The position numbers were made by a program, and so were the translations under genes. Shown here piece by piece: positions 1 through 64,000 of a DNA stretch of 64,000 bases (positions within the stretch are counted from its first letter, which is position 1; the number at the start of each line of letters is the position of its first letter). The notes beneath the pieces were generated by a model. The model ran no database searches and was not told where the DNA came from. It was given only the letters and a program-made list of their open reading frames with translations. The DNA comes from Chaetoderma sp. LZ-2023a (Eukaryota; Mollusca; Caudofoveata; Chaetodermatida; Chaetodermatidae). The stretch spans positions 122,312,430-122,376,429 of the forward strand of contig CM067360.1 in assembly GCA_034401795.1 (NCBI GenBank). The letters are read 5' to 3'.

Positions 1-370
1 CGTTTTCAACACGTTACCATAACAGCACAGGCCTGAATAGGTGTTACATGAAATTAAAATTATTTATTTCGTGCAACGCGTATTCTGCAACTTACCGATC
101 TATGAATTAAATAAGCCATTGTACGGATATCTGGTATATTTTATATAATCGAAACAGGAATAACTTCTTACCTTGGGCAGCATTACACTCAATGAGTGTG
201 ACCTGAAATGAAATAAATTTAGGCCTACTTAAATTTTATTTAAATATGTAATTATATTTAACACAGAGTTAATATTGTGAGTGGGTCTTATAGACAGACT
301 AGCTAGGCTTGGATCGAAGCAAGCGCGACCCGAAATGTTATTATGTAAGTTTAATCCGCATTGCATCGGC
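1..370. other. AT-rich sequence, nothing recognised
   Basis: I see no open frame with family resemblance, no RNA gene and no member of the repeat families found elsewhere in the window. Confidence 0.5.
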
Positions 371-371
371 A

Positions 372-690
372 AGAATGGAAGAATTCAGGTTTAGCTATCG
401 GTATCAATCGATACCTGCGTTCTCTGAATCTCAATTTCCAGAAAACTGTACAGGTAAGCTGTTAATTATTTTGAAACGAATTTGACTGAGTGCTGGGTGC
501 CAATGGCATTTCAAAATATTCAACAGAAGTTTATTAAACAGCAAAGCCATACAATTCGTACAACTGGACGGACTATTAAGCGTTTAAATTAAATCGAGTC
601 ATTCAAGACGTTGATAATGACCGTCATCCTACACAGCACGTAGTTGATTATGACGTATGGTGGATAAACGGAGTCCTCAGATCTCTGATG
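372..690 (-). mobile_element. MITE-A copy 1, decayed, reverse orientation
   Basis: The block holds the MITE-A landmarks in reverse order: a decayed 'gtttagctat' end, a 'atcgatacc' remnant of the ATCGAT palindrome, half of the core palindrome ending 'tttcaaaatattcaacag' near 519-537, and the 'gacgt' and 'ggtggataaac' end near 655-670. The core palindrome is incomplete. MITE-A is a name given here to a non-autonomous family whose outer ends read aatggacctttccagttt and its complement. No coding capacity is seen. Confidence 0.72.
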
Positions 691-741
691 AACAAAGTTT
701 GGTACCACCGTGAGACCTAAATTACTGAGAGCGTGTTAACC

Positions 742-1076
742 AATGGACCTTTCCAAGTTTATCCATCCATCATATGACGTCATATTACTACGTGACGTGT
801 AGGATATCGTCATAATCATGACGTCATGGGTGATTCGATATAGTCAGTCTTTAACGCGTAATAGTCCGACACGTTGTATGAATCGCATGCCTTTACCATT
901 TAATAAACATGCATATGGCAGCCACAGCGACCAGTCAAATTAGTTTCAAAGTATATAACAGCTAACATGTATAGTTTTCAGGGCGTTCGGGGATCGATCG
1001 ATCCCAACACGATCGAGATGTGTGAGGAGATTAGCTAGAGATGGGCAGGGCATATCTAAACCTGAAAAGATCCATT
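742..1076 (+). mobile_element. MITE-A copy 2
   Basis: Starts 'aatggacctttccaagttt' and ends 'gaaaagatccatt', giving short terminal inverted repeats. Internal order is: two TGACGTCA palindromes (near 775 and 821), 'gtccgacacgttgta', a reduced core palindrome ('cagtcaaattagtttcaaa'), 'ggggatcgatcgatccc' (about 990-1006), and 'gatgggcagggcat'. The 5' arm of the core is mostly missing. Confidence 0.85.
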
Positions 1077-1107
1077 AAACATAGATTGCTTACAATATTA
1101 GCAATAG

Positions 1108-1465
1108 AGTGGTCCATTGCTCCTATGCCCCGCCCATTTCTAGCTATTCTCCGCCCACTTCGTAGATGCGTTCGAATCGATTTAACTCTGTGAACCATGA
1201 ACATCCAGAATTTCAATTTCCATGTAACAATACAGGTAAGCTGTTAAGTTGAAATTTCTCAAACTAATTTGGCTGGAAATGTTGTGCCATATGGCTGCAG
1301 CAGCTCCTTGTTAAACTAGGTTCGAAATATTAAACACAATGTCTATTAAATCATAACTTTAACAAAGACATATAGTTCAGAAACGTTCATGACTGCCCAT
1401 TGTCACTTTCGACAGCTAACAAGTGACGTATTTGATGAGACCGTCAGATACTTGAGTAGGAGATC
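1108..1465 (-). mobile_element. MITE-A copy 3, diverged
   Basis: Reverse-oriented copy: 'tggtccattgctcctatg' then 'ccccgcccatttctagct' at its outer end, a degenerate 'atcgattta', and a diverged core ('tcaaactaatttggctgg', 'gctgcagcagct'). The CRE-like end is barely recognisable ('gtgacgtatttgatgag' near 1422). The right edge is approximate. Confidence 0.68.
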
Positions 1466-2061
1466 GGACACCACCCCCATTTTGGGGGTATATACTCAAA
1501 AGGAGCCTTATGAGAATCCCTGCTGGGATTGTTGTAAAATGTACCACTGGAATGACTGACGCGGTAGCTAGTCAGTTAAGTGATATATTTTTCAAAAATA
1601 ACATTATCCTGGTCTGCAAATGGACATTTTCTATGAGATTTTTCTATGAAACCTTTTTGAATGAATTTTAGAATTAAAGGGGTATAAACTGATATGGGTC
1701 ATTCCAGCCATATAACTATATAGTGGCAGCGCATGTCCACCATCAATAGGCATATATATATATATGTGTCAGATTTAAAGATGATACACGGCCGTAGACA
1801 AGGAAGGGCTTTTTGGGGTGGTGGTGTAAAAATGAAGAAAAAGTTTTTTTAAACATTAAAAGTGAAAAACACTAATAATATTAGTTCAGTGTTGCATAAA
1901 GGTATTGTACCGGTATTGTATAAGAGCAACTGTGTCTAATAAGTTAAAGCATGCACTCGTCTTCCTTCCACTGGCTCTTCAAAAAATTTGGTATCATATC
2001 CTGAATCCTTAGGAGTGTGCCATAATGGCCATTTAGGTATGTTCCGAAAAGATCTGCCAGT
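1466..2061. other. Intergenic stretch with a decayed MITE-B fragment
   Basis: At about 1,540-1,690 are phrases of the MITE-B family ('accactggaatgactgac', 'ggtctgcaaatggacattt', 'aattaaaggggta'), so a broken copy is likely. A short (ta)n run lies near 1,752. The 'ccacccccattttgggggt' dyad near 1,471 is a small inverted repeat. No gene is seen. Confidence 0.5.
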
Positions 2062-2466
2062 AATTCACCTTTCCAGAGTACCCACCCATCATATGACGTC
2101 ATAATGAACTGTGTGAGGGGTAGAATGACATCATAATGAATGACGTCATGAATGGCGTCGATAAGTACGTCACGAACGCATATTTGAAGACGGTCTATGC
2201 GTTGTTGTACAAATTGTTTGCTTTTACTATTTAAAAAATATTCTGTTGAATATTTTGAAACTAATTTGACTGGGTGCTGTTGTTGCCATAGGCAGGAACA
2301 GCACCCAGTCAAATTAGTTACAAAATATTCAACAGCTTCCCTGCATAATTTTGAAGGAAATTGATAGCTAGGGCATTCGGGGATCGATCAATCCCAACAC
2401 AGCGACGTGTGGGTGGAGCCCTAGCTAGTGATGGGCGGGGCATAGCTAAAAATGGAAAGGTCCGTT
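2062..2466 (+). mobile_element. MITE-A copy 4, flanking the nuclease transposon
   Basis: Complete order: 'cacctttccag' end, 'catatgacgtcat' (about 2,090), 'gatgacatcataatgaatga' region, full core palindrome at about 2,243-2,333 with 'ggcaggaacagcacccag' loop side, 'ggggatcgatcaatccc', 'gatgggcggggcatagct' and the terminal 'ggaaaggtccgtt'. The neighbouring nuclease transposon starts at 2,469, right at the end of this copy. Confidence 0.86.
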
Positions 2467-2468
2467 AT

Positions 2469-2606
2469 TAGTCCAGGAGCTAAAGCTAGGTCAGAATCGT
2501 GACGTAGCACACCCAGTATTCGGAAGGTCTGACACTTGCTGTGGCTTGGGGGACATGTCCCACACATTTTAAGCCCGGTTGTACAAACAAATTGTGGTAG
2601 CGCTAA
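2469..2606. repeat. Left terminal inverted repeat of the nuclease transposon
   Basis: Pairs with 6,881-7,028. Best-conserved parts are the outer end, 'cgtagcacacccagtattc' (2,503-2,521) and the inner 'aaattgtggtagcgctaa'. Most mismatches to the other arm are C/T or G/A, as expected of ageing copies. Confidence 0.8.
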
Positions 2607-2822
2607 TTAGTTATCCTGATTTCTTTGCATAGGGGGTCTAGGCTTTGGCTGTATCCACAGTGCACAACGATATAAGCATGATCGTGTCATAACTCAAAGT
2701 AATATCGTATTAGATTCACCATATATGATATTTAGACGGATATCGACCTAACATATATCCAACATACATTTTGCATGCATATACCAAAGGCGAGGGTGAA
2801 ATGTGAAGGTTATATTTTATGT

Positions 2823-2948
2823 ATGTATACTAACTCCATCAAAGAATCTGTATATCCAGCTGTACCACTGTTGACAAAGCACCCAGGTAATGGTGGTTGT
2901 AATGAGACAGATGGATGTGGTGGTAATCGGTGCGGAAAAACAAATTAA
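2823..2948 (+). other. Short cysteine-containing open frame upstream of the nuclease gene
   Basis: An ATG at 2,823 opens 41 codons ending at TAA 2,946-2,948. The product includes 'GNGGCNETDGCGGNRCGKT', richer in Cys and Gly than chance. It overlaps the start of the first long frame (2,890) in another frame. It could be the original N-terminus of the nuclease protein separated by a third frameshift, or a chance frame. Confidence 0.3.
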
Positions 2949-3825
2949 AATGAATACTACAAAACACATAAGCCTCGCTATGACAATGTGGCATCTTACA
3001 GGTTCCAAACAAGTTGTCATCATTCTGAATCGTATGGGTCATAGCGTTTCCTATGATGATATTGAGGTAGTTGACACTAGTATGGCGCTTGAAGTATTAG
3101 CTCAATCAACACGGTATGGAGTTGTAATACCAACAAACATTGTTCCAAACTCGTTCGTTCAAGTAGCAGCTGATAACAATGATATACTTGAAGAAACCTT
3201 AGACGGTAAACAGACAACTCACTCAACGACAATGGTGATGTTCCAACGAATGCAATTTGGCCCAAGACCAGAGCGTGTCATACATGCTGAACACTCAGTC
3301 AGGAGAAGGGCTTTGACAGCACCAGGTACTGAAAACAGAATTCTTGATTGTGGGGTGTTTGGTAGAAGACCAGTTGTGACCGCGTTCATAGACACTGTCA
3401 AGAAGGATTGGTACCAATGTGATAGCTCAATCCAGGAACAGGCATTCGTCATGGATCTTGCATGGGCCATCGTTCGAATGTGTCCAATAAAATTGTTTGC
3501 CGTAGATCTTGTACCCATGATGACCACAGAAACACAAACAGTCCCTAGTTGGAGTGGATTTAATGCACTTGTATCATGTGCTAACGCACCTTTTACACAA
3601 ATCGGTTACTGTCCAATGATTTCCGGATCACCAACTGAATTCAATACGGTGTATACTGTCATGAAACAAGTTCAAAGAATGATGACAACACTAGGACAGA
3701 ATGACTCGGTCATTACATTCGACTTGGCCATATATGTCAAGGCAAAGGAGATACAGTGGCGATATAAAGAAGAGTTTAGTGACACTGTGATCAGACTGGG
3801 GGGATTCCACATTGCGCTAAACTAA
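2890..3825 (+). pseudogene. Nuclease-transposon protein, N-terminal part
   Basis: An open frame of 311 codons that resembles the N-terminal part of a large uncharacterised protein family common in marine invertebrates; recognisable blocks are 'LTGSKQVVIILNRMGHSVSY' (residues about 36-55), 'AADNNDILEETLDGKQTTHS' and 'LDCGVFGRRP'. The frame is closed by TAA at 3,823-3,825. Translation continues in the same frame beyond it with family-like sequence (LAVIGKMFDDSG...), so the stop is best read as a nonsense mutation and not a natural end. The ATG at 2,890 is only the first in frame: an in-frame stop lies at 2,872, and the true start may be elsewhere (see 2,823). Function of this region is unknown; it has no motif I can assign. 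Confidence 0.75.
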
Positions 3826-3843
3826 TTAGCTGTTATTGGAAAG

Positions 3844-4380
3844 ATGTTTGATGACTCTGGCTTAGAAGATCTCCTCATAGAGGCCAACACATATGGTAGC
3901 AGCACGGCTACTGCTCTACTTAAAGGGAAGTCTTATAATCGAGGAGTGAGGGCTCACAAATTGGTTATGGAAGCGCTGCTGCGATTACAATGGAAGTCTT
4001 TTTCCAAATGGGTTCAACAAAATGGACAACATGAAGACCACATTACTCCAACAGAATTGGAGAGTCTGGATGAGAAAATTAAGATGTGCCGAAGCAGCAT
4101 TGACGACTTAGATGCACTGCAAGAAAATTTCAAAGAGGTGTGTATGTACGTGAATAAATTGCAACAGCTGTTCAAATCCTTTAAAGTTGAGTCAAGCTCG
4201 AAATCACACCTGTTCGCATTTTGGAACTCATATATTCATATGGTAGAGCTGCTGCTTGGATTCATAAGAGCTGAGAGAACTGGAGATTGGCAGGCACACC
4301 TATCTGCTACTGCTGCTATTTCTACAGCATGGACAGAACCAATTATGCAAGATGGCTGCCAATATATCTTGCGGACATGA
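3844..4380 (+). pseudogene. Nuclease-transposon protein, middle part
   Basis: This frame is the in-frame continuation of 2,890-3,825 after one TAA. Residues such as 'GLEDLLIEANTYGSSTATAL' and 'SYNRGVRAHKLVMEALLRLQ' match the same invertebrate family. Family resemblance holds to about 4,308 ('RTGDWQAHLSATAA'), after which this frame runs into unrelated residues and a stop while the family sequence resumes in the frame of 4,287-6,533 ('FYSMDRTNYARWLP'). A one-base-type frameshift is therefore placed at about 4,305-4,325. The ATG at 3,844 is not evidence of a separate start. Confidence 0.75.
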
Positions 4381-6533
4381 AGATGCTTCCAAGTACACAT
4401 CCCCATGTACATGAACAATTCTTGAATGGAAATCATTCCGTAAGTCGCTCAGACCATCCATTCAATCAAGTGTGGACAGATATGGCCTTAGAGCAATCGA
4501 TTAATTTGGATTCCAAAAAGCGAGGTGGTATTATTGGAATAACACAAAAGCCAGGAGCTCTGGAGAGGTGGTTTTTAACTAGCCACGAGAGGGCAGCCAT
4601 AACAACGGTCACAAAGCAAATGTGCGGGTTACAAGATAGTCACATGTTTGGAGTACATAAGGAAATGGGGACTAATCGAATGAACAGGGATGAAACCGAT
4701 GTGCAGAAGATACTTTCGATGTTCTCATCATATATAATGACCAATCCCTTTAATATTGCGGAAAACGACGACAGCGAGTGTCTTCCGCTTGTAAACATTG
4801 CAACTGGCGTGGTATTGCCTAGTGAAATCGCCAAGAGACTTGTTTCAGCCTGTGACATTGGTAAGGAGATTATGGACAATTTTGTTCAGGAGCGGCTGGA
4901 CACTAACACGAGAAGCTTTTGGGACACGTTGCCACACTTAAAGCTTAAAACACTTGCCAGCCTAGCACAGAAGAAAAAACTCAAAACAAATGATGAAAAA
5001 ATTCACAATGTGAGATCTGACCGCGAACTATTTGGTCGATTAATTATTGCCGCAAGGTCCAGAGATGTTGATTTAAAACTAGTGATGACGTATGAACTGT
5101 CTGCTGTTCCACTATCATTGTCACATACGGATGGGACTCTAAGAAAGAATGTGAAAAGTGTTTTGTTAAGTGAACTAGAAAAGGAAGTAAATGTTGATGG
5201 ACGGCTTCCACCTGTGGACAAGACAGGCGCAACAGCTTATGTAGTAGATGGCATGGCAATTGTGCAAATGGTTAAAACTGGAGGTACGTCTACATTTGGA
5301 GAATTGGCTGATAAATACTGGCACATCTTTACAGTTCCACTGAATCAAGAAGACTGCAACAGAGTAGATATAGTTTTTGACAGATATGATAGACTGGAAT
5401 CTCTCAAAGCGGAAGAGCGGCTAAAACGTGGGTCATCAACAGCATTGGAAGTAAAGATTGCTGGAGAAAATACTCCCGTTCCAAAGCAATGGGCCAAGTA
5501 CATCAGCAATCCAAGCAACAAAAGTAACCTGGTTGCATTTCTCAGCAAGCGGTGGCGTGATACTGGTCCACATATGCTATCTGCCGACAATTGCGTCATT
5601 CTTGCTGGTGGCTTTAACGATGGAATGGATGGTGTTGTCATTTCAGCGAACAATTCGTCGTATTTGGAAGAACTTCGATCAGATCACGAGGAAGCAGATA
5701 CGCGTATGATGTTGCACGCGCTACACGCTTCAAAAGACCACATGCGTGTTGTTATACAGTCTCCTGATACAGACGTGGCAGTACTTAGTATATATACGTA
5801 TCGTTCGCTTCACTGTTCTGAACTATGGTTCCATACGGGCACAAAGGACAAATTGCGATACATACCAATACATACAGTTGCTCAAGTACTGGGCCCAGCT
5901 ATCTGTCTGTCTTTGCCTGGGTTTCATTCTCTTACAGGTTATGATAGCACTAGTGCATTATTTGGAGTCGCTAAGAGAAAAGCATTCAATCTCTTAAAGT
6001 CATCTGAATGTCATCAGCTTAGCTTAGCCCAACTCGGCGAACATGTTGACTTATCACCGAATACTGCAATTCTATGTGAGAAATTTGTCTGTGAGTTGTA
6101 TACCACCAGGGATGTGGGAAAGACAGCTGATGAAACCCGTTATTGGCTCTTTTGTCAAAAGAGACAAAGAAATGAAAATCTTCCACCTACATCGAATAGT
6201 CTAAAGCATCACACCGAAAGGGCCAATTTTCAAGCTCTTGTTTGGAGACGTTCATTGCAAGCTGTTCAGAATCTTCCATCTCCAAATGGACATGGCTGGA
6301 GTATAGTGGATGGTCTACTCAAGCATGTTCTAATGTCAAAGGATCCTGCTCCATTTGGATTAATTGAACTCACATCATGTAGATGTCAAATGTCTGCCTG
6401 CAAAAGAACAGATCTCTGTCAATGCAAGGCTAACAATCTACTCTGCACTGAAGCATGCCTTTGTATGGGAGGTGAAATGTGTGACAATGTTCAGCATACA
6501 ATTGTCGAAGATGACTTTGACACGGATGAGTAA
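4287..6533 (+). pseudogene. XPG/FEN-like nuclease with Cys-rich tail (Academ-type), C-terminal part
   Basis: 748 codons to the TAA at 6,531-6,533; real homology begins at about residue 12. Order: 'MDRTNYARWLP' (15-25), 'RWFLTSHERAAI' (94-105), then a nuclease region whose acidic motifs follow the FEN1/XPG order: 'VVDGMAIVQ' (319-327), 'IVFDRYDRLESLKAEERLKR' (362-381), 'HEEADTR' (467-473), 'SPDTDVAVL' (492-500), 'LTGYDSTSALFGVAKRKA' (549-566). In FEN1-type enzymes these motifs carry the metal-binding Asp and Glu residues that cut branched DNA. The tail has nine cysteines (698, 700, 705, 711, 713, 720, 724, 726, 732), like a CXC/Tesmin or 'Cys8' zinc module. The role in transposition is inferred. 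An alternative is a host gene of the same invertebrate family, but the flanking inverted repeats argue for a transposon. Confidence 0.8.
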
Positions 6534-6880
6534 CATTCTCTCATTTGCTCACGTGATAAATATGTCCTGCCAGCTTGTGTAGACATGCACTGCATGTCAG
6601 TTAAAAGTTTAATTATGAAAAATGTAGAAAACATGGGCATTGTTGTAGCTAAGGTATTGCTAGTCACAAGAAGACCTAAGTGCCCCAATATGTACAAAGC
6701 AACATACGGGTGTCTTAAACGAGGTTGATTATGTATAAATCTGCGATATACGATAACTCCTTTCCATTTTGGTTAAGATTGTATTGATATAACATGCACT
6801 TAAGTTTGTGAAAAATTTACCATTGTGAAAGTTGTTTGAGAGCTACATTCAACACCTATTGTAAATGGGCTTCTCACGGG
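6534..6880. other. 3' non-coding part of the nuclease transposon
   Basis: AT-rich sequence between the stop codon and the right inverted repeat. I see no further gene. Confidence 0.5.
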
Positions 6881-7028
6881 TTAGTGATACCACAATTTTC
6901 TTGTACAGCACGGCTCAGAATATACCCAAGACATCGGTCTAGCATAATATAGAGACAAACCTTCTGAATACTTGGTGTGCTACGAAACCATTCTTCTAGA
7001 CCCCTTTTGAAAATTGGCTCCCGGACTA
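6881..7028. repeat. Right terminal inverted repeat of the nuclease transposon
   Basis: Complement of 2,469-2,606. The gap-free 97-base match occupies 6,888-6,984; the outermost block ends 'ggctcccggacta' at 7,028, followed by TAT. Between the 97-base block and the outer end this arm is about ten bases longer than the left one. Confidence 0.8.
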
Positions 7029-7031
7029 TAT

Positions 7032-7444
7032 CATGAGTTAATGTTGTATTGCCATTCCGTTTACGCGAGACCGTATCAGGCGTAAGCGAGAATATGGCCA
7101 TGCAATTCATACCGTACCACAATTACTTCTAATAATAGTTAATGTTTGATAGAAATTTAAATGTTATTTTACTAACTCGGATGGTAGAAATCGATTTTTG
7201 TCATATAATTTTCAAAAACTTTCCTTAACAAGACTGTCAGGTAGACTGTTTCTGAAGAAAATGGCTAAAAATAGAATAACTTAACAACCAGATGAGGGAC
7301 CCATGGAAATGCGACTGATACTATATGAGAGTATCTATATTTCAAAGTTTTCAGTGCTGGACAACTCGACTCCCGTCTGGCTGGCTTCCTATAATTCTCG
7401 AAGCTTCAAAACTTGTCTACAGCCTCGCGTTGTCTAGGACACCA
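7032..7444. other. Intergenic stretch, nothing recognised
   Basis: No coding frame or repeat family member is apparent between the transposon and the next MITE-A. Confidence 0.5.
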
Positions 7445-7842
7445 CTATGGACCTGTCCAGTTTATCCATCTATCGAATGACGTCACAATCAACTACGTGA
7501 TGTGTAGGATGACGTCATAGTCAATTAAGGCATGAATGACTCGATTTAGTCCGTCTTAAACCTTTAATGGGTCCGACACGTTGTACGAATTGTATGTCTT
7601 TACTATATAATAAACATTCTATTGAATATTTTGAAACTAATTTGACTGGGTGCTGTTGCTGCCTATGGCAGCAACAGCACCCAGTCAAATTAGTTTCAAA
7701 ATATTCAACGGCTAACCTGTATAATTTTCTGGAAATAAATGTCCAGGGAGTTCAGGGATCGATCGATCCCAACATGAGCGAGGTGTGGGTGGGGATTAGC
7801 TAGAAATGGGCGTGGCAAAGCTAAAACTGTAAAGATCCATTT
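7445..7842 (+). mobile_element. MITE-A copy 5, best-preserved
   Basis: Most regular copy in the window. Ends are 'atggacctgtccagttt' and 'aaaactgtaaagatccatt'. It has 'gatgacgtcat' (about 7,508-7,518), a near-perfect core palindrome at about 7,621-7,710 whose arms read 'ttgaatattttgaaacta' with the loop 'gctgcctatggcagc', then 'gggatcgatcgatccc' (7,755-7,770) and 'gatt' plus 'agctagaaatgggcg'. It can serve as the family reference within this window. Confidence 0.92.
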
Positions 7843-8506
7843 ACACATGTAGGCCTACTGCACCTCAAACAGCAGCAACTGATTCGGTATTTGATGCATG
7901 GCATCATAAACAGGATCATATTAGTTATTTTACATATCGTAATATTTATATTATCTGATCTCTTTTATTTCAACACTTACAATAGCCATAGCTAGAACGA
8001 TTGCCACATTCATCTTGATGTCCACTTGGTTTCAAAGATACTGAGAACTGGTATATGAAAGACGGTCAAAACCACTGCTGAAGAGGTGCGTAACTCGTCC
8101 TGGTGACCATGGCTGGAGATAAGCTCCTAAACAGTACAGTAAACCCCCGTTTATAACCGGCACTGCGTGGACCATTTAAAAACGGTCAGTATAACAGATG
8201 GATATTTAATATATGTCAATTGTATTAAAAGATTGCTTTTGGGGAACACAACGTCTGGGTTATTTTTAACGGGTTGTTTTACGACTATACCTCTTAAAGA
8301 ACCACCATTTTGCGGCGTTCATAAGCAGGTGTCCAAACGAGACAGGTTTCAGTTTATCTTTGAATTATCTCAAAATTACGCCAATTGGTCGGAATTGTAC
8401 TATCAATCGCGTCATAAACTCAGTATTGCATACGCTACGTTCTAAGGCCATATAGATATGTTAAGCTTTTATGATGAGAAAACAGCAGGTTTCTGACCAA
8501 TACACT
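7843..8506. other. Intergenic; possible pogo/Tigger-type end
   Basis: Near 8,139 the text 'cagtaaacccccgtttataa' resembles the terminal repeat of pogo/Tigger-type mariner elements. No matching opposite end or transposase was found, so this is at most a fragment. The open frame at 8,167-8,445 has no family I recognise. Confidence 0.35.
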
Positions 8507-8607
8507 GATAACGCGGCTTACTGGGCCGATGCTGGACTGATACCGGGCCGATACTGAAAGTATCGGCACGGTATCGGCCCAACATTTGCCCAGTAAGCCG
8601 CGTTATC
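8507..8607. repeat. Short foldback element, hairpin family D copy 1
   Basis: Arms 'gataacgcggcttactgggc' and its exact complement at 8,588-8,607 enclose a second inverted pair ('gggccgatac' / 'gtatcggc'). The whole 101 bp can fold on itself. A relative of 48 bp lies at 60,474-60,521. Confidence 0.8.
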
Positions 8608-9103
8608 TGGGAGGCTACTCGTACAATACATTTAAGTGTAGGCATTGTTAAAGCTTTCATGACCTTTAAAGCTGTGTTAAAAGGTTTTTTATTTTACCAT
8701 ATTTCTGTGAAAATTGGCAATTTAAAAATAAGGGTGTAGCTTTGTGCCGAGAATACGCTTTTAACGTAATGACCGGTCATCTTGTTTCGTCGTCGAAATT
8801 AAAATCGAGCTGATCCATCCAATTTTTTGTGAAATATTTTTCATACAGATATAATCTAGCTTTAGGTGAAATAATAGCTGATATGAATGGAGTAGTATAC
8901 ACGTGTCATTTCACGATTCAATTGTTTTTATCACCATATTCTAGTGGAAATTGCTACGCCAATGGTCACTCATTACCCACGAGACACTGCTCGATCTCGT
9001 ATCGAAGGATATCTCGCGAGACACGAATGTGGAAATGGGTAAATTTCACAATCACATGTCACGAACTAATCACATTCATTAGGCGAGGCGTTCCACAATG
9101 CAT
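8608..9103. other. Intergenic stretch, nothing recognised
   Basis: The open frame at 8,829-9,107 has no family resemblance and runs into the next repeat. Confidence 0.45.
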
Positions 9104-9313
9104 TTAACCCTTACCAATCTGATGTCAATATTCTATCTTTTATTGTGTCACTATCACAGAAACTGGTGTACAGTTTTCAACAATTTTGGTGGAAGATGTT
9201 GCTGTTAACGACAGCACCATCTCTCACCAAATTTGTTGAAAAATGAACACCAGTTAATCTTTTAATTTAATTTGAAAATTCAAATTTTTTGACACCAGAG
9301 TGCTAAGGGGTAA
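9104..9313 (+). mobile_element. MITE-C copy 1, piggyBac-like TTAA element
   Basis: Begins TTAA then 'cccttaccaatctgatgtca' and ends 'ttttgacaccagagtgctaa' followed by a decayed 'ggggtaag'. The two ends are inverted repeats. A second copy at 47,817-48,026 is alike over its full length and has TTAA on both sides. The TTAA duplication and CCC start suggest a piggyBac-type non-autonomous element, by inference. Confidence 0.8.
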
Positions 9314-9530
9314 GCAGTGTTCATGCTCGGCCTCGCCTGTAGATGGCAAATATTCACATCCGGAATGGATCTCTAAAACTTGTTGCTGTAAACATTGTGT
9401 TTATTTTTAATTTTCCACATTCAGTTCATCCAATCTCGCTGAAACTTCACACACATATTATAGGGATGAGTGCCGACGAAGCCTGATTGCGCTGGTGGGT
9501 TTTAGTAGGGCTCCCCACCCATACCTATTT

Positions 9531-9928
9531 TAATAGACCTTTCTTTTTATCCACCCATCATATTACGTCATAATCAACTGCGTGACGTGTATAATGACAT
9601 CATAATGAATCACATCATTATGACATCATGAATGACGTAGATAAGTACGTCACGAACGCATATTTGAAGACGGACTATGCGTTGCTGTACGAATTGTATC
9701 TCTTTACTATTTAATAAATATTATGTTGAATATTTTGAAACTAATTTGACTGGGCGCAACAGCAGCACTCAGCGAAATTAGTTTCAAAATATTTAACAGC
9801 TTACCTGTATAGTTTTCAGGAAATTTATAGTTAAGTCATTCGGGGATCGATCAATCCCAACACAGTGAAGTGTGGGTGGAGCTTAGCTAGAGGTGAGCGG
9901 TGCATAGCTAAAACTGGAAACGTGCATT
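9531..9928 (+). mobile_element. MITE-A copy 6
   Basis: Starts 'aatagacctttctttttatc', carries 'gatgacatcat'-type CRE-like dyads diverged from TGACGTCA, a core palindrome at about 9,724-9,798 with a shortened loop ('gggcgcaacagcagcactc'), 'ggggatcgatcaatccc' (9,841-9,857) and ends 'aaactggaaacgtgcatt'. Confidence 0.88.
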
Positions 9929-10117
9929 GCTACTACTCGGTTAATGATGCACGTAACTCGATGAAACTTGAGTACGATATTCTAGGGGTGACTATCGACA
10001 TCATTACTTTTCATCTCCCGGAAGGTAGTATAAGGGCACCCAACCGACCCACACTTAAATTGTAAAATTGCTATTCCTCTGTTATTGATACACGATGAAA
10101 CATGAGAGGGATATTCT
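9929..10117. repeat. Degenerate dispersed repeat
   Basis: Phrases such as 'attgctattcctctgttatt' and 'gagggatattctatttcc' recur at 11,060-11,420, so this is a shared diverged repeat of unknown type between two MITE-A copies. Confidence 0.45.
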
Positions 10118-10498
10118 ATTTCCATTTTAGCTATGCCCCGCCCATCTCTAGCTAAGCTCCACTCACACTCAGCTCGTGTTGGGATCGATCGATTTCTAAA
10201 CCCCCTGACTATCAATTTCCAGAAAACTATACAGGTTAGCTATTGAATATTTTGAAACTAATTTGACTGGACGCTGTTGCTGCCTATGCGTCCAGTCAAC
10301 TTAGTTTCAAAATATTCAACAGCATGCTTATTAAATAGTAGAGACATACAATTCGTACAACGTGTCGGACTATTAAGAGTTAAAGACGGGCCAACCAGAA
10401 TCATTTATGACGTAATGATCATGACGTCATCCTACACGCCACTTAGCTGATTACGATGTCATATGACGTCAGAAGATAGATGGACACTCTGGAAAATT
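10118..10498 (-). mobile_element. MITE-A copy 7
   Basis: Reverse orientation: 'ttttagctatgccccgccca' end, 'gggatcgatcgatt' (about 10,180), core palindrome at about 10,240-10,322 in which the arm 'ggacgctgttgctgcctatg' lost the matching 'gcagcaac' side, then 'gatcatgacgtcatcctaca' and 'gatgtcatatgacgtcaga'. Copy 8 begins at its right edge in the opposite orientation. Confidence 0.88.
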
Positions 10499-10804
10499 TT
10501 CAATGGACCTTTTCAAGTTTATCCATCGATAATATGACGTTATATGAGGCCATAGCCAACTACGTGACGTGTATGCTGACGTCATAATCATGACGTCATT
10601 AATGATTCGGAATTGTCCGTCTTTAACGCTTAATAGTCCGACGCGTTGTACGAATTGTGTCTTTACTATTAAAAAGAGAGAGAGAGAGAGAGACAGAGAG
10701 AGAGAGAGGGAGGGAGGGAGGGAGGGAGAGAGAGAGAGAGAGAGGGAGGGAGGGAGGGAGGGAGGGAGAGAGAGAGAGAGAGAGAGGGAGGGAGAGAGAG
10801 AGGG

Positions 10805-10835
<31 letters not shown>

Positions 10836-10838
10836 GGG

Positions 10839-10869
<31 letters not shown>

Positions 10870-10959
10870 GAGGGAGAGAGAGGGAGAGAGAGGGAGAGAG
10901 AGGGGGAGAGGGGGAGGGGGAGGGGGAGGGAGGGAGGGAGAGGGAGAGTGAGAGAGCGA

Positions 10960-11018
<59 letters not shown>

Positions 11019-11052
11019 GTGGGCCATAGGTAAAACTGGAAAGGTCCATTCG
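10499..11052 (+). mobile_element. MITE-A copy 8 with its core replaced by a GA microsatellite
   Basis: The left part is normal: 'caatggaccttttcaagttt', 'gctgacgtcataatcatgac', 'agtccgacgcgttgtacgaa', 'gtctttactatta'. Where the core palindrome and ATCGAT segment should follow, there is about 340 bp of (GA)n/(GGGA)n. The sequence then resumes with the normal MITE-A right end ('gatgggtgggccataggt', 'ctggaaaggtccatt'). Confidence 0.86.
10674..11015. repeat. (GA)n / (GGGA)n microsatellite
   Basis: About 342 bp of purine-only sequence on the plus strand, mixing GA and GGGA units, with single c interruptions at about 10,693 and 10,958. Open frames across it on both strands (Arg-Glu or Ser-Leu repeats) are artefacts of the repeat. 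Confidence 0.97.
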
Positions 11053-11559
11053 CTGACCTGTTGGTTTCAGTAGAGCTGTTCCTACGTTATTAATCAATGT
11101 AGGCCATAGCTTGATAAAACTTGGGATGGATATTCTTTGGGTAGGCCCTAACTCCTCGCATCATCACAGAGCCCAATTTTCGATTCACTGCCCTAATGGA
11201 TTTTAGTCATACATATTTTAATCGCTACTCCTCCGTTATTGGTGAGTGGATTGAGATATTAGTATGGCTCTTTAGGGAGACTTCACTGGCAATTCACTGG
11301 CGTGATGACGTTTACTAAGGCACTCCACCTTTAAATTTTAAAATCACTACTTCACCATTCTTGATGAACGGATCTCGATAAAACTTGGGAAGGCTATTCT
11401 ATTTCCAGGATTTTATTGCTCACTCTTATTTATTTTCGAATTGTCACGCTTGATCAATTTGCGAAATCCAAGATGATCGCCAACAATCAGAAAGAAATTT
11501 ATCTAAAATCATAAAGTGGTATCTATACTAATAAAGATCTAAACTTCGTAGAAGCAGTC
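11053..11559. repeat. Diverged dispersed repeat, two or three partial units
   Basis: 'cttgataaaacttgggatgg' (11,111) and 'ctcgataaaacttgggaagg' (11,374) are repeats of the same unit, also related to 9,929-10,117. No gene is seen. Confidence 0.45.
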
Positions 11560-14045
11560 CTAGATCAGGAAGCAGCACCTGATCTACCTGGATAGAAATG
11601 AACCCGCAACGAAGTGGTAGTCTCCTTATTCGATGTGTATATTGATCTCCAAATAGCATCGGTAACAATGATAACAATATTAACAATCTAGGCAAGAGAG
11701 TTAGTGAGTCTACGCACAGTCACATTCCACTGTTGGGCGATTTTAATCATCCCAATATAAACGACTGTACATCACCGCCTAATGCCAACCACCTAACAAG
11801 TCTGTTTATTGATGCATGCAGAGAGTCATTCGAGTTTCAGCGTGTAAGGCTCCATACACATTTCAGAGAATGGCAACATCTAGTCCACACGGGGACTACG
11901 ATAGACTCGCTATGCTCATGAGCAGCCACTACTGGCTTCGCATAGCGAGTCCATCGTAGTCCCCGTGTGGACTAGGTCTCCATACAATTATCTGCCATGT
12001 GTCTGGTTGGAGTTCAGAACAGAATTCCACTAAATATTATAGCTTTCCTCATGGAGCTGGGATATCTTTAGCACCGAATTGTATCAATGTAAATCTGCAT
12101 ACGTTTTTGTCCATAACTTGGTCTATAAGTTCCAACCGTCTAATAATAATTGAGCACGAAAACTAATGCAGAGGCAAATTAAACTGGCTTCTTGCAAGGG
12201 AGGGAACTCGATCCTGTAAGCTTTTTATGAGCTTTCAATCGACAAAACCTCTGTTTATATTTTCAATTATCTGTACATGCGGCATGCAAAGATATTTGTA
12301 CATAGTTGCTGAGCATAGCGAGACCATCGTAGTCCCCGTGTGGACTAGCCAACATCCATCTACGATAGATCTGGTGTTAGCAAATGAGGGAGACATGGTT
12401 CAGCCACCAATCAGTCTTGTATTTCACTCTCGATTGTTACAGACCACCCACTGTATCGAAAGCAATCAAATTTAATTACAACAACAGAAATTACGATAAA
12501 ATGAGAAGCACATTTGAAGAAAATAGCTGGGAACCAGAGCTTGCCAACCTCAATACTGAACAAATATGGCCCGTCGAGAAGTCTAAGGTGATGAAATTGG
12601 TCAATAGTTCAATCCCAAGAAAGACTGCAAAGATAGTATCAAATGATCAGATAATATAAATGGCCCTTGGTTAACTACCAGTATCCACGAGAAGCTACGG
12701 GCCAAGAGACAAGGTTCCACCCAATTCAGAAAAATGTGTTATAAAAAAGACTATGAAGAGTATGCAAAACGGTGCAATCAATTGAAATGGGGGTTGAAGA
12801 AGGCCAAGAGAGACTTTGAATAGGAGGTTGGCAAGAAATCAAAGTCCAATCCCAGGGCGATTTACAGTTATATCAAGTCAAGTGTGAAGACAACATCCAG
12901 ATTAGCAACTTGAAACACACCGAAGGGCGATTAACCATAACAGACAAGGTAAAGGCAGAACCCAACAACTGCTTCAAAAGCGTGTCTACTCACGAAGCTA
13001 CATCCACCATTCCTTGCCATACAAATTTAGTAAAGGGCTGCGCATTGTCATTTAGGAAGCAGATGTATTAAAGTAGTTGAAGAATCTCTCAGTCTCCAAG
13101 TCACAGGGTGCAGATGAACTGCATCCCAGAGTCCTGAAAGATACCAGCCACCTCATTGTGAAACCACTGACCACGCTCTTTAATGACTGGAAGGATGGGC
13201 AAATTACTGCAATCTACAAAAAGGACTGCAAGTTGTCTGTTGGGACCACAAGCCAGTAAGTTTGACACCAGTCATGTGCAAATAGATGGAGCACTTTGTC
13301 AGAGACGAGTTGAACAAGCATATATTTCACCACATAACTTACTGTCAGCATAACTTCTTGAATGGCCGCTTATGTATCACCCAGCTCCTAGAATGTATTG
13401 ATTCATGTACCAAATTCATTGATGAAGGAGGAGCAGTAGATGCTGTGTATCTAGATTTTGCGAAGGCTGTTGATACTGTCACTCACCACCGATTATTTGG
13501 TAAACTACAGAATTATGGAGTGGATGGTGATGTTTTGGGCTGGATTAACTCATTCCTACGCAACAGAAGACAAAGTGTATTTATGGATGGTTTGAGCTCT
13601 TACTGGGAACCAGTTCTCAGCGGCATACCCTAAGACAGTGCTTTGGGATCAGCTTTATTCACCTGCTACATCAATGACGTGCCAGAGGTTGTGGACAATA
13701 TGGTCTGATCATCAATCTGCTTGTAGATGATACAAAGTTCTTCTCATCGGCCAGCTCCCTCGAGGATCACAACCAACTCCAAGTAGACTTGAATAATCTG
13801 TCTAACTGGTCTGATACATGGCAGATGAGATTCAATGGATCAAATTGCAAGCGTATGCACTTGGGCATGTCAAACAGCACGTATATGAATAGTATGCAAG
13901 AAAATGGCCAGAGGATACTCCTAAAAGTGACAATCTGTTAGAAGGATCGTGGCGTACACGTTAATAATTCCCTTAAAATTTGACAATCATGCAGATAAAG
14001 CAGCAAATAAAGCAAACCAGCTAGTCAGAATGATTCACAGATCCT
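11560..14045 (+). pseudogene. Non-LTR retrotransposon (jockey/CR1 group), broken
   Basis: Fragments in correct LINE order on the plus strand: apurinic-type endonuclease motif 'LLGDFNHPNIND' (about 11,730), endonuclease C-terminal 'STIDLVLANEGDM' (about 12,360), linker with Lys-rich helices (12,480-12,900), RT start 'SQGADELHPRVLKD' (about 13,102), 'AVYLDFAKAVDTV' (13,436), 'WINSFLRNRRQSVFMDG' and 'LLVDDTKFF' (about 13,720) where FADD or YADD is expected. Several stops and frameshifts (for example the stop at 13,631) show it is dead. A 470 bp element interrupts the endonuclease (see 11,880-12,349). Confidence 0.85.
11880..12349. mobile_element. 470 bp TIR element inserted in LINE endonuclease
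   Basis: Inverted ends of about 38 bp: 'ctagtccacacggggactac' at 11,880 and its complement ending at 12,348. CAACAT occurs immediately before (11,874-11,879) and after (12,350-12,355). Removing the element and one CAACAT joins 'REWQH' to 'PSTIDLVLANE' in frame, as in an intact LINE endonuclease, so this is a true insertion with a 6 bp duplication. A third copy of the end sequence, inverted, lies at 11,940-11,977, making the left side a hairpin. No coding capacity; superfamily not assigned. Confidence 0.88.
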
Positions 14046-14379
14046 ACTGAGGATATAATGCCTGATAGATAATTTAAGAATAGTATGAATAATCCAGGAC
14101 CTAATACGCTTGCCTGTGGGATACCACTAATCACTGCTTGGCAGCTAGATGACTGTCCATTAATGGGTACTTTCTGTGTTCGATTTGACAGGAAAGCTTT
14201 AATCCAGTTCAGTATGTTGTCCTTTAAGTCGTGACTAGATGCATTGCTTATGAGACGTTTATGCGGTACTTTGTTGAATGCTTTCCTGTTGTCTAGTTAT
14301 AATGCATTTAGTGAGCCACCATTGTCCAAAATTTGAGACCACTTGCCAAGCACTGTAAAGGGCTGTAGGGTTGTGGGGC

Positions 14380-15514
14380 CAGTGTTCCTCATGGTACCTG
14401 GATTTTGGGGGTCCCTGAGACCCCTTACTCTGAAATTATGGGGTCCCAAACCAAAATCTGGGGACCCCAGCTGAAATCATATGGGGGGGGGGGCGATTTC
14501 GATGAAGTGAACTTCGACCACTAAAACAAGACGATAATGTATAAACTTACAATTATTTATTCGAAGCACATTCATAGCACTGCTGACTACGCATTACTAT
14601 AGTAATATAGTGGCAATATAGTGATTTATATTCAAGCAGTGATATAGTAAGATGGTATCATATCATAGAATACTATACATTACTATACATTACTATGCCA
14701 CTTTTTATAATAAAAATCACTGTTCTAACTATATTAGTCAACAAAGCTATGTTATATGAATATGCTTCGAATAAATAATTGTAAATTTGTACATTAAAAT
14801 TGTATCATCCTGTTTCTAGCTGTGTGTTTACTTTGCGAGGTGCTCCAGTATATGGGAGGGACTTTCGAAATGAAATGAAATGAGCTTGTCGGGAATCTCA
14901 GTCTTTAATCAAATAGTGACTTGGCCTTTCTGCTCACTACAATTAAATATCTATATTTTTGTAGTTCCGTAGTAGCCAGAGGGTTAATACAGAGTGTTGT
15001 GCCTCAAACATTTGTTTGTAAATAAGAGTTTCGCATATTATTATGCTACGGGAATTCCACTGAGGACGTGTGATCTTTCATAAACGGTTGCTTTCGCATT
15101 TTACTTTTACAAACCACCAAAGCGCCAATAGCGAGATTACAGGCAAAATTTATGATGATTCAGTATAGTTCCCAGTTCCTGATTCTCAGTATTACACGAA
15201 GTGCAGAACAAAATTGATTGGAATCACTGATGAAAGTTACCGAGTAGAAGCTGGTTCCTGATACTAACTACTTTAGAATAGCCTTCAACGGGGGACAGAT
15301 TGATGAAATTTGTCGAACTTATGCGGACAATTACAAATGGTGGTAATTCATACACAATTCCCGGAAAAATATTAGAAACTTGTGATGCACTACAGTGCTA
15401 CCGATTTCCGTACCGAATTTTCTGTGCATCCCCTGGGACACACGGGGTCCAACTTTATGCGTCCCACGATTGTATGCCTCTAGGCGTGTAAAAGGACCCA
15501 AATGGGGAACACTG
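14380..15514. mobile_element. hAT-like non-autonomous element inside the LINE
   Basis: Ends 'cagtgttcctcat' (14,380) and, on the complement, 'cagtgttccccat' (from 15,514), the CAGTG-type end of hAT elements. Flanks 14,371-14,379 and 15,515-15,523 match at 6 of 9 positions and their removal restores the LINE frame. I see no transposase. The 8 bp duplication expected for hAT is not exact, so the class is tentative. Confidence 0.72.
14522..14815. repeat. Foldback inverted repeat within the hAT-like element
   Basis: Arms of about 55-60 bp share 'ttacaattatttattcgaag' (14,548) and its complement (about 14,768). The centre is rich in 'actata' motifs. It may be a separate nested element or the body of the host element. 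Confidence 0.7.
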
Positions 15515-15890
15515 TAATGGAGCGTCCCAATATGAAACCATACTGTTGGTTACTGAAGATGGAATTACTCTTCATATGCATTATTATAGTGTCTCCAAGA
15601 ATGGATTTCATTGTTTTACATACGACACTGGTGAGGTTGACACTGGTGAGGTTCACCGGTCAATAGTTTGGTGCTAATTGTCTATCACCTTTTTGGAATA
15701 TGTCACTAATTTGGCCTGTCAGCCAGATGTTTGGGAGTTTGTCTGATTGGAGCGACACACTATAGATAATACTGAGTGGGTGGGCTAAGACCTGTGAGAG
15801 TTCCTATGGTAGTCTTGGATGTAGTTCACCAGGGCCTTGGCTTTTGTTAATGTTTAGAGCTTCTAATTTTTTCGGGAATGATGGTTACTT

Positions 15891-16140
15891 TTGATTGATT
15901 ACAATAATCCTAGGACAATAGCAAGCCTAGCGCCTGTGTCCTGTAACATGGTGGCTGTGGTAGTTGTGGTGGTGGTAGCGGCGGTGGCGGTGGGAGCGCC
16001 GGCAGCGCCGGCAGTGGTGGCAATGGCACCAACAGCGCTGGTGGCAGTGGCGGTGGTTTTAGCAGCAAGAGATCGGATACACGTTTCCTAATCCTGATCC
16101 TGATCCTGATTAGTTATGATGACACATCCACAGGACATTC
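15891..16140. repeat. GGT/GGC-rich simple repeat
   Basis: Degenerate triplet repeat ('gtggtggtagcggcggtggc') at about 15,957-16,062. A short open frame of Val/Ala results from it. No gene is supported. Confidence 0.6.
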
Positions 16141-17810
16141 TTTCGCTGCACATTCGGCAAGTAGCTTAGTTAGATATGTTGTTTTCCTCTGACTAATTTT
16201 GTAAATTTAGTAGTAGGAATTGTTGCGCTTTCTGAACTGCTTAGAAGATCCTGCGATAGTTTGTTCCAATCCCTTATCGTATTGGGAATACAACTGAATT
16301 TAAAGGTGTCGGTTCTCACCTAAATTTGATTGAAGTGGCTGTTGTGCATGTTTTTGGTTTTCCGAATTGGCTTCTGTAGACTACTTAATGGTCGATTTAC
16401 TTAAACAGAATAAGTCGGCTTTGTTTCTTCCTGTCTTTCAATGGTGGATGTTTTCGATTTTCCATTATATTTGTCATACTGCCTATTCATAGCTATTGTT
16501 TGAGGTGATGAATCTAGCTGCACATTTTCTAGTTTATCGGGTTATTTGCTGAGGGTCACAAACTGTACTTGCATATTCCAAAATTGTTCCAATCAGTCCC
16601 ATGTATGCTTGAAATCTGATTTCCTGTGAACAGAATCATACATTTTTCTGCAATAGTCCTAATGTTCTATACGATTTGCTGCTTATCTCTGTGGTGTATT
16701 TGTGCCAGCGTAAGTCATTTGTGATATTGACGCCCAAATACTTTACCGATGAGAGAAAACATAGGCTGGTTCCGTTTAACGTGTTGTAAAATTTTATGGG
16801 GTTTTTTTCTGGTGAGGCACATCATGCTGCATTTTGCCTGTTGGAAGCACATTCCCCAAGTTGTAGCCCAGTTAGCCAACATATTTATGTCATATTGGAG
16901 TACTTCGCTGTTCTTCGGGTCATTAATTTCCTAGTAATATACACAATCGTCGCGAATAGCCTGATCTCTGATGAAATGCCCTGGACTATATCATTTATGT
17001 GGGCTGAAAACAGAGTGCGCCAACAACAGTTCCTTAAGGTACACCAGACACAACCTCTCTAACGTTTGATTTAGCACCATTGACTAGTAGTACTACACAT
17101 TGTTTGTGACCCAATAAGAATGAGTCAATCCAATTTAGTATGTTTTAGACACACCACATTTGTACAATTTAGATTTCAAACGCTCATGTGGAGCGGTATC
17201 GAAAGTTTTTTCAAAGTCTGGAATAAAAATGTCCATTTGTTTCCGGTTATCAATAGATGAAGCCCAATCATTGATGACATTAATTAGTTTAGTTTCACAA
17301 CTATGAAATATACGGAAGGCATGGTGTCGGTTAGTTAGGGTGTTATCCTCTTCAAAATGGCTCATTAAATTAGAGCAGATGATGTGTTCACAGTAAATGC
17401 ATGTCAGTGAAACTGGTCTATAGTTTCTTGGTAAGGAACGGTCACTTTTTTATATAAAGCACAAATGTCTCCATTCAATTGGGATAATTCTTTTGTCTAT
17501 GGACCGTTAAAAATGTGATAGTACACATATGTCTGACAGTTCTGTGGACATTTCTTTGAGTATTCGCGGATGTAATTGGTCGGATCCCATGGACTTTGAT
17601 GTTTGTAAGACATTTAATAATCTCTTGCTTCCATTTGTGTTAATAGTGATATTTTCCATTTTGTTTGTTTTAGGAATTGTCCATGGTATTTCCATAAAAA
17701 TTGTTTCAGTGAACACACTAATAAATTGATTGCTAAGTGCTTCGGCTTTGATGAGGTCGGTATCTGCGGAATTCCATTGTACTTTAATACTGAAAATGAC
17801 AAACAATCAT
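16141..17810 (-). pseudogene. LINE RT, broken, minus strand
   Basis: On the minus strand: 'SMGSDQLHPRILKEMSTELS' (about 17,590-17,530), 'MDIFIPDFEKTFDTAPHERL' (about 17,240-17,180), then broken palm and thumb regions and a C-terminal 'NTIRDWNKLSQDLL' with 'LVRGKQHI' near 16,290-16,170. Motifs and order are those of jockey/CR1-like LINEs. Multiple stops and shifts are present; no intact YADD box was found. Confidence 0.8.
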
Positions 17811-17939
17811 GCCATATGTGATACTGTATGGTGTTTCTAGACGAAAAGCTTAGCCTATGAGTCCAGATCCTCATCTTCAATAGCAAAACTGCTGCATTCT
17901 GTCTCGATGCAGTTATCTCAAGAGGTGCCTCAAAATTAT

Positions 17940-19400
17940 AAATCATTTGCTGGTTTGACTATTGCATGTCCAAGCGTGCTTCTAAGGCTTTCACTGACGT
18001 TGCTTTCACTACTTCCTCATGCAGACTGTTCCATGGTTCAGCCAACCAGCTGCGAAAACTGTTCTGTCTGAGTATGGGCTTAGGTCTCTGCTTAAAGATC
18101 TTAAGGTTTCGTACTCTGCTGGCATTGAGCTCCCTTAGTGATATGTGTGGGAACACCGCACGGTCGTACACGCTTGTTATTGTCTTGTAGGTCTCTGTCA
18201 TATCAGCCCTGAGCTAGCGGAACGACAATGATTATAGCTTCAGTTTCTTTAATCTCCTCGTAGCTCATGTCCTTCAACCCGGGGATCACTTCTGTGGCCC
18301 GTCTCTGTACACATTCAATGCTGACTACATCTTTTCTCCTCAGTAGGTGTCATACTAGATTCGCATACCAGACGTGTGGTCTCATAAGTTGCTTGTACAG
18401 CCAGTTGAACCTATCTGGGTCTAGGTAGGCAAAGGTATGTCAGATCATCTCCATGATTTGTGTCACCTGGTTAATCTTTTCATTAACATGCTGCTCAAAG
18501 GTTAGCCTGCTGTCGATGTTAACACCCAGGCCCTTCTCTTCTTGTTGGTCAAACTTCCCAGTTTGTGTTCTGCCGTCTCACCAGGGCCGCCTCTCATAGC
18601 ATATTCTCTCTACATCTTGATGCTTTCTGCCCAGTCATACCCTTGCACTTATCTGGATGGAACCTACGTAGCCATTCATCTGACCAGTCCTGAAGGTTGT
18701 TTACGTCGGACTGCAGCACTCGCTGCTCATTTTCATTCCTAATTTGTCATCTGATCTTCATATCATCAGCATACATGTACGCGTCAGAGATGAGAGATGA
18801 GAGATTCTGGTAAGCTGTTGATAAATAGCACACACAGCATAGGTCACAGCACGCTGACCTGTGGAATCCAGCCACACATTCTGAATCTGTGCCATTTACT
18901 ATAACCCTTTGTTTGTGAGACAGGAATACTGTTATCCATGTGTGAACCTTGCCAGTTATGCTACACCCTTTAAGCTTTTGGAGTATTCACTTGTGAGGCG
19001 CAGTATCAAAGGCCTTCATGAAGTCAAGGTATACAACATCAATATTGGTGTCAGTATCTAGTTGGTCCTTCAATGTGTCTAGCACCTTTAATAACTGTAA
19101 CAATATCAATCTTCCACTTATGAAACCAAACTGCTTACTGCTGATCAGGGAGTTTGTCTTCATGTGGTTATGATGCCAGAATTTTAAAGGTGACTGTGTT
19201 TGGTTCCTGTGCCTAATCAATGCCCTTATGTTGTTGTTTATCCAAGGTAGTGATCGTTGGGAGCGAGATAAATTACTAGGTACATTTCTTCGGATGGTTT
19301 CATTTAGAAAATTCTTAATTAGTAACCAATTGGTTTCGATATCATGGCCATTCCCATGACCATTGTAGCTTCCAGGGTGTGTGCACCGCTTCACATTCTG
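17940..19400 (-). pseudogene. LINE RT with YADD box, minus strand
   Basis: From high to low coordinates: 'NVPSNLSRSQRSLPWINNNI' linker (about 19,280-19,220), 'SSKQFGFISGR' (about 19,140), 'NIDVVYLDFMKAFDTAPHK' (about 19,043-18,987), 'YMYADDMKI' (about 18,775-18,750) and a C-terminal 'YKTITSVYDR', 'WLAEPWNSLHEEVV' (18,190-18,010). Stop codons interrupt it. Together with the endonuclease piece at 20,040-20,680 it likely formed one element, separated by 19,400-20,040. Confidence 0.83.
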
Positions 19401-19439
19401 ATCTTCTGAGTCTGTTCGTACCCGGGTGATACACCAGCC

Positions 19440-19645
19440 AAATGATGCTGGTTAGCTGGCCTCGAGGATTGTGAAGAGTTACCGCCCATCACTGGTGAGC
19501 ACAAAGACTAACCTCTAGAGTCGGTGGAACAATCACGTTCCAGTGGGGCCATGCGACCATTGCCGCAGAAGTTGAATGTCACCGTGTCATCTTGGCTGTT
19601 GGTGTTACTGGTGTGTCTATTCATCCTAATAATTTATATGTCTGT
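19440..19645 (+). repeat. SINE-like repeat, partial copy
   Basis: Shares 'ggccatgcgaccattgc' and following phrases with 20,805-21,064, where a tRNA-like head is present. This copy lacks a clear head and probably was inserted into the LINE. Confidence 0.55.
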
Positions 19646-20039
19646 AGATCAGTGAGTTGAAGCTGATCTTCCGAAATAGCTGAGCTGCGGCCAAAATAAT
19701 TGTATTTGTTGGCCGCATATATGCATTGATTTGGCTGGTAAGCTGTGGCCAAAAGGCCACGCTGCAGAGAAGGTCCTTCTGAAGTTGTTAGTGGTGGGGA
19801 ACCTTTCTTTAATTTAGATGATTACCCCTGATGCTGTTTGCCAGGGGTATAACATGTGCTTGTGGCGTTGAACGCAGCCCCCAGAGATTCGAACACAAAA
19901 CCAATATGAACTGTCTCTGGTTAGCAAGACTAGAGTACCACTGTTATACAGTAAGCAGTAATAACATGTCTTGTCTCTGGCGGACCCACATCACAACTGA
20001 TTTTCCTGAGGAACGGTTCTCCTTTTATACTAAATGGTG
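19646..20039. other. Unassigned sequence between LINE parts
   Basis: Contains 'gctgtggccaaaaggccac' (small dyad) and 'cagagattcgaacac', which on the minus strand resembles a tRNA B box. Too little for an RNA gene call. Confidence 0.35.
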
Positions 20040-20680
20040 ACATCACCAAGTTCTGTGCTGCGCTTTGCTTTCCAATCAATTTTCCTGTAGTTAAAGTCAC
20101 CGAGAATGTGGATATTTGGAAGGTGGTTTGCTTTATTTTTTGACTTGATCATGAGTAGCTGATTTCTTAGTAGTATAATGTGATCTGATGATGCATCCAG
20201 TTCCCTATACCAACTGCTGATGTAGTTGTCTTTTCCATTTATTGACCATTCTGTCCATACTGATTCTGAACCGTTTTCTATGTCGTAAACTTGTGATGAT
20301 TCTAAATTTTGCATCACTAACAAAATAGTCCATCCCGCACCCATTACTCTATCATTTCTGAATATATCATAGGCTAATTCCTGTGGAAATAGCTCATTTG
20401 ATTCTACGGATTTGTCTATTTGGTTTCTTGAAAGGATACAATGTCTGGATTGCATGTTGCTAGATATGGCTGTATTTCAAGTTTTTTCCCTCTGATGCTA
20501 TTTATGTTGATTGATATCATGGTGATTTGTTTCATTTTTACTGTTTTATCCTTCTTGACAGAGTTCATCCATGGTAACTTCACTAACTGCTTCAAATCAG
20601 TTACTGATTTCAAGGTCTGCCATGGATAAATAATTAGATTAGTTGATGTTGTCACAGTTTGGACACATCCAGGCACGGTT
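20040..20680 (-). pseudogene. LINE endonuclease domain, minus strand
   Basis: 'ISININSIRGKKLEIQPYLA' followed by 'CNPDIVSFQETK' (about 20,520-20,416) is the N-terminal strand and catalytic Glu of APE-type LINE endonucleases. 'NIHILGDFNYRKIDW' (about 20,110-20,065) is the GDFN motif. The two parts lie in different frames, overlapping at 20,416-20,455, so a frameshift is present. It is the 5' side of the RT at 17,940-19,400. Confidence 0.82.
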
Positions 20681-20804
20681 TGTCATTTACATTATCTTGT
20701 AGTCTGCATCAGAGATTTGGAAACATATTCGCCTAGATCTGATGTATGTGTAGTCTCCAGGCATGCACGCTGGTCCACCGGACGTACTCGTTCCGTGGCA
20801 CCAC

Positions 20805-21064
20805 GGGGGCGTAGCGCAGTGGGGCAGGAGAACTGGTTAGCAGCAGATCTCAGGGTTGTGGAGCCAGTGTTGCGCATTGCCGGATCATACAGAAACCGAA
20901 TTCGAGAGCCGGTGGGATGTTCACATTCCAGTGGGACCATGCGACCATTGCTGCCAAAGTCAAACCACACCATCTCGTCCACGCTGTTTGTGTCACCGGT
21001 GGGACGGTTCCACGGCTCCATTTTATGGCTGGGAAATAAAGTTAAAGCTACAAACAATAAATAA
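20805..21064 (+). repeat. tRNA-derived SINE, probable
   Basis: The head 'gcgtagcgcagtgg' matches the pol III A box consensus TRGCNNAGYGG and is followed 30-45 bases later by 'cagggttgtggagcc', a decayed B box. The body ends 'gggaaataaagttaaagc', with an (aataa) tail. A partial copy lies at 19,440-19,645. The open frames on both strands here are incidental. Confidence 0.6.
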
Positions 21065-24059
21065 ATTGGTGCAGTCAAACAATCGTACTCGTTTGCTGCT
21101 ACCTGGGGGTGGGGGTGGAGGAGGGTCTAGTACATGGGGCCGGGTTGACGAGTCATAATCGTGGTCCTCGACAGAGGTACCTCATTGAATAAAATCCATG
21201 AGGTATCCCCGCAAAGGAGGGTCCTAGTGCGGCTACCTAGCTAGTTTAACATATTAACCCCTACGGAACATTATTCTGTTGCAAGAGGAAAGTGCCTCAT
21301 GCGGGCCTCTGGTACAGACAAATGCCTGAATGCGGAAGTGGAGGAAGAGAAATGGCAAAAAGGGCTACTCTCCTATTAAAAAACAAATTATGTAATCAAG
21401 TGGTTGTTATGATACACGCTATTTTACGTGAGGGTGGGGTGGATGATTTCTGCAGAATTCAACACCGCCATCCCATGCGATTTCCAAGATTCTGTATTAA
21501 TAGTTGCCGCTTTATTTATGTGGGCCTTCTGCTAACTCCTACCCTATCCTTTAGTTATTGGGTTCAAATCTCATTTTAGCCGCAATTGGCAATGTAAGCT
21601 ACCTATATTTTAATATACATAAGTCTGATGCACGAGCCTGCTTGTCAACCATGAGGTTACCCCATGGAACATCCCCCTCAGTAGACACACGCGTATTTAT
21701 CATGAGATGAGAGTTCCAGAATCATATAACAATCCTGTCACAGTCAGGTCATGGCCACATATAACATCACAAGGACAAATACGGTACATAGGCGTTTAGA
21801 AAAGCACATTCAAGATTTTAAGGTGGGGACAAAGATGCAGCTATCCAACTATAGTGACCTCCCACGAAGGGCGTTGTGGGTTCTAAGACAGCACCCAGTC
21901 ACTGGTAGAGTTGGATTGAGGGCTGAATCCATTCCATCACTAACATGTTGGGTACGAATCCATACTGATACCCACCCGGGGAACATTCACCTGTCATTAT
22001 GGTTATGTAAAATCGCCCAGAGATGCACTGCAGGCCAGTAATTAATTATATATTTATTTTCACAGTGCTTCCTACTTTGGTGGGCTTTCTAACTAACCAA
22101 TATCCGAGGATATACACAAGGGATGCATGTAGTGATTGCCACTTTATTTCTAGCCACACTGGAACCCCAATAGTTCCAAGCTAACTCTAAATAACGTGAC
22201 AGAAGGAGGTCCAGACAATTAATGAGCCCATAGGCTGGTGGAGCGTAGACAGACAATTACTCATTACAGAGGCCTTAAGGAAAATGGCCAATTTATACAA
22301 TCTACCCAGAGCGCGGTGTTACATATCCGCTACTCCCGGAAAAGTAGACACAAAATGTCTCCTATCGATTAACCATCCTTACTACTATAAACCTATCCTA
22401 TCAAGCTAGAACAGTCCAGGTTTAGTCGGCAGCATGTCATGTTCGCATAATGAGAACATGAGCAGTGACCTCACTGAAAAATTGATGCTGTGCGGGGAAC
22501 AGGGTGATGTGGGTGTTGTTGCTGTATTGTGTGGCCTAGTGATACTGTGGTTCAAGAGTTTCTATAATAAACAAAACAATTCAACATGGTTGGCTACTGC
22601 CATATCACTAACTTTTAGGAAAATACAGTAAAATAGAAGGTCACTCGACCCTGCGGTGCTTATAGGCATGGAAAATGAGGATAATATATACATAATAATA
22701 AGAAACTATAAAAATGCGGTCTCAGATGATCGGAAGGTACCTATTAGTCATGAGTACCTGTTACATAAAAGTAATACAATAATAATATAATAAGACAGAG
22801 TACCTATTAGTCATCGGTATGGAAGAAGTCTCATATTCATGATAATTGAAAGCGTAACATGGTTTGGAACGCGAGATAGCATGATGCGGAACTCAGCTGC
22901 TAGGAAAATACTGCAGTCGTACTACTGATATGGTTTATTCTCAGAAAAAGTGAAGACGGTCCTTTGCGGAGGAAGATGGCTAGTAGATAGTCTGCTCACA
23001 TGAACAGTTTTTGATTTATCTGAATGGTCTCAAAAGTTCCGTACTGGTGCGGTGGTGGAAGATGCCCTACAGTTCTTGATGGGCTACGGAAGGTTATTAG
23101 TTAATGCGGTTGCATTCTGGCGGCCCACAAGACGAGATGCATTGATTAGCTCACACGATGCATCAAGCAATGTTCCCATAACTCAGGTCGAAATGTCAAA
23201 AGGCTAACACATGATGTGCGGATTAATTTCCACCACTGGTTGCGTGGTACGGCAGATCTGGCGAGTCATCATCGAGTATGTCATGCGCCACACATACTGA
23301 ACGATGAGCTAAATCAGGGCCAAAAGGCCCATCTGCTTGAAAGGTCCCTTTGCGGAAGAAGTGGCTTGGGCTACCTGACTTTACTTTGGTTATTGCCCCA
23401 GGGATTTACAAAAACTGCGGCTGCAGATGTAGTGGCTTGTGCCCCAAAGAGAACGAGCCCGAAAACCGAAAGGATCCACAGCAGACATTTGATATCTGCG
23501 CTATGGAATGCAGTCACTTGCGCTCGTTCTCTCAGACCAGGCACCTCACCAGCACCTGAGTGCTCTCGAAACTGATTTTTCGACGCCTTATATACTACCT
23601 GTGACGTCACAGATGGAACGCCACAGCCAATCAGCAAACACGCTCCGGGGGGGGGGGGGGAGCGGGTCATGTAACGCGCTATAGTATCCATGTACTGACA
23701 GCATACATGCGCTAAGCCTATGGGGTTCAATATTTTGAAAATTGAATAAGTGGGCTCATTTAGCCATAACTCAGCCAATTCTTAACCTATTTAAAAACGG
23801 TAACGAGTTTTGGAATCCTCGCTTCATTCGGGTCATGATTCCACCGCGACCAAGAACGGCGAGAAAGATGCAATCTAAAAGGAATACGAGTACCAACTCA
23901 GTACTGTTTGAGATGCTTTTTCTGCCCAATGATAACGCGTGTTGTTTAGCAATCTCTGACGCTCGCTACGTGATCTCACAGACTTAGTCATTTTACGACC
24001 TTCTCATACTCGGCTCTATACACGCGCATCATCCTAACCAGGGGGCGTGCTTGGAATGT
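21065..24059. other. About 3 kb without a recognisable gene
   Basis: Several open frames of 65-119 codons exist (for example 23,216-23,575) but none shows a family motif. There is a poly-G run at about 23,647-23,660, a small dyad 'gaggtacctcattg' / 'catgaggtatcc' near 21,175-21,213, and paired phrases 'ggtcctttgcggagga' (22,962) and 'ggtccctttgcggaaga' (23,343) that hint at an unidentified repeat. Confidence 0.4.
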
Positions 24060-24560
24060 ACCCGACCCGGCCATCCCATACCCAGACTGGCTGGGACAGT
24101 CCGTACCTGACCTGTCGATCCATGCTACACCTGTATAGTATGTGTCTATTATTAGCATCTACACCCTTTCTAAGATCCTTTAGTTCAAGGATCATGGTAT
24201 GCCAGTCTAGGATAAGTTGGATGATATCTTCTCTTGACCATTGGTTAAGCTGCAGTTGGCAATCTGTCTATAGAATCTCAAGTATTGACTGCAGTGCTGT
24301 TGGTCTCCTACATTCCAATGCATGGCACATGATTACATAATGGCTCACAGTTTCCGGTTCTTCCATGCAGAGCAGACACAATGGGTCACATAGATCATGT
24401 GTGTAGTGGCATCTACTGTCCTGAAGTACCTTAGCTTCACAGCTATACATGCAATGTCACATACAGAGAAGTATTGTGCATTCAGATTAGGACCACCTGG
24501 TGTTAAGAACGAGTCGTTTATGCACCTATGAGAGGTACGCTGTGTGCATCTAAGTATTGA
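24060..24560 (-). pseudogene. LINE C-terminal zinc-finger fragment
   Basis: The minus strand at about 24,395-24,270 encodes 'DPLCLLCMEEPETVSHYVIM' then 'CHALECRRP', the C-x2-C-x8-H-x4-C finger near the end of many LINE ORF2 proteins. Sequence on both sides continues in broken frames ('NQWSREDI'). Confidence 0.65.
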
Positions 24561-24639
24561 AGTTTTCTGCAGAGCGCAGTATTTACGCCTCGAGATACAG
24601 CGCATCAGCTATGTTAGACAATTGTGAAGGCACTGCTCT

Positions 24640-25790
24640 GGACACAGGACAATCATCCACTAATCACATGAGGTTACATGTGTTTCGATCCAAAAGATCA
24701 TCTGAGGCTCAGCTTATCATCACAGTGGATGATCTCACGAAATGTCTAGACCAACGGAAACAAGTTGATGTAGCAGTGCTGGACTTCACCAAAGCGTTTG
24801 ATAAGGTGCCACACAAGCGACTACTCTCAAACCCCACCACTATGGCATACACGGAGACGTCCTTCGCTGGGTCGAGGACTTCTTCACCGACAGGCACCAA
24901 AGAGTAATCCCTAATGGACAATCATCCAACTCTATAGAGGTACTGTCTGGTGTTCCACAAGGCTCAGTATTAGGACCGATTCTCTTCTTAGTCTTCATCA
25001 GTGATATCGCCGATGACATAAGTTCAAAAATCAGACTTCGCAGACGACTGTCTTCTCTACAGCACCATCGAATTCAGTGTGAAGACCAACAGATTCTGCA
25101 AAAATACCTAGACACACTTATGTCATGGATTGACACCTGCCGAAAAGAGTTCAATGTAGCAAAGTGCAACATCCTGAAAGTCACCCAGCGTAGATCCAGC
25201 TACCGTACCCACTACGCAATGAAAGATCAGATCCTAAGAGACCATATCAAACCCATACCTTGGAGTAGAGTTGGCCAATAACTTAAAATGGAACAAACAT
25301 ATCTCCAAATTTACAAGCTCAGCTCATGGAGTTCTTGGATTCCTCAACAGAAACCTTCGTGGGTGCCCTCAATTAGTAAAGGAGCGGGATTACTAGACAA
25401 AACTGGAATGCAGCTCTACAGTTTGGGACCCACCAAGAAAAGATCTATGCCAATCCATCGAGGCTGTCCAGAGGAAAGCATCAAGATTTGTGCTAGCTCG
25501 ACCTGTCTACAAATATCCAAGACAGAGTATTACCAACATGCTAACACGCCTAGGATGGGAGACACTCGCACAGAGAAGAAAAACAAATGTGATACTCATG
25601 TACAAAATTCTAAATGGCCATGTAGCAATTCCACTCGAATACCATCCTCAGAAAGCATCGATATCCACCACCAGGCGGAGTCACTCACAAAAGCTACAGA
25701 CAATCCAGACTAGCATCCAACAACACTTTTATTCCAAGAACTGTGCCGATCTGGAATGGCCTGCCTGACAGCATCATCTCAGCACCGGAT
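24640..25790 (+). pseudogene. LINE RT and C-terminus, plus strand
   Basis: Motifs: 'DVAVLDFTKAFDKVPHKRLL' (24,769-24,828), 'VLSGVPQGSVLGPILFLVFI' (about 24,940-25,000), 'FADDCLLYS' (about 25,037-25,063, in a shifted frame), 'VQRKASRFVLARPVYKYP' (about 25,467-25,520), 'LGWETLAQRRKTNVILMYKI' and 'PIWNGLPDSII' at the end. At least three frameshifts. The 5' part is missing. Confidence 0.83.
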
Positions 25791-26580
25791 GTAATGACTA
25801 GCATGGCAAGCCAGAAGCCCAAACAATCAAACACATCAATTAACATCTCCGCTACTGAAGAAGTTGCTCACCCAGCTCCGCCAAGTAGTGTGTTGAATTC
25901 TCCTATGGGTGTGTATGCAACCCCAAAAGAGCATTTTTCCACACCAGACATTATGACATCAAACATGTCAGCAAATACTTCTCCGACTGGCTCTCACGCA
26001 CAGCAAACATGTGTTGTTGGGTCTCCTATCACAAACATACTCCTACCAGATATGACTGATCCTGGTAATCAAGAAGAAGAAAATTAAAATACTCTACAGA
26101 TTTTATGCCCCTGCCATAAACCAAATAATAGGTATATGATAATGTGTTTTAGTTGTAATAACTGGCAACGCTACCACTGTGCTAATCTGCCAACTTATAT
26201 GTTGCCCACCCTTACTGCTTCCCGGCGCAGGTACAGCTGCAGCACATGTACCACTATCTCAGACCATATTGCAGAATACATCGAATGGCATAAAATACCA
26301 GAAGACTGCCATGGTGAAACAACACACAACAGTATATGCCAAGATGGGCCAGCTCATATAAGTACGTCCCAAAACAATGACAAAGTAACTGCTGTGCCTG
26401 TATCACCGTCCCAGCAACCTCTAATGGAGACATCCCCTAAAGTGGGAGACCTACCAACTGCACAAATCCAACAAACGGTAACAGACACCTTTCCTCATGA
26501 TGTAAGCCTAACAAACATGGAAATGCAACAAACTCTAACTACTACATCAACTAACGATGTAAAACCAACAAATGCTTAAA
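25743..26580 (+). pseudogene. CR1-like ORF1, N-terminal part with PHD-like finger
   Basis: Two open frames (25,743-26,087 and 26,136-26,579) lie in one frame apart from a TAA at 26,085-26,087. Across the break is a Cys/His pattern: 'LCPCHKPNNRYMIMCFSC', 'WQRYHCANLP' and 'YSCSTC' (about 26,100-26,260), which fits a PHD-type zinc finger. PHD and esterase domains together are known from CR1-like ORF1 proteins. The Thr/Gln/Pro-rich tail after the finger is low complexity. The first residues (PIWNGLPDSII) belong to the preceding LINE, so the real start is later than 25,743. Confidence 0.72.
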
Positions 26581-27010
26581 AAAATCCTCACCGAGCACAA
26601 CAGTACCTGCATCTAATCTTAATATATTTGATGTTGCTGGACAAATAAAAGAAATCCAAAAGAGTCTTGAATCACTGAGTTGTCAAGTGAAGAATCTTCA
26701 ATCCAACCCTCACCATGATGTAGAGTGTAATAATACATTCATAACTCCATATATCAAAGATGTCTCTCCACCAACTTACAGACCGATACCAGTTCTAACC
26801 AGGCAAAGGCGACAGTTAAATTCAATAGACAGCAGTGTAGCAACTTCACAATCCTATCAAGCAACAACGCAATTTCAAGCTACTGGTAGGCAGACAAACT
26901 GAATATAAAAACAAACCAGCAAACCTATCAACCCACCACAGGGCATTCTCAAATGAGACAGAAATATAATTGTGATAATATGAACTCACAAGCCTAGCAT
27001 CGTCCAGAAA
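26581..27010 (+). pseudogene. CR1-like ORF1, linker region
   Basis: Codon-like sequence continues ('DVAGQIKEIQKSLESLS' near 26,628-26,680, coiled-coil like), broken by stops and shifts. It links the PHD-like part to the esterase part. Confidence 0.5.
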
Positions 27011-27856
27011 ATGTTGAAAAATAAGCAGAAATATAATAACCAGAATACGAACATCACAAAGGCAACAGGTGATGTATCTTACAAGGACGTGACTGCTACA
27101 GCTCAGTATCATTCCGATGTTACTCCAACAAGGGACCAGAGGAAACACGTCTTAATTATAGGGAGCTCAACGTTGAGGAGGCTTAGTGGACGATACATGT
27201 CCAATGACACCATGTACATCAACATTAAAACTCTAAGAGGTTCTCGTATTATCGACATACATGACCACATAGACAGTTATCTTTCTGCAAGCAGTCATGA
27301 TGCAACCGTTATCCACGTCGAAAGTAATGACATTGTGAAGAGTAATTCACATGAAATGGCAAAAGACTACACAGTGCTGCTGCATAGGATCTGTGCTATC
27401 TCACCGCACATACAAATATTCGTATCCTCGCTACTACCTAGACCTCTGAATGCACATGAAAATAGTCTAACATTGGAATTTAACAGCATGCTGTTTAAGC
27501 TATCAGAAGCACAAAATGCAACATTCATAGACAATTCCCAGCTCTTCAATGACCCTAGTGGAACAGTTCACACAGAGCTATTCCATGACCGCATTCATCC
27601 AAATGTCAATGGAACACACTTTTTGTCAGAAAACATTACACACTATTTAAGCTCGATTCTTATAATGTCACAAACTGCGTACATGGCCCCGATGCTACAG
27701 AATGTAGCCAATCATTTCATGAATCCATATTTTCACAATGGGAGGAGCCACCAGAACTACAACCCAAAGAGCTCTTGGGCCAATCAGGCTCCCACCTACC
27801 ACCAATTACAGTACAGATCAACCCAGTACTATCACAATTTTCAAACTGTACAGTAA
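27011..27856 (+). pseudogene. CR1-like ORF1 esterase (SGNH/GDSL) domain
   Basis: 281 codons. Block I 'VLIIGSSTLRRLSG' (residues about 48-61) keeps the nucleophile serine but has Ser where GDS has Asp. Block III is 'HVESND' (about 100-105) where G-x-N-D is usual. Block V 'HDRIHPNVNGTHF' (about 191-203) keeps Asp and His. The fold is an SGNH hydrolase as known in CR1-like LINE ORF1 proteins. Loss of consensus residues suggests an inactive enzyme. The C-terminal 60 residues are Asn/Gln/Tyr-rich. Between this frame and 27,775-28,320 there is an overlap in another frame. Confidence 0.8.
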
Positions 27857-28194
27857 CTAATAATCCAGCAACTGTAAATAGATTTAATGGCGTGCATAGT
27901 AATTTGCCTGACACTGTAAATACACCAGAACATCACAATTGTTCTAACTTTTGCTTTGATAAGTTACTTTGTGCTAATGTAGATTCTCTATTTAAATGGA
28001 ATGTTTTAAATACTGGTAATGTACCCGATGATTGTATCCTTAAGGAAAGTTGTTTCCCTATATCCACTAGAAACCGTTTCACTTTAATTTCAGACGAATG
28101 TGTAAATAATAAACATGGCCAAAGTCTGACACAATTGTTGGTCGTCTCCAAAATCAGACGAAATAAACCAAATAATGTAAATACGAAATGTACA

Positions 28195-28967
28195 AAATCA
28201 ATTAATCAGATTACGATCCTCTATACAAATGCTGACGTCTTTACACGTGGGAGGAAAACCGAACTTCTGCACCTAATACAAGATGACCCACCATATATCA
28301 TAGCTATAGTTGAAGCCTAACCAAAAAAAATACAGAATTCAACCTAGTATAGCAGACTACAATCTAGATGGCTACAGCATTGAGGATAAAAATATTACTA
28401 CTACAATAGAAAGAGGTATCCTCCTATACATAAAGAACACTATCTTCTAAACTATTAAACATTAACCAAAATATTTTCGAAGAATGCATCCTATGCGATA
28501 TACACTGTAAACACGAAACACTGCATTTGGCAGTGTTTTATAGAGGCCCAAACTCTAATAACCAAAACAATAATGAACTCTGTCATATTTTAAAGGAAAT
28601 ACACACCAATAACATGCACTGGCTTATCCTGGGTGACTTTAATATGCCACACATTAATTGGTTAACAAACACATACAACACCTCTAGCTCTAGCCTAGAC
28701 TTTACGTTTAAGTTTATTGAGTCTGTGAGAGACTGCTTCTTACAACAGCTAATTTCAATACCTACTAGAAGGCATGGGTCCGACAAGCTAACAATATTGG
28801 ATTTTGTATTTACTAATTACCCTGACCTGGTGGATAATATTCATACAAATGCGCCACTTGGAAAAAGTGACCATTCCACTATACAGATGAAGATTCGCTT
28901 AAATGGCGAATTTACAACTACAAGTAAACAAGGGTCTGTTACGATAAAGCAGATTATGAAGCTATAA
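28195..28967 (+). pseudogene. CR1-like ORF2 endonuclease domain, broken
   Basis: Starts with 'QITILYTNADVFTRGRKTEL' (about 28,205-28,265) and 'PPYIIAIVEA', the usual opening of LINE APE endonucleases, then stops at 28,318. 'HWLILGDFNMPHINWL' (about 28,620-28,665), 'SDKLTILDFVFTN' and 'LGKSDHSTI' (about 28,858) supply the GDFN and SDH catalytic motifs in frame 28,527-28,967. Belongs to the same element as 25,743-27,856. Confidence 0.83.
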
Positions 28968-30240
28968 TCAATTTCTTAAATTTAGACTGGAACACACACC
29001 TAAAAGAAATAAACGATATTAATGATATGTGCCATATTTGGAATGTGTCAAGAAGCTGAAAATAGATTTATTCCTAAGAGAACAATTGGGTACATTAAAG
29101 ATCACACTTGAAATTGTAAGAAAAAAACCTTGTGAATCGCAACACTTCTAAGTCCCCCTGGTATGATAAACTCAATCCAAGATTCCTTTATGAACTAAGC
29201 CTGCCACTATCAATTCTTTTTAATAAATCACTAAGACTGAACACATTACTACAATGTTAGTTAAATGCAAACATTACACCAATTTTCAAAAAAGTAAATA
29301 AAACCAAACCAGACAATTACCATCCAATTAGCTTAACATCTGTTGTTTGTAAACTAATGGAATCTATTATCAAAGACACGATCATGGCACATCTTCAGAT
29401 TAATAATATGCTATCAGAAAAACAGTATGGTTTTATAAGCGGTCGATCATGAGTTCTCCAAATTTTGACTGTACTTGAAAAACGGCTACTGACTCTGGAC
29501 AAGGGGGTATGATTGATGTGATTTACTGCGACTTCATGAAAGCATTTGATAAGGTTCCACACACTTATACAATGGAATCTAATAACCATACTCTAGCCAA
29601 TTCGTCTAGTGAAAAGATATAGGTGTCATAATAGACGATAAACTATGCTTCGATGAACACATAAACGGAAAATAAGCAAATCCAACCAAATAATGGGACT
29701 GATTAGGAGAACCTTTGACTATCTAGATAGAGAAAACTTTAAACATCTCTACAAATCTCTTGTTAGGCAGCATATTGAATACGATAATGTAGTTTGGGCT
29801 CCATATCTGAAAAAGCACATAAATGCAATGGAAAATGTCCAAAGACAGGCAACCAAACTTGTTCCTGGTATGCGTAATCTACTATATCAGGTACGCCTCC
29901 AAAAGTTTAAATTACCAACATTAGCATTTAGGAGATTGCATGGCGACATGATCGAGTTATATAAAATTCTTAGCAATAAATATAATCAAGTTACTGCAGA
30001 CCTTATTGAGCGAAAAGACACAAATAGCATAACTCGAGGTCACAGCCTAAAAATTAAGAAAAAAAGACCAAGACTCAATATACGAAAGGTTTCTTTCCCA
30101 TTGCGCTGTACTGACCAATGGAATAAACCATCTGAATCCGTTATCAGTGCCCTCAGTGAATTCCTTCAAATCTAGACTAGACAAGCTATGGGAAAGCCAT
30201 CCATTGCGCTATAACTACGATTGTGAACCCATCTGTAATA
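28968..30240 (+). pseudogene. CR1-like ORF2 reverse transcriptase with deleted palm
   Basis: 'ITPIFKKVNKTKPDNYHPIS' (about 29,275-29,335), 'SEKQYGFISGRS' (29,414) and 'DFMKAFDKVPHT' (29,532-29,566) lead directly to 'EKDIGVIIDDKLCFDEHING' (about 29,611-29,670, with a stop in one frame), skipping the VPQGS and YADD blocks. A 160-codon open frame (29,693-30,175) encodes the thumb and C-terminus ('DYLDRENFKHLYKSLVRQHI', 'PRLNIRKVSFPLRCTDQWNK'). The internal deletion alone makes it inactive. Confidence 0.84.
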
Positions 30241-30864
30241 TTTATACTCCAGAATCATTATAACATAGCCAATGTTATAACATATAACTTCCGGTTGACG
30301 AGGATGTGCGCGCAAAAATAGCTCCACTAAAAATGTTATTTTCACTTATTTTTGTAGTGTTTTGTATATATATATACAGGTCCTATAACACATTGATGTT
30401 TGGAACCATTTGTAATGTGATTGGAATTATAATAACATTTTGATATATACAAATGCTTAAATTGTTGTTGTGTGTTTTGGGATGAGCATAGTCTAATTCA
30501 GGATACTGTCCTACCTTGAAGTACATGTGCTATACAATATAATAGAGGGGGTCGATCTGTCACACAACAATTTGGTATCCTAATCAAATACGTCGCATGT
30601 TAGACATCTCTAGTCCCAGTTAAATATTTTCCAAATATTTAACAAATTACCTGTATTTTCCTTGAAATTGAGATTTTGGGAATTCCAGGATTGAGGTATG
30701 GCATAAATTGAATCAAATACAGTTATAAAGTTGGTGAAGCTTAGCTAGAAATGAGCTGGTATACCTAGAAATGGATCCCATTATTAATAAACATGTCAGT
30801 CGGATCGAATTTTGCTCGGGCCAGGTAAGCTTATGCCATGGTGGCCGTCCGTCTGTCAACTTTT
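30241..30864. other. LINE tail region and partial MITE-A
   Basis: 30,241-30,619 has no recognised gene; a (ta) run lies near 30,366. From 30,620 to 30,790 are MITE-A phrases in plus orientation ('ccaaatatttaacaaattac', 'gcttagctagaaatgagc', 'agaaatggatcccatt'), so a broken copy 9. Confidence 0.5.
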
Positions 30865-32540
30865 TCTTTAAAAGCCTACTCCTCATTAACCACTTGAGTG
30901 ATTTTAATCAAACTTGGCTGGGAGGATTCTAGCGTGGTAGGTTTCAGAACTTATATACAGAATTTTGAATGGTCAATTGTTTCTGCCGCAATCTTGGATT
31001 TTCTGAAAATTTCTGTAAATCAGTTAAAAGCCTACTCCTCATTAACCACTTGGCCAATTTCAATTAAACTCAGTGGGAAGGACCCTAGAGTAGTATGCTT
31101 CAGAACTCGTATACAGAATTTTGATTGGACTATTTTTTCGGCAGCCATCTTGAATTCTCCAAGAAATGGTGGCAAATTATTTAAAACACTACTCCTCATT
31201 TACTGCTTGGCCAATTTCAGCCAGGCTTGGCTGGAAGGCTTCTAGGGTGGGAGGTTTGAGAACTTGTATACAGAATTTTGATGGTCAATTTTTCCGGTGG
31301 CCATCTTGGATTTTCTGAAAATTTCTGGAAATCACTTCCTCGATAACCACTGGGCTGATTTCAATCAAACTTGGATGGAAGAACCCTAGTGTAGTATGCA
31401 TCAGAACACGTATACAGAATTTTGATTGGTCAATTTTTCCGGCGGCCATCTGGGATGTTCTGAAAATTAGTTAAAAGCCTACTCCTCATTAGCCACTTGG
31501 CCGATTTCATGCAAACTCAGTTGGAAGGACCCGAGAGTGGTCTGCTTCAGAACTTGTATACAGAATTTTGACTGGTCAATATTTTCGATGGCCATCTTGA
31601 ATTTTCCAAAAAATGGCAGGAAATAGTTTAAAACGCTACTCCTCATTAACTGCTTGGACAGTTTCAACCAGACTTGGCTCGAAAGGTACTAACTATGCTG
31701 GCAGGTCTCAGAACTTGTGTACAGAATATTGATTGGTCAATTTCTCTGGTGGCCATCTTGAATTTCCCGGAAAATGGCGGGAAATCATTTAAAACGCTAC
31801 TCCTCATTAACAGCTTGAGCAATTTCAACCAGACTTGGCTGGAAGGTCTCAGAACTTGTGTACCGAATATTGATTGGTAAATTTCTCTGGTGGCCATCTT
31901 GAATTTCCCGAAAAATGGCGGGAAATCATTTAAAACGCTACTCCTCATTAACAGCTTGAGCAATTTCAACCAGACATGGCTGGAAGGATACTAGGCTGGT
32001 AGATTTCAGAATTTGTATATAGAATTTTGATTGGTCCATTTTTTCGGTGGTCATCTTGAATTTTCTGAAATTTTTTGGAAATCGGTTAAAAGGCTACTGC
32101 TCATTAACCGCTTGGCCGATTTCAACCAAACGCAGCTGGAAGAACCCTAGGCCAGTGTGCTTCAGAACTTGTATATATAATCTTGACGGTTTGATTTTGA
32201 TGGTGATCAAATGGGAATTCATATAAAATGCTACTCCTCATTAATCGCTTGGGCAATTTCAACCAAATTTGGCTGGAAGGATCCTATTGTCGTAGCCTCT
32301 AGAAATTCTATTCAGAATTTTGATAGGTCATTGTTTTGGCTGCAATCTTTGATTTTCTGAAAGATTTCCGGAACCATTTAAAAATAGTACTCCTTAATCA
32401 ATGGCCCGCTTTCAACAGAACTTGTGTGGAACGATCCTATGACGATAGGCTTCAAAATATCAAACGAAAATCTTAATTGGCCAATTTTTTGGGTGGCCAT
32501 CAGATTTTCCGAAAGTTATCCATCATGTCTATTCAAATGC
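30865..32540. repeat. Tandem array of about 11 units of about 150 bp
   Basis: The phrase 'tactcctcattaac' or close variants recurs at about 30,884, 31,034, 31,186, 31,333, 31,480, 31,635, 31,795, 31,937, 32,092, 32,229 and 32,388, spacing 137-160. Each unit also has 'aacttgtatacagaatttt' and 'ggccatcttgaattt'. Units are clearly diverged. Inverted single units occur at about 40,040-40,220 and 54,825-54,985. The array ends in 'ggtgagcgtcacaggccctt' (32,551), the complement of the 'aagaggccc...cacctg' motif of other dispersed repeats here. Confidence 0.9.
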
Positions 32541-32659
32541 TAGTGGTCTAGGTGAGCGTCACAGGCCCTTGGACCTCTTATTTGTTGGGTAGATGAGTGT
32601 TTCTCTGCCCTGTGCTAACGCTTTAGCGTTTGATTTGTGTAGGAGGTTAGAGGGGTAAC

Positions 32660-34015
32660 CTCTCGCTTTATAAGAGGCATCGCTTTGGATTGGATTCAAA
32701 ATTATTTGACTGACAGGATTCAATGTGTTCAATTTAATGGTGCTATTTCAGGAAACAAGAAATTAGTCTGCGGCGTACCTCAGGGTTCAATCCTTGGACC
32801 CCTGCTGTTCTTACTATACATGAATGATTTACCCAATGCCACTAACCAACTTTCATTAACACTATTTGCAGATGATACCAATGTCTTTGGTAGACATAAG
32901 GATATAAATACTCTATACAAAAATGTAAATAATGAAATGGAAAAAATTATAAATCGGTTCAAAATTAATAAATTATCTCTAAATGTTAACAAAACTAACT
33001 TTATACTATTTACAAGGTCTAGCCAACCTGAAGAAGCTGCTCTCCCAAAACTTTACATAGACAATCAAGAAATAGAGGAGGCCGAGTATGTTAAATTCCT
33101 AGGAGTCTATTTGGACAAACATTTAATCTGGGAGAAGCACATAGAGATAATCACATCCAAGGTAGCAAGGAATATTGGTATCATGCGCAGGCTCAAGTCA
33201 AATCTTCCATCTCATATCTTAACAACTTTGTATAACACACTGATACTTCCACACATAACCTACTGCAATGCTATCTGGAGCAATACATATCAAAATAAAC
33301 TTAAAAAACTAAAATCACTACAAAAGCAATCTATCAAACTATTTTCGCAAACAGCAGGGGGACAAGCCACCTTCAAAAGTAACAAAATCATAAAACTCGA
33401 AGACATCGGAAGGGTTCAATTGTATGCAATTCTAAAGGACTACCACAATGGCAACCTACCCTCATCTCTATCCAATCTTTTTTCAATAAATGCAGACATA
33501 CATACGCACAACACAAGAACAAGTTCCAACCTACATGTCACATACCACCGAACAGAGGCATCTACACGAACACCATCCCACCAAGCAATACAATTATGGA
33601 ATAATACAGATACAGACATATGCACACAAATTCTCACGTTATCATCCAAGAAATTAATCAAAAACATAATTATTGACAACTACTAGAAACCACACCACTA
33701 ACCACCACCACCATGGCCATTACACAGCACAGCTCTGGAACGACGTGGCATGCTTCCAGAGCGAACTGAGGTGTCCTGTTGGGCATTCTGGGCACGGTGA
33801 TGGACGACATTGCTTCCCAAAGAGGCGGTGCCTTCCAATCCGATTGTGCTCAGCGGTGCACTTCTCACTAATTAACATGTTAACTTACTGTCTTGACCTG
33901 GAGGCATGCCAACTTCTTTTAGCATTATTAATCCTATTATGAGCTGTGCTGCAGTCTAACTATTCACGGCACCTGTTCACCGGAACAGAACATCAAATGT
34001 AAAACTGCATAGGAG

Positions 34016-34047
<32 letters not shown>

Positions 34048-34356
34048 TGGTAATATATAATAGATGAGCTCCCCCGCCGCACCACCCACCCTCCCTCTCC
34101 TACCCTCTATGTTCATGAATGTAATTGTCCTGTTTTACTGTTGTATCCTACATGTATGCACCTACTGTTCATATAGTATCACGTAATATATGTTTGTTTA
34201 TGTTGCATCCTATCATATATGTCATAATATATTGTGCAATTAATGTTTATATGTTAGGGGTCCACTACTTCATACGCTTGCCTTTGGTGGACTGCTTGTT
34301 GTAATCTCTAATACTAACGACTAAATACGAAAATAAATAATCTTGAATCTTGAATG
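32660..34356 (+). mobile_element. 5'-truncated LINE with open RT frame
   Basis: The element starts in mid-RT at about 32,660, runs through the open frame to 33,686, a 3' untranslated part with an (aat)n run (34,017-34,049), and ends 'aaataaataatcttgaatc' plus 'ttgaatg' (34,334-34,356), a short tandem tail typical of jockey/CR1-type LINEs. Confidence 0.82.
32685..33686 (+). CDS. LINE reverse transcriptase, C-terminal two thirds, frame intact
   Basis: 333 codons without interruption. Domains in order: 'CGVPQGSILGPLLFLLYMND' (residues about 29-48), 'LTLFADDTNVFG' (59-70) with the catalytic Asp pair, 'LSLNVNKTNFILF' (about 98-110), 'VKFLGVYLDKHLIWEKHIEI' (about 136-155), thumb 'LYNTLILPHITYCNAIW' (about 185-201) and C-terminal 'AIQLWNNTDTDI'. 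The frame is open upstream to about 32,660; the first codon here is TTG, so this is a truncation and not a true start. It lacks RT blocks 0-3 and the endonuclease. The intact frame suggests recent insertion. Confidence 0.85.
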   Translation: MDWIQNYLTDRIQCVQFNGAISGNKKLVCGVPQGSILGPLLFLLYMNDLPNATNQLSLTLFADDTNVFGRHKDINTLYKNVNNEMEKIINRFKINKLSLNVNKTNFILFTRSSQPEEAALPKLYIDNQEIEEAEYVKFLGVYLDKHLIWEKHIEIITSKVARNIGIMRRLKSNLPSHILTTLYNTLILPHITYCNAIWSNTYQNKLKKLKSLQKQSIKLFSQTAGGQATFKSNKIIKLEDIGRVQLYAILKDYHNGNLPSSLSNLFSINADIHTHNTRTSSNLHVTYHRTEASTRTPSHQAIQLWNNTDTDICTQILTLSSKKLIKNIIIDNY

Positions 34357-34780
34357 TGTGATCATCTCATTGCTATGTTTTTGATATTCTGAGTCCGTTG
34401 TGCAGATTCTTCGTAGACGCAGACACTGTCCATATGGTCTTGCGGTTTTTTTGCATGAAAGCAGATGTGCGGGTGAGTAGTGGCAGTACCCGTGTGTGTC
34501 TGGAGGTTATGTGTATAAGGAGAACTTGATTTTGTTGTTCTGTCCTCTTGCTATGGCTGTGTGCAAGAAGTTGACACTAATGTAGATGGATTCGTCTGTG
34601 AATTTAATACTTTTATGTGAGGGGTTCATATATGTTATGAATTCATTCAGGGATGTTTCTCCATGTTCCCAGATCATGAAAATGTCATCAGTCTATCTTA
34701 GGAACAGAGCCAGTTTTGATGGGGCACCTTTGAACAATCTGGTTTCCAATTCGCCCATCATCCGGAAACCACTCTGCTAC
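34350..34780 (-). pseudogene. Penelope-like retroelement RT fragment
   Basis: On the minus strand: 'LETRLFKGAPSKLALFLR' (about 34,755-34,700), then, after an in-frame stop, 'TDDIFMIWEHGETSLNEFIT' (about 34,697-34,638), 'NPSHKSIKFTDESIYISVNF', 'NNKIKFSLYT' and 'PPDTHGYCHYSPAH' and 'LRLRRIC'. The Y-x-DD-I-F-x-I-W box (Tyr replaced by Thr here, after the stop), the F-T-D-E strand and the later P-x-D-T-H and R-x-R-R-I-C blocks are the RT order of Penelope-like elements. Only the C-terminal RT is left; I did not find the GIY-YIG endonuclease. Confidence 0.75.
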
Positions 34781-34846
34781 CCACACGCCCGCCCGGATGG
34801 CGGCATTACATAATATCCCACCAAATTTTTTGGTGGGGTATAAAAA

Positions 34847-34904
34847 CTGTTGAATACTTTGAAATTAATTCTTCCAGTCATATGAATTTCAAAATATTCA
34901 ACAG
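34847..34904. repeat. Free-standing core palindrome (hairpin 1)
   Basis: 'ctgttgaatactttgaaatt' and its inverted partner 'aatttcaaaatattcaacag' enclose a short loop. It is the core palindrome of MITE-A without the rest of that element. Confidence 0.8.
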
Positions 34905-36110
34905 AATAAGTTTCATACCATATAAATTTATTTTTCCAGGGATTTGTCATGAAAGGGTTAATAAACCGGGTTTCAAAGGTGATATGAAATTAATACGTAT
35001 TTAAAAAGTAATTTGACTGGGCATGTTATAGTCATAGGCAGCAACAACTCTCAGCCAAATTGTTTTCAAAATAATCACATGATTTTGTATCAATATGTAT
35101 TCTCTATACTCTCCCCTAGGAATTGCAATTTTGCAACTACAATTTTCAGCTATACCATAATCCACAATAATGAAAGCCTCACCAGCAAAGTAAGAATTAT
35201 GTCTTATTTTGTGGACTATGATGCTATGACAATGAGTATGTTACACGTAACATCCTAAAGCCTCTAGCGGTGTCCATTTGAGATACAGTGGGAAGGGAAT
35301 AAGCCTTAAGAACACTGCCATACATCAGGAAAGTATAATTTCATCAAACTTAAATTTGATATTAAAATATTTACATGTTTATGTGCATTTAAATGTGGAA
35401 AGCGAAGGTTATCTGTCATTTGAAATTTTTATATAATTTTGCATTAACCATCCAGGATGCTGATTGACTAACTTTACTAGCGAGTTTACTATTTCAACTT
35501 TGGCTGGGATCTAGTCAAATATATTTAACTATGGTTAACCCGTCGAACTTGACCCTAGATATAAATAAGCTACTAATATAATAGATATTTACCTTACATA
35601 ATATTTCCATTCATAAAATGATATTGTTTAATTTTGCACCCTTAGTTTGGTATTTATGATTGTCTGTGCTCATGTAAATTTGAGGGTCTGGCTCTCCATC
35701 ACCAGTGTTACATCTGTATCATACTTTGGTCTTCTATAAGACATGTAAGAAGTACGTGAGAAGTATTTAAAATATTTACCCTAGTATTTGTATTTAAATA
35801 CGTTGCAAAGAACTAGTATTTGTATTTGAAGAATTCCAAAGTATTTGTATTTAAATACTTTTGAAAGTATTTGACCACAGCCCTGCTGGTCATACACATC
35901 CCACAAACTTGGTCCTTTAATGGTCAAGCCGGTCAGAACTGGCCTCTGCAATGTTCCAGAGGAATGTCCAATTTGCATGCCAAAAAATATAATTTTTGAG
36001 AACTTTGTAAATTAAAAGGCCAGATACTGTCCCTCTTGATATCAATGATGACTAATTGTTAAGCCTTTCACTGATGAACTCCCCAGATATAATTTTCAAG
36101 GCACGAAAAT
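34905..36110. other. Repeat-derived sequence without genes
   Basis: A MITE-B end ('catgaaagggttaa', 34,948), a lone arm of the core palindrome (35,008-35,070), a hAT-like end at about 35,767-35,885 and a MITE-B-like start at 35,912-36,000. No coding region is recognised. Confidence 0.5.
35767..35885 (-). repeat. hAT-like element end
   Basis: The minus strand from 35,885 reads 'cagggctgtggtcaaatact' followed by repeats of 'aaatacaaatac'. CAGGGCTG is a frequent hAT terminus. A similar AAATACAAATAC segment lies at about 45,552-45,601. No second end was located. Confidence 0.5.
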
Positions 36111-36201
36111 GGTTGAATATTCTGAAATTAATTTGACTGGAAACCATTGCTGACTTAGGCAGCAATGTCTTCCAGCCAAATTAATTACAATAAATTCAAC
36201 A
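36111..36201. repeat. Free-standing core palindrome (hairpin 2)
   Basis: 'gttgaatattctgaaattaa' pairs with 'ttaattacaataaattcaac'; the inner part 'ccattgctgacttaggcagc' forms the loop side. Confidence 0.8.
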
Positions 36202-36285
36202 GAATACTGTTTTATATCATAAGGTCTACCCTTTTTTCATGATTACAACCATTGCTGCGGAGTGAGTGAGTCAAGGTGATAAACA

Positions 36286-36302
36286 AAACACACACACACA
36301 CA
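36286..36302. repeat. (CA)n microsatellite
   Basis: Short run of alternating a and c. Confidence 0.85.
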
Positions 36303-36587
36303 TTCAGCTATCAGTAACAATAGTGTTTTATTTTACACAGTATTTTCTACATCATTAAAATGATAAAATGTATGCACAATTTCATCAACCCCCTGTCCCA
36401 CAGTGCTACCAAGCGAGGAGACTCACTTAACTTATATGTACTTATATGCAAGAATATTTGAGACAACCTATGAAACATGAGATGCATGACTGGCCTGTTC
36501 ACCGAGTTCAACCATCAGCGGTGGGTTTTCATATACATTTTTTCCAGGCTATTTCAACCATGCCGAGACACCTGACCTGTCCATTTT

Positions 36588-36824
36588 ACCCTTTTAATGG
36601 TCAAATTTGGTCATGAAGGTTTAATATCTGCCTATTGAATGTCCATTTACATGCCATGAGAATAAATTTTTTGAAAATTTATCACTAGAATGACTGGCTC
36701 GATAACCGAGCCAGTCATTCTAGTGGTAAATTTTCAAAAAATGTATTCTCTTGGCATGTAAATGGACATTCCACAAGACCATAACAGAGGTCGGTTTTGG
36801 CCAGCTTGACCATTAAACGAGAAG
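36588..36824. mobile_element. MITE-B copy 1
   Basis: Starts 'ttacccttttaatggtca' and ends 'cttgaccattaaacg'. Its middle is a long hairpin: 'actagaatgactggctcg' against 'gagccagtcattctagtgg' at about 36,684-36,731, with 'atgtccatttacatgcca' and its complement further out. Confidence 0.82.
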
Positions 36825-36884
36825 ATTACTGCATTCATCGCTGAAATTACCATATCTACATTTGAAGGCAAAACATACAGTGAA

Positions 36885-37216
36885 GTTATTGAATATTTTG
36901 AAAATACTTTGACAGAAACGTGTTGCTACCAGAAATAGCAACATAGTTCACACTCATTTGACATTGCGAAACTCAATCACTTTGTTATGACCAAAATACG
37001 AAAAGTTCATAACCTAGATCGCTTTATCTGTGCTTCTACAGACACAAATGTCAGTTTTGAACATGAAAGACAAAACAAGAAAAAAGCAATTATAATTTTT
37101 AAAATATGTTGAATATTTTGAAATTAATTTGATTGGGAGTAGTTGCAATTATTGCCAACAGCTGTTCCAGCCATTGGTAGCAACAGCTCGTAATTAAATT
37201 AGCTTCAAAACGTTAA
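36885..37216. repeat. Two free-standing core palindromes (hairpins 3 and 4)
   Basis: 36,885-36,975 is a diverged copy ('gttattgaatattttgaaaa', 'actcaatcac'). 37,108-37,216 is clearer ('gttgaatattttgaaattaa', 'taattaaattagcttcaaaa'). Between them is unassigned AT-rich sequence. Confidence 0.65.
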
Positions 37217-37362
37217 CGTAAACATGATTTTCCATGATTTATAAGAAAACATGCCAATTTTCTACGATGTCGAGGCCATGATTCAAAATTCTGTTTCCAT
37301 GACTTTCTAAGATTTCTTCTATGACCAGTACAACAATCCATTCCCACAATGATGATAGTAAT

Positions 37363-37412
37363 ATGCTGGCAGAGGTAGCAACAGCTTCCAGTGAAATTAG
37401 AGTCAAAATATT
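37363..37412. repeat. Core palindrome, right arm only
   Basis: 'ggtagcaacagcttccag' then 'gaaattagagtcaaaatatt' and 'taacat' match the right arm of the core palindrome without a partner. Confidence 0.55.
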
Positions 37413-37644
37413 TAACATAACATTTCTTATATTACGATGAATTTGTCATATAGGTTATAAAAGCATGAAAGTAAATTATGCATCTTAACTGAGATAAACC
37501 AGTCCTGCAGACTGGGCAGAAATAAATACTACCGCACCACATCCCATACATGATATATTATAATATACTACACACAACATATTACATTTAAAATGCTGCC
37601 AATTATCTTAGTTGTTAGTACTTATGTAGCGACATAACACTTGG

Positions 37645-37860
37645 CAAAGGCGACCAAAACCGGCATCAGCAGTGCATTTGCAGGCCAAAAGAATACTATT
37701 TTTGAGGACATAGCACTGAAATGACTGGCTTGATACCCGAGGCAGCCATTTCAGTGATCAATTTTCAAAAATAGTCATCTCTTGGCCCGTAAATGAAGTC
37801 ACTGGGCAGAAATTTAGATTTCCTTGATAATTCGTAATGATTGACATGATTAAAGGGCTA
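37645..37860. mobile_element. MITE-B copy 2, diverged ends
   Basis: The central hairpin is clear ('ctgaaatgactggcttgat' / 'gaggcagccatttcag'). 'catttgcaggccaaaagaa' and 'tcatctcttggcccgtaaat' flank it. The TTAA ends are lost or decayed ('gattaaagggctaagg' near 37,850). Confidence 0.72.
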
Positions 37861-37986
37861 AGGATCATATTATTTCTAAGTCATTTAGGTTAAATTACTT
37901 CCAACATATTCAATACTTATTTATCCTAAAACTAGAGTATTCCTAAAAATAACTTGAAATGTTTCCCAAACAAAATAAAACGTACA

Positions 37987-38078
37987 GTTGAATATGTTGA
38001 ACATAATTAGATTGGAAGACGTTGCTGCCTAAAACAGCGCAATGTCTTCCAATCCAATTATGTTCAAAATATTTTACA
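37987..38078. repeat. Free-standing core palindrome (hairpin 6)
   Basis: 'gttgaatatgttgaacataa' pairs with 'ttatgttcaaaatattttac'; inner 'gattggaagacgttgctgcc' pairs with 'cgcaatgtcttccaatc'. Confidence 0.82.
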
Positions 38079-38149
38079 TAACATTTCTAAAGCAACATGT
38101 CTCTAGTTTTAGTTTGGAGACATGAGGCTGTACAATTACCATCCATGAA

Positions 38150-38382
38150 TGCTGTATTTAAAAGCCTTTTAAACATGGACACGATTTGTCACAAATTTTG
38201 TTTTCATGAATATCCATTTGCGGGCTAAGAGCAGACATTTTTATAATTTACCACTGGAATGACTGGCTCGGATAACAAAGTCAGTCATTCCAGTGTTAAA
38301 ATTTTAGTCATCTCTTTTCCTGCACATCGACATTCTCCAAGAGAACTGCCAAGACCAGTTTTGGCTGGCTTGTCCTTAACTA
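38150..38382. mobile_element. MITE-B copy 3
   Basis: Contains 'atatccatttgcgggcta', the central 'ccactggaatgactggctcg' hairpin and 'gaccagttttggctggcttg'. Ends are decayed. Confidence 0.72.
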
Positions 38383-38467
38383 TGTTCAGCATACTTTTGA
38401 TGACAGAAAATGTTCATTCCCTTCATCTCTGAATTCCTGGTATCTTCATTTCACTGTACAGGAATAA

Positions 38468-38543
38468 TGTTGAATAATTTTGAAAGTAATTTGACTGGAA
38501 GAACGGGAAGGAAACAATTCCAGGCAAATTAATATAATATGTT
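38468..38543. repeat. Free-standing core palindrome (hairpin 7)
   Basis: Left arm 'tgttgaataattttgaaagt' is good; the right arm ('ccaggcaaattaatataata') has decayed. Confidence 0.6.
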
Positions 38544-38908
38544 TAGTTGCGCGTCACAAAGTCAGTATCTGTCAGTTAGCCTGTAAAATTATTGGCATTT
38601 CTTACAAAAGCTGCCTAAGTCGCAACTAAAGAGTGTCACACTTATTTACATGTACAAAATATTATGTATTCCTGATCCGTAGAGTTGAACCTCTTGAGTC
38701 AATCATTTCTGACTAATCGAATAGGCAGTCATATAAATCACAATCTTTGATGTAGAAATCCAGTCTCTAAATAAGAGAATGATGATAAAAACCCTCGAGT
38801 TACTGCCACAAGAGCAATTTATGCGTTCATAATCATGGCACATTGCTCGCTCAGAGATATTTCACGATTTATTACCATCCTCTCAATGGTGAGATAACAT
38901 TGACAATC
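38544..38908. other. Sequence downstream of SNUPN, nothing recognised
   Basis: No gene or repeat family was recognised. On the minus strand an AATAAA occurs at about 38,873-38,878 (forward 'tttatt'), a second candidate poly(A) signal for SNUPN if the one at 39,128 is not used. Confidence 0.4.
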
Positions 38909-39182
38909 TTAACCCTTTAATGGCCAAGTCAGCCAAAACTGGCCTTTCACATGTCCTTAGAAAAGTCCATTTATAGGCTGAAACAACACTATTCTTTTAC
39001 AAACACACCGCCCACCCCCACCCCACTCCCCCTCCCCCAAATTCATGCCATGATAATCGAGCCAGTCATTCCAGTGGTTCATTTTAAAAAACAGTTTTCT
39101 CTTGGCCTGCAAATGGACATTTAATCATTTATTAAGTAAAAGTTTTAATTTGCTTGACAAATCTCGACCATGAAAGGGTTAA
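38909..39182. mobile_element. MITE-B copy 4 in the SNUPN 3' end
   Basis: Bounded by TTAA at 38,909-38,912 and 39,179-39,182. Ends 'ccctttaatggccaagtcag' and 'gaccatgaaaggg'. The central hairpin is partly replaced by a C/A-rich stretch (38,999-39,041). It starts 15 bases downstream of the SNUPN stop codon. Confidence 0.85.
39128..39133 (-). promoter_or_regulatory. Candidate poly(A) signal of SNUPN
   Basis: Forward 'tttatt' is AATAAA on the minus strand, 65-72 bases after the SNUPN stop codon and inside MITE-B copy 4. Use is inferred. Confidence 0.45.
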
Positions 39183-39197
39183 TGACATGATGGCAGC

Positions 39198-39803
39198 TTA
39201 TTCCATCTGCTGTTCTGTGATTTCAGATTTATCAGCACTAGTATCGGATACACCAGCTTCTACGTTCATTTCTACATTCCCGTCTAAGCCTTTCTTTCCT
39301 TTCTTCTTTTTCTTGCCAGGTTTCTGCTTGGGCGGGTATATTGCGTAGTATGTGTCACTATCCCATCCTTGTCGACCGAGTGGTGACGAGAAAGCAAAAT
39401 CACCGGGTACTTCTGGGTTCATGTAGTAATCTTGCTGAAATTGCTCGTCACCTCCGGAGACATTATAGCCCGAATAATTGTACTCGTAACCAGACTGAGC
39501 ATAGTGTGAATTCTGATTACTGAGTGTGTACCGATACCGCTGGTTGCCCCAGTTAGCTTTCCTGCGTTCCTGACGTCTCTGTTCAAGCTCAAGGTCCTTA
39601 GCTTCCTTTTTCGCTTTTTTCAGCTTCACCTTCTCAATATGATCAGCAAAGTTTGTATAAGTTTCCGGCTTTTCCTTTAATATAACCTCAGGGACTTGTA
39701 TCGAAAGAATCTCTGGCACCATGTATGATTTGAGCCAGACAACAAGCGGTGTCGTGCCCAGTGTATAATGTGCACGTTTATGGTAGAACAGCAGGCCATC
39801 AAT
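39198..39803 (-). CDS. SNUPN: SNUPN terminal coding exon
   Basis: Begins after 'ttcttctgcag' and runs 201 codons to TAA (39,200-39,198). The first part, '[20 protein letters not shown]' and '[11 protein letters not shown]', is the conserved end of the cap-binding domain. A Lys/Glu helix follows ('[20 protein letters not shown]'). The last about 110 residues are a Tyr/Gln/Asn/Gly-rich segment, then a basic stretch '[12 protein letters not shown]' and an acidic end. Human snurportin lacks this length here. The basic stretch could be a nuclear or RNA-contact signal, by inference. Open frames on the plus strand here are shadows. Confidence 0.94.
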   Translation of the reverse strand: MDGLLFYHKRAHYTLGTTPLVVWLKSYMVPEILSIQVPEVILKEKPETYTNFADHIEKVKLKKAKKEAKDLELEQRRQERRKANWGNQRYRYTLSNQNSHYAQSGYEYNYSGYNVSGGDEQFQQDYYMNPEVPGDFAFSSPLGRQGWDSDTYYAIYPPKQKPGKKKKKGKKGLDGNVEMNVEAGVSDTSADKSEITEQQME

Positions 39804-42800
39804 CTGCAGAAGAAACACACAGAAAAAACACAATCAACAGAGGACTGACTTACAAATGAATAAAGAGACACTGAACACCAATGCGGAGCAAATCATGGAA
39901 TGTTTTCTACATAGGTGAGGGATGCACAATATTGCAACAGACAATATTGTGATATATAATGCATAATAGGCACTGCACTCCGTTTGTGGAGCCCTTTTTA
40001 TCTTTTCTGCATATCACACATAAATATGTGATAGCTGTAGGTTAATGATGAGTAGTGTTTTGACAATTTCCGGTCAATTTTTCATAAAATCTAAGGTTTT
40101 CACCAAGAAACCTGACCAAGCAAAATTCTGTAACAAGTTCTGAAGCCTACCCCATAGGGTCCTTCCAGCCAAATTAGTTTGAAATCTGTGGTTAATGAGT
40201 AGCATTTAAAAAAAAAATTGATAGGACGACAAACGACAGATGGTCGACATTGGTACCAGTGCCCTGGACCTTTGGAGCCAACATCATTGTGTGATGGCAT
40301 GTAGGCGGCATGTGTCTGGTATGATTAACCAAATATGTGATATAAACAGAAAAATTTAGCTAAACCGGACGACGTGTAGGGCATCGCAATATCTCGTTTT
40401 ACTTCGTAAAGTTGTGGTAAAAATGTGATATATTGTATGAACCCTAAGTAAACTGTAAAAGAAATTGCTTCAACAAGAAATGATTACCGATGGACAGACA
40501 AACAGCTGGAGACAACCATAGGGTGTGTTTTGACGACTAACAATGTCAATAAATCCCGAGTTCCCAATTGTTGCATTTTTATGAAAAATTTAATGAGATG
40601 GTTACAAGAATCATGAATCATGATTCAATCTTGGTTCATGGTCATAGGTTCATAACTTTCAAAACGGTTATGCCCAGTCACGTTTTATAACAACGCAGAC
40701 ATCCATGATTTATGTCACCAAAGTTAATCCCATCGTGAATGCTTAGAGGTTCAGAACATTACGACAAAATCACTGCCATCAAATATTATCATTGTGCCTA
40801 AAAGTTACTTCATGATTATGGTTCCGTAAATTCAGCAACACGGTCCATACTGATCTCTTAAATCCTGTTTTCATTGGCAAAGGAATTGAACAGTTGACTT
40901 AAGGGTATCGGGTATCTAAGGGAATGACAATATCCTACCAGCATATAGACTATACAATAACAAGATGTTTATCATTTACTCACCTTAAACTGAGCCGCCT
41001 CCAGAGCATCGTGAATGCTTGTCTGAGTACAGGGGAAACTTGGCAAGGGAATGAATTTGTTCTGAAAACAAACATATTTAAAACTCATCATTCTGAATAC
41101 CCATGTGATGCATATTTTCTTTAGTAAACAAGTTCCCTGATATGCCTCAACACCATTGCTGCGATGGCATTTTGTTTTCACAATAATTTGGATTTTACTA
41201 ACAAGAGGCCTGTACTGCTCACCTGGAATTATTCGCCACTGGCACAAATGAGCCAAACGAGATGACCACTAGAAAAATTTACCAATCTAATTTCCGTGAA
41301 TGTTTACTCAAGTTTTCTTAAAATTGGCCCGTTTGTTAATAAGTAGTCTTTTATATGTTTTTTTCAGAAAATCCAAAATGGTCACAAAACGCGCCAAATT
41401 TTGATTGATTCAAGACGGACATGTTTTTTCACGTATCAACTTTCATTGGACAAATCTTAACAGCATTTCGACCCTAATCATGTCTGCCAAATTTCGGCCA
41501 GATTCATTCAGCGGTTCTAGAAGTCATTTTCGTGAAAACTAGGTCATCGAAGATGGCCGTCCGAACTATTTGGCCAATCAAGTTGCCTTGAACAAACTTG
41601 GTTCAACTCTTTCTCTAGATCATATTTTATGAGCTTTTAATCGATGCCCCAAGCAGTTTCGGAAAAGATTTTAAAAGATATTTTAAAAAATCGGCTGAAA
41701 TCGAAGATGGCCGCGGGCCAAATTGGCCGATCAGCTCCGTTTGAACAAACTAGAATCTCTTTTGCCCTAAAGATTGTTCCGGCCAAATATAATTGAAATC
41801 GGCCCAGTGGTTCTCGACAAGACATTTTAAATTTCCCATTGCTTTAGTAAGGGAGCTTTTGGCGGGAAAATGATCCAAGATGCCGACAAATCATTTATCC
41901 GACAGTTTGGAAAATGTAAATTTGAGATCAGAATACCCCAAAACTTAGATAAAAATTTGGCCTCAAAATCCATCAAATAACAAAAAAACAATGTATGATT
42001 ACTGTATTCTGCGGCTGTAATAGTAGAAACATCCTATAACTGCAATCAGTCCTTCTTTGCTTTTGCCGACTGTGTCTTGTCCTCAGCCGAAATCCTTAGC
42101 TTCCTCAGGTCCATTCTTGACTTGAGTGTACCGAGTCCTGCATTCTTGAGGTCATTTAGTAGCAGGCTTAGCAGATTTATGCAATGACGTCCTCTCCTGG
42201 CTCCGAGTAGAGCGAATTCCAAAGCTCTCTGTGCTGGTGTGTCTTCTGGCATCCTTAGCGTGGCGACGTATTACACATCTTGTATAGTGCATCATTGGAA
42301 ATTATGCTGTCTGGCCATCGGTGTCCAGTGACGGTGCGTAGGTGTCCACATCATCTGCATATTCCATCTCTAGCGGCATACCCAGTATTGACACTGGGGG
42401 AGGGGGGGGGGGGGGTTGTCTTGTGGAACTTTCCTGCACGGATTTCAATGCAGCAGCAATGTAACAGGTGAAAAACACCGGAGATAGACCATCTCCTTGT
42501 GGGGAGCCGATTGATGTCTCAAGCTCTACAGACTTCACTGACTTGACTCGTACTCTCAGCTTGGTGTCTGCAAGCAGTAGTCTCACTAGTCGTAACTCAT
42601 CTTTATTGCAACTGGCCTGGCGTAGTACCTCTAGGATCTTTGAGCGTTTAATGGTGTCGAAGGCTCGTGACATGTTAATGCCCATTTTGTGGAAATCCCA
42701 GTGTTTGGACATGCCTATCGACACAAACATGCGTTGCGCCCATACATTGTCTACACAGCTGCGTCCACGTTTGAAACCACTTTGACATGATCCGGTGAAG

Positions 42801-45800
42801 TCATCGATCTTGTCTCGGATGTGGCATAGAGTAAGATTGTATAGGATTGTTCATAAAAGCTGAATTAATTAGGTGCGTGACCGGTTTTGAGATAATGTCA
42901 CTTGCATATTTGAACAGTTCATTGCTCATACCATCAGGTCCAGATGCACGTCCATTTTTCAGGGCTTTAAGTGCCTTATCAACTTCTGCTGTTTTAATTG
43001 GTGTTACTAATGGCCTGGGGTCTCCTGAGAATGGGTGCAAGTGCTCATCATCTTGGTCAGTGAATTGTTCCTTGCCCATTCTCGAATCGCCTCGGCTTTG
43101 CCCTGGTCAGTCCCCTTCAGAGTTGTGTACAGTGAGTGGTGGTGTATAGTCAGTAACTCGCAGGGCTTGGGCTGCGTGAAACATTTTGTGACAGTCATCT
43201 GTGGCAGTGATTTCATCTGCTTTGGAGTCTGCTTGTTGAATAGCTAGTTATTTTAAGCGTTCGCTAATGTGGCGCACAATGTTATTGCGCTCCCGGCGTA
43301 GTTTGGTGCGGTCTTCACTTTGGCCACTTTTATAGATGCGCAGCCGTAATGCTTTCTGCCCTGCTAACAGTTTTACTACTAGAGGGTTGTCAGTATACCT
43401 AGTTCGGTTGTTTTTAAGAACACCTATGGTGCTGGTAGCTGATGATTCCATATATTTCAGTATTATGGTTAGTGCTTCGTTTGGATCGGAGCTGACGTCG
43501 ATGTTAGCTATCTGCTCCCCGAGCGCATTTTTGTATGACATTTGAGTGTCAGTATCGCTGATGAGCTTGGGTAGGTTGTAGGTGACTCTACCCTCTTGCC
43601 TGGTATGGCGTTTATACATTAGGTAGAGATCGTTCATCTGAAGGCGTGTAATGACTGGCTTATGGGTCAGAATTGAGGTCTGTGCCTCCATAGGAATGAG
43701 CATTCCAAAGTAGGGGTTATGTTTCTGTCTTGCATAGTATGAAGTCTATTTGGTTGAAGACAGCTATTGTAGCCTTAGAACCTTTTGGGGCTTTGCGATC
43801 AGCAATGTGTCCGGTCCATGTTGTCCGTTGACAGAATGGGTATTTAAAAGCCGTATTTGTGGCAAATAGGCCATCGGAACTAAGAAATGCCACCAGTGTA
43901 AATTTGTATCTCCAATGCTGTTGCGTGTCCCCTCTCCATACGATCTCATGCATAAGCCAAGCCCTGAACCTTTGTCCGTCAAACTCCAATATGGCCACCA
44001 AACATTTTGATAGGCCCACAGAAGCCATCTTTTTGACTGATCACCATTTGGTCAATCAAGTTCTCATGAACAAACTTGGCTTACCTCTTGCTCTAGATGA
44101 TCGTTCATGAGTTTTGAATCGATTCCTCAAGCAGTTTCTGAGATTTTTAAAGACATTTCTAAAAGTTGGCCAAAATTCAAGATAGCCACCGGCCAAATTG
44201 GCCGATCGGCTGTTTGAACAAATTTGGATCTCTATGCCCGAAGATTTATTCCTGGCGAATATAATTGAAATCGGCACAGTGGTTCTTGAGTTGTTTTAAA
44301 AAAAAGTTCACAGACAGACAGACAGAGATAGACAGACCAATGGAAACAAAATCAGAATAGTACAAACATTTTCCCACAAAGACATTTTAGATATGGGGAA
44401 AATATATCAAAACAGGTGATATAAATCACCCCCACAATCACAGCTATCTTAGTGGGATGACATAATCCTACTGGTTTGCTTAGACGCATGGACGCACCGA
44501 CGAAAACACAGAATTTGCACAGATGGACTGACAAATGTTCAGAAAGACAGATGGGCTGAATGACCCATTTGCTTGTGTTGGGATCGATTTATATACTTTG
44601 AGCCTTGAGTTTTCAGAATTCCATTTTCAAGATAATTATACAAGATATTGAATATTTTGAAACTAATTTGACTGGGTGTTGTTGCTGCCTATGGCAGCAA
44701 AAGCTCCTGATTAAATTAGTTTCAACAAAATGTTTATTAAATGGTAAAGATATACAATTTGTACAATTGACAGACTATTCAATGTTCATGACGGAGATAG
44801 AAGTAATTAAATATGCATTATGATTGCCACGTTAGTCTACACCTACATGTGATGTAATTAATTATGCCATCATATACTTGAGTGACAGATCGGGTCCATC
44901 CATTGTCAAGACAGAATATAAACAATTTTTCATTTCTGCTGTATGAGGGGTAATGGTTTAATTAATTTTACAAAGGTCCTGACTGAAACCAATTTTCAAA
45001 ATAGCTTCCTGGGGACTATATTGGATTTCTCATCCATACAAATTTGGTTAGGATTTTGTCATTCTGTCAAAGTGAGAGCGATGGAGGGAGGGAGGCAGGG
45101 AGAGCGAGAAATATATTATGAAGAGTGGGAGGGTGGGCTGCTGAGAGAAAAATGAGCATAATTAAAATTTTAGATAAAATAAAATTGTGTCTAGATCATT
45201 CGATAGTTACCGGGTTCTTCCTTTTAGTTATGACTGTCAATTCTGGAATCTCCTGTATCTTTGAATGCATCCAGTAAAAGCGGAATTCAGTCTGAAAGCA
45301 AAAACATTTCATACTGCAGGCCTTTTACCTACATTTTACATATAAGTCAAATGATAACAATTTGACTGAAAGCTGTCACTTGGTATGTAAGATTTCTTAT
45401 TCATTCTATTGCATTGCCATTCTTAACCGTTTCATTATGCACATGCATATATACGTTGATAAAATTTACTATTGTATTTCACTCAATTTGACTAAATATT
45501 GTGATCAAATTGATAAATTCAAATATATAGTCAATTAGTCATCTATAAAATGTCAAATACAAATACACAATTAGTGTATTTAAATACAAATATGTATTTG
45601 TCCCCAGGTCTGGATACAGCACCCTTTTACAGATTCCTGCAGAAGGATAGTACTGCGAATATGCATAACAGACAATGATACACACCTCACTATCATAAAC
45701 TGGATGTCCACCCCAGCACATGATATCAAGCACATAGTATGTGTTGAGTGCTTCATCATATATGCAGTCAAGTACAGTATAATCTGCAACAAACAAACAA

Positions 45801-45882
45801 AAACACAATTCACACCATAACAATAATAACATACCTTAGGGCCTATATCACTCACCTGCAGCAAAATATTTAATCAGTGGTT

Positions 45883-45919
<37 letters not shown>

Positions 45920-48900
45920 TGCATTTATATTGCACTGAACTCCATGCGATTGCATGCTCTAAGCGCTGTACATCTTACCCTCTGGTCATTGGACCTTTTT
46001 CATTCCTGCACAATCTCAACTCCCTCCGGGAGCATATATCCCGGCTGCCGTTTATAGGCGCTCAATGGCTTTTTTGCCGACATTCCGCATTGCTGACACT
46101 GCCCTCACAGGTACCTATTTTACAGACAGGTGTACTGGAACAACGCAGAGTAAAGTGCCTTGCTCAGGGACACAATGCGGCAGCCCAGTCGAGAATTGAT
46201 TCCATAACATTAGTCACGAGCTCGACTCCTTAACCACTCGGCCACCGCGCCGTATTAAAAGACGTTAACCAATCACTGACCAGTCAGCATTAAAAGATTT
46301 AATCAGTGATTCAGCATCAAAGGATTTACTCAGTGCCTGACCAATTCAGCATTAAGATTTACTCAGTGACTGACCAATTCAGCATTAAGATTTACTCAGT
46401 GACTGACCAATTCAACATCAAAGTATTTAATCAGTGACTGACCAATTCAACATCAAAGGATTTAATCAGTCAGTGACCAATTCAACATCAAAGGATTTAA
46501 TCAGTGACTGACCAATTCAACATCAAAGGATTTAATCAGTCATTGACCCATTCAGCATTAAAAGATTTAATTAGTGACTGACCATTCAGCATTAAAGGAT
46601 TGATTTAATCAGTGACTGACCATTCAGCATTAAAGGATTGATTTAATCAGTGACTGACCATTTAGCATATCAGTGACTGACCATTCAGCATTAAAATATT
46701 TAATCAGTGATTGACCATTCAGCATTAAAAGATTTAATCAGTGACTCACCATTCAGCATTAAAGGATTGATTTAATCAGTGACTGACAATTCAGCATTAA
46801 GATTTAATCAGTGACTGACCATTCAGCATTAAGATTTAATCAGTGACTGACCATTCAGCATTAAGATTTAATCAGTGACTGACAATTCAGCATTAAGATT
46901 TAATCAGTGACTGACAATTCAGCATTAAGATTTAATCAGTGACTGACAATTCAGCATTAAGATTTAATCAGTGACTGACAATTCAGCATTAAGATTTAAT
47001 CAGTGACTGACCAATTCAGCATTAAAAGATTTAATCAGTGACTGACCATTCAGCATTAAAATATTTAATCAGTCACTGACAATTTAGCGGGAAAAGCTTT
47101 GTTGAATATTTTGAAATTCACTTGACTGGAAGCCAAAAATGTTGTTCCCGCAAACCGGGTGGGGAAAAAAGACCAGTAGGGAGGAGGGAGGAATTTTTTT
47201 TTCCAATTATTAATTTATTTTAAAAAGGTCATAAATATGTTTTTCAAATATTTAACTAGATGTCCATTAAATATGGTTGTAATTGGCAAATTTATCATAT
47301 TTTTCATGTCACAATTAGCAAGAGAGATTCACATTGTATACAAATGGCCTTAAAACAGTGTAATTTGTATAGTTTGACAACTGTCTTATATGGATGTTTT
47401 AACATTTATGCCGGGTAGAAACATTTTTTTAATTCCCGGCCGGGTGAAAAAAAGGAAAAATTTCACCTGGAGTTTTACAGGAAACAAAAACTATATTTTA
47501 TTTTGGCCTTAGTGGGGAAATTGTCAAAAATAGACATTTAATTGGCAAATATTTTAATGCTCTTGACTAATTGATATGATTAAAGAGTTAAAAAAATAAC
47601 TCACTCCCAGCTCACTAGGCTTAACCCTTTAATGACAAAATTTCTTCTAAAAATTTTAATATTTACTTATTGAATGTTCATTTGCAGGCCAAGTGAAGAC
47701 TATTTTTGAAAATTTACCACTCATTTCAGTGGTAAGATTTCAAAAATAGTCTTCTCTTGGCCTGCAAATGGACATTACTCAAAACCACTACAGACGCCGG
47801 TTTTCTCAAGAAAGCGTTAACCCGTACCAATCTGATGTCAACATTCTACCTTTTACTGTATCAATAGCTAAGAAACGGGTGTACATTTTCCAACAATTTT
47901 GGGTGGAAGATGTTGCTGTCTATGACAGAAACATTTTGCACCAAATCTGTTGAAAAATGAACACCAGTTCATCTTTTAATTTAATTTGAAAATTTAATAT
48001 TTTTACATCAGAGTGCTAAGGGTTAAACACGATGTAAATGGAAGCTGTGTTACACGTATACAACGCCTGAGTTAGTTTGTTTATCCCAATAGCTCTACTT
48101 GGGAGACATGCGCACTCGTAACCGTGATCTCGGTTATTGGACACTATATACTGCTTGGCAGTCATAATTAATGTGTTAAGTTAATTGTCTCGCCGCTGCA
48201 AACCACTGGACAGTCATAATTAATGTGTTAAGTTAATTGTCTCACCGCTGCAAGCCACTGGACAATAATTTCAATGAGCAAAAACTCCTGATTTACTTAA
48301 TATTTTAAAAACAATTTGACTGAAAGTTGTTGGTAGCAGCAGGTCCACAGATATAACCCTTGGAATATGTCATCTGCAAAGACTCAGCAGTCAGACAGTT
48401 AGTTAGCGCACATGGTAGACAAAGATTAGATGGCAATAAAACATGTTATGTACATGTACTGATTTTACTTTTTTCCCCAAACTCTCTACGCAGTATGAGT
48501 CAGCTGATAGGGGCTCAGTTAAGACATCGTGGTTGGGAAAACAAGCCAGTGTAAGCATGAAAGAAACGTCCAAGATTACCAGCAAACCAGTCGTCAGCCA
48601 GTTGGAAGAGGCAAATTTAACATTAGGCCCCCAAACAACATGCAAGTCACTTTTTGCCATCAGAATCCATCAAATAAATAAATTCAGAATGGCTGCTAAA
48701 CTGGACAAATTTGAATGCTGGTGGTCAGGTTTCTACATATAAATATCCCTGAAAAAAACCCTTGAATGGCCCTTTAGTCCCCATTCATGTTTGCTCAATT
48801 TCAGTCCGATCCATTTGCCAGTTTTTCTGTGACAATTATGTCACTCAAGATGGCCACCAAGAAAAAAGACCAATCAGGTTCTCTTGAACAAACTTGCGCA

Positions 48901-51900
48901 AGATAACCTTTTTTAGGTTTCACGTCAATCTGCCTAGAACTTTCACAAAATATTTATAAACATAGTCCCAAATCCAAGATCAGATTGGCACCGATAATCA
49001 GCTTCCCTTGAACAATATTCGATCTATATGCTCCAAGGACGATTCCTGGCACATTTAGTTGAAATCATCCCAGATCAAACAGACAGAGAAAAGATCCATT
49101 TGAAAACCTACTACTGAATTTAATGGCTTGGTCATCGCGAGCCAGTCATCCCAGTTGAAAATTTTCATCCAGAAATGTGGTTGCAATGCAACCATGAAGC
49201 GCGATGTTATGACTTTGCAATGAACTATGAAGCTTGACTTCAAACATAAAATAAACATAGGCCTTATTAACAAGAGGCTCAAGGGCCTGTAACCTGGATC
49301 ATTAGGATTTGAACCATTTGCACTTATATACCGGTAGACATGATGGATAATTTTCGAAAAAATCCAAGAATGTTGTTCAAACAAACCTTAGCTCGGATCT
49401 AGGAAACCACTACTGTAATCCCCCCTGATCTTTACTCGATTTGTTAAATGAACATGAATGGGTCGCAAAGGGCGGCGTCTTAGATCAATAGGAATGCCTG
49501 TTGGATTAGTAGGTGGATGAACGAGAATAATAGAAATTAGACCGTTAGACGTCTACCGGTAGACAAACGATAATAAGCTTCATTCAGAATATTTTTTAAA
49601 TCTTTATATTTTATATTAAAATGTTAGAAATAAGATTTAAAAAATCGATCGGGTTAGCTAGCTGATTATATTGATAAAATAGCTTAGACTAGCTATAGCT
49701 GATTATATTGATAAAATAGCTTGGACTAGCTATAGCTGATTATATTGATAAAATAGCTTGGACTAGCTATAGCTGATTATATTGATAAAATAGCTTGGAC
49801 TAGCTAGCTGATTATATTGGTAAAATAGCTTGGACATTTTTAAATCTTATACATTCTAATAGTATAAACAGTGTCCATTTTAGAATTATATATTTTATAC
49901 TTTGTAGCAAGCCTATAGGATGAAATGTGTTAGCTTCATGCCTTCAGTGGCGGTTCGCTTTGATGTATAGTACAGACTGTCAAAATTAATCATAACCGAT
50001 CAGACAGTCAGATTTACTGGAAATGCAGATCTAGTGCGTGTTCAACTGGCCAACTATATATAATTGACCTGATTATTTGTCAGTCGAAAATAGTGCATTC
50101 AACTGGAAAAGTCGCCGTTAGTTAACTATATTTGCCTAGTCAAACGTGTCTTTAGACCTATTTCCATCTTAACCAATCAGAATTGAGCTTTGGGAATTCT
50201 ATTTTGCAAATGGTGAATGTTCTTATTACGACATAAATTCGTTAAACGGTTGAATAAAACATCAAGAACGGCATAAAATACGAAGTTAATGCTTGGTGTA
50301 TGTATCACATGTGACTTTTAGATCACCTTAATCCATGCTAGTGGTGATCAGTAATGTCAGATGTTCCGTTTGTGCTATGAGCCATGATTTTCGTAGGGGT
50401 TGAGTTTTCATGGCAATTACTACCAATTTGAAAAAACCCATCTTATCCTAAGGCCCAATCACCTAGACGATATACTGTGATACCGCGCTATTTTCCCAGA
50501 TACCGTTACCATCTACAAAAATCCAATATCACCCAGCTCTACCTGAGATATAAACAGAAAAGTTGAGCTACACAGAAAATGTTAATGTTGAAAAAAACAA
50601 GGTTTGTACGAAGGTCACAGTGACCAATCACCTTTGACCCCAAGGTTATTGTGGGATGCTGTATCATTATAAGGAAGCATGTGCCCAGGTTTGGGCCCAA
50701 AACTGAGACATAAACAGAAAAGTAGAGCCAAACGCAAATTGCCCGCCATCGCCAGTAGCATAGCCAGGTTTTTATGTCAGGGGGAGAGAGGTCTAAAAAG
50801 GTGCCACCCCACTTGAGCGAGGACTAAAAAGGCACCATCCCATATACCAATTAGGGTTCGGGATCTGCTTAAATTTCTTTAATAAAGAGAAAATATCATC
50901 CCATCATCGCCAATTATTTTATTCTACTGAGAAGGTAGCGTGTAGTCTACTATTCTTTGTATTGATGTAGCGTAATTAAAACAAAAAGTCTAAACATAGC
51001 GATGAACAAGCATGACAAGAAGACATTAACAATGTTGTACATTCAAATAGTTCTAATTATCAATGTAGATTAACTTGTTAAAGGTGGCTTGGGAGTTGGG
51101 ATGTCCCGAAACTTGTATGTGTTACGGACATGATTTAGCCGCCACATTTGGGAAGATTGGCTCAGGGGGAGCGAGCAAACCCCCTGCTCCCACCCTGGCT
51201 ATGCTACTGACCGCTGCCACAATTACCGGACAACGTGCATGGTATCGCCATAGCTCGCTAAGTCGAGCTAAAAAGGAACTTACATTTGCCTGCAAATAGA
51301 CATTTTTCAAGGCCACTGCAAAAGCTGCATTTAGCAGTAAAACGTTAATGGATGATGGTCTGCATGCATTGTGAGCTTGATCAATCATGACGCCATAATC
51401 AACTACATCACATGTAGACTGACGTCATAATCAATTACGTCATGAATGACGTGATTAAATCAATTATAAACGCTTAATAGTCTGTCAAATTGTATGAATT
51501 GTATGTCTTTACTATAGGAAGCAACAGCACCCAGTCAAATTAGTTTCAAAATTTCCAACATCGTACCTGTATAGTTTTCTGGAAAGAGATTCAGGGAGTG
51601 CAGGGATCAATCGATCCCAACATGGGCAAAGCATGGGTGGAGCTTAGCTGGAGATGGGCGGGCCATAACTTATACTGAATCATCCATTGCGGTCACCTTT
51701 AGGTCTGTTGTGTGCACCAGGAAGCCGGGATTGAAAGTGGTTGGTTAAGTATCCTCCCTTGTTATATGCCCATGTCTTGCCCTGGAAATATAACATACAA
51801 TTATAACACGTAAATAAATATCAATCTTTTTCACTTTGCAGGCTAAAGAAACAGAATAAAGTACACTACATATGAACCCGGGTGAGAAAGAATATTTAGA

Positions 51901-52981
51901 CAACAATTTGTTTGAATGTCTCAACAGCAAGGTGCGAACCATAGTCCATTATAGTTGACTAGATTCCTGGTGAACGCTGGTTCGTTATCTAGTCAGTTAA
52001 TTATAGTTGACCAGTCTCCTAAGCTCAGCCAAAATCATTAATGAAGAGTAACAATGGAGGATAGTCTTCGGTTGACACAAATAAATATGTAAATAAATCA
52101 ATACCGATAACTAAGATAAGTTTAATGAAATTATATATTTCCTACTGTACATGTATGTTACCAAGGCCATGCCTCCACTATTTTCTATCACATGGACATT
52201 GTTTGATGCTTTAGTGTACCAAAATAGGAATTTTTACAACGTCTAAGAAGAGGCCCAAAGCGGCCTGTATCGCTCACCTGGTACATAGGCATTTCAACTA
52301 GAAAGACCATTGGCTATACAAGTACATGTAGAATACTAAGGAGTTTACCAGAATTGCAACAAGAACACAATTGCCATGTTTCTTTATGTATCAACTCCCC
52401 CTGAACACATTTTAATGGCCCATAGTCCTTAATCATACATTTAACATGAAAACTAGGTCATCCAAGTGTTCTAATTTCGTGCTATTTTTGTATCATTTAT
52501 TCAAACTTTTTCTAGAAATTCCAAGTCCCAAGTTTTGGTGACCTGTCACGGTACCCCGGTTTATACTGTTGGGAATTTGGACCTACGCTTTAATCGAAAA
52601 TCACGATTTTAAAAATAAAATCGATCGCGGTGTTTCAAAGCAAAAATCATGCAACCCTACTCTTGGTATGCAAATTGACATTTCTCAAGACCACTGTAGA
52701 AGACATTTTTGGCTGATATGAGGGTTAAAGGGTTAAATGGAAGGTTATTTCAGGGAATCATAATTTGAAGCAATATTCTAAGTACATACATGTATGTAGG
52801 GCAGGGCTTCCATTAATACAGATATTGCTACCACCTTTTTACCACAATCCAGCAGATATCAGGCCACCACAACCAGGCAGATGTCTCTAGCAGACTTAAC
52901 TTACACTAGAGCTAAACATTTCTAGCTTTGTCCTCGCATTACTTACTAAGTTACAGGCACTTTTTACGCATGTTGGAATCG

Positions 52982-53026
<45 letters not shown>

Positions 53027-56000
53027 CTTTGAACCCTGAATTTCCAGACTTCCAATTTCAAGATAATTACACAGGAAAGCTGCTGAATATTTTGAATTAA
53101 GTAATTCGACAGCTCCCATTCAAATTAATTTCAAAATATTTAACAGAATGTTTAATAATTTGTAATTTCACGAAAGATATACATGTACAACTGAAGCAAA
53201 ATTAACACTTTCATGACAGACCTTTAAACATTGGTGACTGACTTGTACAGTACAGATCTTAGTTAGCTTTACTTAAATGCATCCTAAAGCTCGTTTAAAA
53301 CGCGTCTGTATGGCGTCATTTTCCCGTCATTTTCTTGTAGTGATTTGCTTAGACACAGCGCGTTTGGTAAAATCTCAATACGCATCTTGAATTTTATCTT
53401 GACGGGTTAGAATTTTGACACTACGGGCTGGACATTTTGAATGATGGGTTTAACTTTTTGCCCTACGTGTTTGGTAGCGTTTGAAAATTTTACGATAAAT
53501 TAAACGTGCCATCAATTCCAACTGCGGTTCTCCAGTTCTTTCGACGAGTCCTAAGGCTAGAAGCAACCGGGTACTCGGTTCCTAGTCTAGGCAGACCCGC
53601 TTATCAGTACATGTTTTCTCCGTACATGTGTCTTGCGTGCTTAGCAAACTTTGAGCGATTCGTACAACAGATTTTAACTTATTTACGTCAATTTGTGGCT
53701 GGATTTATCAGAAGATGTATTTAATTTAGTGTTTCTTCGCGAGATTCGCCTAATTTCTGCGTTTTTATAGTGAAAATCTCGATATATCTAATGCCAAATG
53801 GACAATCGTCTTGAACTGGAACACCATTCTATTCTGATGACGTCATCGCGTATATATTTAACCTCGTTATCTTTGATTGGCAGAGATATTGTTGGAAAAG
53901 CCATCTATGGCAAATCTGATTGGTTGAACTAATCTCATGACGCTTTGACAGTTGTGTACTATTAGACGACAGTAAAAAAGCAACATAACCTAAACAAGGA
54001 TTTCCAGACTTTGGCTGTGATCTGGACAAAAACCAAGTTGGATCCAGATTGGGTACAAATTTTAATCTATGGATATATCGGAAACAAACTGGTCAGATTT
54101 TGCTCAAATTTTAATAAAGGAGGTTGTGTAATCATACATTAAGATTTAACAACCCTGGTGATCAAAAGAAAAATTATAGGCTGTGGGTTACAATCTCTGA
54201 TAACTTGGATCTATCTGACGATGGAAAGTAAGTGATAACTAGATTGTTTGGTCAATGGCGTGTCATAGCAATCGACCACGTTCACTACCCCAGGGAAAGA
54301 GCCAAATATAATACCAGAAATGTGGCTGCAATGCAACCATGAATCTCGACTTCATGACAGCAATGAACTCTGATGATCGACTTCAAACATAAAATAAATT
54401 TAGAAGGCTTATCAACAAGGGGGCCAAGGGCCTGTAATGGTATCCTGGACGGTGTATGGCAATAAGGAAGGCCGCTACTATGTAAAAAAAGGCTGCCTAT
54501 AAAATATACCGAGTATGTACATACCTATCTATTCATCAAAACTTTTCAAAATATTCAGCAGGGTGCCTGTATATCTAATTTCCACTTCCTATTTTTCTTC
54601 TGAGATGAGGCGGACATAGAGGCGAACTGTCAAAATATCTCATCTAATGACGGTTGTTGCTAAGCAGAATTATAATATAAAAAAATTCTGAATAGAAGTT
54701 CTAGAGCCAACTACTACAGAATCCTTCTGCCAAATTTGGATATAATCCACCCCAAGCGGTCATGGAGAATATGCATTTTGGCAATTTATGTCCAGCCAAC
54801 TAGGGTTGCAATCTGTCAAGCGGTTAATGAGGAGTAGCGTTTTGACAATTTCTGCTAAATTTTTCATAAAGTCAAAGATTTTCACACAAAAATTGACCAA
54901 TCAAAATTCTGTATGCATGTTCGGAAGCCGAAAGCATTAGGGTCCTTCCAGCCAAATTAGTTTGAAATCCGCCAGGCTGTTAATGTATGTATGAGACACA
55001 GCATCACACAATGATGTTCTGGCCAAAAGGTCAAAATCACTGATACGCATGGCAACCATCTGCTGTCCGCCGTCCATCCGTCAACTTATGTTTTTAAACA
55101 TAAGTTGACGGATGGATGGCGGACAGCAAATGGTTGCCATGCATATCAGTGATTTTGACCTTTTGGCCAGAACATCATTGTGTGATGCCGTGTCATTATA
55201 AGGAGGCATGTGTCCAAGTTTAGGATCAGTATGATCAACCAAACATGAGATATAAACAGAAAAGTTGAGCTAAACGCAAATTAGACGACGCCGGGCGACG
55301 TGCATGGTATCACAATAGTTCATTTTACTCCTTATTGAGATAAAAATGGCCTCCTGCACTCTATAGTAACCTACAACATTTGTTTGAATTCCATCCACCG
55401 CTTTCGGAGGAGTTGCATTACACAGAGACTGGAGTGGACCGCTGTGAAAAATCTGGAGGTCATAAGGGGCAATGATCTGTGAGAGAAGGGGTTAAAATTA
55501 ACATGAGCGCGAGGTTAGCAGAAATTTACCAGGGCTAGTACAACTTGTAACTCACCAACCCAATGGTAACAATTTGACATGTCAACCCTTTAATGGTCAA
55601 GGTGGTCAAAAAATTCCTCTATTATGAGCAGAGCACGACTATTTTTGGAAATTTACCAGTAGAATGACTGGCTTGATAATTGAGCCAGTCATTTCAGTGG
55701 TAAAATTAAAAAAATAGTCTTCCCTTGGTCTGCAAAGATTTGAAGGGCTATAGTAGAATCTAGTAATCACTAGTCCTATCTAAATGTAGTCGCTCATCTG
55801 GCTTAATTTAAAACTATTGAGAGCATGTCAAATGATGTGCGAGTGTGGGCAGGACTATGGGAAATCTAGATAAATCTGGAAGACCCCAATCTCTGACTAC
55901 ATAAAATAAATGTTGTCAGCCAATCTGCAATCATATGGATAACCCACATACCAAATTTGGTTGAATTCCACCCAACTGGGAGGAGATAGCATGTTGAATG

Positions 56001-59000
56001 GATGGACACAAATGTATCCTAATTTTTTCAAAACATGGAGATAAAGAAAAGAATCGAGGAGATTTTAAAGGTAGGTAGGTAATTAATTCAACGTCATCAT
56101 ACTGAAATTCAATTTTCTTTCAGATTGAGAAATTAGGCTACTACCATCATTTAACATGCCACATTGTTTTCAGGACCTGTCGGTGAAAGGGTTAAATATA
56201 GCAAAAGCTGGAATTGGCATGAGGATCAAACAGAAATTTAGATTTTCTAATGGATTGATCCACTTTTAGCTATGCCCTGTGCGACCGTGTGTTGGGATCA
56301 GTATGTACTTTGAATCCTGAATTCCAAATTTCATGGTAACTCTAGATACAGCTAACCTGTTGAATATTTTGAAACTAGTTTCAAGTAATTTGACTGGGGT
56401 CTGTTGTTAAATATTCAACAGAATGTTTACTAAATAGTAGACATACAATTCGTATAACTGACTCTTAAAAGTTCAACAGATTTAGCTACATCAGCCTACA
56501 TATGATGTAATTCATTATGACATCATATACTTAGCACTTTAACACTCATGCAGGGTTTTGCGGAGGCAGGGCCCTTGCACCATTTAGTGCTCTAAAATTC
56601 ACACTATCCAATCATTACCTTCACACATGGTTCATTGGCCTAATAGATTTTAGGAGGTAGATATCTTCCATGTATGTACTTGATCCAACATTTGTCAAAA
56701 TGATCCATGATTTCTTGAGGAAGTGGGACAGTTCACCCCACTAAGCAACCGGATCGGCAGAACCCGGCTCATATCATCCAAAACTGGTTTCTGCAGTGTG
56801 GTTGAGAAATATTTATTTGCAGACCAAGAAAAGGCCATTTTTGAACATTTATCACTGGAATGACTGTCTCGATAACCGAGCTAGTCATTCCAGTCATAAA
56901 TCTTCAAAAATAGTCTTCTCTTGTTCTGCAAATAGATATTTTCCTATCGGTCATTGGTGGTCTGACTTGAATCAGTCTTTCACTCTCCTGACATGCACAA
57001 TTCACTTTCCTCAGCGGTCATTCACCTGGAAACACCAACTCTCCACCGGAAAACTTTGAAGTCTAGATGTTCTCCGAGAGCAGCTGAGGCATTTCCAGGT
57101 ATAAATAGGCTTAAGGGCTGTTTTGTTGTTTATGAAATTTAAATATTTTTTAAACTAGTTTCCATAGAATTTTTTCTTTCAAACTTCACATCACCGGAGT
57201 TGTAACCAACATGCATGCCACCCAGAAAAATTAATGAATAACCCAGCATGCTTATCAGGTACCACTGTACCACCATGCATGTCACCCAACAAAATGAATG
57301 AATAAACTGGCATGATTATAATCGTGCTGGTTTATTCTAACAAATATTATCGGTGAGGTACGTGGTGGTATAGTGAATATCACTATCAGCAATGTACGCT
57401 GTACTCAGAGTGAGATTATAGTAGCTAATTTAATATTGTGGCGTGAGACCGAGTGGTGGTAGTAAACACTTGACCGGGCAGTGCACCAGTATCATGATGT
57501 CAAAATACATGTAGCATTCTATCAGTATTTGTGTTGGTACACTTTTTAATAATTTACTACATAATGTACTTGTACCCACACACATAGAATGCTATTTTGT
57601 CATGCTACTATTACAGTGCTAGGTCAGGTGTTCACTACCACCGCTCAGTCTTACTTATAGTTTTGCCCAATGGAGGAATCCAGTTTTAGCTATGCCCCGC
57701 CCATATCTAGCTAAGCTCCACCCAAGCTTTACCTGCATTGGGATCGATCTCTGTACTCTCTGAATCTCAAATTCCTGAAAACTATACATGTAAGCTGTTG
57801 ATATGACAGCAACAACTTCCAGTCAAATTAGTTTTAAAATATTCAACATCATTTTTATTAACCCTTTAATGGCCATGCCGACGAAAACTGGCCTCTGTTA
57901 TGGCCTTGTGGAATGTCCATTTACAGGCAGAGAATAGAATTTTTGAAACTTCACCACAAATTACTGGCATTTTCAAAAATTGCATTCTCTGGGCCTCTAA
58001 TTAGACATTCAATAAGTGGATATTAAAATTTTCTTCACCAAATTTGTCCATTAAAGGGTTAAATAGAATACATATAGTCCGTCATCAATTAAGTGTCTGT
58101 GAAGATTGACGAACTTATCTACGTCATTCATTATGTCATTGATTGTTGTCGTATTTATGCATCATGTAATTGATTATGACATCATGATTGATGGATAAAA
58201 TGGAAAGGTCCATTATGTAATGCTTATAACTCCCTGTGTAATCATATTTGTTTCCCTTTCTATTTCAGCTACTGTTGAAACATAGCCAGACCACAAACAA
58301 TTGTTGCAAAAATAAATGTACAAAATCTGGAACAGTAGGACAAAAATTTGAAAGACCACTATCAGTAATATATGACCTGTGACCAGCAACATCATTCATC
58401 AACACAGACAGTAGTATAACCATAAAACACCGCTGATCACCAGCATGGGCAATATTATATAGGCCCAAGATAGTTTACTGTTGTTCTAGAGACTGGACTT
58501 GTATTGTTATTGATCATCGATAACAATACAAATCTCAAAATCAACAGTAAAGTAAACTTAATCTTGGTCCTATATAATATTGCTCATGCTGGTAATCAGT
58601 GGTGGTTTGCGCTACTGTCTGTGTTGGTGGTTGTTTGAGCAAACTCTGCATTATATCCATATGGCAGCATTCAATAACAATGACATTAAACTTTTTTAAG
58701 TGAATGAATAAACAATTTAATCAAATCCAACATGACCAGGTTTTACTTATTTATTGTATGTAGGTAAAGGTTGTATGGTGTTTTCATCATTTCTTTGATC
58801 TTCAGTGGAACAAGGATTGAGAATTTCTCCCCACTGTGAACAGCAGAACAAGGTAGATAAAGGTAAGTAAAGCTCCAGCTTTACAACCCTTTGCTGTCCA
58901 ATATTTGTCAAGAAAATGTAAATTTCTGCTGAACCCTTTAATGGGTAAATTTGGTCAAGAAAATTCCAATTGTCTCATAAAATGTAAATTTGCTGATCAA

Positions 59001-62000
59001 GAGTATTCTGGGAGCCAGTCATTCCAGTGATAAATTTTCAAAAATAGTATCTCTTAGTCAGCAAAAGGGCATTTCTCAGGAACACTGCAGAGGCTGGTTA
59101 TGGCTGATTTGACCATTAAAGGGTTAATAAATGCCCATTTGCAAGCCAAGGCAATTTTTTAATATTTATAACTGTAATGACTAGCTTGGTTATCAAGCCA
59201 GTTATTCCAGTGGTAAAATCTTAAAATAGTCTTCTCTTGGACTGCAAATGGTCATTTCTCAACACAATTTGATTTCAGAGGCCAGTTTTGACCAGTCACT
59301 GAGTCATGGTAAAAAAATAATTCTTGTTCTGCATATGCACATTTCTCAAGGCCACCACAGAACATGTTTTCACCAGCTAGAGTGTTAAAGGGTCAATTGC
59401 TAAAATGTACAATTCTTATAACACTGACTAACTACTAACTCTTGGTATGTTATTGGTATATCTAATCATGTTAGTTAGAGCTAATTCAATATAACAAACT
59501 CTAACAGTTAATTAAATTCAAACGGCACAAATGATCATGGTGAATGCACCAAAATAGCCCAAACTTCAGGGCAAACTCTTTGTCACTGATTGGAGAAGTT
59601 CACTCAATCTGTAGTGTACCAGCTTCAAGTTCACATCAGACGATTCACTGTCCCACACATTAGCCGTCTCACCATTACTATCAGTGTCTGATTCCACGTT
59701 TACAACGCCACGATGAGTGATATTTGGTTTAAAATATATGGCACAATATATAGCCAGTAATATACTATATACATGTACTGTTAGGCCCTATGACCTGACA
59801 GCGGCTGTTATGGTCATACACCGCACTCAGACTTTAGCGCTGAAATCAAACACATTATTCATAGTTTCGCACATCCGGGCATCTTGAGATCGGCCGCCAT
59901 TAAAGTTGGGGCAAACTTAAAACATGCTAAAGAGGACCACCCATACAAATGCATTGTTTACATTTTCCATGAAGTTCAAACCATTAAATCCTGTGTCTGA
60001 GAATCTGTAATAACCGTCAGGTATCAGAAAACATGAAATCATGAGTGAATTTCGCAATATATTAAAGAAAATGTAATTAAGGTTTAACGGCCCATTGCTC
60101 GTAATGTTAAATTAGCCCCTCTGAAAATGGCGTATCTCCCAGGGTATTATGGGAAATTTGATTGTGATGACGTCATCATGGTTCTATGAATATAATACAG
60201 GGTGGGAATATTGTCTCCAACAAGGGAGTACTTCTACTATTGCATTAACACTTTCAACCGACAAGAGAAAATAATAAATTTGTTACGAATGTGTCAAAAT
60301 TCTGGTGAATATTTTGAAAGTAATTTGACTGAAAGCCAGCTTCCAGTCAAATTGCTTTCAAAATATTCAACATCATACTTATATAATGACTGTAAAAGTG
60401 GAATTCTGGGATTTCAGGTTCAAATGGGTAAAATGTGATAATTCATTGGTTTAGATTTGGGGCCTACTTCCCTGATAATGCAGGTTACTAGGCCAATATT
60501 GGCCCAGTAACCTGCATTATCATTCTTGTTTTAGTAAATGTGATGTCACCGATAATGAGAGTTATTGATTGTCGCAAGAGCCGCAGACACAATATATATA
60601 TATATATATAATATCCATTTCGTTTACCCCTGGTCGCGAAAAAACAATGTTGAAGATAAACAATCCGATAAACTCGATCATCGATGTGTGTCTTTGTTTA
60701 CAATTTTCGAGATAACTAACTTCAAGCACTGTCAGTAATAAGCCCGAGTTAAGATGCCGAAGCGGTCAAATATATAGGCATCACACTTTCTGATTGGCAG
60801 TTTCGTTATTCCGTGTTATCTGTCTACTTTTTAGTCTGTGGCGTACACGAAATGTGCGTAGATTGATGAATTGCACACAAAAATATGTTATTTTCTAAAC
60901 AGCTGACGCCATCTTTGCTAAATCTGATTAAATATGCATGTATTCTCGACCAATCAGATGGTGATACCCGTTGCTGCGTTCTACGCGGTACAGTGTTCAG
61001 TTAATAACGGAAAACGTTTTTCGCGGTCCTGAATGCACCCCAGGCACGGGTAAAACAACTATGTACGCATGTGCATGCTTATGTAAAAAAGTGGAGATTT
61101 TCGGTTACATATTATGTATGAAATAGTGAAATCGAAAACAACCGAATGTCAGGTTTGCAGATTTTGTAAATTGCTTCCCTTTCCGTTATAAGACAAATTT
61201 GGCATAACAATAGTCGCAACTGGTGCATATATTGTTCTAAAAAGTTATGTCTATTACGTCGGCTAAAATTAGACTATATTGTAATAAACCCATTTCAGAG
61301 AATATCTTGGTTTATTCATCCAGATTTCAAAAGAAATTGTGGATTGAAAATTTATTAAAATATACGCAGTCATCACACTAGCTTCATACTCAGTAAAGAA
61401 TACCCAGGTGCGGAGTTCACTCACGTCCATTTTATACAAAATTACGATTGATTACAATGATGACATTTCGACAATTATCATTTACAGCCACAAAAAAATC
61501 TAAAGGCGATGCATGTACTTAACACATATATGGCTCCAGTTGCAATTTAAATTTACATGTACGGGTCCTAGACAGACTACAGACCGATTCCATTTTATGT
61601 TTAATGACGCGTAGTAAGAATCTTTGTAGCGTTACTGTATACATTTGACTGGGCGTTTGACTTTTTCCGTGACGGGTTTAAAATATTTCATGATACGTTT
61701 AGCATATTGTAGGACGGGTTAGACTTTCCGTTAGACATGCCTATAAAATAAATAAAATGCGTTTGGTGTTTGACCACGCCTGGAAACGCTACGAGGTCTT
61801 GACGCGAAAAAGACACATTTTTGTTTTGTTTTTGCTTCGTCAAACAGTAAAGCTAATTAAGATCTGTACTGTATGTATGTTATTTTGATGGTGATGTCCG
61901 CTACCAAGTAACAAATTTTGATTATGTCAGCTACTCGAATGATAGATCAGCCAACTCTAGATAATGAATAACATACCTTAGATGCAATGACAAGGGTGCG

Positions 62001-62081
62001 CTTTCCTGGGGGACAGGCCACCATCAACCACTCCTCCTCAAAATCAGCTGGTACATCAATTAGCCACTCGGACATCATCAA
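39198..62081 (-). CDS. SNUPN: Snurportin-1 gene, 3' six coding exons
   Basis: Six exons on the minus strand join in frame: 62,081-61,977, 51,781-51,697, 45,783-45,686, 45,291-45,211, 41,061-40,984 and 39,803-39,198. All introns have AG before and GT after the exon. They encode 350 residues matching human snurportin-1 from its '[11 protein letters not shown]' region on. Snurportin binds the trimethylguanosine cap of U snRNPs and, through an N-terminal importin-beta-binding region, brings them into the nucleus. That N-terminal part and the promoter lie beyond 62,081 and were not found up to 64,000. Tryptophans in 'SEWLIDVP' and 'FRFYWMHSK' are, from memory, the cap-contacting positions in the human protein. 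The C-terminus is about 90 residues longer than in human. No defects were found. Confidence 0.94.
39804..40983. other. SNUPN intron, last
   Basis: About 1.2 kb. 40,040-40,220 is an inverted, diverged unit of the 150 bp array ('aatgatgagtagtgttttga', 'ccaagcaaaattctgtaac'). 40,255-40,420 belongs to a dispersed repeat also at 50,530-51,260 and 55,180-55,330 ('gatataaacagaaaa', 'catcattgtgtgatgg'). Confidence 0.6.
40984..41061 (-). CDS. SNUPN: SNUPN coding exon
   Basis: 78 bp, 26 codons, phase 0 at both ends: after 'gtttgttttcag' it encodes '[20 protein letters not shown]' and 'EAAQFK', then donor GTGAGT. It matches the human 'KFVGLKNFPCTPESLCDVL' region just before 'DGLLFYHK'. Confidence 0.93.
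41062..42029. other. SNUPN intron part with dispersed repeat
   Basis: 41,205-41,990 contains a diverged dispersed repeat: 'aacaagaggcctgtactgct', 'gaagatggccgcgggcca', 'attgaaatcggcccagtgg'. Related copies are at 43,990-44,300 and 48,780-49,090. It abuts the LINE at 42,030. Confidence 0.55.
42030..43985 (-). pseudogene. LINE in a SNUPN intron, minus strand, broken
   Basis: From high to low: endonuclease end '[12 protein letters not shown]' (about 43,765-43,728), linker '[20 protein letters not shown]' (43,620), RT start '[20 protein letters not shown]' and '[17 protein letters not shown]' (about 43,003-42,890), '[17 protein letters not shown]' (about 42,675), '[20 protein letters not shown]' (about 42,510) and '[14 protein letters not shown]' (about 42,368). 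The QGD-G-L-S-P and E-Y-ADD boxes mark a LINE clade different from the CR1-like ones nearby (RTE- or Nimb-like; not settled). A poly-C/G run (42,397-42,413) inside codes a Pro tract. Frameshifts and stops are present. It lies within the SNUPN gene in the same orientation. Confidence 0.84.
43986..44559. repeat. Dispersed repeat copy next to the LINE
   Basis: 43,990-44,300 repeats the phrases of 41,560-41,830 ('gccaatcaagtt' type, 'tcctcaagcagtttctgaga', 'attgaaatcggcacagtgg') and ends in a 'gacagacagacag' run (44,314-44,325). The rest to 44,559 is unassigned. Confidence 0.6.
44560..44912 (-). mobile_element. MITE-A copy 10 in a SNUPN intron
   Basis: Reverse orientation: 'gttgggatcgattta' (about 44,577), core palindrome 44,645-44,735 ('attgaatattttgaaactaa', 'gctgcctatggcagc'), then 'gtttattaaatggta', 'gtgatgtaattaattatgcc' and 'gatcgggtccatccatt'. 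The CRE-like sites have decayed. Confidence 0.78.
44913..45210. other. SNUPN intron, unassigned
   Basis: AT-rich with a purine-rich patch ('ggagggaggcagggagagcg', 45,082). No gene is seen. Confidence 0.45.
45211..45291 (-). CDS. SNUPN: SNUPN coding exon
   Basis: 81 bp, 27 codons, phase 0: after 'tgctttcag' it encodes '[20 protein letters not shown]' and 'ITKRKNP', then donor GTAACT. '[11 protein letters not shown]' is identical to human snurportin as I recall it, including the cap-stacking Trp. Confidence 0.95.
45292..45685. other. SNUPN intron, short
   Basis: About 390 bp, AT-rich. 'gtcaaatacaaatacacaat' to 'aatatgtatttgtcc' at 45,552-45,603 resembles a hAT-like subterminal repeat also seen at 35,767-35,885. 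Confidence 0.5.
45686..45783 (-). CDS. SNUPN: SNUPN coding exon
   Basis: 98 bp. After 'gtttgttgcag' it starts with the last two bases of a split Asp codon, then '[20 protein letters not shown]' and '[12 protein letters not shown]', donor GTGTGT. It matches human '[20 protein letters not shown]' and 'MCWRGHPFYD' closely. Confidence 0.95.
45866..47085. repeat. Minisatellite of about 31-39 bp, interrupted by a SINE
   Basis: Unit close to 'tttaatcagtgactgaccat' plus 'tcagcattaaaaga'. Roughly two dozen units lie at 46,270-47,085 and one partial unit at 45,866-45,881, on the other side of the SINE. Variants include 'acaattcagcattaagattt' blocks repeated almost identically at 46,860-47,000. The array lies in a SNUPN intron about 80 bp from an exon. 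Confidence 0.92.
45881..46251 (-). repeat. tRNA-derived SINE with (GATA)n tail
   Basis: Read on the minus strand it starts 'ggcgcggtggccgagtggtt' at 46,251, a Ser/Leu-tRNA-like head with A box TGGCCGAGTGG. The body includes 'gtgtccctgagcaaggcac', a block I recall from other animal SINEs. The 3' end is a (GATA)n run at 45,883-45,919. A tRNA gene is excluded because no acceptor stem or T arm follows the head. Confidence 0.82.
47099..47620. other. SNUPN intron, AT-rich
   Basis: A left arm of the core palindrome ('gttgaatattttgaaattca', 47,100) has no partner. The rest is unassigned, with 'attcccggccgggtgaaaa' near 47,431. Confidence 0.45.
47621..47820. mobile_element. MITE-B copy 5
   Basis: TTAA 47,621-47,624, 'ccctttaatgacaaaattt', central hairpin 'tttaccactcatttcagtgg', 'tcttctcttggcctgcaaat', and TTAA 47,817-47,820 shared with MITE-C copy 2. 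Confidence 0.85.
47817..48026 (+). mobile_element. MITE-C copy 2
   Basis: TTAA, then 'cccgtaccaatctgatgtca', ending 'catcagagtgctaaggg' and TTAA (48,023-48,026). Aligns along its length with 9,104-9,313, including 'ttggtggaagatgttgctgt'-like text. A short open frame across it (47,768-47,953) is incidental. Confidence 0.85.
48027..48779. other. SNUPN intron with a 52 bp tandem duplication
   Basis: 48,155-48,262 holds two copies of a 52 bp unit containing 'cagtcataattaatgtgtta' and 'agttaattgtctc'. 48,295-48,345 is a lone arm of the core palindrome. No gene is seen. Confidence 0.6.
48780..49655. repeat. Dispersed repeats in SNUPN intron
   Basis: 48,780-49,090 is a copy of the repeat at 41,560 and 43,990 ('caagatggccaccaag', 'ttgaacaaacttgc', 'gattcctggcacattta'). 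49,165-49,300 pairs with 54,315-54,435 ('gcaatgcaaccatgaa', 'cttcaaacataaaataaa'). The rest is unassigned. Confidence 0.6.
49660..49838. repeat. 37 bp tandem repeat, five units
   Basis: Units begin at 49,660, 49,697, 49,734, 49,771 and about 49,806; each contains 'agctgattatattgataaaa' and 'tagcttggactagcta'. Near-identical units imply recent expansion. Confidence 0.93.
49839..50529. other. SNUPN intron, nothing recognised
   Basis: No gene or repeat family was identified. Confidence 0.45.
50530..51260 (+). repeat. Dispersed repeat interrupted by a TIR element
   Basis: Outer text ('gatataaacagaaaagt', 'cattataaggaagcatgtg', 'aacgtgcatggtatcgcc') is shared with 55,180-55,330 and 40,255-40,420. 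Between 50,752 and 51,213 is inserted an element with ends 'cagtagcatagccagg' and its complement. Confidence 0.65.
50752..51213. mobile_element. Non-autonomous element with CAGTAGCATAGCCAGG ends
   Basis: The 16 bp ends are exact inverted repeats; the inverted similarity continues with 'gtcagggggagagaggt' against 'gggggagcgagcaaac' reading from the other side. The end sequence resembles hAT-type termini. No clear target duplication was found and no transposase is present. Confidence 0.7.
51375..51688 (+). mobile_element. MITE-A copy 11, abutting a SNUPN splice donor
   Basis: 'gactgacgtcataatcaatt', 'agtctgtcaaattgtatgaa', only the right arm of the core ('gcaacagcacccagtcaaat', 'tagtttcaaaat'), 'gggatcaatcgatccc', 'gagatgggcgggccat', end 'tactgaatcatccatt'. 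Its last base is intron base 9 from the exon ending at 51,697. Confidence 0.86.
51697..51781 (-). CDS. SNUPN: SNUPN coding exon
   Basis: 85 bp. After 'gttatatttccag' it encodes '[20 protein letters not shown]' and 'PGAHNRPK' plus the first base of a split Asp codon, then donor GTGACC. It matches human '[20 protein letters not shown]' region. The donor differs from the usual GTRAGT at several positions. Confidence 0.93.
51782..52969. other. SNUPN intron, decayed repeats
   Basis: 'agaagaggcccaaagcggcc' (52,245) is the widespread repeat end. 'cttggtatgcaaattgacat' to 'gagggttaaagggttaaa' (52,662-52,735) is a MITE-B remnant. No gene. Confidence 0.5.
52970..53235 (-). mobile_element. MITE-A copy 12 with (TA)n insertion
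   Basis: 'catgttggaatcgattta' leads into a (ta)n run (52,984-53,021), then 'ctttgaaccctgaatttcc', a short core ('gctgaatattttgaattaa', 'tttcaaaatatttaacag') and 'gtttaataatttgtaa'. Confidence 0.68.
52984..53021. repeat. (TA)n microsatellite
   Basis: About 19 ta units, at the place where MITE-A has its post-ATCGAT segment. Confidence 0.92.
53236..54299. repeat. Unassigned repeat with GACGGGTT motifs
   Basis: 53,280-53,480 has 'cttgacgggttagaatttt', 'gacactacgggctggacatt' and 'gatgggtttaac' motifs in series; 61,600-61,820 is related. The open frame 53,506-53,724 is not recognised. The rest is unassigned. Confidence 0.45.
54300..55000. repeat. Dispersed repeats in SNUPN intron
   Basis: 54,315-54,435 pairs with 49,165-49,300. 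54,825-54,985 is an inverted unit of the 150 bp array ('ttaatgaggagtagcgtttt', 'gaccaatcaaaattctgta'). Confidence 0.6.
55001..55188. repeat. 188 bp near-perfect hairpin
   Basis: 'gcatcacacaatgatgttct' (55,001) pairs with the end at 55,188, and the two arms of about 90 bases match almost fully to a small centre at 'gtttttaaac'. The sequence is a piece of the dispersed repeat also at 40,255 and 50,640. Confidence 0.92.
55189..55582. repeat. Dispersed repeat continuing from the hairpin
   Basis: 'cattataaggaggcatgtgt', 'gatataaacagaaaagttga' and 'gacgtgcatggtatcacaat' match 50,655-50,740 and 51,230-51,250. Confidence 0.6.
55583..55752. mobile_element. MITE-B copy 6
   Basis: 'aaccctttaatggtcaagg', hairpin 'accagtagaatgactggctt' / 'gagccagtcatttcagtgg', 'cttcccttggtctgcaaa'. 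The right end is truncated. Confidence 0.8.
55753..56254. other. SNUPN intron, unassigned
   Basis: 'ccaaatttggttgaattcca' (55,951) is a common repeat phrase; 'ggtgaaagggttaaat' (56,182) is a MITE-B end. No gene. Confidence 0.45.
56255..56535 (-). mobile_element. MITE-A copy 13
   Basis: 'cacttttagctatgccctgt', 'gttgggatcagtatgtactt', core with one arm ('gttgaatattttgaaactag', 'taaatattcaacag'), 'gtttactaaatagtagacat', 'gatgtaattcattatgacat'. Confidence 0.72.
56536..57445. repeat. MITE-B remnant and unassigned sequence
   Basis: 56,790-56,960 is MITE-B without clear ends: 'ttatttgcagaccaagaaaa', hairpin 'cactggaatgactgtctcg' / 'cgagctagtcattccagt', 'tcttctcttgttctgcaaat'. The frame 56,796-57,059 across it is incidental. 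57,220-57,330 has two similar blocks with 'aacatgcatgccacccag' and 'accatgcatgtcacccaa'. Confidence 0.6.
57446..57651. repeat. Imperfect hairpin of about 205 bp
   Basis: 'agaccgagtggtggtagtaa' pairs with the region ending 'actaccaccgctcagtc'; 'gtagcattctat' pairs with 'atagaatgctat'. Similarity of the arms is roughly three quarters by eye. Confidence 0.72.
57668..58214 (-). mobile_element. MITE-A copy 14, split by a MITE-B
   Basis: 'aatccagttttagctatgcc', 'cattgggatcgatct', partial core ('gctgttgatatgacagcaac', 'tagttttaaaatattcaaca'), then MITE-B, then 'aatagaatacatatagtccg', 'gtaattgattatgacatcat' and 'atggaaaggtccatt'. Confidence 0.88.
57858..58062. mobile_element. MITE-B copy 7 nested in MITE-A
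   Basis: TTAA 57,858-57,861, 'ccctttaatggccatgccga', 'gtccatttacaggcagagaa', 'gcattctctgggcctctaat', 'ttgtccattaaaggg', TTAA 58,059-58,062. The uninterrupted MITE-A text 'ttattaaatag' has a single TTAA here, so the duplication is demonstrated. Confidence 0.9.
58400..58626. repeat. Hairpin of about 227 bp
   Basis: 'caacacagacagtagtata' and the end 'actgtctgtgttg' pair; 'atgggcaatattatatagg' pairs with 'cctatataatattgctcat'. The centre is near 'attgatcatcgataac'. Arms are similar but not identical. Confidence 0.85.
58627..58929. other. SNUPN intron, nothing recognised
   Basis: No gene or known repeat was identified. Confidence 0.45.
58930..59395. mobile_element. MITE-B copies 8 and 9, adjacent
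   Basis: Copy 8: 'gaaccctttaatgggtaaat' to 'gaccattaaaggg' and TTAA at 59,124-59,127. Copy 9 follows directly with 'aatgcccatttgcaagccaa', hairpin 'tgactagcttggttatcaag', and a late end 'gagtgttaaagggtcaa' (59,380-59,396); its left end is missing. Confidence 0.75.
59396..60303. other. SNUPN intron with one acidic open frame
   Basis: On the minus strand about 59,760-59,566 is open without an ATG and ends in TGA (59,568-59,566). It encodes '[20 protein letters not shown]' and '[20 protein letters not shown]'. The residue choice looks coding, but I recognise no family. The rest is unassigned. Confidence 0.35.
60304..60371. repeat. Free-standing core palindrome (hairpin 10)
   Basis: 'ggtgaatattttgaaagtaa' with 'ttgctttcaaaatattcaac'; the inner 'gactgaaagccagcttccag' gives a very short loop. 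68 bp, smallest complete copy. Confidence 0.85.
60474..60521. repeat. Short foldback element, hairpin family D copy 2
   Basis: 'gataatgcaggttactaggc' pairs with 'gcccagtaacctgcattatc', with only 'caatattg' between. Same pattern as the arms at 8,507-8,607. Confidence 0.85.
60522..61976. other. SNUPN intron near the first visible exon
   Basis: A (ta)n run at 60,591-60,611. 61,600-61,820 has the GACGGGTT-type motif series related to 53,280-53,480. No gene beyond the exon at 61,977. Confidence 0.5.
61977..62081 (-). CDS. SNUPN: SNUPN coding exon, first visible
   Basis: 105 bp, 35 codons, phase 0. After 'gtttatgtttcttag' it encodes '[20 protein letters not shown]' and '[15 protein letters not shown]', donor GTATGT. 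'SEWLIDVP' and the K-R-x-L-I-V-A-S block match human snurportin and open the cap-binding domain. The preceding exons are not in the window. Confidence 0.95.
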
Positions 62082-63182
62082 CTAAGAAACATAAACACAA
62101 ACTGTTAGCCCTTTTTTGAGACCCTCTGACTCAAACAGGTTAATAAGTAATATCAATTGGTATTAATTTTCACACAAGATAGTGATCACCAAAGATGGAA
62201 TTAGGATTCATAAAGGAAAACTCACTTAAACTAGCTATTCGGGTGATATAACCTACCACATATAATCAATACAGATATTTGTAGGTTTTTATCAAATAAA
62301 TAGAGGATCTGAAACAAACTCACATTTAACATCACTATTATCAACGTTTGTTAAAATTACTCCATTACACGAGCTTTGCTGAGTGCAATTTGATAATTTT
62401 TGAAGAGGTTGATAAGTGATGTTAACAACTTAACACCTTAATGAGCTAGCCGGTCAAATCCAGCCTCTACAGTTGTCTTAAAGAATGTCAATTCGCAAGC
62501 CAAAAGAAATTTTTTTTTAAATTTACCACTGTAACGCCTGGCTCAGTAAATCTTTCCTGGGTCTGCAAATGGCCATTCGGGAAGCAAATATTTTGATATT
62601 TTTAACCAATTTGTCCAGTAACGGGTTAAATGGGACCGAATTTGCTATCTACTTATCATAAACTGATATTTAAAACAAATTTTCGAATGACGTTGATCGC
62701 TGAAATTGGGCTGAACACGCCATTTTGTCCTGTTCATTTTTGTCATTGTGACGCATCTCTTGCTACATGTAAGAGTACTGACCAATGTGGCACAAAAAAT
62801 AATGACAAAAACATCGTTATTTCTGACTTGAAATTATTACTTACATGTATAATCCAACATTTAACATTTCTACGTCTCATACTAATGTACAAATGTATTT
62901 CATAACTACATGTATGTAGTCATATATATTACAAAAATTGTAATCAATAACATAACGTATCCTGCTGTGTTGATAATTTCGCCGTTGCCCTACGAAACAT
63001 TTGCATCATCACGGGTAATGTGGGATTACCACGAGTTATCTAACCAATGAAAATATTTCTTACTCATTATCTAACCAAGGAAAATCTTTCATTGAAAATT
63101 ATGTGTTCATATCGAGAAATATTCAACGGGCTGAAAGTCGTGTTTATATGATAAATATATTAATGCTTTATGGGGTTTAACT
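62082..63182. repeat. SNUPN intron with MITE-B copy 10
   Basis: MITE-B at 62,430-62,629: TTAA, 'caccttaatgagctagccgg', 'aattcgcaagccaaaagaaa', 'ctgggtctgcaaatggccat', 'gtccagtaacggg', TTAA (62,626-62,629). The open frame 62,630-62,905 is not recognised. The rest is unassigned. Confidence 0.65.
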
Positions 63183-63286
63183 CCTGGCTATGCCAAATAT
63201 TTTGAAAACAGTTTGACTGAAAGTTGTTGGTAGCTAAGCTACAAACAACTTTAAGTCAAATTCTCAAAATATTCAGTATAGCCAGA
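63183..63286. repeat. Free-standing core palindrome with longer arms (hairpin 11)
   Basis: 'ctggctatgccaaatatttt' pairs with 'attcagtatagccag'; inside, 'gactgaaagttgttggtagc' pairs with 'gctacaaacaactttaagtc'. The arms extend beyond the usual GTTGAATA edge. Confidence 0.85.
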
Positions 63287-63293
63287 GTTATTG

Positions 63294-63622
63294 CCAATGG
63301 AGGAATCCAGTCTTAGCTATGCTCTGCCCATCTCTAGCTCAGGTCTACCCACTTCGCCCGTGTTAGGAACACTCATTGAATAATATCAAATGCCCGAAAA
63401 CTATACTGGTAAACTGTTGAATATTTTGAAACTAATTTGACTGGGTGCTGTTGCTACCTATGGCAGCAACAGCGCCAGTCAAATTAGTTTCAAAATATTC
63501 AACAACATGTATATTAAATAGTAGACATACAATTCGTATAACTCAACAGACTATTAAGCATTTATGAGTTACAACTGCCTAAATTGTGCCATTCATGACG
63601 TAATTGATTATGATGACATATG
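63294..63622 (-). mobile_element. MITE-A copy 15
   Basis: 'caatggaggaatccagtctt', 'tagctatgctctgcccatct', decayed ATCGAT segment, full core palindrome 63,415-63,505 ('ctgttgaatattttgaaact', 'gctacctatggcagc'), 'attaaatagtagacatacaa', 'catgacgtaattgattatga'. It runs straight into the 49 bp tandem array. Confidence 0.88.
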
Positions 63623-64000
63623 ACACAGTCAGACAGTCGAACAACGCATAAGAGTGGAATCTATTTATACGACATAGTCAGACAGTTGAACAACACATAA
63701 GAGTGGAATCTATTTATACGACATAGTCAGACAGTTGAACAACACATAAGAGTGGAATCTATTTATACGACATAGTCAGACAGTTGAACAACACATAAGA
63801 GTGGAATCTATTTATACGACATAGTCAGACAGTTGAACAACACATAAGAGTGGAATCTATTTATACGACATAGTCAGACAGTTGAACAACACATAAGAGT
63901 GGAATCTATTTATACGACATAGTCAGACAGTTGAACAACGCATAAGAGTGGAATCTATTTATACGACATAGTCAGACAGTTGAACAACGCATAAGAGTGG
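63623..64000. repeat. 49 bp tandem array running off the window end
   Basis: About 7.7 units, nearly identical: 'acatagtcagacagttgaac', 'aacacataagagtggaatct', 'atttatacg'. The first unit starts at 63,623 and the next at 63,672. The array continues past 64,000. Confidence 0.95.

Follow-up and report, generated by a model that had tools for sequence, protein, structure and literature searches.

The question raised by this locus is what an XPG/FEN1-like nuclease does inside a transposon: whether it cuts DNA itself or only helps a separate transposase domain. The element occupies positions 2469-7028 of the window, the 64-kb stretch of DNA analysed here, and is a decayed copy of an already known kind of animal transposon, Academ. 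Its gene encodes a predicted RNase H-like region with an invariant D-D-E triad, a FEN1/EXO1-like domain with the whole catalytic set and a cysteine tail (Table 1). In the likeliest reading, movement of the DNA is the work of the DDE core, and the XPG domain would be a second, active nuclease that may serve the 5' strand.

Table 1. Features of the element and of the repeats around it (window positions)
Feature	Position	Strand	Basis
Dispersed ~400-base repeat, copies	2067-2466, 7451-7841, 743-1076, 9548-9928, 10119-10462 (-), 51387-51688, 63306-63627 (-), others		
Left target-site duplication, TAT	2466-2468	.	direct reading
Left terminal inverted repeat, tip TAGTCCAGGAGC	2469-2606	+	alignment; blastn (2493-2531 and 2566-2606 against right end)
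Transposase gene, first open piece: start of predicted DDE core (D 3172-3174, D 3721-3723), in-frame stop 3823-3825	2896-3825	+	tblastn, conserved columns
Second open piece: predicted helical insertion of DDE core, frameshift near 4317-4320 at its end	3826-4320	+	tblastn; predicted fold of relatives
Third open piece: end of predicted DDE core (E 4491-4493), linker, XPG/FEN1-like domain, cysteine tail, stop	4317-6533	+	tblastn
XPG/FEN1-like nuclease domain; carboxylate codons start at 5247, 5379, 5691, 5697, 5766, 5772 and 5943, all kept	5151-6284	+	tblastn, conserved columns, PDB profile match to EXO1
Nine-cysteine tail, CXC/Tesmin-like, below Pfam cut-off (E 0.25, 12.1 bits against 23.5)	6378-6482	+	Pfam, count
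Right terminal inverted repeat, tip TAGTCCGGGAGC on minus strand, ending at 7028	6881-7028	-	alignment, blastn
Right target-site duplication, TAT	7029-7031	.	direct reading

The two ends share the tip TAGTCC[A/G]GGAGC and can be aligned over about 140 bases with small gaps. The local alignment score was 44; 500 shuffles averaged 11.4 and never exceeded 18. In a control of 455 random pairs of window segments the mean was 12.9; three pairs scored 45, 45 and 56 and are taken to be other repeats of the window. A gap-free match of 97 bases with 66 identities, counted by eye in the preliminary description, proved exact (2503-2599 against 6984-6888; shuffle maximum 44, n=100). The TAT triplets reported there are indeed present 5' of 2469 and 3' of 7028, a three-base match that in a single copy is weak evidence alone. 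The tip sequence was absent elsewhere in the 64-kb window, and a blastn search of the whole element against the window (E 0.001) matched the element and its own repeats only.

A second set of ends was found on a contig of a mussel-symbiont assembly (L002), which for that reason is probably host DNA. On it, the end of a related gene is enclosed by inverted repeats that have the tips TAGTAGGGTGCCC and are flanked on either side by TTA; their alignment score of 45 compares with at most 19 in 200 shuffles. Since the protein is 34% identical to P0001, TAG tips and 3-bp duplications are common to two distant elements. On another contig (L001), from a Planctomycetota MAG, terminal inverted repeats were not found (score 20; mean 18.5 and maximum 26 in 100 shuffles) and the open reading frame leaves the contig.

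Relatives of the gene are numerous. The third open piece retrieved 295 proteins at E <= 0.001 (of which the best 120 are listed) and the core of P0173 at least 120, both counts being lower bounds because these searches scored only candidates sharing most words; P0042 as query retrieved 69. From 295 proteins with ids, 108 homologs were picked, mostly by length, and aligned with the three window pieces (alignment A2). Where the domain set is complete, a relative consists of one open reading frame of roughly 1,540-1,760 residues. Relatives can be aligned from window position 2896 (P0042) or 2869 (P0037) through 6530, and P0002 is a second copy or allele of the window gene (97%).

The window copy is dead and N-terminally shortened. 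It is damaged by one stop and one frameshift, and residues 1-403 of P0042 had no match in the window (tblastn, E 10). Because the match to P0042 begins at residue 404, about 400 N-terminal residues are missing, a truncation that had gone unnoticed in the preliminary description. In full-length relatives this part contains two CCHC-like Cys/His motifs, read by eye. All ten catalytic residues are kept despite the decay, which suggests that the copy died fairly recently. After the last XPG aspartate (5934-5984) a motif has drifted, reading TGYDSTSALFGVAKRKA instead of the TGCDSTSALCGIGKKKA of the close relative P0001; judged from this comparison, the drift is a sign of decay.

Some relatives are annotated as host proteins, and the gene might accordingly be thought a domesticated one of Academ origin that lies between repeats by chance. 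We regard this as highly improbable: the gene sits tightly between the inverted repeats and TAT, and a stop, a frameshift and a truncation have disabled this copy. Moreover, in some genomes the relatives bear several locus names. Among the matches listed there were at least ten such names in Actinostola, two pairs of which are numbered so closely that they may be fragments of a single copy, and at least four in Nucella. The relatives therefore resemble copies of a transposon more than single host genes, in line with the earlier suggestion that these 'uncharacterised' invertebrate proteins may be Academ-derived.

The upstream half of the gene, which had been overlooked in the preliminary description, is predicted to form a DDE/D transposase core of the RNase H-like type. 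The predicted fold of relatives has its strands and helices in the order known from RNase H, and the last helix is preceded by a helical insertion. The D-D-E triad was invariant in 99/99 rows of A2 with letters at all three columns (nine gapped rows being excluded). The nine best rows of the VIA-align comparison belonged to four kinds of DDE enzyme, Hermes, HIV integrase, ISCth4 and RAG1; for HIV integrase 127 residues were superposed at 3.4 A (model 53-536 against 57-194), a range spanning the three acidic residues. RNase H-like domains of Prp8 followed after the top nine, and Transib appeared at rank 20. The Prp8 rows count against the DDE reading. Foldseek's own list for the DDE region held no significant matches.

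The Pfam family DUF6589 ('unknown function') overlaps the putative DDE region in P0179, P0181, P0192, P0263, P0279, P0284, P0292 and P0295, i.e. in 8 of the 12 homologs scanned, seven having been picked for an existing label in the search lists and P0179 and P0263 lying below the cut-off. The DUF6589 stretch reaches the glutamate in P0181, P0192, P0263, P0279, P0284 and P0295 and the second aspartate in P0263, P0279 and P0295. DUF6589, of which the open-licence literature searched made no mention, thus gains a likely identity as part of the DDE transposase core.

The five acidic motifs of FEN1/XPG nucleases noted previously are present in order in the window copy. The domain matches FEN1, EXO1 and XPG in fold and in the order of the seven catalytic carboxylates; it differs from them in being part of a transposon protein, where it follows a DDE-like core, and identity in the structural alignments was 9-15%. 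In a phmmer search of the PDB the third window piece alone gave matches at E 0.45 and 0.58 only. All seven carboxylates were found in 103 of the 105 A2 rows with letters at all seven positions, P0188 and P0295 having E for the first D; three gapped rows were excluded, among them P0184, in which one of these positions is occupied by S. Columns conserved to at least 98% numbered 30 among 980 well-filled ones and included all ten catalytic positions.

These data bear on two other roles for the XPG domain. It could be the real transposase nuclease and make all cuts, with the RNase H-like domain only binding or organising the ends. Its catalytic set is conserved equally with the DDE set, and its fold match is far stronger. 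We nevertheless hold this to be unlikely, as the D-D-E triad is invariant in every homolog with letters there, the topology and the best structural neighbours of the RNase H-like region are those of strand-transfer enzymes, and strand joining is not known from XPG-family nucleases. The domain could also be catalytically dead or a pure DNA-binding helper. This proposal has no support of its own beyond the fact that some transposases have captured binding domains, and we judge it very unlikely: the seven carboxylates, together with two invariant basic residues, have been kept at a mean pairwise identity in the XPG region of 36%, down to 19% (1,442 of 1,500 sampled pairs), which is more than a pure binding role would require. 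The uncertainty expressed in the preliminary description, whether the XPG domain cuts or helps a separate transposase, is answered in part: the protein has a DDE-like core that is separate and conserved, and its XPG domain retains every catalytic residue.

The nuclease of AcademX elements is described as being of the XPG type and paired with a Cys8 module. According to PMC10045372, AcademX has a nuclease and 3-4 bp duplications and AcademH a helicase and 9-10 bp duplications, the difference in length being linked to helicase versus nuclease; PMC10294476 places Academ among the DDE/D superfamilies. The element in the window has the XPG/FEN1-like domain, a C-terminal module of the Cys8 type (with nine cysteines here), terminal inverted repeats and a 3-bp duplication (TAT here and TTA in L002, one copy each), so that the identification as Academ stands and fits AcademX. 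The invariant triad, the topology and the VIA-align rows are consistent with a DDE/D core as well. Pfam found no family above the cut-off, and no helicase family, in the three window pieces and the full-length relatives P0121, P0128 and P0173. AcademH belongs to the same superfamily but differs in its helicase and its longer duplication. From AcademX the window copy differs in being dead and in lacking its N-terminus, and among the relatives there is a clade with no cysteine tail. With good confidence we regard the element as a dead, N-terminally shortened AcademX cut-and-paste transposon in which the DDE core would cut and join the 3' ends and the XPG domain would be active on the 5' strand.

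A DDE reaction that frees 3' ends only leaves the donor flank as a 5' branch beside a gap, and FEN1 and XPG relatives cut structures of this type. In the transposition of an intact element, the Cys/His modules may bind DNA or partners, and the DDE core would cleave the 3' ends and link them to target positions staggered by 3 bp. The XPG domain, as an active structure-specific 5' nuclease, would cut the other (5') strand, either at excision or by removing the 5' donor flap after strand transfer; the gap would then be filled and sealed. A similar division of labour is known from Tn7, where a DDE enzyme, TnsB, works with a second nuclease for the other strand, TnsA. TnsA is a protein in its own right, folded like a restriction endonuclease, and the likeness is one of working only, with no membership claimed. 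It is tempting, if rather doubtful, to extend the analogy: the two fused nucleases of Academ might be a eukaryotic parallel to TnsB and TnsA and split the work as these do, the DDE core taking the 3' ends and the FEN1-like domain the 5' flap on the strand-transfer intermediate, and the 3-bp duplication of AcademX as against the 9-10 bp of AcademH might reflect processing by nuclease or helicase.

The nine cysteines described for the CXC-like tail are all present at the end of the open reading frame. The Pfam TCR domain of the Tesmin/TSO1 CXC host genes was not found above the cut-off in the window copy. In a tree built with FastTree from the window and the 108 homologs (109 rows, with P0295 as root) 52 proteins formed one clade (support 0.84; its parent node of 66 has support 1.0). 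Six or more cysteines after the last GW motif occurred in 0/49 clade members with at least 40 residues there, and seven or more in 37/37 of those outside the clade (56 proteins) with at least 70 residues, the other 19 being left out, so length filters and thresholds were unequal on the two sides. Clade members mostly have an acidic C-terminal end instead (by eye). Because tailed lineages surround the clade, a single loss of the tail is the simplest reading, and the Cys module seems dispensable for some XPG-bearing relatives, a large clade apparently doing without it.

At odds with PMC10294476, in which Academ is almost restricted to bivalves among molluscs, relatives are annotated in the gastropod Nucella lapillus (P0204, P0243, P0244 and P0251). 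Others, P0273 and P0289, are annotated in a fish (Eleginops maclovinus) and a firefly (Aquatica leii). Academ-like genes in bacterial-labelled assemblies (L001, L002, P0140, P0173 and P0294; Planctomycetota, mussel symbiont, Thiodiazotropha and Sedimenticola) probably stem from animal DNA that was assigned to symbiont or marine MAGs during binning. One-pattern scans gave 38 matches with 2 relatives in genome contigs, and 19 pattern matches with 0 relatives in viral contigs.

Academ is a little-studied superfamily. Its nuclease is mentioned without explanation in the open-licence literature searched, a scope outside which the key paper, Kojima 2020, lies; the accessible part of PMC12730594 contains no mention of Academ. 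Two predicted cutting domains, the DDE core and the FEN1-like domain, both appear conserved across very distant relatives, and with both catalytic sets placed residue by residue it is directly testable which domain cuts what.

The window also contains, in many places, a dispersed MITE-like repeat of about 400 bases whose centre is a long palindrome and whose ends resemble AATGGACCTTTCC. The Academ element starts three bases after the end of one copy, and the two copies flanking it are unrelated to it. A composite outer structure, assembled from 91-base inverted and 149-base direct repeats at 2245/7619, was rejected, these being copies of the same dispersed repeat. Pieces resembling reverse transcriptase, endonuclease and GDSL proteins (Pfam; 24805-25278 (+), 32643-33683 (+), 42305-42850 (-), 28434-28964 (+) and 26984-27853 (+)) probably belong to LINE-type elements. 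A long (GA)n-type repeat at 10469-11160 produces spurious open frames on both strands, and a hairpin at 8507-8607 has 49-base arms, 88% complementary, around a 3-base loop. Finally, 39201-39833 (-) is a probable exon of the host gene snurportin-1 (m3G-cap-binding domain, Pfam, E 8e-10).
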